From a virus: 33,453 bases of DNA. The notes under the pieces are model-generated. The model saw only the letters and a list, made by a program, of their open reading frames with translations. It was not told the origin of the DNA and ran no database searches. Shown here piece by piece: positions 1 to 33,453 of the stretch. Position 1 is the first letter of the stretch. Every line of letters begins with the position of its first letter. Made by a program: the position numbers and the translations under genes. The stretch covers positions 1 through 33,453 of the IMG/VR virus record IMGVR_UViG_3300025674_000189; one strand, given 5' to 3'.

Positions 1-5
1 GAACA

Positions 6-335
6 ATGCATTTTTCAATGAATTTCTGGTCAAACTTTACTGATGAATTAAATGTATCAATAGATAAAATAGGTGATGTATTTAATGAAGGAATTTCTCT
101 TAGTACTATAAGGGCTTTAATATACAGCGGTTTATTAGCTAACGATCAAGAACAAGGAAATGAGATTGATTATAATATTTTTAAAGTTGGTATGTGGCTT
201 GAAGATTTAAAAACGGAAACTTTTACAGATGTAATAAGTTCTATGATGGAATCAAGAATATTAGGCAATGATTTAAACATGGGTATTGCTAGAAATATTA
301 AAAAAACTACAAAACCTACTCAAGAGGGAAAGTAA
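6..335 (+). CDS. Tail assembly chaperone, short form (gpG-like)
   Basis: A 109-aa acidic-to-neutral helical protein immediately upstream of the tape measure gene. Family knowledge: the short product of a siphovirus G/GT pair binds tape measure protein and keeps it soluble during tail assembly. Identification rests on position (after the tail tube gene if the genome is circular, before the tape measure), on size, and on the slippery heptamer GGGAAAG directly before its TAA stop, which leads into a second open frame. No known sequence motif is obvious. The start at 6 is the first ATG after a stop in this frame if the window end is joined to its start; Met5 at 18 is an alternative. Transcription probably starts from TATATTTG at 33441-33448. 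Confidence 0.75.
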   Translation: MHFSMNFWSNFTDELNVSIDKIGDVFNEGISLSTIRALIYSGLLANDQEQGNEIDYNIFKVGMWLEDLKTETFTDVISSMMESRILGNDLNMGIARNIKKTTKPTQEGK

Positions 336-664
336 GTAGCCAACTTGATTGGGATTCTCTATTAGATTTTTATATTGGTCAGGTTGGCATAAATCCAGAT
401 TCTTTTTGGCAAAATACTTGGAAGGAAAATCATTTACTTGGTGAATCTTACATGATCAAAACTAACTTACAATGGGAGCAAACTAGATATTTAGCAGCTA
501 TGTTATTTAATGTAAATTGTAATAAAAAAGCTCAAATGATAACTCCAGATAAATTATTTCCTTTGCCCCAAGATGTTTATTTAGGTAGAGGCAAACCAAA
601 GTCAACTAAAGAACAATTTTTAAAATTTAAAAACAAAGTTGATAAACTAAAGCTGCCAAAATAG
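6..664 (+). CDS. Tail assembly chaperone, frameshifted long form (gpGT-like)
   Basis: Predicted join(6..332,332..664), 219 aa. The frame that is -1 relative to the short form is open from 302 to the TAG at 662-664 and has no convincing start of its own: its first ATG at 452 would cut off a clearly protein-like N-terminal stretch. After the slip the sequence reads VSSQLDWDSLLDFYIGQVGI, then a W- and N-rich segment. This resembles the T part of chaperones from other Bacteroidota phages, where a helical W/D-rich domain recruits tail tube protein. Slippage at GGGAAAG (326-332) places Lys109 and then continues with GTA. As in lambda, no strong stem is needed; only a 4-bp CCAA/TTGG hairpin follows. 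Frameshifting is inferred, not demonstrated. Confidence 0.75.
326..332 (+). promoter_or_regulatory. Programmed -1 frameshift slippery site GGGAAAG
   Basis: In the upstream frame it is read as G GGA AAG, an exact X XXY YYZ heptamer, immediately followed by the TAA stop at 333-335. It is the same heptamer used by the phage lambda G/GT genes. The -1 frame is open on both sides (302-664), so both tRNAs can re-pair and translation can continue. An A7 run at 300-306 is a less suitable alternative, because slipping the P-site tRNA there would enter the TAA at 299-301. Confidence 0.8.
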
Positions 665-680
665 GTGGCTTATTTTTTTT
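650..680 (+). terminator. Intrinsic terminator after the tail chaperone
   Basis: AAGCTGCC (650-657) pairs with GGTGGCTT (664-671) through two tandem G-U wobbles, around a 6-nt loop that includes the GT stop codon; T8 follows at 673-680. It separates the chaperone transcript from the tape measure gene, whose own -7 box starts two bases later. Confidence 0.6.
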
Positions 681-681
681 G

Positions 682-689
682 TATTTTTG
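682..689 (+). promoter_or_regulatory. Bacteroidota-type -7 promoter box before tape measure
   Basis: TATTTTTG matches TAnnTTTG, 14 nt before the ATG at 704 and directly after a terminator T-tract. No TTTG is visible at the -33 distance, so it may be weaker or need an activator. Confidence 0.5.
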
Positions 690-703
690 ATAAAAAATAA
701 TTC

Positions 704-2707
704 ATGGCAAAGTTAAGATTAGATTTACAGCTAACTGGTTTTGAACAAGCTTCCACCAAATTGCAAAAATTTGGTAAAAAAATGCAAGCAGTTGGGAAAA
801 GTATTTCTGCAATAAGTTTACCATTAGCTATTGCTGGTGGTGCAGCTATAAAAATGGCTAGTGATTTTGAAGAGAGCATGAACAAAGTTGATGTATCTTT
901 TGGTAAATCTTCAAATAAAGTTAAAGAGTTTGCGAAAACTACTTTAACACAATTTGGTATTGCAGAGGGATCAGCATTAGATATGGCTGCCCTTTTTGGT
1001 GATATGGCAACTTCAATGGGAATTTCACAAAATGCTGCTGCTAATATGAGTACTTCAATGGTTGCTTTAGCTGGTGATTTAGCATCTTTTAAAAATATTG
1101 GTATTGATCAAGCTACAACCGCTTTAGCTGGTGTATTTACTGGTGAGACAGAATCATTAAAAAGATTAGGCGTTGTAATGACTGAGGTTAACTTAATACA
1201 ATTTGCTATGGAGCAAGGTATTCAAAAGAATATCAAAAGTATGACACAAGCTGAAAAAGTGAATTTAAGATACCAATATATTTTGGCACAAACTGGTAAT
1301 GCACAAGGGGATTTTCAAAGAACACAAGAAGGTGCGGCAAACCAAATGAGAATATTCACGGAAGGTTTAAAAGAGTTAGGAGCGGATATTGGTAAAATAT
1401 TATTGCCAGCATTTACTAATATTGTAAAATATGCAAATTCACTTGTTAAAAAATTTATAGATTTAGATGATAAAACAAAAAAAATAATAGTAGTAATTGG
1501 GTTAATAGTTTCAGCTATTGGACCACTATTATTAACTATTGGTTATTTAACTTCCGCAATTGGTATTATGGCTAGTGGTTTTGCAACTTTAAAAATTGCT
1601 TTAATTGCTATTCAAGGTGGTTTTGCAAAATTAACAGTAGTTATGATGGCAAATCCTTTTGTTGCTGTTGCAACTGCTGTTGTTGCATTGACTGGCTATT
1701 TAGTTTCAATGGGAAATAAAATCGCTCCACTTATTAGCAAATGGCAAACATTTAAAAATATTATTAAATCTGGTGGATCTTATTCTAAGTTTGCTGCATT
1801 ACAATTAATGGATCAAGCAGAAGCTCAAAAAAAATTAGATGAGGAAACTGAAAATAATATAGATACAATAGATACACAAACCAAAAGCATTATTAAAAAT
1901 ACTGAGGCAATAACAGATAATAATGATGCAAAACAAAGATCTCAAGTAGGAACTGTTAATGCTGGTTTAGGTGCTGCGCCTAAAACTATTGAACCTATTG
2001 TGGGTGCTGCACAAATGGGAAAAGATCCAGCAACTGCTTTAGCTGAAAGTATTGGAAATGGCAATATTTTATTACAAGGCAAATTAATTGAAACTGGTAA
2101 ATTGTTAACTGAAAGTCAAAGGGAATATTTAAACAATGCATATATTTTTAATGATCAATTAGGAAATGTTTTTGAATCTGGCTTAGAAGATTTAGCAACT
2201 GGTATTGGAGCTGCTTTAGGTCAAGCTATTGCAACTGGTGGCAGTTTAGGTAGTCAATTAGGAGCTGTATTATTGGGTACTTTGGGTGGAGTTGCAACTC
2301 AAGTAGGTAAAATGGCTATTGGTATTGGTATTGCGTTAGAAGGTATAAAAAAAGCATTAAAAAGTTTAAATCCTTTTGTTGCTATTGCTGCTGGTATTGC
2401 TTTAGTGGCTTTGGGTTCATTTTTTCAATCTAAATCGGCTAAAATTGCTGAAGGTATGGGAAGTGGTGGTGGTGCTAAGGCATTTGCTAAAGGTGGAATC
2501 GTATCAACACCAACTCTTGGTTTAGTTGGCGAATATCCTGGAGCTAGATCAAATCCAGAGGTTATAGCTCCTCTAGATAAATTAAAAAGTATAATAGGGG
2601 ATAGAGGTCAATCTCAAGTTAATGTAAGTGGCCAATTTGCATTAAGAGGTCAAGATCTAGTAGTAGCTTTACAAAGAGCTGAAAAAAATAGAAACAGAGT
2701 TATATAA
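704..2707 (+). CDS. Tail tape measure protein
   Basis: A 667-aa protein that sets tail length and is ejected with DNA. The N-terminal ~100 residues are helical (KLQKFGKKMQAVGKSISAIS), followed by a PhageMin_Tail-type core from about residue 50 to 230 (DFEESMNKVDVSFGKSS, FTGETESLKRLGV). Strongly hydrophobic Gly/Ala/Ile segments at about 258-290 and 500-570 fit the membrane-active part of these proteins. A C-terminal signature ARSNPEVIAPLDKL (about 610-623) is common in siphovirus tape measures. At about 0.15 nm per residue the tail would be near 100 nm. Its TAA overlaps the ATG of the next gene (TAATG). It lies between the chaperone and the tail tip, the canonical place. Confidence 0.92.
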   Translation: MAKLRLDLQLTGFEQASTKLQKFGKKMQAVGKSISAISLPLAIAGGAAIKMASDFEESMNKVDVSFGKSSNKVKEFAKTTLTQFGIAEGSALDMAALFGDMATSMGISQNAAANMSTSMVALAGDLASFKNIGIDQATTALAGVFTGETESLKRLGVVMTEVNLIQFAMEQGIQKNIKSMTQAEKVNLRYQYILAQTGNAQGDFQRTQEGAANQMRIFTEGLKELGADIGKILLPAFTNIVKYANSLVKKFIDLDDKTKKIIVVIGLIVSAIGPLLLTIGYLTSAIGIMASGFATLKIALIAIQGGFAKLTVVMMANPFVAVATAVVALTGYLVSMGNKIAPLISKWQTFKNIIKSGGSYSKFAALQLMDQAEAQKKLDEETENNIDTIDTQTKSIIKNTEAITDNNDAKQRSQVGTVNAGLGAAPKTIEPIVGAAQMGKDPATALAESIGNGNILLQGKLIETGKLLTESQREYLNNAYIFNDQLGNVFESGLEDLATGIGAALGQAIATGGSLGSQLGAVLLGTLGGVATQVGKMAIGIGIALEGIKKALKSLNPFVAIAAGIALVALGSFFQSKSAKIAEGMGSGGGAKAFAKGGIVSTPTLGLVGEYPGARSNPEVIAPLDKLKSIIGDRGQSQVNVSGQFALRGQDLVVALQRAEKNRNRVI

Positions 2708-4704
2708 TGGCATATGGTGTTAAATATAGATTAGAGTTTTCTGATGATTTAGAAAATGGCAAAAAAATAGAAATATTAAAAAAAAATTATACTGCATCTG
2801 TTAATGATATTATTGGTGGTGCTGAGCCATGTATAATAAGTTGGGAGGGTGATGACGATTTTTATTCACCAATAAAAGGATCTCAATGTACTTTAAATTT
2901 TTTTGTAACTGATTCTGTTAGTTATGATAATTTTTACGAATATGATGAGAGAGAATATCAAGTTAAAATATATTACAAAGATTCATCTAATAATTATCAA
3001 TTATTTTGGGTTGGTTGGCTTGTAAATGATCAATTTAGAGAGGCAATAACATCAAAACCTTTTCCAATAACATTAAGAGCAATTGATGGATTAGGTACTT
3101 TAGATTCTTTTGATATGACATTGTATCAAGATTCTTATAGCTCACTTTCAGCTAGACAATGGATTACATCAACACTTGATAATTTAAATTTAGATTTAGA
3201 TATATATGTAAGTCAAGATATACATAAAATAAATCCGACAAGCACACAATATACAATTTACGATGTAATGTTTATAAACCCATATACTTTACAAAAAGAT
3301 GTTTTAGGAATTAACAATGCAAAACATACTTTAGAACAAATATTAAAATTTACAAATGCTAGGATTTTTCAAAGTTTAGGAAGATGGTATATAATAAATA
3401 ATTCAAGTTATAGTGGGCAAGCTGTTAAAGACAGTATTGCATCAACCGCCGCCGGTGGAACATTACCAACAGGAATTAGAGCATTGGAGACAGCTAACCT
3501 TGTTAATAATGGAACTGAGTTGCCAAAATTTGTTGTATATAATTATCAAGGCACTTATCAATCAACATCTAATATAGAAGTTTTAAGAAAATTGCCAACT
3601 GATTTGACACCGCTTGACAATACTTTATTTAAAGAATATTTACGACCATTAAACGAGGTTAAAATAACTCATGAAACATCCCAATATCTTGAAACAAATC
3701 AATTACAAAATAGTGGATTTGAAAATGGTTTGACTTTTTGGAGTACATATACTTCAACATCAACAACTTCACCTGGGGAAATATCAGATGATTTTGCAAA
3801 ACAAGGCAATCAAAGTTTTAAAAATTCACAGGTACAAACTAGCACAAACACTAGAAAAACATTAACTAGTGGTGATGTGTCTGTGGTAAACTCAACACAT
3901 TTGGGACATACTTTAAAAATAAATACTTATTTTGATGTTAATTCAAATTATGGTGAAGTTAATTTTAGATGGCAATTAAGAATAGAGGATAATAATCCCA
4001 TTCCGCCATTAGATCCCACATATTATTGGAATGATAGCTCAGAAAGCTGGACAACGACAGCAGTTATAAACACTCAATCAATAGATGAAGATCCTGATAA
4101 ATGGCAAGAGTTTTCTTATGACTTAGGTAGTTTTCCTTACTCTGGAAACTTAGTTTTAGATTTATATGAGCCATATGTACAAAATAGTGGTGGTTTAAAT
4201 GCCTTGTATTATGATAATATTACTTTAGAATTTGACAGAAAAGATGGTGATAAAAGAACTGACTTTTATGGTAAAATTGATGATTTTATATATAGAAGGA
4301 CAAGAACATCTAGTAATTTAACTGGTAATATACAAATAACAGATTTACAGCTTTCACATAATAATTATGCTAATGCTTTGTCTAGTACACCTGATATAAT
4401 TCGACCTAGAGATAATAATTCTAGTTTTTCTACAACTATGGAAAAAATAGTAACTCAACAAGTTCTTAATGATTATAGAACTCAGCTTGTTAGATATGAA
4501 GGAAAATTATATAACTTAGAAAAAGATCCAATGGCTTTACAAAATAAAATATGGATTGATTTTGGTTCATCTGTTTTAAGAGAACCGGTCAGTTGTATTA
4601 TTGATTCAATGACTTATAATGTAAAACGAAATACATATGAAGTTATAATGCACATACCGAATCAAGATGATGATATTAGTAGTACTTTTAAAGCAACATT
4701 TTAA
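2707..4704 (+). CDS. Distal tail / tail-tip hub protein with CBM-like insert
   Basis: A 665-aa protein following the tape measure, where siphoviruses encode the distal tail and baseplate hub. Residues 1-150 (YRLEFSDDLENGKKIEILKK, GSQCTLNFFV, YQLFWVGWLVNDQFREAIT) look like the tail-tip proteins of Bacteroidota phages. Residues about 330-507 begin with NSGFENGLTFWS and are beta-rich with Ser/Thr, resembling a CBM4/9-type jelly-roll carbohydrate-binding domain. A final segment (WIDFGSSVLREPVSCIIDSM) returns to structural tail sequence. Inferred role: host-proximal tail closure with possible polysaccharide contact. No catalytic motif is seen. The gene is translationally coupled to the tape measure (TAATG) and followed by a terminator, so it ends this tail operon. 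Confidence 0.75.
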   Translation: MAYGVKYRLEFSDDLENGKKIEILKKNYTASVNDIIGGAEPCIISWEGDDDFYSPIKGSQCTLNFFVTDSVSYDNFYEYDEREYQVKIYYKDSSNNYQLFWVGWLVNDQFREAITSKPFPITLRAIDGLGTLDSFDMTLYQDSYSSLSARQWITSTLDNLNLDLDIYVSQDIHKINPTSTQYTIYDVMFINPYTLQKDVLGINNAKHTLEQILKFTNARIFQSLGRWYIINNSSYSGQAVKDSIASTAAGGTLPTGIRALETANLVNNGTELPKFVVYNYQGTYQSTSNIEVLRKLPTDLTPLDNTLFKEYLRPLNEVKITHETSQYLETNQLQNSGFENGLTFWSTYTSTSTTSPGEISDDFAKQGNQSFKNSQVQTSTNTRKTLTSGDVSVVNSTHLGHTLKINTYFDVNSNYGEVNFRWQLRIEDNNPIPPLDPTYYWNDSSESWTTTAVINTQSIDEDPDKWQEFSYDLGSFPYSGNLVLDLYEPYVQNSGGLNALYYDNITLEFDRKDGDKRTDFYGKIDDFIYRRTRTSSNLTGNIQITDLQLSHNNYANALSSTPDIIRPRDNNSSFSTTMEKIVTQQVLNDYRTQLVRYEGKLYNLEKDPMALQNKIWIDFGSSVLREPVSCIIDSMTYNVKRNTYEVIMHIPNQDDDISSTFKATF

Positions 4705-4730
4705 ACTTTTTTCTTTTCCTTGTTTGCTGC

Positions 4731-4770
4731 GAAACCCCTCTAGTGCCTAACACTTTAGGGGTTTCATTTT
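4731..4770 (+). terminator. Strong terminator closing the tail operon
   Basis: GAAACCCCT (4731-4739) pairs perfectly with AGGGGTTTC (4757-4765). A nested AGTG/CACT stem (4742-4745/4751-4754) lies inside, capped by CCTAA. The trailing T-run is short (ATTTT), so it may work on both strands. Confidence 0.75.
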
Positions 4771-4814
4771 GCAAAATAAATTAAAAATAATTCTTTTTTT
4801 TAAAAATATTTTTT

Positions 4815-4822
4815 TATTTTTG
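4815..4822 (+). promoter_or_regulatory. -7 box TATTTTTG before small HTH gene
   Basis: It matches TAnnTTTG and lies 15 nt before the ATG at 4838. Because it falls inside a longer open frame beginning at 4769, it supports the shorter start for the HTH gene. Confidence 0.5.
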
Positions 4823-4837
4823 TATAAAAATTTATAT

Positions 4838-5023
4838 ATGATATTTGAAATTCATTTTAGGAATGAGCTAAAACGACTAGGTTTGAAGCGATACCAAATT
4901 TGTACAATTTTAGGATGTACAATGCCAACACTTAAAAGCAAAATAGAAAACCCAGGGCGGTTAACTGTTGATGACATTACAAAACTAAAAAACACTGGGT
5001 TTAGTGTAAATCGTTTAATTTAA
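4838..5023 (+). CDS. Small helix-turn-helix protein (Cro/regulator-like)
   Basis: A 61-aa protein whose core, ELKRLGLKRYQICTILGC followed by TMPTLKSKIENP, fits a compact HTH: a helix, a turn after the ICTILGC helix, and a recognition helix starting TMPTLKS. I start it at 4838 because the upstream in-frame Met at 4769 would place the promoter-like TATTTTTG (4815-4822) inside the gene and add a Phe/Leu/Lys-rich, non-protein-like extension. As first gene after a strong terminator and before the recombination genes, it may regulate the early operon. With no integrase present, it is not evidence for lysogeny. The family is recognised only at fold level. Confidence 0.6.
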   Translation: MIFEIHFRNELKRLGLKRYQICTILGCTMPTLKSKIENPGRLTVDDITKLKNTGFSVNRLI

Positions 5024-5035
5024 TAATTTTAATTT

Positions 5036-5521
5036 ATGAAATCAGTAAACATTAAAGGTAAGGAATATATTACAGTCAACGAGAGATTGATATTCTTTAG
5101 ATCTCAACCTGAATATAAAGGTTGGCGAATATCTGAGGATGTAGTGTCTTTAGATGAAAAAGAAGGGTTGTTTAAAGTAACTATTTTAAATACAGATGGA
5201 TTTGAAATGGCAGTTGCTCATGCTCAAGAGTATAGAGATTCAAGCTATATAAACAAAACATCATTTGTTGAAAATGGTTTTACTAGTGCTTTAGGTAGGG
5301 CATTAGGTTATTTAGGTATTGGTATTGATACTGCAATAGCATCAGCTGATGAGGTTCAAACAGCTGTAAACAACCAACCAAAAGATGATAAATCTTGGCT
5401 AAAAGAATCAGAATTAATTGCAACACTAAAAGGCACAAAAGAGCAAGCTGAAAAAGTTATTGCAAATTTTAAAATGAAAAAAGAATATAGAGAAAAAATC
5501 AATAATCAATTTAATTTATAA
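5036..5521 (+). CDS. ERF/Rad52-like single-strand annealing protein
   Basis: A 161-aa protein. The segment NGFTSALGRALGYLGIGID followed by TAIASADEV (about residues 81-108) matches the signature of ERF-type phage annealing proteins (ETSAxGRALGxxGxGI..IASADEV). The N-terminal part (YITVNERLIFFRSQPEYKGW) fits the beta-rich start of these proteins. The likely role is annealing complementary ssDNA during phage recombination and replication. Its neighbours support this: an SSB-like protein starts 4 nt downstream and a RecE-like exonuclease lies about 1 kb further on. The C-terminal 45 residues are charged and helical and may bind a partner. It could instead be a diverged ssDNA-binding protein of another family. 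Confidence 0.65.
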   Translation: MKSVNIKGKEYITVNERLIFFRSQPEYKGWRISEDVVSLDEKEGLFKVTILNTDGFEMAVAHAQEYRDSSYINKTSFVENGFTSALGRALGYLGIGIDTAIASADEVQTAVNNQPKDDKSWLKESELIATLKGTKEQAEKVIANFKMKKEYREKINNQFNL

Positions 5522-5525
5522 TAAT

Positions 5526-5789
5526 ATGGAAAGTAACGAGAAAATTTTTACAGAGGGTTTAATTGTCAAAAGAAATGACAATGCACCAGATTTTGTAATT
5601 GGTAACCTTAGTGTAAAGGTTGATGAGTTTAAATCATTTTTAGATAAACACACTAAAAATGGTTGGGTAAATATTGATCTTAAAAGATCTCAAAGTGGAA
5701 AATACTATGGCGAGATAAATTCATGGCAACCCAAACAAGAATCAACAGTTAGTGTGGCTAGTGATGAAGCCAATGATTTACCCTTTTAA
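5526..5789 (+). CDS. SSB-like single-stranded DNA-binding protein
   Basis: An 87-aa protein with a predicted small beta-barrel body (LIVKRNDNAPDFVIGNLSVK, WVNIDLKRSQSGKYYGEINS), a short flexible linker, and the acidic C-terminal tip DEANDLPF. Known: a D-D/L-L-P-F tip is the protein-interaction tail of bacterial and phage SSBs. The body is too short and diverged for me to recognise a classical OB fold with confidence. Its position right behind the annealing protein supports the call. A terminator follows, closing this three-gene operon (HTH, annealing protein, SSB). Confidence 0.65.
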   Translation: MESNEKIFTEGLIVKRNDNAPDFVIGNLSVKVDEFKSFLDKHTKNGWVNIDLKRSQSGKYYGEINSWQPKQESTVSVASDEANDLPF

Positions 5790-5818
5790 ATATACTGGCA
5801 AACAAAGGGAATTAAGAG

Positions 5819-5847
5819 GGCATGATTTATTTCATGCCTTTTTTTTT
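5819..5847 (+). terminator. Intrinsic terminator after SSB-like gene
   Basis: Perfect 7-bp stem GGCATGA (5819-5825) / TCATGCC (5832-5838) with loop TTTATT, followed by T9. The next 60 bases (5848-5910) are almost pure A/T with no gene, probably the promoter and leader region of the next operon. Confidence 0.85.
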
Positions 5848-5910
5848 ATAATTAATTTGTTTTATTAAAAATATTTTTTAAATTTAAAAATTAATTTTAA
5901 AAATTTATTT

Positions 5911-6357
5911 ATGAAAAACGTGTTATCAGAGTACATTAAATTACAATTAATATTGTATGATTTAGAAAATGAATATCCTAAAATGTCAGAAGATGGTAAA
6001 AGAAACTTTAAAGAATTATTTAAAATGTTTAATATGAAAAATTCAACAAAGGTTATAGAAGATAAAACATCAGATGAAATTGAACAAGAAAATTTATATA
6101 AGCATTATCGTAAGGGTTTTTTACACAAAATGGAGTGGAAAAATAAATGGTGGGTTTCAAAAGGTGTTTTAAGGTTAAGATATAATTTGTCAGTTCCAAC
6201 TATATTGAAATATAGAAAAAAAGGTATGCCAGGGATCTTAACTGGTAGGGGTTGGATGTTTAACATAAATGAAACTGATCAATGGATCAGAGACAATAAA
6301 AAAGGTGGGTTAATAATTAAAGATCAAACTAATTATAACTTATTAGAAACGTGGTAA
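5911..6357 (+). CDS. Excisionase/MerR-like winged HTH protein
   Basis: A 148-aa protein. The C-terminal half contains WVSKGVLRLRYNLSVPTILK, then YRKKGMPGI and GWMFNINETDQWIRDNKK. This is the pattern of HTH_17 or excisionase-like winged-helix proteins: a recognition helix, a wing with K-x-G-x-P and a final W-containing helix. The N-terminal 60 residues are helical and charged, with no recognised domain. As first gene of the replication operon it may be a transcriptional or architectural DNA-binding protein. No integrase exists in this window, so a role in excision is unlikely. The start at 5911 follows TTTATTT, the same leader type as other genes here. Confidence 0.6.
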   Translation: MKNVLSEYIKLQLILYDLENEYPKMSEDGKRNFKELFKMFNMKNSTKVIEDKTSDEIEQENLYKHYRKGFLHKMEWKNKWWVSKGVLRLRYNLSVPTILKYRKKGMPGILTGRGWMFNINETDQWIRDNKKGGLIIKDQTNYNLLETW

Positions 6358-6376
6358 AAATTAAAAATTAAAAATT

Positions 6377-6580
6377 ATGAAAGTTAATAAAGTTTACAAA
6401 GTTTACCGACCAATGAGAAGATTTGGGAATTTAATTAAGGATATTTTTTTTCCACAAAAATCAAATTATTGGTGGATGAGGTTACCAGAACGTTTGGAAA
6501 CCGAACAAGAAAAAAAAGATTTATTAAAAGCTATACAAAATCATGTTAAACAAAGAGTAAAAGTTTATGAAAGTAATTAA
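6377..6580 (+). CDS. Hypothetical basic protein, 67 aa
   Basis: I do not recognise a family. The protein is basic and aromatic-rich (VYKVYRPMRRFGNLIKDIFF, NYWWMRLPERLETEQEKK), with a helical C-terminus. It sits 19 nt after the HTH gene and overlaps the start of the RecE-like exonuclease by 14 nt, so it is part of the replication and recombination operon. No membrane segment or signal peptide is obvious. Confidence 0.5.
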   Translation: MKVNKVYKVYRPMRRFGNLIKDIFFPQKSNYWWMRLPERLETEQEKKDLLKAIQNHVKQRVKVYESN

Positions 6581-7322
6581 AGATAGTAACGATCAATACC
6601 ACTCACATGATAGTATAAGTGCTAGTGGTTTAAAAACGATATATAAGAAATCTGTATATCATTTAATTAATCAACAATACAAAGAAACTCCAGCTATGTC
6701 ACTAGGAACTGCTGTTCATCAAGCATTACTAGAGCCAGATGATTTTTATGATATTTATCATGTTATTGAAAAAATTAATAAAAGAACTAAAGCTGGAAAA
6801 GAGGAGTATGAAAAACAAATTAATTTATCTCAAGGTAAAATAATTATTGATGAGGACACTCATGAAATAATAAAATCTATATTAGGTAATTTCAGACAAC
6901 ATGAGTTAGCTCAGAAATATTGTAAAGGCGAAATTGAATTATCTCATTATACTAAATATCAAGGTATTGATGTTAGGGTTCGACCAGATTGCATAAATAG
7001 AATATCTAATTTTATTAGTGATGTTAAAACTTGTCAAGATAATTCCCCAGAGGCATTTAAAAGAGACATTTATAAGTGGGCGTATCATTTACAAGCTGCA
7101 TTTTATATGGATATGTGTGGTATCGATACTTTTAAATTTATAGCAGTTACAACTACTCACCCTTACACAGTTGAGGTTTACACTTTAAGTGATGAGATTA
7201 TTGAGTTTGGCAGAAATGCCTATAAACAAGCATTTTCAAAATGGAAACTTTATTTAGAATCTGGTATTATGCCAGGTTATCATTGGTATAAATACGACAA
7301 AGATGGATCATATATTTTATAA
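6567..7322 (+). CDS. RecE-like PD-(D/E)XK exonuclease (DUF3799 type)
   Basis: A 251-aa protein. It has the motif order of phage exonuclease VIII-like nucleases: SLGTAVHQALLEP (about 45-57, His51), VRVRPDCIN (about 136-144, Asp141), SDVKTCQD (151-158; Asp152 and Lys154 form the D-x-K core), and a helix with YHLQAAFYMD (173-182) matching the QxxxY motif. Family role: 5'-3' resection of dsDNA to give 3' overhangs for an annealing protein. The ERF-like and SSB-like genes upstream complete such a Red-type module. It overlaps the previous gene by 14 nt and the DnaA-like gene by 20 nt. Confidence 0.82.
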   Translation: MKVIKDSNDQYHSHDSISASGLKTIYKKSVYHLINQQYKETPAMSLGTAVHQALLEPDDFYDIYHVIEKINKRTKAGKEEYEKQINLSQGKIIIDEDTHEIIKSILGNFRQHELAQKYCKGEIELSHYTKYQGIDVRVRPDCINRISNFISDVKTCQDNSPEAFKRDIYKWAYHLQAAFYMDMCGIDTFKFIAVTTTHPYTVEVYTLSDEIIEFGRNAYKQAFSKWKLYLESGIMPGYHWYKYDKDGSYIL

Positions 7323-7776
7323 CAGAAAAATAGAAAAATACAAAGAGATAGTTGAACGACACACTCAATTAAAAATTGATAAATTAACAAGGCAATATGA
7401 TTATATTTTTGCTAGAGCTTGTTATTATTATTTATGCAGAAAATTTGGTGAAATGAGTTTTGCAAAAATTGGTGAATCAGTAAACAAAAATCATGCAACA
7501 GTAATGCACAGTATTAGAGAATTACCTTATATAATTAAACATGATCTTGTTAAAAGTAAATTATATAATAAAATTATAAAAGAAGCTGAGAGAGATTATG
7601 TTGAAAATAAAAATGGTAAAAGCATTGAAAAGTTAGTAACAGATCATAATTTTTATTTAATGCAATGTGAACATTTAAAAAGTAGATTAGAGATATTAGA
7701 AAAAAAGTATAAAAAAATATTGGATGAAAATGAAGAAATGAAAAGAGTTATTTACATTATGGCTGATACTGACTAA
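7303..7776 (+). CDS. DnaA domain IV-like DNA-binding protein with coiled coil
   Basis: A 157-aa protein. Residues about 28-80 (YDYIFARACYYYLCRKFGEM, then SFAKIGESVNKNHATVMHSI) match the helical DNA-binding domain IV of DnaA: AxYLxR, a short SxxxIGxxF helix and the HxTVxHA signature, here NHATVMHS. There is no AAA+ ATPase part. Residues about 110-150 form a charged heptad-like coiled coil (LKSRLEILEKKYKKILDENE). Inferred: it binds DnaA-box-like DNA in the phage or host origin, either to recruit or to compete with host DnaA. Its place in the replication operon, overlapping the exonuclease gene, supports a replication role. Confidence 0.7.
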   Translation: MDHIFYNRKIEKYKEIVERHTQLKIDKLTRQYDYIFARACYYYLCRKFGEMSFAKIGESVNKNHATVMHSIRELPYIIKHDLVKSKLYNKIIKEAERDYVENKNGKSIEKLVTDHNFYLMQCEHLKSRLEILEKKYKKILDENEEMKRVIYIMADTD

Positions 7777-7784
7777 ATATTTTT

Positions 7785-7792
7785 TAATTTTG
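7785..7792 (+). promoter_or_regulatory. -7 box TAATTTTG before VRR-NUC gene
   Basis: It matches TAnnTTTG, 12 nt before the ATG at 7805, and continues as TTTGTAAAAAA. That stretch is shared with the boxes at 26337 and 32348. No -33 TTTG is seen. Confidence 0.5.
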
Positions 7793-7804
7793 TAAAAAAA
7801 CTTT

Positions 7805-8176
7805 ATGAAAAGTAATCCATATGCAAAGTATTTAGGAAAAGAGGACATTTTACAAAATCAAGTTATGAGATATATAGGTTTAAAATATCCAGGCGCACTT
7901 TACACTCATGTAGCTAACGAGGGTAAAAGAACTAGATTTGAACAATATAAAATGAAATACTTAGGAACTAAAGCTGGAATACCAGATGTAATGATTTTTG
8001 ATCCAAATGAAACTAAAAATGGTTTAGCCATTGAATTAAAAGTTGGGTATAACAAACCTACTGAAAATCAAAAAAAGTGGCTTAAAGAGCTTAAAAAAAA
8101 GAATTGGATGGCTGTTTGGAGTAATAATTTGGATGAATGTATTGAAATTATAGATAAATATTTTAACAACAAATAA
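7805..8176 (+). CDS. VRR-NUC domain nuclease
   Basis: A 123-aa stand-alone VRR-NUC protein of typical phage length. Core motifs are NEG at 38-40, GIPDVMIF at 58-65 (Asp61), IELK at 76-79 (Glu77 and Lys79, the E-x-K) and Gln89 in ENQKKW. This family belongs to the PD-(D/E)XK superfamily and acts as a structure-specific nuclease in replication, recombination or repair; in phages the precise substrate is usually unknown. It starts after a promoter-like TAATTTTG, and its stop overlaps the next ATG (TAATG). Confidence 0.85.
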   Translation: MKSNPYAKYLGKEDILQNQVMRYIGLKYPGALYTHVANEGKRTRFEQYKMKYLGTKAGIPDVMIFDPNETKNGLAIELKVGYNKPTENQKKWLKELKKKNWMAVWSNNLDECIEIIDKYFNNK

Positions 8177-8427
8177 TGGCTAGATCAAAAAATATATATT
8201 TTGAGGAAAAAAATCAAAAAGTAAGATGGACTCAATCTAGCTCTGATGGGTTTAAATATGATTATAAGTTTGTAGGGGTTGCAAGTGAAGCTGAATTTGA
8301 TCTTTTAATGGAGCTTTTATGGTTTATGTATGAAGATGATGAGATTACTTATAATCAATTTTTTGACACTTTTAGAGAGCTGAAAACATTTTGTGATGGA
8401 ATAAAAGGTTTGATAGATAGAGAATAA
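8176..8427 (+). CDS. Hypothetical acidic protein, 83 aa
   Basis: Not recognised. It has a basic beginning (MARSKNIYFEEKNQKVRW), an aromatic middle, and an acidic helical C-terminal half (FDLLMELLWFMYEDDEIT). It overlaps the VRR-NUC stop (TAATG), so the two are probably co-translated. No catalytic motif, signal peptide or clear membrane helix is visible. Confidence 0.5.
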   Translation: MARSKNIYFEEKNQKVRWTQSSSDGFKYDYKFVGVASEAEFDLLMELLWFMYEDDEITYNQFFDTFRELKTFCDGIKGLIDRE

Positions 8428-8450
8428 TTTTATTACTTAGCGACTTATTT

Positions 8451-9302
8451 ATGAAATACAATAAGATTTTAAAACCTAAAAAGTTTGACCACTTTACTAT
8501 TATACCTAGCTATATATTCAGGCATAAAGGTATTTCAGTTGGTGCTACTGGTTTGTATGCTTATTTATTTTCTCACACTGCTGATCAAGAAATAACAATA
8601 CAATTTATTTGTGGGCAATTTAAAGAATCAAAAGGCGCTATTGCTGGGAAGTTAAATGAGCTTATTGATGCCGGATATTTAGTTAGGGAAAAGGTTACTG
8701 ATAAAGGTAAATTTAAAGGTTACAATTATATACTAAAAGCAAAACCTAAACCCGAAAAACCGAAACCGGAAAAACCGATGCCGGAAAATCAACCACAAAG
8801 TAATATTAATATATATAATGATAATAATATAAAGAGTAATAATACACAAACTGAGAAAATGCAAAAAGCATTCCCTCATTTTGTTGCTTTATTTGATCCT
8901 AGATTTCATCCAAAAACTGAGACACAAATTAAAAATTGGAAAGTTTGTTTAGATCGATGTGTTAGAATAGATAAATATAGTTTAGATGAAATTTATTTAG
9001 CTGTTAAAAATGCTAGGGAAAGTGATTTTTGGAAAAATAATTTTTTGACATTAACAAAACTTAGAAACCATGATAAAAATGGTATAATGTACATTCATAG
9101 ATTTATAGAAAATAATAAGAAATACAATAAGCCAAAATGTTATTATAAAATAAAAGGCATACAAGAATATAAACTATATAAAGATCCAGATGGCTCAGAG
9201 AGATTAGGTGCCATAACTAAATACAATAAACTCAATGAATTTAATTTATCTCAAATTTTAAATAGAGATGAAATTGATGAACTTAAAACGTTTATTAAAT
9301 GA
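8451..9302 (+). CDS. Replication initiator-like protein with N-terminal winged helix
   Basis: A 283-aa protein. Residues 15-90 form a winged HTH of the replication-protein type (GATGLYAYLFSHTADQEITI, KGAIAGKLNELIDAGYLVRE). A Pro/Lys linker of three 5-residue repeats (about 98-112) and a low-complexity Asn-rich stretch follow. A C-terminal helical domain (about 135-225, IKNWKVCLDRCVRIDKYSLD, FLTLTKLRN) resembles the loader-binding part of DnaD-, O- or Rep-like proteins. Its place just upstream of the primase-helicase suggests origin binding and helicase loading. The linker DNA itself has iteron-like repeats followed by an AT-rich tract, as in lambda O. The exact family is uncertain. Confidence 0.65.
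   Translation: MKYNKILKPKKFDHFTIIPSYIFRHKGISVGATGLYAYLFSHTADQEITIQFICGQFKESKGAIAGKLNELIDAGYLVREKVTDKGKFKGYNYILKAKPKPEKPKPEKPMPENQPQSNINIYNDNNIKSNNTQTEKMQKAFPHFVALFDPRFHPKTETQIKNWKVCLDRCVRIDKYSLDEIYLAVKNARESDFWKNNFLTLTKLRNHDKNGIMYIHRFIENNKKYNKPKCYYKIKGIQEYKLYKDPDGSERLGAITKYNKLNEFNLSQILNRDEIDELKTFIK
8742..8786 (+). repeat. Three 15-bp tandem repeats in initiator linker (possible iterons)
   Basis: Units at 8742-8756, 8757-8771 and 8772-8786 read AAACCTAAACCCGAA, AAACCGAAACCGGAA and AAACCGATGCCGGAA. They encode KPKPE-type repeats and are GC-rich against an AT-rich background. Directly downstream, 8801-8845 is nearly all A/T. Together they look like iterons plus an unwinding element, but a simple protein linker repeat explains them equally well. 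Confidence 0.6.
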
Positions 9303-9808
9303 AAATAGGTAAGGTTTATAGTTTAGATAAATACGAACAAGCTATTGTAAAGCTATCAGCCGAACAAAGACATAATAATAAAATTAAAACTGGTTGGGAT
9401 GGATCTAAAACAGTAAATGAAAAATCAATGATAGAATTAAACATTGTAGGTTTTGGTGGCGAATTTATATTTGCTAGGGAAAATAATTTATATCCAGATT
9501 TTAAAATACATAATACTAGTAAAGTTTTAAAAACTGATGATTATGATCTCCAATGGTTAGGACATTCTGTGGATGTAAAAGTAAATAGAAAAGATAACCC
9601 ACTTATGATTCCAGAATATGCAAATACTGATTGTAAAATATTTGCTTTATTCACTTGTAATTATCCTAACTATACTTTTGAGGGTTTTAGTTTAAACAAT
9701 ATCATATTCCAAAATTGCAATATAAGAATGACTAGAGTTAAGGCATATGTTATTGAAAAAAGTAAGCTATTAACAAAAAAAGAACTATTATTTTTATTAA
9801 ATATTTAA
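9299..9808 (+). CDS. Possible PD-(D/E)XK-like endonuclease, 169 aa
   Basis: The pattern GFGGEFIFARENN (about 51-63), then DDYDLQWLGHSVDVKVNRK (about 80-98), fits a restriction-endonuclease-like core: a Glu in the first helix, an Asp, and V-D-V-K as the D-x-K motif on the central strand. A later beta-strand, KIFALFTCN, is also typical. Function is inferred only from these motifs; it could be a Holliday-junction or debranching nuclease. It overlaps the stop of the initiator gene (ATGA) and precedes the primase-helicase after 34 A/T-rich bases, so it belongs to the replication operon. Confidence 0.5.
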   Translation: MKIGKVYSLDKYEQAIVKLSAEQRHNNKIKTGWDGSKTVNEKSMIELNIVGFGGEFIFARENNLYPDFKIHNTSKVLKTDDYDLQWLGHSVDVKVNRKDNPLMIPEYANTDCKIFALFTCNYPNYTFEGFSLNNIIFQNCNIRMTRVKAYVIEKSKLLTKKELLFLLNI

Positions 9809-9842
9809 AATAAATTTTTATATTTAAAGAAATTTTTTATTT

Positions 9843-11528
9843 ATGAATCATTATAATGACTTAATAAACATCGGTATTAACTTAAAAAGATCAAGTGGAT
9901 CTGTAAAAACCAAATGTCCAAAATGTTCACATACTAGAAAAAATAAAAGTGATGAATGTTTATCAGTTAATATTGATGACGGGTTATATAATTGTCATAA
10001 TTGCGGCTGGGGTGGGAATGTAGGTATTAAGTTTAAGAAAAAAGTTGAATATGTTTTGCCACCGAAAGTCAATTCCAACATTGCCGAAAGGGTTGTTAAA
10101 TGGTTTGGTGATAGAGGCATAACTGAGCCAACTTTAATACATTGGAAAATTGGTGAATCATTAGAATTTATGCCACAAATTCAAGCCAAAAGAAGATGTA
10201 TAAATTTTAATTATTACAGAAATAATGAAATTGTTAATGTAAAATATAGAGATGGCGAAAAGAATTTCAAATTAGTTTCTGGAGCTGAACTTATTTTTTA
10301 TGGAATAGATAATATTAAAGATTTAGATAAATGTTATATAGTCGAGGGCGAAATGGATGCACTAAGTTTACATGAAGCCGGATTGTATAGTGTTTGTTCA
10401 GTGCCTAATGGAGCTAGTAAAGGTTCACAAAAATTGGAATATTTAGATAATTGCTATCAATATTTTAAAAATAAAAAAGAGATAATACTTTGTACCGATA
10501 ACGATGATGCTGGTTTACAACTTAGAAATGAACTGGCTAGAAGATTTGGAAAATACAGGTGTAAATATGTTGAATTTGGTGATTATAAAGATGCTAATGA
10601 AGTTTTAATTGACAAAGGAGCTGAAACCCTTAGAAACATAATTAAAGAAGCTAAGAACTTTCCATTAGAGGGTGTTTTAAATATTGATAATATTTGGCAA
10701 GATGTTTTAAATTATAATGAGAATGGTATAACTAATTACTCCATTGGTTTACCAGGATCTGATAACTACTTTAAGTTAGCATTTGGGGAATGGAGTGTAT
10801 TGTCGGGCATACCCAACTCGGGAAAATCTGACATTTTAGATCAAATACTTTGCAACTTAGCTACTAAGCATGATTTTAGATGTGCAATGTTTTCACCTGA
10901 GAGTTTTCCTTATGAGGGACATATAAAAAGAATAGCTAATAAATTAAATCAAAAAAACTGCAATAGTGATGATTTAAATAATACCAAAGATTTTATTGAA
11001 GATCATTTTTTTTGGATTAAGATTGATTTGGAAAACTTAACTCTAAAAGGTATTTTAAATTCATTTAAAGAGCTTGTATTCCAAAAGGGTATTAATGTTT
11101 GTGTTATAGATCCATGGAATATGTTAGATCATTCAGCCCAAAGAGATCATAGTTATATTGGAAAAATACTTAGTCAAATAACTCAATTTTGTCAACAAAC
11201 AAACACTCATTTATTTTTAGTGGCCCACCCTAGAAAAATTGAAAGTGAGGGTGGTGTATATAAAAAACCTACTCTTTATGATATTTCTGGTAGTGCCGAC
11301 TTTTTTAATAAAGCATATAATGGATTAATTGCTTATAGATGTATAGGGCAAAGAACAAAATACAAAAGTGATGTCGTTAGAGTTCATGTAGAAAAGGTAA
11401 AAAGAAAAGAGAATGGACAATTAGGGGATTTTGAGATAGCTCCAGATTTTGAAAATGGGGGTATCTACAAAGAGATATTTCAAGGCGAAAAGAAAATACA
11501 AGTAATAAAAGATAATGTACCATTTTAA
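9843..11528 (+). CDS. Primase-helicase (Twinkle/T7 gp4-like)
   Basis: A 561-aa protein combining both replication-fork activities. A zinc-binding N-terminus has CPKC (25-28) and CHNC (51-54). A TOPRIM domain follows, with VEGEMDAL (167-174) and CTDNDDAG (217-224). A RecA-fold helicase has Walker A GIPNSGKS (322-329), SPES (351-354) and Walker B VIDPWN (421-426). Family role: primer synthesis and 5'-3' unwinding at the phage fork. Length and domain order are normal for this family and all key residues are present. No DNA polymerase is recognisable in the window, so the phage probably relies on the host polymerase. Confidence 0.93.
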   Translation: MNHYNDLINIGINLKRSSGSVKTKCPKCSHTRKNKSDECLSVNIDDGLYNCHNCGWGGNVGIKFKKKVEYVLPPKVNSNIAERVVKWFGDRGITEPTLIHWKIGESLEFMPQIQAKRRCINFNYYRNNEIVNVKYRDGEKNFKLVSGAELIFYGIDNIKDLDKCYIVEGEMDALSLHEAGLYSVCSVPNGASKGSQKLEYLDNCYQYFKNKKEIILCTDNDDAGLQLRNELARRFGKYRCKYVEFGDYKDANEVLIDKGAETLRNIIKEAKNFPLEGVLNIDNIWQDVLNYNENGITNYSIGLPGSDNYFKLAFGEWSVLSGIPNSGKSDILDQILCNLATKHDFRCAMFSPESFPYEGHIKRIANKLNQKNCNSDDLNNTKDFIEDHFFWIKIDLENLTLKGILNSFKELVFQKGINVCVIDPWNMLDHSAQRDHSYIGKILSQITQFCQQTNTHLFLVAHPRKIESEGGVYKKPTLYDISGSADFFNKAYNGLIAYRCIGQRTKYKSDVVRVHVEKVKRKENGQLGDFEIAPDFENGGIYKEIFQGEKKIQVIKDNVPF

Positions 11529-11533
11529 TAATT

Positions 11534-12751
11534 ATGAAATTAAAACAATTAGATTTATTTAGTGGAATAGGTGGGTTTCATCTTGGCTTTGAAAAAGCTG
11601 GATTTGAAATTGAATCTTATTTCTCAGAAATTGACAAGTATGCAATAGATGTATATAAAAACAACTTTAAAAATAGTAAATATGTCGGATCAGTTACAGA
11701 TGTTCGAGGGAAACAACTCCCCAAAATTGACCTTATCACTTTCGGATCACCTTGCCAAGATTTTAGTTTGGCTGGAAAACGTAGGGGTATGCAAGGAGCT
11801 AGAAGCTCCCTTATTAGTGAAGCAATACGACTCATCGGTGAATGCCGACCGAGTGTTTTTATCTGGGAAAATGTTAAGGGAACATTCTCCTCAAACAATG
11901 GCAACGACTTTTGGGCAATTATCCAAACCTTTGCCAACATTGGGGGTTATAGAATTGAATGGCAACTGCTTAATACAAGTTGGTTTTTACCCCAAAATAG
12001 AGAGAGAATCTACCTTGTTGGATATTCTACAAAACAATGTAGAGGACAAGTATTTCCTATCTCAGAAAACAATAGACAGGTTAATGAAACAAGAGCCAAC
12101 CCAGATTCGCTTACAATCACAACAAGATATGCAGCATTAACAAGTCAAGGAAGTTACATTAATGAATGTAACAAAATTTCACAAGAAAAAATAGAGGTTG
12201 GTACTTGGCGAACATATAAAGACAAAAGGGGTTTTGAACCGAGAACAGATTTAGTATCACCAACAATATCAGCTAGAGCTAGAGAAGATGGTAGCGGCCA
12301 ACCAGTTATTAAAGTTATATCAGGCACAAAAAAAGGTTTTGAAAAAGCTAAACATGGTGATTCAATTAATTTAGCTTTTCCCGGTTCCACTACTAAAAGA
12401 GGTCGAGTTGGTAAAAAACAATCTCAAACACTAGATACAGCTTGTAATATGGGTGTATATACTGATAATAAAAAAGTAACACATAATTGTCTAACCGAAG
12501 CTATTGGTAGGCAAGGAAGTTCTAGTGAATACATTACTAGTTTAAATAAAATAAACGAATCTACTGGTATTATTAGAAGATTAACTCCAATAGAATGTGA
12601 AAGGTTACAGGGTTTTCCAGATGATTGGACAAAAATAGGTTTGGAAAACGGTGAAATATCAGATTCTCAAAGGTATAAAATGTGTGGCAACGCTGTAACT
12701 GTTGATGTAGTTGAATCAATAGCAAAAAAAATTAAATTAAATATATTATGA
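11534..12751 (+). CDS. C5-cytosine DNA methyltransferase (Dcm family)
   Basis: A 405-aa protein with all core motifs: SAM site DLFSGIGGFHLGFEKAG (7-23), catalytic GSPCQ (71-75, Cys74), ENVKG (112-116), QNRERIYLVGY (154-164), RRLTPIECERLQGFPDDW (about 349-366) and GNAVTVDVVESI (about 385-396). The target-recognition region lies between about 190 and 345 and includes ARAREDGSGQPVI. The predicted product is 5-methylcytosine in phage DNA. No restriction enzyme is adjacent. It starts 5 nt after the primase stop, and its TGA overlaps the next ATG. The middle third (about 11690-12060) is noticeably less AT-rich than its neighbours and carries long overlapping frames, suggesting recent transfer. Confidence 0.93.
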   Translation: MKLKQLDLFSGIGGFHLGFEKAGFEIESYFSEIDKYAIDVYKNNFKNSKYVGSVTDVRGKQLPKIDLITFGSPCQDFSLAGKRRGMQGARSSLISEAIRLIGECRPSVFIWENVKGTFSSNNGNDFWAIIQTFANIGGYRIEWQLLNTSWFLPQNRERIYLVGYSTKQCRGQVFPISENNRQVNETRANPDSLTITTRYAALTSQGSYINECNKISQEKIEVGTWRTYKDKRGFEPRTDLVSPTISARAREDGSGQPVIKVISGTKKGFEKAKHGDSINLAFPGSTTKRGRVGKKQSQTLDTACNMGVYTDNKKVTHNCLTEAIGRQGSSSEYITSLNKINESTGIIRRLTPIECERLQGFPDDWTKIGLENGEISDSQRYKMCGNAVTVDVVESIAKKIKLNIL

Positions 12752-13086
12752 ATAAAAAAGAATTTATTGAAACAAGACAATATATCTTAGACAAAGCTCA
12801 GGGTATAATGGATGCTAAGCAACCAGAATACACAAACAAAAGTATTGATGTATTACATAACTTTAAATCAACTGCCGAAAGTATTGGAATAACACCTATG
12901 GAAGTTTGGGCAGTATTTTTTAATAAGCACATACAAGCTATTTTAAGCCATGCTGGTGATCCAAACATGCATCAAGCTGAGCCAATAGATAGTCGCTATG
13001 CAGATGCTTTAAATTATTTATTCTTAGGGTTTGCAATGCTTGTTGATGATTCAAGTAAAAAAGACATAATATCTGGTACAGAATGA
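12748..13086 (+). CDS. DUF1599 / nucleotide-modification-associated domain 1-like protein
   Basis: A 112-aa all-helical protein with KQPEYTNKSIDVLHNFKSTA (about 24-43), an NK-H pair (FNKHIQAIL, about 59-67) and RYADALNYLFLGFAM (about 83-97). This K-x-x-EY, D-x-L-x-NF, KH, R-x-x-D-x-x-NYL pattern is that of DUF1599 (Nmad1), a MazG/phage-modification-associated family. Published genome-context work linked such domains to DNA base modification; their reaction is unknown to me. Coupling by ATGA to the methyltransferase fits. It could also act like a MazG-type nucleotide pyrophosphatase, although no EExxE motif is visible. Confidence 0.65.
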   Translation: MNKKEFIETRQYILDKAQGIMDAKQPEYTNKSIDVLHNFKSTAESIGITPMEVWAVFFNKHIQAILSHAGDPNMHQAEPIDSRYADALNYLFLGFAMLVDDSSKKDIISGTE

Positions 13087-13193
13087 AAAAATTGCATAAT
13101 TTTTTTTTAAAGTTATTAGTGTTAGTTGCATTAATAATTAGTGGATTTGTTATTTTTACTTGTATTGCTTTACTTATAAAACTTTTTATATGA
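13083..13193 (+). CDS. 36-aa single-pass membrane peptide
   Basis: It encodes a short basic start (MKKLHNFFLK) and one hydrophobic helix of about 22 residues (LLVLVALIISGFVIFTCIAL). ATGA overlaps at both ends, with the DUF1599-like gene upstream and the 74-aa gene downstream, make a real translated gene likely. The topology would be N-in. Function unknown; it is far from the lysis cassette, so a holin role is not supported. Confidence 0.55.
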   Translation: MKKLHNFFLKLLVLVALIISGFVIFTCIALLIKLFI

Positions 13194-13414
13194 ATAAATA
13201 TCTAGAAGCTAAATCCTGGTGTTTAGAAAACAATATTAAAATTTATATAGTTCCAATACAATACAAAAAAGAATGTTTTATAGAGATTAATAACAATGGA
13301 AATTTAATTAGATCTCCACATAAATATAAAAATCAAAGTATTGCATCTAGTAAAATTTGGGATTTAAATTTATATTTGTATAATAAACACAGCAAACATG
13401 ATACAGAAAATTAG
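13190..13414 (+). CDS. Hypothetical protein, 74 aa
   Basis: Not recognised. The sequence is rich in Tyr, Asn and Lys (YLEAKSWCLENNIKIYIVPI, ASSKIWDLNLYLY) and looks like a small alpha/beta fold. I start it at 13190, where ATGA overlaps the stop of the membrane peptide; an in-frame Met at 13160 would lie inside that gene. Its 3' end overlaps the ParB-like gene by 17 nt, placing it inside the modification cassette. Confidence 0.55.
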   Translation: MNKYLEAKSWCLENNIKIYIVPIQYKKECFIEINNNGNLIRSPHKYKNQSIASSKIWDLNLYLYNKHSKHDTEN

Positions 13415-13982
13415 CATAAAAAAATTGAAGCCAAATCCTAATAATCCAAGATATATTAGAGATGGCAAGTTTAAAAAATTAGTAAAATCTATTAAAGAAT
13501 TTCCAGAAATGCTTGAAAAGCGACCAATTATAGTTGATGAAAAAATGGTTGTTTTAGGTGGCAATATGAGGTTAAAAGCATGTGAAGCTGCTGGAATAAA
13601 AGAGGTGTGGATTGATACAGCAGAGGGTTGGACAGAAAAACAAAAAAAAGAATTTATAATCAAAGATAATGTAGGTTTCGGTGATTGGGATTTTGATACG
13701 TTAGCTAATGAATGGAATACTGAATTATTAAACGACTGGGGTTTACACTTACCTGAGTTTGATAAAAATCCAGATTATTCTATTTTAGATGATATTGATT
13801 TAGGTGGCGAACTAGATGAAATGACTGGCAATGTTAAAAAAGCATTACAAATACCTTTTGATGCAGAGGATTACCAAAGAGCTTTCGACTTAGTAAAAGA
13901 GTTTAGAGAGAATAAAATATATGTAGGTAAATTATTAATTGAAAAACTAGAAAATGAAAAAAGTAGATTTAAAACAAATTGA
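13398..13982 (+). CDS. ParB/Srx-superfamily protein
   Basis: A 194-aa protein. The first 95 residues form a ParB N-terminal-like domain: ISIKKLKPNPNNPRYIRD (5-22), KRPIIVDEKMVVLGGNMRLK (about 41-60, containing the GGNxR motif that binds CTP or acts catalytically in this fold) and KEVWIDTAEG. The remainder is acidic and helical (DWDFDTLANEW, LDDIDLGGELDEMTG). In Bacteroidota phages such domains are often fused to or encoded beside DNA methyltransferases. Here it lies between the C5-methyltransferase and the dioxygenase and overlaps the latter by 29 nt. It may be a nuclease, a targeting factor or a CTP switch for the modification module; plasmid-type partition is unlikely without ParA. Confidence 0.75.
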   Translation: MIQKISIKKLKPNPNNPRYIRDGKFKKLVKSIKEFPEMLEKRPIIVDEKMVVLGGNMRLKACEAAGIKEVWIDTAEGWTEKQKKEFIIKDNVGFGDWDFDTLANEWNTELLNDWGLHLPEFDKNPDYSILDDIDLGGELDEMTGNVKKALQIPFDAEDYQRAFDLVKEFRENKIYVGKLLIEKLENEKSRFKTN

Positions 13983-14742
13983 ACACAATGTTAAAGTAGG
14001 TGATATATGTGGAACTATAGAACCTAATGTTACAGAAGATAGTATATTTTATTTTGAGGGTGAGCCGATAGGTTTCTATATAGCTGATTTATCAAAAAAT
14101 TATAAAAAAGCTGCTCAACTAGCTGATATTGCAGATAAAGAATTAAGATCTAAAAGAGTACCTAAAAGTGTGATGAAAAGATCAAGTGGGTTTGGTGATG
14201 GCAATGAAGATAAAGAAGTTTTACAATATTCAACAATCATAGGAAGTGTGCCACCCAAACCTCATATGAGGCGACCATATGCTACTATTAGTAGTGTGCA
14301 TAATGTAAAAACAGCACAAACATTTATAAAAGCTATGTTGCTTTTGTGTCTAGAAAGCGAAAAAATAATAAAAGAAATAACACCAAATTTATATAAAGAA
14401 CAAAAAAAGATTATATCAGAAAATGTTAGCAAAAAATGGAGGTTTGGAAACTTATTTACAAGTAGTATTTCAAATTACAATATTCCAGCGCCTTTTCATA
14501 GAGATGCTGCTAACCTAGTAGGATGTGCTAATGTTATCATAGCAAAAAGAAAAAACTCAACTGGTGGTCATACTACTGTACCAGATTATGGTGCTACTGT
14601 AAATAGTGCTGATAACTCAATGCTAGTATATCCAGCGTGGCGAAATGTGCATGGTGTAACGCCAATTATACCAACTTTTGAAGATGGATATAGAAATACT
14701 TTGGTTTTTTACCCTCTAAAAGCATTCAAAGGTATAGAGTAA
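13954..14742 (+). CDS. TET/JBP-like 2OG-Fe(II) dioxygenase
   Basis: A 262-aa protein. The C-terminal part has a complete double-stranded beta-helix set: APFHRDAANLVGCANVII (179-196) with the iron ligands His182-x-Asp184, GGHTTVPDYG (204-213), WRNVHGVTPI (229-238) with the third ligand His233, and GYRNTLVFYP (245-254) with the 2-oxoglutarate-binding Arg247. The HRD in an APxHRDxxN context resembles the TET/JBP branch, which oxidises 5-methylcytosine or thymine in DNA. An N-terminal Arg/Lys-rich region (67-115) could grip DNA. Location in one operon with a C5-methyltransferase supports 5mC as substrate. A different substrate, such as thymine or a protein, cannot be excluded. Confidence 0.72.
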   Translation: MKKVDLKQIEHNVKVGDICGTIEPNVTEDSIFYFEGEPIGFYIADLSKNYKKAAQLADIADKELRSKRVPKSVMKRSSGFGDGNEDKEVLQYSTIIGSVPPKPHMRRPYATISSVHNVKTAQTFIKAMLLLCLESEKIIKEITPNLYKEQKKIISENVSKKWRFGNLFTSSISNYNIPAPFHRDAANLVGCANVIIAKRKNSTGGHTTVPDYGATVNSADNSMLVYPAWRNVHGVTPIIPTFEDGYRNTLVFYPLKAFKGIE

Positions 14743-14764
14743 ACTAAAAAAAAGTAAAAAAAAT

Positions 14765-14795
14765 TTTTGTAATTAAAAAAAATCTTTTATATTTG
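14765..14795 (+). promoter_or_regulatory. Strong Bacteroidota promoter (TTTG-N18-TATATTTG)
   Basis: TTTG at 14766-14769, an 18-nt spacer and TATATTTG at 14788-14795 give the full -33/-7 consensus. The 31-bp block is repeated at 21359-21389 with only two differences. It drives the acidic 95-aa gene after a 24-nt leader. Confidence 0.8.
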
Positions 14796-14819
14796 TATTG
14801 AATTTAAAACATTACAATT

Positions 14820-15107
14820 ATGAATTACGTTAACCTTGAAAATCCAGCTTACTTAGAAGCAAAATCATTATCTAAACTATGGGAATCATACTCAGAAAAT
14901 TGTTCGAGAGAAGATATTTTTGAAGTAGGATTCAATCAAAATTCTGGCTATGTATATATAGCTTTAGAAAACAACATAACTCTTGTTAGTTCTTTTGGTC
15001 AAGATGTTGAATATCTTGTTACTGATTTTGAAACTGGAGAGGAAAGTTTTTATGAAACTATTGAAGAAGCATATTATAACTTAGATAAAATTGAAGAACA
15101 ATATTAA
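14820..15107 (+). CDS. Highly acidic hypothetical protein, 95 aa
   Basis: It has 20 Asp/Glu against 4 Lys/Arg, net charge about -16, with many Tyr and Asn (DVEYLVTDFETGEESFYETI). No family is recognised. It is a single-gene transcription unit: a perfect promoter in front, a structured RNA and terminator behind. Small, highly acidic, strongly expressed phage proteins are often DNA mimics or inhibitors of host DNA-binding enzymes (Ocr is the classic example). That role is only an inference from charge and promoter strength. It sits between the modification cassette and the packaging genes. Confidence 0.6.
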   Translation: MNYVNLENPAYLEAKSLSKLWESYSENCSREDIFEVGFNQNSGYVYIALENNITLVSSFGQDVEYLVTDFETGEESFYETIEEAYYNLDKIEEQY

Positions 15108-15108
15108 A

Positions 15109-15149
15109 ACCTAATATAAAAAGCCAGGCGGAAGCTATTGGCATTAGGT
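15109..15149 (+). ncRNA. Nested-stem RNA or DNA element upstream of terminase
   Basis: ACCTAAT (15109-15115) pairs with ATTAGGT (15143-15149). Inside, GCCA (15123-15126) pairs with TGGC (15139-15142), and GGC/GCT (15127-15129/15134-15136) closes a GGAA tetraloop of GNRA type. The purine-rich bulge ATAAAAA lies on the 5' side. It is more GC-rich than its surroundings. It might be a 3'-UTR structure of the acidic gene, a regulatory RNA, or a packaging (pac/cos) signal. Confidence 0.4.
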
Positions 15150-15154
15150 AATCT

Positions 15155-15182
15155 AAGGGGGTTTTATAACTCCCTTTTTTTT
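15155..15182 (+). terminator. Intrinsic terminator before terminase
   Basis: AAGGGGGTT (15155-15163) pairs over 9 bp (one G-U) with AACTCCCTT (15168-15176) around loop TTAT, followed by T8. It ends the acidic-protein transcript just before the terminase promoter-like box. Confidence 0.85.
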
Positions 15183-15185
15183 ATG

Positions 15186-15193
15186 TAATTTTG
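15186..15193 (+). promoter_or_regulatory. -7 box TAATTTTG at terminase small subunit
   Basis: It matches TAnnTTTG and lies only 4 nt before the ATG at 15198, directly after the terminator T-tract. With a start site about 5-7 nt after the box, the mRNA would be leaderless or nearly so. Confidence 0.5.
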
Positions 15194-15197
15194 TTAA

Positions 15198-15557
15198 ATG
15201 GCAAATAGACAAGTTTCGACACATAAAAAAAGATTAATGCTTAAAGCATTGGAAAAAAGTTTATCAGTTGTTACAACAGCTTGTAAACAAGTTGGCATTG
15301 ACAGACAAACACATTATAATTGGTTAAAGAATGATCCTAAGTATGCAGCAGAAGTTTTATCTATTGAAGATATAACATTAGATTTTGCAGAGAGCCAATT
15401 ACATAAACAAATACAAGAGGGGAATACAACTGCAACAATATTCCTATTAAAAACAAAAGGGAAAAAAAGAGGTTATGTTGAACGACAAGAAATACAACAT
15501 GATGGCTCTATTGAAAGCAAACTAATTGAATGGACACCAGCCAAAGACAAAAAATAA
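15198..15557 (+). CDS. terS: Terminase small subunit
   Basis: A 119-aa protein. The N-terminal HTH (SLSVVTTACKQVGIDRQTHY, then NWLKNDPKYAAEVL) is the phBC6A51/Nu1-like DNA-binding domain used to recognise packaging sites. A helical middle, FAESQLHKQIQEGNTTATIF, then LLKTKGKKRGYVERQEI, is the typical oligomerisation and linker region. It directly precedes and overlaps the large subunit by 28 nt, the normal arrangement. It forms a ring that selects phage DNA for packaging. The ATG at 15198 is the only reasonable start because the terminator lies immediately upstream. Confidence 0.9.
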   Translation: MANRQVSTHKKRLMLKALEKSLSVVTTACKQVGIDRQTHYNWLKNDPKYAAEVLSIEDITLDFAESQLHKQIQEGNTTATIFLLKTKGKKRGYVERQEIQHDGSIESKLIEWTPAKDKK

Positions 15558-16711
15558 CTGAGTATTGCAATAAACAATTTTATGAAGCTGTAAACTCTGA
15601 TAAAAGATTAAACATATTTCAAGGGGGTACAAGATCTGGTAAATCCTGGAGCTTAATGCAATATTGTTTGTACTTAATGACAACTCAAAAAGAACCTTTG
15701 ACAATTAGCATAGTTAGAAAAACACTCCCAGCACTCAAAAGATCGGTTTTAAGGGATTTTCTCCATATTTCTAAGCAATTAGGTATTTACTGGCTGGGGG
15801 TTCATAACAAGTCGGAAAATACATTTGAATTTAATGGGCATACTTTAGAAATGTTTTCAGCCGATGATGCACAAAAGATAAGAGGGAGTTCTAGAGATAT
15901 TTTATGGATTAATGAGGGCAATGAATTGTTTTTTGAAGATTATCAACAACTAGTAATGAGAACTAGGCAAAAAATATTTATTGATTTCAACCCATCTGAT
16001 CCGATACACTATTTATATGATTTAGCTGAGAGAGATGATGCTGAACTTTTTTTATCTACATATAAAGACAATAAATTTTTGCCAAAAGAGTTAATTAATG
16101 AAATTGAGAGGATAAGAGACAGAGATCCAGATTATTGGAGAGTATATGGTGAGGGACAAAGAGCTGTATTTAGTGAAAAACAAATATTTAAAAATTGGAA
16201 TTATATACCATATAAAGATTTTCCACAAATAGATGATGAGGTGCTAGGATGTGATTTTGGATTTAGCCAGGATAATCTAGCTATTGTAAAAGTTGGTAGG
16301 CATAATGATAAATTATACATACATGAATTAATATATAAAAAAGGAATGACAAACAGAGATATTGCTGAATTTATTAAAGAGCAAAATCTACAAGATATGC
16401 TAATGTATTGCGACAGTGCTGAGCCAAAAAGTGTTGAGGAGCTTCGCCAAATGTCAATTTTAGCAAAAGGAGCCACGAAAGGGCAAGGAAGTATTAATGC
16501 ATCAATCAGCTTATTAAAAGAATTTGATATATATGTTAGTGAGGAATCAATTAATATTTTAAAAGAACAATTATCATATATTTATGATGAGCTTAAAGAT
16601 GGCACAATAATTAACAAACCAAAAGCAAATCAAAACGACCATTTGTTAGACGCTATTAGATATTGCGTTTATTCAAGGTGGCGAAATCGTAATGACTTTT
16701 TTGTTGTATAA
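15530..16711 (+). CDS. terL: Terminase large subunit
   Basis: A 393-aa packaging motor (Terminase_3 / PBSX type). ATPase domain: Walker A GGTRSGKS (32-39), ADDAQKIRGSS coupling region (111-121), Walker B ILWINEGNE (124-132). The RNase H-like nuclease domain has GCDFGFSQD (240-248, Asp242), YCDSAEP (293-299, Asp295) and DHLLDAIRY (370-378, Asp374). Length is on the short side for TerL but all catalytic motifs are present. The start overlaps terS. Function: cuts concatemeric DNA and pumps it into proheads through the portal encoded next. Confidence 0.95.
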   Translation: MDTSQRQKITEYCNKQFYEAVNSDKRLNIFQGGTRSGKSWSLMQYCLYLMTTQKEPLTISIVRKTLPALKRSVLRDFLHISKQLGIYWLGVHNKSENTFEFNGHTLEMFSADDAQKIRGSSRDILWINEGNELFFEDYQQLVMRTRQKIFIDFNPSDPIHYLYDLAERDDAELFLSTYKDNKFLPKELINEIERIRDRDPDYWRVYGEGQRAVFSEKQIFKNWNYIPYKDFPQIDDEVLGCDFGFSQDNLAIVKVGRHNDKLYIHELIYKKGMTNRDIAEFIKEQNLQDMLMYCDSAEPKSVEELRQMSILAKGATKGQGSINASISLLKEFDIYVSEESINILKEQLSYIYDELKDGTIINKPKANQNDHLLDAIRYCVYSRWRNRNDFFVV

Positions 16712-16731
16712 TAAAAGAATTTATTATTTTG
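16700..16731 (+). promoter_or_regulatory. Possible promoter before portal gene
   Basis: TTTG (16700-16703) and TTATTTTG (16724-16731) are 20 nt apart, close to but not exactly the TTTG/TAnnTTTG consensus. The 45-nt gap after terL, unusual in this compact region, supports it weakly. Confidence 0.35.
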
Positions 16732-16756
16732 TATTTTTACATAAAATTTTATTTTA

Positions 16757-18517
16757 ATGGCATCATTCTTTGACAGATTCAGAAACCTATTAACTAAAAA
16801 TGCTCAACAAACAGCTCAAGAATATAACAAAGCTATTTATAACTGGCTAGGTGAAAGCATAGTTTGGAACCCTGAAAACGATACAACTTATATTAACGAG
16901 GGTTATAGAAAAAACTCAACTGTATATTCACTAATAAACATTATAGCAAAAGCAGCATCTTCAATACCCTTTCAAGTTTATGAAAAGGTAAATGATAATG
17001 ATTACAAAAGATATAAGGCGATGAATACCGGTACTTTAGATTCTAGTGTAATGCATAAATCAAATTACTTAAAAAAGAGAGCATTAGTTGAGCTAGAAGA
17101 TACTGAATTACATAAATTATTAGATCGACCAAATCCAGCGCAATCTTATGCATCTTGGATAACAGAATTAATTGCATTTGGTAAATTAACTGGCAATAGA
17201 TATATTTATGGAATTGCTCCAGAAACTGGCAATGGTGCCGGTAAGTACAAAGAGCTTTACGTTATGCCTAGTCAATTGATTGAAATTATCTCAGGCGGTA
17301 TAATGCAACCAGTAAAAGAATATGCTATTGAGTACAATGGTCAATTTAGAATACCAGCTGATCATATGTGTCATATAAAAGATTTTAATCCATACTTTGA
17401 TGGATCTGGCTCACATCTCTATGGGCAATCTCCATTAAGAGCTGGTTTAAGATCAATGACTACAAATAATGAAGCTGTACAAACTGGAGTAAAATATTTA
17501 CAAAACCAAACAGCTAGAGGTGTATTAATGAGTGATGAAGGTGATCTAAATGAAGTACAAGCTCAACAATTAAAAGATAAATTCAGGCAAAACTTTCAGG
17601 GCAGCAATAATGCTGGAGATATAATTATAACTCCAAAAAAATTATCTTGGGTAAACTTTGGATTAAATGCAAGTGATGTAAGTTTAATTGAACAATACAA
17701 CGCATCTATAAAAGATCTTTGTAATATTTATAATGTGCCGGTCGTTCTTTTAAATAATACAGAAAGCTCAACATACAATAACGTAAAAGAAGCTAAAAAA
17801 GCATTGTATCAAAATTGCGTTATTCCTGAGCTAAACAAAATTTCAGATGAATTAAATAGATGGCTTGCGCCTAAATATGGTGAGAATTTATGTATTGAAT
17901 TTGATTATAGTGTTATACCAGAATTACAAGAGGAAACTGAAAAAGTAGTAGATCAAATGGCTAAGGCATGGTGGTTAACTCCAAATGAAAAAAGAGCTGC
18001 AATGAGTTTTGGAGCTGATGATGAAAACGAAATTTTAAATGACTATTATATCCCAGCTAATTTAATTCCAGTATCTGGCAATGATATTGATATTGAAGAT
18101 CCTCAACCAGCTTTACAGGATCAAGAGGAAAAAAAAAATTCAATAAGTAATATAGAAATAAAAGATAGTATCGAAGTTAAAGCAACTTTTAATGACTATC
18201 CACAAAGTGCAACAAACAACGCAAAAAGAGTTAAAAACTGGATAGATGAGCATGGCAGAGATGAAGTTGATGGGATGACTAATGTAGGTTTGGCTAGAAT
18301 GAATCAGCTTATTGCTAGAGAATCATTAAGTTTATCTACTTTGAAAAGAACTTATAGTTTTTTATCTAGAACTAAAGGTGGTGGCTATGACAAAATAAAT
18401 CCAGAATATAGAGACACACCTTGGAGAGACAAAGGTTATGTGGCTTTTTTAGGATGGGGTGGTCAAAGTATGCTAACCTATTCTGAGAGAAAATTAAACC
18501 AAATAGAAAATGAGTAA
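16757..18517 (+). CDS. Portal protein (HK97 type) with C-terminal extra module
   Basis: A 586-aa protein. Residues 1-430 are an HK97-family portal: NSTVYSLINIIAKAASSIPF (about 55-74), the RPNPAQSYASWITELIAFGK region, GVLMSDEGDLNEVQAQQLKD, and ESSTYNNVKEAKKALYQNCV near 336-355. It forms the 12-subunit ring at one head vertex. Residues about 478-586 are an added module (YPQSATNNAKRVKNW, NVGLARMNQLIARESLS, GYVAFLGWGGQSM). A similar module occurs attached to various phage head proteins, with unknown function. The acidic linker at 440-475 separates them. It overlaps the MuF gene by 8 nt. Confidence 0.9.
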   Translation: MASFFDRFRNLLTKNAQQTAQEYNKAIYNWLGESIVWNPENDTTYINEGYRKNSTVYSLINIIAKAASSIPFQVYEKVNDNDYKRYKAMNTGTLDSSVMHKSNYLKKRALVELEDTELHKLLDRPNPAQSYASWITELIAFGKLTGNRYIYGIAPETGNGAGKYKELYVMPSQLIEIISGGIMQPVKEYAIEYNGQFRIPADHMCHIKDFNPYFDGSGSHLYGQSPLRAGLRSMTTNNEAVQTGVKYLQNQTARGVLMSDEGDLNEVQAQQLKDKFRQNFQGSNNAGDIIITPKKLSWVNFGLNASDVSLIEQYNASIKDLCNIYNVPVVLLNNTESSTYNNVKEAKKALYQNCVIPELNKISDELNRWLAPKYGENLCIEFDYSVIPELQEETEKVVDQMAKAWWLTPNEKRAAMSFGADDENEILNDYYIPANLIPVSGNDIDIEDPQPALQDQEEKKNSISNIEIKDSIEVKATFNDYPQSATNNAKRVKNWIDEHGRDEVDGMTNVGLARMNQLIARESLSLSTLKRTYSFLSRTKGGGYDKINPEYRDTPWRDKGYVAFLGWGGQSMLTYSERKLNQIENE

Positions 18518-19340
18518 TAAATGGAGAGATGCTTTTGAAAAACAAAGAACTATAACTGAAAAAAGAAATATCTCCAGATTTACAAAATATTATCAAACTG
18601 AATACAATATTGGTGTTGATAATGTTTTAAATACTGGCAACACTAACTATCAATATTTATTTACAGTAGATTTTTTTGATAAACTTTACAATGAATTATA
18701 TCAAGATACATCAATGCATTTTGCTAAATGGTATGCTAGAACTTTTGATAAATACATAACAAAAGGTGTTGATAGTAAAGAGTATGTAACTCAATGGCAA
18801 GCCGCCTTTGGATTATATGCTAAACAAGTTGCTGCAACTAATGTTGTTTTAGTTAGTGGAACTGCAAAAAAGACATTAATTAAAATAACTCAAAGATTAT
18901 TTTCTGATCCTGAGTTTATGAGTTTAGGATATGATCAAAAAGCTAGAATACTAAAAAAACAATTTAAAAAATATTCAAGGTATCAAGCTCAAAGATTAGT
19001 TAGAACAGAAACCACTAGAGCCGCTAATTATGGAGTTGAGCAAAGTGCCTTAACTGTTTTTCCTGGCGAAAACTTGATTAAAGAATGGTCAACATCGTTA
19101 GATGGCAGAGAGAGAGAATGGCATGCAGCCGCTAATGGTCAAAAAGTAGCTCACAAAGATTCTTTTATTGTAGGTGGTGAAGCCATGATGCGACCAGGTG
19201 AAGGATCTGGTAGAAATGTTGTTAATTGTAGATGTTCAGCTATTTACTATCCAGATCAGTCAAATCAACCTAGTTCATCTAGTGATCTGTTATTTAATAT
19301 TGGAGTTGGACTAGCTATAAATGAGCTTACAAAGGATTAA
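18510..19340 (+). CDS. MuF-like minor head protein
   Basis: A 276-aa protein. The C-terminal half has the Phage_Mu_F signature: QAQRLVRTETTRAANYG (about 164-180), WSTSLDGREREWHAAANGQK (about 190-209), FIVGGEAMMRPGEGSGRN, then VVNCRC with the conserved C-x-C. The N-terminal part is helical. Such proteins (Mu gpF, SPP1 gp7) bind the portal inside the head and affect DNA ejection or prohead assembly. Its position between portal and protease is canonical. No toxin domain is fused to it. Confidence 0.88.
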   Translation: MSNKWRDAFEKQRTITEKRNISRFTKYYQTEYNIGVDNVLNTGNTNYQYLFTVDFFDKLYNELYQDTSMHFAKWYARTFDKYITKGVDSKEYVTQWQAAFGLYAKQVAATNVVLVSGTAKKTLIKITQRLFSDPEFMSLGYDQKARILKKQFKKYSRYQAQRLVRTETTRAANYGVEQSALTVFPGENLIKEWSTSLDGREREWHAAANGQKVAHKDSFIVGGEAMMRPGEGSGRNVVNCRCSAIYYPDQSNQPSSSSDLLFNIGVGLAINELTKD

Positions 19341-19371
19341 AAATTATTTTATTAATTTTACAAAAAAATAT

Positions 19372-20058
19372 ATGTACATGGAATTTATTTATAAAGCAGC
19401 TCCACTTGGCGATGTGATTTCTGACTTTGATGAAAAAAATGGTATAGTAAAAGGTTATGGATCTTATTTTGATAATAAGGATAGTGATCAAGATGTAATA
19501 AGAAAAGGAGCATACCAAAAGACAATACAAGAAAATGGATCTAGAGTAAAGTATTTATATCAACACGATATGATGCAGCCGATAGGTAAAATGAGAGAAC
19601 TTTATGAAGATGACAAAGGATTAGTTTTTGTTGCCGAAGTGCCAAAAACTCAATTAGGATCAGATGTTATTGAACTAATGAAAGCTGGAGTAATAACTGA
19701 AAACTCTGTTGGTATTATGCCAATAGTAAAAGAGCAAAAAGGTGATTACAGAGAAATAAAGGAAGTTAAATTATATGAAATTAGTGCTGTAACTTTAGCA
19801 GCAAATGATCAAGCTAAAATATTAGATGTAAAAGGCACAAATAATATTGATCAGATTTACAAAAGGTATGATAACATTTGTAAATTAATTAGAAAAGGCA
19901 ATATCTCAGATGATATGGGATATGCCCTAGAATCAGAAATTATCAAACTCAAAACATATTTCATTAATGCTACTCAGCCAGTTGAGGAAACTACTGAGCC
20001 AGTTGAAGTCAAGCATGAGATTGATGTTTATAAATACTTGTTAAATAATCTTAAATAA
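19372..20058 (+). CDS. Prohead maturation protease (HK97 U35 type)
   Basis: A 228-aa serine protease. KYLYQHDMMQPIGKM supplies the catalytic His before xPIG, and GVITENSVGIMP supplies the catalytic Ser in the NSxG context; LYEISAVTLAAN is the conserved EISxVxxxAN segment. It cleaves the scaffold region of the capsid protein during maturation. An upstream in-frame Met at 19321 would overlap MuF and add a Lys/Phe-rich extension unlike the family, so I prefer Met at 19372 (19378 is also possible). A Glu/Pro/Val-rich C-terminus (PVEETTEPVEVK) may be a removable or scaffold-binding tail. Confidence 0.88.
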   Translation: MYMEFIYKAAPLGDVISDFDEKNGIVKGYGSYFDNKDSDQDVIRKGAYQKTIQENGSRVKYLYQHDMMQPIGKMRELYEDDKGLVFVAEVPKTQLGSDVIELMKAGVITENSVGIMPIVKEQKGDYREIKEVKLYEISAVTLAANDQAKILDVKGTNNIDQIYKRYDNICKLIRKGNISDDMGYALESEIIKLKTYFINATQPVEETTEPVEVKHEIDVYKYLLNNLK

Positions 20059-20069
20059 TTCTTACTAAA

Positions 20070-21269
20070 ATGGAAGAAAATGTAAAAAAACAGCTTGACC
20101 AAATTGGGGATCTTATAGATGCTAAATTGGAAAAAGCTCATGGACAAGCACTAGAAAGTGCTACTGGTAAGGCAGATGAAATTCTTAAAAGAGAAATTTC
20201 TAACCTTGCTAACAAATTTAATGAGAGATTAGATCAAATGGAAGTTGCTAACAAAAAACATTTTGAAGCAAAATCTAATGAAAATCTAACTTTCAAAGGT
20301 GGCTTAATTAAGTCAATAAATGATGGAGCTATTGAAAACCTTGTAAAAGGAAATTCAAGATCTGCATCTTTTGAAGTTAAAGCTGACATGACTGTTGGTG
20401 CTGACTTTACTGGTGAAGTTATACCAGCTGATAGAGTTGCTGGATACAAATATGATCCAACTCGACCAGTTCACGTTAGACAATTAATCCCTCAAGGATC
20501 AACTAGCTCTGATGTGATTAGATTCGTTAAAGAATCAGGATATTCTAATGGTGCTGCACCAGCTGCTGAGGGAGCTACATTAGCACAATCTGATTTTGAT
20601 ATGACTGCATCTGACAGCAATGTTAGAAAAATTGGAACTTACTTTAGAATTTCTGAAGAGATGTTAGCAGACACTCCACAGCTTACTAGCTATATTTCAG
20701 CTAGAGCGCCAGAAAAATTATTAAGTGTTGAGGATACTCAAATTTTATCTGGTAATGGAACTGCGCCTAATTTATCTGGTATTATTACTGATGCTGCTGA
20801 TTTTGATGTATCATCTGGTGGTGCGTTCTATCAGTCAGTAGAAGCCGCTAATGAGTTTGATGTACTTGTTGCATCTTTAAACCAATTGGCTTTATCTAAC
20901 TATCAAGCTAGTTATATAATGTTGCACCCAACAGATTTCCACAAAATCTTATTACTAAAAGATACTCAAAACAATTATCTTAAAGATCAAGTGTATTCTG
21001 GGTTACAGCCAAACTTTATGGGAGTGCCAGTTATAATTAATAATGCGATTTCAGCTGGATCATTCTTATGTGGAAACTTTAATGTAGGAACTCAACTTTG
21101 GATTAGAGACAACGTAAATGTTGAATTTTTCAGAGAAGATGGAACTAACGTTAGAGATGGCTTCATAACTGTAAGAGTAAGTGAGAGAATAGCATTGACA
21201 AACTACTTGCCAAATGCATTCGTAAATGGTTCATTCTCAACTGCAAAAGCAGCTTTAGAAACTCCATAA
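20070..21269 (+). CDS. Major capsid protein (HK97 fold)
   Basis: A 399-aa protein. Residues 1-70 form a charged coiled coil (LDQIGDLIDAKLEKAHGQAL), the delta domain that acts as built-in scaffold. The HK97 core starts near residue 100 (ADMTVGADFTGEVIPADRVA) and includes PVHVRQLIPQGSTSSDVIRF, the E-loop region KESGYSNGAAPAAEGATLA, FRISEEMLADTP, ILSGNGTAPNLSGI and FMGVPVIINNAISAG. Cleavage by the upstream protease would fall near residues 95-105. A strong terminator follows, so it ends the head operon, a common way to set high expression. No Shine-Dalgarno sequence is present. Confidence 0.93.
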   Translation: MEENVKKQLDQIGDLIDAKLEKAHGQALESATGKADEILKREISNLANKFNERLDQMEVANKKHFEAKSNENLTFKGGLIKSINDGAIENLVKGNSRSASFEVKADMTVGADFTGEVIPADRVAGYKYDPTRPVHVRQLIPQGSTSSDVIRFVKESGYSNGAAPAAEGATLAQSDFDMTASDSNVRKIGTYFRISEEMLADTPQLTSYISARAPEKLLSVEDTQILSGNGTAPNLSGIITDAADFDVSSGGAFYQSVEAANEFDVLVASLNQLALSNYQASYIMLHPTDFHKILLLKDTQNNYLKDQVYSGLQPNFMGVPVIINNAISAGSFLCGNFNVGTQLWIRDNVNVEFFREDGTNVRDGFITVRVSERIALTNYLPNAFVNGSFSTAKAALETP

Positions 21270-21289
21270 TAATTACTTTTATTATAATT

Positions 21290-21316
21290 AAAGGGGTATT
21301 TATTACCCCTTTTTTT
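21290..21316 (+). terminator. Strong terminator after major capsid gene
   Basis: AAAGGGGTA (21290-21298) pairs perfectly with TACCCCTTT (21304-21312) around a 5-nt loop, with a T7 run to 21316. Confidence 0.9.
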
Positions 21317-21358
21317 ATGGGGTAAAGTGAAATAAATATAAAATAAAATGAAAAAATA

Positions 21359-21389
21359 TTTTGTAATTAAAAAAAAAGTTTTATATTTG
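21359..21389 (+). promoter_or_regulatory. Strong Bacteroidota promoter (TTTG-N18-TATATTTG), second copy
   Basis: TTTG at 21360-21363, an 18-nt spacer and TATATTTG at 21382-21389. Identical to 14765-14795 at 29 of 31 positions. The ATG of the 65-aa gene follows after only 4 nt, so its mRNA would be nearly leaderless. Confidence 0.8.
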
Positions 21390-21393
21390 GAGT

Positions 21394-21591
21394 ATGAAAT
21401 TAATAATTACACAGAACGAAACTAAAAATTCTAAAATGAATAGATATGTTAATAATCTTAAAAGACAATTAGCAATTATGTCTATAAGCAAAAACAAAAA
21501 AAAATATAGTCAACAAATAAAAGATGTTAAGATGCAATTAAGCAATCCAGATCTTTGGTATCGTAGTTCTGTAACTGAAATTATTAAATAA
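21394..21591 (+). CDS. Hypothetical basic protein, 65 aa
   Basis: Not recognised. It is Lys/Asn/Gln-rich and helical (KNKKKYSQQIKDVKMQLSNP), with no membrane helix. It is the first gene of a small-protein island directly after the capsid terminator, driven by one of the two best promoters in the genome. Possibly a host-takeover protein, inferred only from promoter strength and size. Confidence 0.55.
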   Translation: MKLIITQNETKNSKMNRYVNNLKRQLAIMSISKNKKKYSQQIKDVKMQLSNPDLWYRSSVTEIIK

Positions 21592-21606
21592 TTAAAAAAC
21601 TTAGAT

Positions 21607-21720
21607 ATGTTTGATATGTATAAAAAATTCTTAAAACAAGATCCAGACAACTGGAAATGGTTAATAGCAATCCATGTAGTAATATATGGTATATGTTTAA
21701 TCTTAATGATAGATCTTTAA
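21607..21720 (+). CDS. 37-aa membrane peptide
   Basis: A polar N-terminus (MFDMYKKFLKQDPDNWKW) is followed by one hydrophobic helix (LIAIHVVIYGICLILMI). It lies 15 nt after the previous gene and 2 nt before the next ATG, consistent with a compact operon. Function unknown. Confidence 0.45.
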   Translation: MFDMYKKFLKQDPDNWKWLIAIHVVIYGICLILMIDL

Positions 21721-21722
21721 TT

Positions 21723-21863
21723 ATGAGTGCAAAAGCAAGGTTTAATCATACAATCAAAAAAGCAAAAGAGCAAGGCAGATTTGATAGATACCAAAGGGAA
21801 AAGCTCAACAATTTATTTAGTATAATGGCAAATGTTCAAAAAGATTTATTTAAAAATGAATAG
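21723..21863 (+). CDS. Hypothetical basic protein, 46 aa
   Basis: Helical, Lys/Arg-rich (KARFNHTIKKAKEQGRFDRY). I start it at 21723 rather than the in-frame Met at 21657, because that longer version would overlap the whole second half of the 37-aa membrane peptide. It overlaps the next gene by 8 nt. No family recognised. Confidence 0.45.
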   Translation: MSAKARFNHTIKKAKEQGRFDRYQREKLNNLFSIMANVQKDLFKNE

Positions 21864-22011
21864 AAACTATTTAAAACACTTTTTAGCTTTTATTTTGTTC
21901 TTTTTAATGTTTAGGGCATTACATATGTCAAATGACTTATTAACAGCTATTATATTGGGTATTTTAGGCATATCAGTATTATTTAATGATAATCATGAGC
22001 AACGAAAATAA
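21856..22011 (+). CDS. 51-aa membrane peptide
   Basis: Two hydrophobic stretches (FLAFILFFLMF and LLTAIILGILGISVLF) separated by a short polar loop suggest a hairpin of two membrane helices. It overlaps both neighbours. Function unknown; a small holin or superinfection-exclusion role is conceivable but has no direct support. Confidence 0.45.
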   Translation: MNRNYLKHFLAFILFFLMFRALHMSNDLLTAIILGILGISVLFNDNHEQRK

Positions 22012-22156
22012 TAAAATACTAATATTAGATACTGATACAATTATTTCTAGTTCTATTGAGATGAGAGCATGGGAAAATTTGCCACCAATAAAAAAATTGT
22101 TAGTATTTAAGCATGTTGAAGCAATTAGACAAATAATACAATCCCACCCATTGTAA
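21995..22156 (+). CDS. Hypothetical protein, 53 aa
   Basis: Reads MSNENNKILILDTDTIISSS, then a helical second half (WENLPPIKKLLVFKHVEAIR). It overlaps the 51-aa membrane peptide by 17 nt and ends the small-protein island before a promoter-like box and terminator. No family recognised. Confidence 0.45.
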   Translation: MSNENNKILILDTDTIISSSIEMRAWENLPPIKKLLVFKHVEAIRQIIQSHPL

Positions 22157-22161
22157 TTATA

Positions 22162-22169
22162 TAATTTTG
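22162..22169 (+). promoter_or_regulatory. -7 box TAATTTTG upstream of a terminator-like hairpin
   Basis: It matches TAnnTTTG. The nearest downstream gene starts 70 nt away at 22239, and a hairpin plus T-run lies in between, so any transcript would pass through an attenuator-like leader. Confidence 0.35.
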
Positions 22170-22192
22170 TTTTGTTTTAATTTGGGGTTGTG

Positions 22193-22228
22193 AAAAAGCC
22201 AGTTGTTAACTCAGCTGGTTTTTTTTTA
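22193..22228 (+). terminator. Intrinsic terminator before PD-(D/E)XK gene
   Basis: AAAAAGCCAG (22193-22202) pairs with CTGGTTTTTT (22215-22224), one G-U, around a 12-nt loop, within a T-run that continues to 22228. It ends the small-protein island. Confidence 0.75.
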
Positions 22229-22238
22229 TTTTTATTCA

Positions 22239-22613
22239 ATGACACATAATCAAAAAGGGTGTTTTGCTGAATATCATTTTGCAGCAACCGCCATCTCACT
22301 TGGTTATAACGTGTCAACTCCATTATCAAGCTCTAGCTATTATGACTGCATACTTGAAAAGGATGGCAATTTATTTAAAATTCAAATTAAGTATCTAGGA
22401 AAAAATCGTAGACGACTTAAAAATAGCATACAAATTACATTAAGGCGAACAGGTTTAAAATCTTATCAAAAAAAATATGTTGACTATTTTGCTTTATGGG
22501 ATGTAGATAATAATGGCTTTTTTATAATACCAAATAAAGGGCAATCTTCATTAAAGATTAACATTAATGGTAAGTATAAAAAAAATTTCAATAACTTTGC
22601 TTTGATTTCATAA
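22239..22613 (+). CDS. PD-(D/E)XK endonuclease-like protein (group I intron-type)
   Basis: A 124-aa protein resembling group I intron-associated PD-(D/E)XK endonucleases. The opening MTHNQKGCFAEYHFAATAIS carries the N-terminal Gly/Glu motif (KGxxxE). SLGYNVSTPLSSSSYYDCIL supplies the Asp, and FKIQIKYLG the Q-x-K motif of the active site. The longer frame from 22203 would run through a terminator, so Met at 22239 is the start. It lies alone between two terminators inside the structural gene block and points the same way as its neighbours. No intron is visible, so it may be a free-standing homing enzyme or a Holliday-junction-type resolvase. Confidence 0.65.
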   Translation: MTHNQKGCFAEYHFAATAISLGYNVSTPLSSSSYYDCILEKDGNLFKIQIKYLGKNRRRLKNSIQITLRRTGLKSYQKKYVDYFALWDVDNNGFFIIPNKGQSSLKININGKYKKNFNNFALIS

Positions 22614-22621
22614 ATAAGTTC

Positions 22622-22659
22622 AAGTGCTGCTACCTAAAAACTAGTGGCACTTTTTTTTT
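22622..22659 (+). terminator. Strong terminator after PD-(D/E)XK gene
   Basis: An 11-bp stem AAGTGCTGCTA (22622-22632) / TAGTGGCACTT (22642-22652) with two tandem wobbles, 9-nt loop, and T9 to 22659. Confidence 0.9.
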
Positions 22660-22672
22660 ATCTTTACATAAA

Positions 22673-22680
22673 AATATTTG
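22673..22680 (+). promoter_or_regulatory. Weak -7-like box before connector operon
   Basis: AATATTTG differs from TAnnTTTG at its first base and ends 2 nt before the ATG at 22683. A promoter is expected here because a strong terminator lies just upstream, but the match is imperfect. Confidence 0.3.
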
Positions 22681-22682
22681 TT

Positions 22683-22886
22683 ATGAAAATTAAATTATTA
22701 ACCCAAATTAAAAAAGCCGGTCAAATTTATAAAGAGAATGATATTATTGAAGTTGAAGATCATAAAATTGATAAATGGATCAAAATGGGTTGGGGTGAAT
22801 TAATCGACAAAAAGGAAAAGAAAATTAAAAAAGAAACTAAAGAACTAAAGATTGATTCTAAACTAACTAAAGATGAGACAAATTAA
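22683..22886 (+). CDS. Small head-region protein, 67 aa
   Basis: It starts KIKLLTQIKKAGQIYKENDI and includes WIKMGWGELI, then a Lys/Glu-rich tail. Proteins of this pattern (a short SH3-like strand region ending in a G-W/A segment, then a charged tail) often lie between capsid and connector genes in siphoviruses, but their function is not established. The in-frame Met at 22644 lies inside the upstream terminator, so I start at 22683. It overlaps the connector gene by 14 nt. Confidence 0.6.
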   Translation: MKIKLLTQIKKAGQIYKENDIIEVEDHKIDKWIKMGWGELIDKKEKKIKKETKELKIDSKLTKDETN

Positions 22887-23382
22887 AATTAATTCTACAA
22901 CTGGTAGTGAAATTGTTTTAGAAAATGATGTTAAAAATTATGTTAGAATAAGTACAGATGCAGATGATGTTATAATTGCTAAAATGATAACTCAAGCTAG
23001 GATCTGGTGCGAAAACTACATATCTAGAGACATTGTAGCAAAAAATAGAACTTATTACATGGATGAAACTAATGGCACTTTTGATTTGCCTTTTGGACCA
23101 ATTGAAAGTATTTCTAGTGTAACTAGTAATGATATTGCTGTTGACTATACTATTTTAGGTTTAGATAATGAAACTATTGAGCTTGATGGGGGTTATGCTG
23201 ATAAGGTAAAAGTTACATATATAACAAGTGGATTAGATGATAGATTATTAGAACAAGCTATTTTACAATTAGTTTCAACATATTATGACAACAGAGCTGA
23301 TTTTATAATTGGAAAAAATATAGCCGAAGTCCCAACAAATGTTAGAGATATTTTAAACTCATATAAAGCAATGTTTTTATAA
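22873..23382 (+). CDS. Head-tail connector (gp6-like adaptor)
   Basis: A 169-aa protein with the gp6/gp15-type pattern: helical N-terminus YVRISTDADDVIIAKMITQA (about 24-43), ARIWCENYISRDIVAKNRTY, a beta section LPFGPIESISSVTSNDIAVD and a C-terminal helix EQAILQLVSTYYDNRADF (about 133-150). Such adaptors form a ring under the portal. The position as first of four connector genes (adaptor, stopper, gp10-like, tail completion) is standard. TAATG overlap with the next gene. Confidence 0.85.
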   Translation: MRQIKINSTTGSEIVLENDVKNYVRISTDADDVIIAKMITQARIWCENYISRDIVAKNRTYYMDETNGTFDLPFGPIESISSVTSNDIAVDYTILGLDNETIELDGGYADKVKVTYITSGLDDRLLEQAILQLVSTYYDNRADFIIGKNIAEVPTNVRDILNSYKAMFL

Positions 23383-23714
23383 TGGATGCAGGAAAATTAG
23401 ATACAAGAGTTGAATTTTATAAGTTAAACCAAACTAACGATGGGTATGGTGGTTTTAGTAGTGATCCAGTTTTAATTACTACTAGATGGGCAAATGTTCA
23501 ATATGTAAGTGGCGAAATGGAAACGGAAAATGGTAGTAGAAAACAATCTAAAAAAATAAAATTATTAGTTAGAAATAAAGCATTAGATAATCCTGATAAT
23601 TATTTTGAATATTATTTGCAATTTCCAAATAATACTAGTAAATATAGAATTGTAAATATGTTTGAAAGCACTCCAGATTTTTATACAACAATTGAAGCTG
23701 TAAGTTTTTCCTAA
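23382..23714 (+). CDS. Head-tail joining / stopper protein
   Basis: A 110-aa beta-rich protein of the Phage_H_T_join family: MDAGKLDTRVEFYKLNQTND, GGFSSDPVLITTRWANVQYV, and a final strand KYRIVNMFE. It seals the head after packaging and docks the tail. It overlaps both neighbours through TAATG junctions. Confidence 0.85.
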   Translation: MDAGKLDTRVEFYKLNQTNDGYGGFSSDPVLITTRWANVQYVSGEMETENGSRKQSKKIKLLVRNKALDNPDNYFEYYLQFPNNTSKYRIVNMFESTPDFYTTIEAVSFS

Positions 23715-24070
23715 TGAAAAGTAAATTAGAATTTAATAAAACAGATTTAGACAATATTAATAAAATATTGACAGATTTAAATATTGTTGTAAAAAATGCT
23801 GATCAAGTTGATATTGCTAGAGCTAGTGCTAATATTGTAAAAGAACAAAAATTAAAAGCTCCAGTTGATACAGGTGCTTTAAAAGCTGCTATAAATTATA
23901 GTAAAGAAGGAAGTAATGTTGCTATTGTATCTGAAATGGAATATTCAAGTTTTGTTGAATTTGGAACTAGAAAACAAAACCCTCAACCATATTTTTTTAA
24001 TCCAGCTAGAGTTGTATTTAGAGATTTTGTAAAAAAATTAGAATCAAAATTAAATAGTAAAATAAGATGA
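23714..24070 (+). CDS. HK97 gp10-like head-tail protein
   Basis: A 118-aa protein with the family signature KAPVDTGALKAAINYS (about 53-68) and YSSFVEFGTRKQNPQPYFFN (about 76-95), then a helical end. HK97 gp10-like proteins help join tail tube and head. It overlaps the following gene by 4 nt (ATGA). Confidence 0.9.
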   Translation: MKSKLEFNKTDLDNINKILTDLNIVVKNADQVDIARASANIVKEQKLKAPVDTGALKAAINYSKEGSNVAIVSEMEYSSFVEFGTRKQNPQPYFFNPARVVFRDFVKKLESKLNSKIR

Positions 24071-24504
24071 GAGAGCCAATGCAATATATAAGATTAGCTA
24101 TAATTGAAGCAATAGGCACTCAATACGTTAGCGGTCAACCAGTTCAAGTCACAAACAGGGTGCGTAAAAGTTACGATCCGCCCTACATTTGGGTTTATAG
24201 TGTTGCCACTAATGAAATTGATCAAAACCAACAATCTTTTACTATTGAGGTGATAACTAGAGTAGAAATTGTTACTAAATATCAAGGCGATTCTGGTGGT
24301 GATTTAGTCGCTAATCAGTTAGTAAATACTTGCTTATCTTTGTTAAGAACTAGAACAAGTGGATATTTCGATTTGACTAGTGATAATTTTAAAGTATATG
24401 CATGTAATGTGGAAAGTGTTAATTACAGTCAAGAAGATACAGATGGCGGAACTTACTTTAAAGGAGTAATAGAATTATCAAATAGAGTTGAACAATTAAA
24501 TTAA
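24067..24504 (+). CDS. Tail completion / tail terminator protein (DUF3168-like)
   Basis: A 145-aa alpha/beta protein (MQYIRLAIIEAIGTQYVSGQ, PPYIWVYSVATNEIDQNQQS, RVEIVTKYQGDSGG, VNTCLSLLRTRTSGYFDLTS), fitting the tail terminator fold that caps the tail tube. The call depends on position after the gp10-like gene and general pattern. It ends the connector operon before the lysis genes. Confidence 0.75.
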   Translation: MREPMQYIRLAIIEAIGTQYVSGQPVQVTNRVRKSYDPPYIWVYSVATNEIDQNQQSFTIEVITRVEIVTKYQGDSGGDLVANQLVNTCLSLLRTRTSGYFDLTSDNFKVYACNVESVNYSQEDTDGGTYFKGVIELSNRVEQLN

Positions 24505-24512
24505 ATTAAAAA

Positions 24513-24791
24513 ATGAGTAAAGTATCTGAAAATACTGAGTTAACACTAGATCTAAAGTCAATAGGAATTATTGTAGCTGGAGCAATATCTTTAGCTGGTA
24601 TGTATTTTACATTAAATGCTGAAATTGAATTAGCAAAAAAATTGCCAGAGCCGAGTATATCAAGAACTGAATATGATCTAAAAGATCAATTGATTAGAGA
24701 AACTATTGAAAATACTGCTAAACAAGTTGAAGAGAACTCAAATAAACTAGATAAAATAGATGAAAAGCTATATGAAATTATACAAAAATGA
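24513..24791 (+). CDS. Membrane-anchored coiled-coil protein of lysis cassette
   Basis: A 92-aa protein with one N-terminal membrane helix (IGIIVAGAISLAGMYFTLNA, about 17-36) and a long charged helix with heptads at 55-90 (IENTAKQVEENSNKLDKIDE). Family-level function is unproven. Adjacent to the endolysin and holin, it could be a second holin, a holin regulator or an inner-membrane spanin component. It overlaps the next gene by ATGA. Confidence 0.6.
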   Translation: MSKVSENTELTLDLKSIGIIVAGAISLAGMYFTLNAEIELAKKLPEPSISRTEYDLKDQLIRETIENTAKQVEENSNKLDKIDEKLYEIIQK

Positions 24792-25129
24792 AAAAATTGA
24801 TTGCCCTAATTGTGTTCTTTGCATTTGCGGTAAGTAATGCACAGGATTTAACAATTATACATATTAATGCTAAATGGAATCAAAAAAATAATTATAAAGA
24901 TGTTGAAAATCTAGATGGAGTTTTAATTCAGTATGGTTATTTAGAAGATCAAGCACCCTCAGTTAAACAAAACATTAAAGCAGTACCTACATTAATATTA
25001 ATCAAAAATGGAAAACCCATTTATGTTTGGAATGCTGATATTTCTTTAAAATTAAAAATAGATTTATCTGTTATACAAAATGTAATTGATCAATATAGAT
25101 TTTCATATAATAGGCAATCAACTGACTAA
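24788..25129 (+). CDS. Secreted thioredoxin-fold protein lacking the CxxC site
   Basis: A 113-aa protein. A clear Sec signal peptide (MKKLIALIVFFAFAVSNAQD, cleavage likely after residue 18) directs it to the periplasm. The mature part looks like a minimal thioredoxin fold: INAKWNQKNN in place of the WCxxC loop, strand VLIQYGYLED, and the conserved cis-Pro loop KAVPTLILIKNGKPIYVW (about 64-81). The redox cysteines are absent, so disulfide exchange is unlikely and a binding or structural role is more plausible. Its location between the membrane protein and the endolysin suggests a role in lysis or envelope access. Confidence 0.65.
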   Translation: MKKLIALIVFFAFAVSNAQDLTIIHINAKWNQKNNYKDVENLDGVLIQYGYLEDQAPSVKQNIKAVPTLILIKNGKPIYVWNADISLKLKIDLSVIQNVIDQYRFSYNRQSTD

Positions 25130-25131
25130 AA

Positions 25132-25602
25132 ATGAAAATAAGCGAACATATTTCATATAAAGAAGCTACAAGAAGTGTCACAGCATTACGTTTAGGCATA
25201 CATAATACACCAAATGAATACCAACTACAAAATATGGAGATCGTTGCTAAAAACGTATTTGAACCGCTTAGAAAAGCTGTTGGCGGTCCAATAAAAATTA
25301 ATTCATTTTTTAGGTGTGAGGATTTAAACAAAGCAATTGGCGGCTCAATAAAATCTCAGCATTGTGAAGGCAGAGCCATTGATATTGATGATAATTATGG
25401 TCATATGAGCAACAATAATATGTATAATTACATAAAGGAAAATTTAGATTTTGATCAACTTATATTTGAGTTTCCAGATGAAAATGGCAATGCATCCTGG
25501 ATTCATGTTAGTTATATAGATGCAGATACAAATAGAAAAAGATGTTTAAAAGCTATTAAAGAAAATGGCAAAACAAAATATATAGATATAACTACATCAT
25601 AA
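25132..25602 (+). CDS. Endolysin, M15-type peptidase
   Basis: A 156-aa zinc peptidase of the Peptidase_M15_3 family. Active-site motifs are SQHCEGRAIDID (75-86, zinc ligands His77 and Asp84) and WIHVSY (123-128, zinc ligand His125), with FEF at 112-114 giving a candidate catalytic Glu (Glu113). The N-terminus SEHISYKEATRS is typical of these phage enzymes. It cleaves D-Ala-containing peptide cross-links in peptidoglycan. There is no signal peptide, so release needs the holin encoded downstream. It overlaps the next small gene by TAATG. Confidence 0.9.
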   Translation: MKISEHISYKEATRSVTALRLGIHNTPNEYQLQNMEIVAKNVFEPLRKAVGGPIKINSFFRCEDLNKAIGGSIKSQHCEGRAIDIDDNYGHMSNNNMYNYIKENLDFDQLIFEFPDENGNASWIHVSYIDADTNRKRCLKAIKENGKTKYIDITTS

Positions 25603-25739
25603 TGGATTTTGGATTTACTTTACAACCCAATGGACTTTTACTCGGGATAGAATATTACCCAATTGATGAGTTTAATGATTTTAGTGAATTAAATATATAT
25701 TTGTTGTTAATTGTTTTACATTTTAGAGTTTATAATTAA
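25602..25739 (+). CDS. Small protein of lysis cassette, 45 aa
   Basis: Reads MDFGFTLQPNGLLLGIEYYP, then an acidic stretch and a hydrophobic end (IYLLLIVLHFRVYN). TAATG overlaps at both ends show it is translated with the endolysin and holin. The hydrophobic C-terminus might touch the membrane. No established function known to me. Confidence 0.55.
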   Translation: MDFGFTLQPNGLLLGIEYYPIDEFNDFSELNIYLLLIVLHFRVYN

Positions 25740-26194
25740 TGAGTGATAAAAAGAAATTTAAAGACACAAAAGTTGGTAAACTATTAGGAAATATTGCACC
25801 AAATATTTTAGGAGTTGCTGGTAATCTTTTACCGGATGCTGGTGTTCTAGGTATGGTGAAAAATCTAATTGACAAAGATGAAAAAATAACGCCTGAAGAT
25901 AAACAATTAATTCATTCACAAATTAAAGAATTATATGAATTAGAGGTTGCTGATAGGGATTCAGCTAGAAAAAGAGAAGTTGAAATTTCTAAAACAGGCA
26001 AAACAGATTACATGCATATTATAACAGGATTAATTGGTTTGGGGTGTTTTTGTTTTATGGTTTATGCTATTGTTTATTTGCAAATCCCAGAAAGCAATAA
26101 AGAGGTTTGGATAAACTTAATAGGTATTGTTCAAGGTATAGTTTTATCAATTTTTGGATTTTATTATGGATCCGCTGTAAAAGCAAATAAATAA
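25739..26194 (+). CDS. Holin-like protein
   Basis: A 151-aa protein with two C-terminal membrane helices (about 92-115, MHIITGLIGLGCFCFMVYAI; about 123-145, WINLIGIVQGIVLSIFGFYY), preceded by a cytoplasmic helical region. That region includes EVADRDSARKREVEISKTG (about 69-87), a pattern seen in phage and gene-transfer-agent holins of the 3TM type. It ends YYGSAVK. A shorter amphipathic or hydrophobic segment at 15-40 may be a third membrane element. It would form the pore that lets the M15 endolysin reach the cell wall. TAATG overlaps on both sides. Confidence 0.75.
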   Translation: MSDKKKFKDTKVGKLLGNIAPNILGVAGNLLPDAGVLGMVKNLIDKDEKITPEDKQLIHSQIKELYELEVADRDSARKREVEISKTGKTDYMHIITGLIGLGCFCFMVYAIVYLQIPESNKEVWINLIGIVQGIVLSIFGFYYGSAVKANK

Positions 26195-26325
26195 TGGCAA
26201 AAAATATAGTTCAAATATATAGGGAGAGACAAAAAAAGAAACGCCCTGGTGTTCATTCAAAAAACGCATCTAAAGGTCAAAAAGGTTACAAAAAAAAGTA
26301 CAAAGGGCAAGGTAAAAAGAGGTAA
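26194..26325 (+). CDS. Small Lys-rich protein, 43 aa
   Basis: Reads MAKNIVQIYRERQKKKRPGV, then HSKNASKGQKGYKKKYKGQG: extremely basic (about half Lys/Arg) with no hydrophobic core. Similar short basic proteins accompany lysis or head genes in many Bacteroidota phages. It is probably a nucleic-acid-binding or DNA-condensing peptide, though the function is not established. TAATG overlap with the holin. Confidence 0.6.
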   Translation: MAKNIVQIYRERQKKKRPGVHSKNASKGQKGYKKKYKGQGKKR

Positions 26326-26336
26326 ACGAAATTGCT

Positions 26337-26344
26337 TAAATTTG
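26337..26344 (+). promoter_or_regulatory. -7 box TAAATTTG before tail fibre gene
   Basis: Exact TAnnTTTG match 13 nt before the ATG. The whole start region (TTAAATTTGTAAAAAA, six variable bases, ATGGCAA) is duplicated at 32347-32375. Confidence 0.55.
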
Positions 26345-26357
26345 TAAAAAAGATCTT

Positions 26358-29300
26358 ATGGCAACATCATATACCGGTTTAAGAGTTCAGGATACTTATA
26401 ATGCAATAATTAAAATTGGTGATAATTCAAACCTAACATCAACTCCAAAACTTTTAAGTGATGGATTAGGTAATGATTCACCTTTATATTTATCTGGAAC
26501 TAGATTAGGTATTGGTATTTCGCCAGATTTTCAGTTTCATACGAGTGGGAATGCAAAAATTGGTGGGGATGTTATAATATCTGGCAATCTTACAGTTAAT
26601 GGCACATTGACTTATTTAAATGTTGAAGATTTAGCAGTCGAAGATCCACTAATAAAATTAGCAAAAGATAATACAGCTAATACATTAGACATTGGATTGT
26701 TTGGTAAATATGTAGCAACTGGCACTAAATACAAAGGGTTTTTTAATGATGCTAGTGATGACAAGTTTAAATTATTTATAGGCACTACTGTTGAGCCAAC
26801 AACCACTGTTGATACATCAGCTAGTGGATATACTAAAGGAAATTTAGTTATAGGTAACTTAGAAGCTACTGATGGTGATTTTTCGGGTACTGTTTATATT
26901 GATGATCATTTAGAAATTGAAAATTCAAGCGGGTATGGTTATATAGAGTTAGGAGGTTCAAGTGGTGGTTATATAGATCTTAAAGGACCATTTTCAAATG
27001 ATTTTGATTTAAGAGTTTTTACAGATGGAACAAATAGTCAAATCAATGCAATTGCTGGAGCTTTAGATATAACAGCAAACTCAGGAATTGATTTACAATA
27101 TCAAGGCAGTAATAAACTAACAGTAATATCAACTGGTATTGATGTAACTGGAAACTTGTTTGTGTCTGGTGGCATAAAAGACAGTGATGGTGATTTAGGT
27201 ACAAGCGGTCAAGTTTTATCATCTACTGCAACTGGAACTAATTGGGTTGATTTTCAAGCAGAAACAGCAAAAAGAACAGAAATTTTAGTTAAAAATGTTG
27301 AGGGGTCTTCTTTAGTGAAAGGGGACCCTGTATATATTGTTGGGAGTGTTGGCGCATCAGAAAGATTAGAAGTAGGTTTATGTGATTCAAGCGATTCGTC
27401 AAAAATGCCATGCATTGGTTTACTGACTCAAAATTTAGCTAATAATGGTGAGGGTACTGCAATTGTAACAGGGAAATTAAAAAATTTAGTTACATCTCCA
27501 ATAGATGGAGTAACCCCAACAGAAAATGATACGCTTTTTGTAAAACCTGGGGGAAGTTCTGGTTCAGCACTAACAACAACTAAACCAACAGCAAATAATC
27601 ATTTAATTCAAAATGTTGGGCAAGTAGGTAGAGTAAGTACATCATCAGATGGGAATATTGTTGTTTCAGCGATAATGAGGACAAATGATGTGCCTAATCA
27701 AATTGACAGAGATGTAAACTTTACAGATGATTCAGAATTAACTTTTGGTAATAGTTCAGATTTAAAAATATATCATACTACTAATAATATAGTTAGAATA
27801 AACTCTGGTGATTTAATATTTAATTCATTTGTTGATGATGGCGATATAAAATTCCAATTAGATAATGGTTCCGATCCAGTTGGTTTAACAGAATATATGC
27901 GACTAGATGGCGGTGTTCAAAGAGTTATTTATAGTAAGTCAATTCAAATGGTTGATGATCTAAAACTATATTTCGGAAATGACACATCTAATGATGCTAG
28001 TATAAAATGGGATTCAACAGCTAGTCAATTATTTATCGATGGTGAATCTAAGTTTTTAAGTGATGTTACTATGACAAGCTCAGGTTTAGGTAATACACCA
28101 ACACTTGCAATTGACAATACAGCTAGTAATTCATTTATTCATAGTATCGAAGCATTTGGAGCAAATCTTACAAGTGGTCAAACAAATATTATTGTTTTTG
28201 GCAAGGAGGGTAATACAAAAAACTCTGGATATATTGGATATAATTGGGATGCTGATGCTAGTGATACTAACTATATATCTCTTGGACATTGGAACTCTGA
28301 TCATTTAATTAGGATTTATGGAACTGGTGAAGTTACTTTTATCAATACTATTACAAGCACAAAAGATGGTATTGCTTTACAAATGGATGGTGGCTCAAGT
28401 GCTGAGGGTATAAGAATGCAAGCTGATTCTAGTACAACTTACCCAGTATTTTTAAGATCAGTAAATCCAGCATCAGGTGAATCTTCACCTTGGATTTATA
28501 AAGAAAATTTTACATCATGGGGTATATGGCATAACAACAACACAAATAGTTTTGATTTTACTAGACAAGGTTCAGTAACTGGAGCAATAGAAACCAATGT
28601 TGGTGGTGAAACTAATAGTGTAATGATTCGTTTAAATAATAGTGATGGATCAGGTACTTTTGTTGGTAATATATCTGGAGCTGCAATTTCTGGAACTACT
28701 GGCACATTTACTACAATAGCAAATGCAACAACAGATACAGATAAATTCTTAGTTAGTGATAGTGGGGTAATAAAATATAGAACTGGCGCTGAGGTTGCTA
28801 GTGATATTACTACCACTTTGGATGGTCAATACGTTAAATACAACAATACAACTCAATCAACTACAAGTTCTGTAACTATTAAATTAAAAAACACTACATC
28901 AGCTGGATATAATGAAATGCAGTTGTTAAATGACAACGATGACAGAATTGTTGTTGGCTCAATTGGTTCTGGTTATACTGGAGTGGATTGGCAAGGTGCA
29001 ACTTATGTTTACAATACTGGTACTAGTAGAAAAATGTATATTAAATCTCAAGATGAACTAAGATTTTGTTCTGGTGGTACTTCAATTACAGCAAACACAG
29101 CTTTAGTATTAGACACATCCCAAAACGCAACTTTTGCAGGAAGTGTAGGAATAGGAGTAACTGGTACGCCAAGTGCTAAGTTGCATGTAGAAGTGCCAAC
29201 AGCAGGAGCTTCTACTTTAGAATTAAAATATGGTTCAGGAGCTGCCTTTCAATTTCAAAATGGTATAGCTAATGTAACAGGAGATGCTTTAGTAATTAAA

Positions 29301-31805
29301 GACACTACAAATAGTTATGATTATTTAACATTAAGAAATGGAAACGTAGGAATTGGAGTTGATTCGCCTGCAGAAAAATTACATATTAGAGATGCGAGTT
29401 TAAACGCTGATGTTTATATAAAAATAGCTAACGACTCGAGAGATTGGTTTATGGGTGTTTTAGGTTCAAATTCAGATATGCTGTCTTTTAAAACCCACGA
29501 TGCTGCTAATCTTTTAAATATAACATCTGGAGGAAACGTTATTGTAGGAGGTACAACGATTGATACTGCTGGCTCTGTTTCTTTTAAAAACAATGGATTT
29601 ATTCGTAGTGTTTTAGCAAGTGGTTCAGCAGATAGTACACTAATAAATGCTATATATGGAGTTTCAAATGGTTTTCAATTAATAAACGATGCTAGTAATA
29701 ATCAATCATATATATTTTATAATGGTGGAACAGCATCTTTAAAAATTGATACTAATGGTAACGTGGGAATTGGAAAACCCAACCCAGATTCTCCTTTAGT
29801 TGTATATAGAACTGGCGATATTTGGCATACAATAATAGGAAATGATACTGGACAATTAAGAATAGGCGGTCAAACTAGCTCTGGTGCTGTAATACAATCA
29901 ATGAATCAAGCTGGCACATCTAGAGATTTATATTTACAAAGAGATGGTGGTCGAATTGGAATTGGTACAAACAATCCAAACGCATTATTAAGTTTAGGCA
30001 ATACTGGAGGACAAAAACTATATGTTTATGAATCTGGTGTAATTAGGTCAGGATTTGGTATTGACTTGTCAGGTTCATCTAGAGAATTAAGTATATTTAC
30101 AACAAGCTCTAATGGAACGACTGGAAATATAAGTTTTGGTTACAGATTAGAAACTGATGGTTCTTATGTAGAAAAAATGCGTTTAAGCAATTCTGGTGAT
30201 TTAACAGTAGAAAGTTCAATTCAATGGTCAGGTGGTGTTGGAAGATTAATTTCTAATCAATTACAAAGTGGTTATAATCAAAATGCTGATAATACTGATT
30301 TTTGGATTAATTATCAAGGTTATCAAGGTGGGACAACTTATTTTAGAGATTTTAGAATTGGTGATGGAAAACAAAATCAAATTGCTTTTTTTGATGGCTC
30401 TACTCGTAATGTTGGAATCGGTGACACATCTCCAGATTATAGATTAACAGTAGCTAAAGTTAATGCTGCTACACCAGCATTTATGGTTAGTGGTGCTTAT
30501 TATGGTGGACCTAGAATACAAACCTATGGATTAGATTCTGATCCAAATGCCTGGATGGGATTAGGTACAGATATGTCAGGCGGACCATATGAGCATAATA
30601 TTTACTTTTCAGATACTGGCACTTATGGTAGATTGAGTATGGGTACTTATAATGGCACTACTTATTCTGAGAAAATGTGCGTTTTAAGAACTGGCGACGT
30701 AGGAATTGGAACTATTTCGCCTAATGATAAACTTCACGTTTCAAGTGCAGGTTCAGATACTTATGTAAGAATTGGAAATAATGCGGGTTATGATGCTGGT
30801 ATTTATTTTAATACTTCTACGGATTGGACTATTGGAACAGACACATCTAATTCAAACGCTTTTACGATAAATAATGGTTCTCGTGTAGGCAGTAATTCTA
30901 AAATCGTTATAAAAACTGATGGAAACGTAGGAATTGGAAAAACAAATCCAGATGATGCACCACTTGTAGTGTATAGAAGTGGTGATGTATGGCATACTGT
31001 TATAGGAAATGATAGTGGTCAAATTAGATTTGGCGGTCAAACTGGAAGTGGTGCTGTAATACAATCAAGAACACAAAGTGGAACTGCTAGAGATTTATAT
31101 ATACAAAGAGATGGTGGGAATGTAGGTATAAATATAAATGATGCAAAAACTAAATTACACATTGGACCTTTATCTGGGGGTAATGCAACTGCTCAAGAAA
31201 GATTAAGATTGTCTGGTGATTATAATGGAACTGGCTCTGGAGCGCTTTTAAGATTTACAAATCAACATAACTCTGCAACTAACCCAAATACTGGTGAATA
31301 CAATCTTGCTGGGATTATAGCATATGACTTTAGATCAGATTGGGGCGGAGCAATAGCATTACAAACAGCACCAAACACAAGCACTGGTGGAACTCTTGTT
31401 AGTAGATTAGTTATAAACCCAGAAGGTCGAGTAGGTATTGCAAATAGCAATCCTGGTTATATTTTGGATGTAACTGGTGATATAAGAGCTACTAGTGATG
31501 TAATTGCGTTTTCTGATAAAAGAGTAAAAGAAAATATAAATACTGTTGATAATGCTTTAGAAAAAGTTTCTAAATTAAGAGGTGTTACATACACTAGAAA
31601 AGACATTGATGACAAATCAACTAAAGTTGGGGTTATAGCTCAAGAAGTTTTAGATGTGCTGCCAGAGGTTGTTAGTCAAGATGACAAAGGTAAATATTCA
31701 GTTGCATATGGTAATATGGCTGGTGTATTTATTGAAGCAATTAAAGAATTAAAAGCCGAGATCGAGGAATTAAAAAAGTGTAATTGTAAATGTAATTGTA
31801 AATAA
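26358..31805 (+). CDS. Giant tail fibre with C-terminal S74 intramolecular chaperone
   Basis: A 1815-aa protein. The N-terminal part (about 60-150) includes GNLTVNGTLTYLNVEDLAVE and DIGLFGKYVATGTKYKGFF, typical of marine phage structural fibres. The shaft is beta-rich with at least eight NVGIG-x-x-x-P-type repeats, mostly beyond residue 925. The C-terminus is a Peptidase_S74 chaperone: AFSDKRVKENI with Ser1719 and Lys1724, the Ser-Lys pair of self-cleavage, then KVGVIAQEVLDVLPEVVS. Cleavage would release about 97 residues, ending in a helix and CNCKCNCK. It mediates host binding as a trimer. DNA from about 29130 on is less AT-rich and may be acquired. Confidence 0.9.
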   Translation: MATSYTGLRVQDTYNAIIKIGDNSNLTSTPKLLSDGLGNDSPLYLSGTRLGIGISPDFQFHTSGNAKIGGDVIISGNLTVNGTLTYLNVEDLAVEDPLIKLAKDNTANTLDIGLFGKYVATGTKYKGFFNDASDDKFKLFIGTTVEPTTTVDTSASGYTKGNLVIGNLEATDGDFSGTVYIDDHLEIENSSGYGYIELGGSSGGYIDLKGPFSNDFDLRVFTDGTNSQINAIAGALDITANSGIDLQYQGSNKLTVISTGIDVTGNLFVSGGIKDSDGDLGTSGQVLSSTATGTNWVDFQAETAKRTEILVKNVEGSSLVKGDPVYIVGSVGASERLEVGLCDSSDSSKMPCIGLLTQNLANNGEGTAIVTGKLKNLVTSPIDGVTPTENDTLFVKPGGSSGSALTTTKPTANNHLIQNVGQVGRVSTSSDGNIVVSAIMRTNDVPNQIDRDVNFTDDSELTFGNSSDLKIYHTTNNIVRINSGDLIFNSFVDDGDIKFQLDNGSDPVGLTEYMRLDGGVQRVIYSKSIQMVDDLKLYFGNDTSNDASIKWDSTASQLFIDGESKFLSDVTMTSSGLGNTPTLAIDNTASNSFIHSIEAFGANLTSGQTNIIVFGKEGNTKNSGYIGYNWDADASDTNYISLGHWNSDHLIRIYGTGEVTFINTITSTKDGIALQMDGGSSAEGIRMQADSSTTYPVFLRSVNPASGESSPWIYKENFTSWGIWHNNNTNSFDFTRQGSVTGAIETNVGGETNSVMIRLNNSDGSGTFVGNISGAAISGTTGTFTTIANATTDTDKFLVSDSGVIKYRTGAEVASDITTTLDGQYVKYNNTTQSTTSSVTIKLKNTTSAGYNEMQLLNDNDDRIVVGSIGSGYTGVDWQGATYVYNTGTSRKMYIKSQDELRFCSGGTSITANTALVLDTSQNATFAGSVGIGVTGTPSAKLHVEVPTAGASTLELKYGSGAAFQFQNGIANVTGDALVIKDTTNSYDYLTLRNGNVGIGVDSPAEKLHIRDASLNADVYIKIANDSRDWFMGVLGSNSDMLSFKTHDAANLLNITSGGNVIVGGTTIDTAGSVSFKNNGFIRSVLASGSADSTLINAIYGVSNGFQLINDASNNQSYIFYNGGTASLKIDTNGNVGIGKPNPDSPLVVYRTGDIWHTIIGNDTGQLRIGGQTSSGAVIQSMNQAGTSRDLYLQRDGGRIGIGTNNPNALLSLGNTGGQKLYVYESGVIRSGFGIDLSGSSRELSIFTTSSNGTTGNISFGYRLETDGSYVEKMRLSNSGDLTVESSIQWSGGVGRLISNQLQSGYNQNADNTDFWINYQGYQGGTTYFRDFRIGDGKQNQIAFFDGSTRNVGIGDTSPDYRLTVAKVNAATPAFMVSGAYYGGPRIQTYGLDSDPNAWMGLGTDMSGGPYEHNIYFSDTGTYGRLSMGTYNGTTYSEKMCVLRTGDVGIGTISPNDKLHVSSAGSDTYVRIGNNAGYDAGIYFNTSTDWTIGTDTSNSNAFTINNGSRVGSNSKIVIKTDGNVGIGKTNPDDAPLVVYRSGDVWHTVIGNDSGQIRFGGQTGSGAVIQSRTQSGTARDLYIQRDGGNVGININDAKTKLHIGPLSGGNATAQERLRLSGDYNGTGSGALLRFTNQHNSATNPNTGEYNLAGIIAYDFRSDWGGAIALQTAPNTSTGGTLVSRLVINPEGRVGIANSNPGYILDVTGDIRATSDVIAFSDKRVKENINTVDNALEKVSKLRGVTYTRKDIDDKSTKVGVIAQEVLDVLPEVVSQDDKGKYSVAYGNMAGVFIEAIKELKAEIEELKKCNCKCNCK
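29757..29956 (+). repeat. Tail fibre repeat module, copy A
   Basis: It encodes NVGIGKPNPDSPLVVYRTGD through DLYLQRDGG. It matches copy B at 30921-31118 over about 65 residues, with synonymous and conservative differences in the DNA, which fits an old internal duplication. Confidence 0.75.
30921..31118 (+). repeat. Tail fibre repeat module, copy B
   Basis: It encodes NVGIGKTNPDDAPLVVYRSG through DLYIQRDGG, parallel to copy A about 1.16 kb upstream. Runs such as GGCGGTCAAACT and GGTGCTGTAATACAATCAA are shared between the copies. Confidence 0.75.
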
Positions 31806-32338
31806 TGGCATGCCCTAATATAGCAACTGATGAAATAACAATGCTTAAAACAGCTAGAGAGAGAACTGGTGCTGGTTATGATTCTAGTTATACAATAACT
31901 CCACCTATTTATATGTCAGATTTACAAAGAATAAGTGGAGGAAACTCAAGTGGTTCTGGTAATTCATATCCAGCCGTTAATACCTTAAATCCTATTGAAA
32001 ACCGACCAGATGGGGAGAATCCTTTACAATTTTCTGAATTTAGCCAATATAATCAAAATGTAACTAGAACAGCATTTATGTATGTTTATTCTAGTAGCAG
32101 TTCAAATAATGCATGTGCCGCCGCAATACCTGAGGGTCCTTATTTTCATACTGATGTAAATAATTTAGTACCTAGTTCTGGTGGCGGAACTTATACAGCA
32201 TATACGACAATAAGTGGATCAGCACATCCAGCTAATGGTTATTATGCAATTTATACAAATGACAATTTTCCGACAGCAACTGGTAAATGGATTCAAATTG
32301 GTAACAATGGTGCAATATTATCAGTAGGTAATTGTTAA
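31805..32338 (+). CDS. Tail fibre-associated protein, 177 aa
   Basis: No assigned family. It begins MACPNIATDEITMLKTARER, then ISGGNSSGSGNSYPAVNTLN and a Ser/Thr/Gly-rich beta C-terminal half with Cys pairs (NNACAAA; final GNC). Overlap with the fibre stop (TAATG) shows it is made with the fibre. It is likely a structural or receptor-binding accessory protein. It could alternatively be a distal tip subunit or a second chaperone. Confidence 0.6.
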   Translation: MACPNIATDEITMLKTARERTGAGYDSSYTITPPIYMSDLQRISGGNSSGSGNSYPAVNTLNPIENRPDGENPLQFSEFSQYNQNVTRTAFMYVYSSSSSNNACAAAIPEGPYFHTDVNNLVPSSGGGTYTAYTTISGSAHPANGYYAIYTNDNFPTATGKWIQIGNNGAILSVGNC

Positions 32339-32347
32339 AATTTTGTT

Positions 32348-32355
32348 TAAATTTG
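32348..32355 (+). promoter_or_regulatory. -7 box TAAATTTG before 108-aa gene
   Basis: Exact TAnnTTTG match 13 nt before the ATG at 32369, same spacing and flanks as the box before the tail fibre gene. Confidence 0.55.
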
Positions 32356-32368
32356 TAAAAAATATACT

Positions 32369-32695
32369 ATGGCAAATACATATACTTGGAAAATAAATCA
32401 ACTTGATGCTAAAATACAACAAGATGGTTTAAATAATGTAATTTACACCATTCATTGGACCTATATTGCAACAGATGATTCTGAGGAACCTATATCAGCA
32501 AGTTCAATAGGTTGTTTGTCAGTTAAATATAATCCAGAAAATACATTTATACCTTATGAAGATTTAACTAAAAACGATGTGGTTGGTTGGCTTGATAATG
32601 CATATAATGTTGAAGAAATGAAAATTAATTTAGATAATCAAATTGAATTAATAAAAAATCCAGTAAATGAATATTTGCACCCAGATTGGGATTAA
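32369..32695 (+). CDS. Conserved marine phage protein (DUF7936-like), 108 aa
   Basis: Reads MANTYTWKINQLDAKIQQDG, then LNNVIYTIHWTYIATDDSEE and NPVNEYLHPDWD at the end. This layout (TYTWKINxLDxKIQxDGLxNVVYTIHW...NPVxEYLHPDW) is one I recognise from cyanophages, pelagiphages and other marine phages, where the function is unknown. Its position between fibre and tail tube genes suggests a virion or assembly role. It supports a marine origin. Confidence 0.6.
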   Translation: MANTYTWKINQLDAKIQQDGLNNVIYTIHWTYIATDDSEEPISASSIGCLSVKYNPENTFIPYEDLTKNDVVGWLDNAYNVEEMKINLDNQIELIKNPVNEYLHPDWD

Positions 32696-32719
32696 TAATA
32701 ATAATTAAATAAATAAATA

Positions 32720-32959
32720 ATGAGCAAACTAGAACAAAAAGAATTACAAGAATTAAAACAATCAATAGCAAAACCAAACCAAATTGCAACTGAAATTGGT
32801 TTAAGATATATTGCATATCATTCATTAGACAAACTTGTTGATGCATTTAGTGAAGCATCTAAAGAGCAACAAGAAAAAGTTAAAGAGATTGAGGATAAAT
32901 ATGGCAAAGGTTCTTTAAATATTGATACTGGCGAAATCACTCCTTTAGAAGAAAAGTAA
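32720..32959 (+). CDS. Hypothetical coiled-coil protein, 79 aa
   Basis: A helical, charged protein (KLEQKELQELKQSIAKPNQI, KEQQEKVKEIEDKYGKGSLN) ending DTGEITPLEEK. Similar short proteins with a GKGS-x-x-x-x-TGE-x-TP end accompany the 108-aa family in marine phages. Function unknown. It sits 1 nt before the major tail protein ATG. Confidence 0.55.
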   Translation: MSKLEQKELQELKQSIAKPNQIATEIGLRYIAYHSLDKLVDAFSEASKEQQEKVKEIEDKYGKGSLNIDTGEITPLEEK

Positions 32960-32960
32960 A

Positions 32961-33428
32961 ATGGCAGTTATAAATGCCACTAGTTTTTTGTTGTTAAAAG
33001 ATACAACAGTTATAGGGCATTCTAAAAGTACTAGCTTTAATATCAATGTAGATTTACCAGATGCTACAACTAAAGAAAGTTTAGGTTGGCAAGAGGTTAT
33101 ACCAGGTGTTAAATCCGGTACTTTAAGCTGTGAGTGTTTAACTGACTATTCTGACACATTAAGTTTTGAGCAGTTAGCCGATATGGTGTTAACTAAACAA
33201 AAAGCAACTTTCTATTTTAAAGACAATGTAAATCCTAAATTAATAGTTAGAGGTGAGGGGTTTATTAACTCGGTTGATGAGACAGCTGAGTTTGAAACTG
33301 CTAATAGTTTTAACTTAGAAATAAACCTAACTGGTGTATTTACAGTCACTGATCCTAGTGAGGGAAAAACTTGGGATAATGTCTTTGAATTTTGGGAAGA
33401 TATATCAGATAATTGGGAAGATGTATAA
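32961..33428 (+). CDS. Major tail protein (tail tube)
   Basis: A 155-aa protein of the TP901-1-type major tail family: FLLLKDTTVIGHSKSTSFNI (about 9-28), NVDLPDATTKESLGWQEVIP, then GVKSGTLSCECLTDYSD. The C-terminus NSFNLEINLTGVFTV is the closing strand, with an acidic tail (FWEDISDNWEDV). It polymerises into the tail tube. As the last gene of the window it would be followed by the tail chaperone at base 6 if the sequence is circular, the usual siphovirus order. Confidence 0.85.
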   Translation: MAVINATSFLLLKDTTVIGHSKSTSFNINVDLPDATTKESLGWQEVIPGVKSGTLSCECLTDYSDTLSFEQLADMVLTKQKATFYFKDNVNPKLIVRGEGFINSVDETAEFETANSFNLEINLTGVFTVTDPSEGKTWDNVFEFWEDISDNWEDV

Positions 33429-33440
33429 TTTTTTTATTTG

Positions 33441-33448
33441 TATATTTG
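33441..33448 (+). promoter_or_regulatory. -7 box TATATTTG at the window end
   Basis: Exact TAnnTTTG match. It has no gene downstream within the linear window, but if the end joins the start, the chaperone ATG at base 6 lies 10 nt after it, the same distance as other boxes here. Confidence 0.5.
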
Positions 33449-33453
33449 TCAAA

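Follow-up and report, generated by a model that had tools for sequence, protein, structure and literature searches.

Two adjacent genes of a marine flavobacterial-type phage, coding for a ParB-like protein and a TET/JBP-family dioxygenase, probably constitute a functional unit that would hydroxylate a 5-methylpyrimidine in the phage DNA. Judging from sequence comparisons and structure models, the product would stay undecorated in this phage, and the four other genes of the same run would not be obligate. The window, i.e., the whole stretch of DNA analyzed, comprises 33,453 nucleotides (IMG/VR record IMGVR_UViG_3300025674_000189).

The gene run and its surroundings

The six overlapping open reading frames that the original prediction had placed at 11534-14742 are all present there, and they are coupled as it described: the first four genes are joined to one another by ATGA overlaps, and the ParB gene overlaps its upstream neighbor by 17 bases and the dioxygenase gene by 29. 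The run is not a product of chance, since PF00145 is matched with E=1e-72, Tet_JBP scores above its curated cut-off and relatives of the dioxygenase occur in hundreds of contigs. The features of the region are the following.

11534..12751, + strand: complete C5-cytosine DNA methyltransferase, 405 aa, Cys74 (PF00145, 1.1e-72; TIGR00675, 1.3e-74)
12748..13086, + strand: 112-aa core gene ("DUF1599-like"; phrog_6802, 7e-16, a family without assigned function)
13083..13193, + strand: 36-aa predicted membrane peptide (no convincing family match in Pfam and PHROG searches)
13190..13414, + strand: 74-aa gene with an ATG start (the mechanical ORF begins at a TTG further up), a core gene of the phage group
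13398..13982, + strand: ParB-like protein, 194 aa (N-domain, residues 1-118, with a ParB-CTPase fold; C-terminal tail, residues 126-194)
13773..13982, + strand: the TET-specific ParB tail, a proposed adaptor (identity contrast between tail and N-domain; tail-only matches)
13954..14742, + strand: TET/JBP-family 2OG-Fe(II) dioxygenase, 262 aa, predicted to hydroxylate 5-methylpyrimidines in DNA (PF12851, phrog_6059, TET2 profile match, AlphaFold model)
14767..14795, + strand: promoter-like site of Bacteroidota type (TTG...TATATTTG), a pattern match only from a pattern scan, 3' of the TET gene and ahead of the next gene
15155..15176, + strand: intrinsic-terminator-like hairpin preceding the small terminase gene

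The ParB-TET pair adjoins the terminase genes, at a variable locus. The promoter-like site has a near-copy at 21361, and the three terminator-like hairpins found in the region compare with 2.2 expected in shuffles. A scan of bacterial genomes returned four weakly informative MAG contigs, one of them from Flavobacteriaceae, so the host stays inferred.

The three small genes between the methyltransferase and the ParB gene had been proposed as new parts of the system, the first of them as a DUF1599/Nmad1-like protein. This label has to be abandoned, as PF07659 gave no match over the whole window at E up to 1. The 112-aa gene is present in 44 of 47 TET-negative and 5 of 15 TET-positive relatives and, by this distribution, probably lies outside the modification module. 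The 74-aa gene, with no match in Pfam, likewise occurs in TET-negative relatives, and on account of this presence both core genes were rejected as system parts. The 36-aa peptide, found in few relatives, some of them lacking TET (L130, L169), is by its occurrence incidental.

The TET/JBP dioxygenase

The original prediction of a TET/JBP-like dioxygenase has been borne out by profile searches and by the predicted structure. The protein matches Pfam PF12851 Tet_JBP (2.9e-9; 36.8 bits against a curated cut-off of 34.9) and, in a second profile library, phrog_6059 (1.8e-55), and a profile search started from it reaches human TET2 (4.7e-7), although a single-sequence search against the PDB gave nothing useful. 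The iron triad HxD...H and the 2OG-binding arginine (H182, D184, H233, and R247) stand in the sequence where they had been reported, as does Cys74 in the GSPCQ motif of the methyltransferase. In the alignment of 59 relatives, these four dioxygenase residues and Y253 never vary, and N187 is kept in 58. The AlphaFold model (pLDDT 93.5, pTM 0.90) resembles most TET2 (Z 19.1), NgTET1 (18.6), CcTet (17.3), and CMD1 (16.8), followed by FTO (14.4). By profile and model, the protein is an authentic member of the TET/JBP family with a predicted oxidizing activity, and a protein hydroxylase, the identity that would have spoken against the original prediction, is ruled out by the proximity of TET2 and NgTET1 in the structure comparison. 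The HRDxxN motif is as in TET2, a 5mC enzyme, and the position of TET2 His1904 is occupied by Leu255.

The structural relative CcTet was crystallized with 6mA DNA, and some relatives of the phage carry an N6_N4 methyltransferase near TET, so N6-methyladenine made by such neighbors, or else RNA, might be considered as the target. This is very improbable: the Pfam scan of window ORFs revealed no N6 methyltransferase, and the decorators of the relatives belong to families tied to hydroxymethylpyrimidines in DNA.

The ParB-like protein and its tail

The predicted ParB fold is clear in structure comparison, while the ParB_N match stays below Pfam's own cut-off. The model (pLDDT 84.5) superimposes on the CTPgammaS-bound ParB of Myxococcus xanthus with Z 13.2 and 1.6 Å over 90 residues. 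Beyond about residue 120 there is no clear structural match, and a short tail takes the position of the HTH and C-terminal dimerization domains of partition ParBs. Box II Arg58 is invariant in the TET-linked ParB set. This conservation, and a fold shared at lower similarity (Z 6-7) with free serine kinase and SbnI, would be in keeping with a pathway enzyme, either a nuclease or a SerK-like ParB/Srx-fold kinase that would phosphorylate the hydroxymethyl group, instead of a targeting adaptor. We regard this as unlikely, because the closest structures are CTP-binding ParBs, because the same N-domain precedes Mom, deazaguanine, and N6/N4 methyltransferase genes, none of which needs hydroxyl phosphorylation, and because the CTP hydrolysis residues Q52 and E93 of M. 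xanthus ParB (mutated in its structures) align with N16 and N56 of the window protein. Nucleotide binding may nevertheless be retained.

With a Mom-linked ParB, the window protein shares 86% identity in the N-domain and 16% in the tail; TET-linked ParBs with a divergent N-domain show the reverse (24% and 45%), and 20 of 20 tail-only matches have TET behind them. By these comparisons, the N-domain is indifferent to the payload and the C-terminal tail tracks TET. Every L002-L121 locus with enough upstream sequence on its contig has ParB ahead of TET, and ParB also precedes TET in phages of Rhodococcus, Mycobacterium, Gordonia, Microbacterium, and Arthrobacter. On this comparative evidence, TET has its constant partner in the ParB-like protein and not in the neighboring cytosine methyltransferase. 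A chance juxtaposition of two functionally unconnected accessory genes beside the terminase hotspot would fit a variable locus that 28 relatives lack altogether; it is nevertheless quite improbable, since flavobacterial-type and actinobacterial phages alike retain the pair and the tail tracks TET even where the N-domain does not.

Exchange of decorators and payloads

In relatives, the slot between ParB and TET holds an FkbM methyltransferase, a TET-associated glycosyltransferase (TAGT), a P-loop kinase, or an ADDT (amino acid:DNA transferase) with kinase and amidotransferase, and its content has changed about 29 times on the best TET tree. In the window the slot is empty, and no glycosyltransferase or other decorator was found among the ORFs scanned with Pfam, in agreement with the compact system originally described. 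Sibling phages encode other means of DNA modification behind ParB, namely Mom, 7-deazaguanine genes, an N6/N4 methyltransferase, or a Tet_JBP enzyme of a second type, and in L130 and L144 ParB is fused to an N6/N4 methyltransferase at the same locus. A recognized DNA-modification payload is present in 27 of 37 ParB-positive loci, the other 10 having none recognized, vs. 0 of 28 ParB-negative loci. By gene content, the same spot in related phages is a site of many interchangeable DNA-modifying enzymes.

In the mechanism that we favor, the ParB-like protein would bind nucleotide and phage DNA, its tail would bring TET to that DNA, and TET, with 2-oxoglutarate, O2, and Fe(II), would oxidize the methyl of a 5-methylpyrimidine to hydroxymethyl. 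As the slot holds no glycosyltransferase, kinase, or transferase, the product would be a bare hydroxymethyl base, which might block host restriction. The base would be either thymine, giving 5hmU, or 5mC from the adjacent C5-methyltransferase, giving 5hmC.

The methyltransferase and the substrate

The C5-methyltransferase is M.HhaI-like by phmmer and matches PF00145 over its full length, with the PC motif, ENV, and QxRxR. Its position is exchangeable: L005 and L013 have an N6_N4 methyltransferase there, and L132 has a compact C5-like enzyme of 217 aa. A C5-methyltransferase accompanies 12 of 67 TET-encoding records, its absence from the others being weak evidence in most cases because viral records are mostly fragments that may be incomplete; none of the 7 complete reference phages has one. 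Among loci of the window's phage group, the full enzyme is present in 8 of 15 TET-positive vs. 2 of 47 TET-negative ones (p=7e-5), or 9 of 15 vs. 11 of 47 when the compact enzyme is included (p=0.012), in biased sets (TET-positive loci were mostly fetched by TET, TET-negative ones by terminase) of phages that are not independent. On this distribution, the methyltransferase is an enriched but dispensable neighbor of the ParB-TET module, since moderate enrichment goes along with absence from most TET-encoding records, and 5mC is a candidate substrate. The original six-gene cytosine cassette is thus supported as a TET within a DNA-modification module, but not as one unit of six genes; the co-occurrence survey that had been suggested found ParB constant with TET, and neither the methyltransferase nor the small genes obligate. 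CpG depletion (0.39 in the window) was rejected as a 5mC footprint, because TET-negative relatives are equally depleted and some relatives with both TET and methyltransferase are not.

The usual explanation of a phage TET invokes a C5-methyltransferase as its partner. Applied here, the methyltransferase would methylate cytosines within its recognition sites, and TET would oxidize the resulting 5mC to 5hmC as characterized phage TETs do, gene order reflecting functional coupling. We consider this possible, although not the leading explanation. The enzyme lies in the same gene run and is enriched among TET-positive loci of the group, HRDxxN is as in TET2, and in a passage citing Burke 2021 (PNAS) phages are described that combine C5-methyltransferase, TET, and glycosyltransferases (PMC12730594). 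Moreover, in records of at least 20 kb, C5-methyltransferase accompanies 4 of 9 undecorated vs. 1 of 19 decorated TETs (Fisher p=0.026); this tie was not upheld on the TET tree, where only three independent pairs on supported branches, a test of little power, gave no significant association with slot state. Against this explanation, L005, a 34-kb record whose TET is 97% identical, has an N6_N4 methyltransferase and no C5-methyltransferase, most TET records and all seven complete reference genomes do without the enzyme, and it occurs without TET in L150 and L202. The 5mC could alternatively come from the host.

For this TET lineage we put thymine slightly ahead; from the genes present, it seems no less likely than 5mC to be the substrate. 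Thymine is favored by the scarcity of C5-methyltransferase just described and by the lack of any dUMP hydroxymethylase of the thymidylate synthase family (PF00303) in the window and 18 other records, given which TET would have to take over its role in a 5hmU-based route. It is also favored by close TETs (L111 beside L025, L026, and L034) that pair with ADDT and kinase genes, and by the comparable gene run of Rhodococcus phage Tonitrus (PMC11955845). The enrichment of the methyltransferase among TET-positive loci of the group favors 5mC here. The HRDxxN motif shared with TET2 counts against thymine. A 5hmU kinase and an aGPT-PPlase/ADDT transferase are absent from the window module and present behind the related TETs L077 and L081.

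This widespread lineage, which mostly lacks C5-methyltransferase and has ParB wherever it can be checked, poses a choice between thymine and 5mC that is directly testable, and its closely related TETs with different decorators form a natural series. A more tentative proposal is that terminase-adjacent ParB-fold proteins are general nucleotide-binding delivery platforms, in which a conserved N-domain would load on phage DNA and a swappable tail would recruit the following enzyme (TET, the second Tet_JBP type, Mom, deazaguanine transferase, or methyltransferase), and that the TET of this lineage hydroxylates thymine without a methyltransferase, which would be a prokaryotic equivalent of the reaction that initiates base J synthesis. 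If the tail does plug modification enzymes onto phage DNA, this would explain the ParB-like genes beside phage DNA-modification genes, and the tail could serve as a targeting handle for placing modified bases in chosen DNA.

Comparison with known systems

Phage TET 5mC dioxygenases reportedly act after C5-methyltransferases (Burke et al. 2021, PNAS). The window enzyme shares with them the TET/JBP fold, the catalytic residues, the phage setting, and a C5-methyltransferase in its genome; it differs in that its lineage mostly lacks this enzyme, in having ParB as the constant partner, and in Leu255 at the TET2 His1904 position. In the JBP/base J pathway there is also a TET/JBP oxygenase, paired in relatives of the window with a TET-associated glycosyltransferase, whereas the window slot has no glycosyltransferase and thymine hydroxylation is here a proposal. 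In the open-access literature, the only report found on ParB with TET is the announcement of Tonitrus, whose ParB, TET, aGPT-PPlase2, and kinase genes are described, by annotation only, as thymidine hypermodification (PMC11955845). In both phages the ParB and TET genes belong to a single run that precedes terminase; the Tonitrus TET is 29% identical, its ParB has another tail, and decorators follow TET, with none in the window. Among mycobacteriophages, in which Cooper gp2 serves as TET/JBP reference (PMC12730594), KayaCho gp1-gp2 has the window anatomy (ParB directly followed by TET, then terminase, with no decorator), although TET identity is about 30% over the aligned part and the ParB tail is dissimilar; KayaCho lacks a C5-methyltransferase. 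Finally, fusions of a ParB-CTPase-fold protein with an N6/N4 methyltransferase are described from phages (PMC12704722). Their N-domain is of the same family, and such fusions occupy this locus in the siblings L130 and L144; in the window, the enzyme is instead a separate TET gene and the ParB-like protein carries a TET-specific tail.

Gene Context and Identity of the Dioxygenase

The six open reading frames (encoding a C5-methyltransferase, a 112-aa protein, a 36-aa membrane peptide, a 74-aa protein, a ParB-like protein and a dioxygenase) lie within the 33,453 bases of this IMG/VR virus record where the original prediction had placed them, with ATGA junctions or short overlaps, and all the residues named there are correct in the translated products. 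Replication initiator and primase/helicase genes are found upstream, and terminase genes, a prohead protease and the capsid downstream. The observed/expected CpG ratio is 0.39 in the window and likewise low (0.2–0.7) in most close relatives; in other relatives it is about 1, irrespective of TET or methyltransferase. Two promoter-like sites of Bacteroidota type, almost the same in sequence (TTGTAATTAAAAAAAA..TTTTATATTTG), are present at 14767, directly after the TET gene, and at 21361, after the capsid gene. The early gene run probably ends with TET.

The dioxygenase is a TET/JBP enzyme, as had been proposed, and does not fall outside this family; several lines of evidence agree. It scores 36.8 bits against Pfam Tet_JBP (cut-off 34.9); a profile of 59 phage relatives matches human TET2 in the PDB at 4.7e-7, with HRDxxN and VFY aligned; and H182, D184, H233, R247 and Y253 are invariant in 59/59 of these relatives (N187 in 58/59). 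The AlphaFold model (pLDDT 93.5, pTM 0.90) is nearest to TET2 (Z 19.1), NgTET1 (18.6), CcTet (17.3) and CMD1 (16.8), FTO coming next after the TET-type structures (14.4). At the position of TET2 His1904, which contacts the cytosine, the enzyme carries Leu255, nearly invariant among relatives, which would permit a different base as substrate.

ParB as the Constant Partner of TET

The constant partner of TET is ParB and not the C5-methyltransferase. Throughout the related viral loci L002–L121, a ParB-like gene lies upstream of TET in every contig extending far enough upstream, and the same order is found in complete Rhodococcus, Mycobacterium, Gordonia, Microbacterium and Arthrobacter phages, whose TETs are only 23–29% identical. 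The partnership originally predicted for the C5-methyltransferase is upheld in part: the gene is enriched among TET-positive loci, but PF00145 occurs in only 12 of 67 TET-encoding records and is absent from all seven complete reference genomes (P-HS2, Tonitrus, KayaCho, CloverMinnie, Matzah, Lilmac1015 and S-CBWM1), which carry the argument since most viral records are fragments, where absence is weak evidence. In L005, a TET 97% identical to that of the window is accompanied by an N6_N4 methyltransferase in place of the C5-methyltransferase. Among loci spanning both places, in TET-positive and TET-negative sets fetched with different queries and not independent, a full C5-methyltransferase is present in 8/15 versus 2/47 (p=7e-5), or 9/15 versus 11/47 (p=0.012) when a compact 217-aa C5-like enzyme (PF00145 match, 1.5e-8) is included. 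Such compact enzymes (about 220 aa, SPPC and ENV motifs) occupy the position of the window's C5-methyltransferase in L132 (1656–2309) and L008 (123–788). The 112-aa and 74-aa genes, also proposed as parts of the system, both occur in TET-negative relatives, and that proposal was not borne out.

The modelled N-domain of the window ParB resembles the M. xanthus ParB structure with bound CTP (Z 13.2), but Q52 and E93, mutated in the M. xanthus structures, align with Asn16 and Asn56. The domain is predicted to be nucleotide-binding and DNA-associated. The tail (residues 126–194) may be a payload-specific adaptor. The Mom-linked ParB of L132 is 86% identical to the window ParB at residues 1–118 and 16% at the tail. 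Compared with other TET-linked ParBs, those with divergent N-domains (L002, L063, L075 and L112) average 24% in the N-domain and 45% in the tail, versus 62% and 14% for ParBs of other payloads, and a search with the tail alone retrieved 20 loci, with TET next in 20/20 (including L006 and L007). As judged from these alignments, the rule that tail tracks TET holds for the window's TET lineage only, because the two Mom-linked ParBs, from L132 and L190, have dissimilar tails and the TET-linked tails of actinophages differ from the window's.

Modification Systems Behind ParB

The interval from the 74-aa gene to the small terminase varies among close relatives retrieved by their large terminase. Alternatives seen there are ParB with TET; another Tet_JBP of more JBP-like type (4.5e-27), accompanied by amidotransferase, ADDT and kinase; Mom (6e-47); and a fusion of ParB with an N6_N4 methyltransferase. 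In L195 (178–4009), the genes behind ParB encode a queuine-transferase-like protein, QueC and other proteins of queuosine type, which would make this a 7-deazaguanine DNA-modification set in the place taken elsewhere by ParB-TET. In L159 (1889–4195; large terminase 89% identical), ParB precedes genes for an ABC-type ATPase, an acetyltransferase of the GNAT family and a formyltransferase, which together look like an undescribed DNA-modification set. A recognised payload is present in 27/37 ParB-positive loci versus 0/28 ParB-negative loci, one of which, L205, has a 471-aa ORF. ParBs lacking a recognised payload occur in L136, L149, L167, L168, L170, L172–L175 and L177; those read out (L136, L167 and L175) terminate in a CPECG zinc-ribbon-like motif. 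The second Tet_JBP type, which has an HTDxxD motif and is accompanied by amidotransferase, ADDT and P-loop kinase, was seen in L187, L189, L192, L193 and L194, with no C5-methyltransferase in the three of these checked, and is a candidate for a separate thymine pathway. Elsewhere, a Mom-like gene directly follows ParB in Enterococcus phage phiEf11 and Microbacterium phage Appa, ParB lies one gene upstream of it in Arthrobacter phage Shade, and no ParB is annotated at the Mom-like gene of Polaribacter P12002L.

Decorator Slot and Substrate Base

Between ParB and TET lies a slot that is empty in the window and in some relatives. Other relatives have there an FkbM methyltransferase, a glycosyltransferase of the TET-associated family (PF20691), a P-loop kinase, or the amino acid:DNA transferase ADDT (PF18724) along with kinase and amidotransferase. 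The slot content changes about 29 times on the best tree of 85 TETs, fewer changes being forced when supported branches alone are used; L111, with the ADDT set, is nested in an FkbM group. Many different decorators thus appear to draw on a single kind of TET product. The slot of L071, L118 and L119 encodes a protein (about 306 aa in L071) with no Pfam match, possibly a new glycosyltransferase.

ADDT/aGPT-PPlase and kinase enzymes act on 5hmU in phage thymidine hypermodification, and no thymidylate-synthase-family hydroxymethylase was found in the 19 records examined. The authors describing Tonitrus (ParB, TET, aGPT-PPlase2 and kinase) call it a thymidine hypermodification system (PMC11955845). 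For these reasons thymine is placed on a par with 5mC as the likely substrate base, or slightly before it. ParB would deliver TET to DNA, where, from what is known of the family, TET would hydroxylate a 5-methylpyrimidine, possibly thymine, leaving a bare hydroxymethyl base. The expected benefit is phage DNA resistant to restriction, a resistance established for other hypermodified phages.

Relation to Known Systems

The open literature searched holds no account of a swappable slot between ParB and TET, of the payload range behind one ParB at one locus, or of a ParB tail tracking TET. The proximity of ParB to phage TET genes is reported to have been noticed in earlier computational surveys. 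Phage TETs, a ParB next to TET, and fusions of ParB with methyltransferases are each already known (PMC11955845, PMC12704722, PMC12730594). The Rhodococcus phage Tonitrus has ParB and TET in common with the window, and adds aGPT-PPlase2 and a kinase (PMC11955845).
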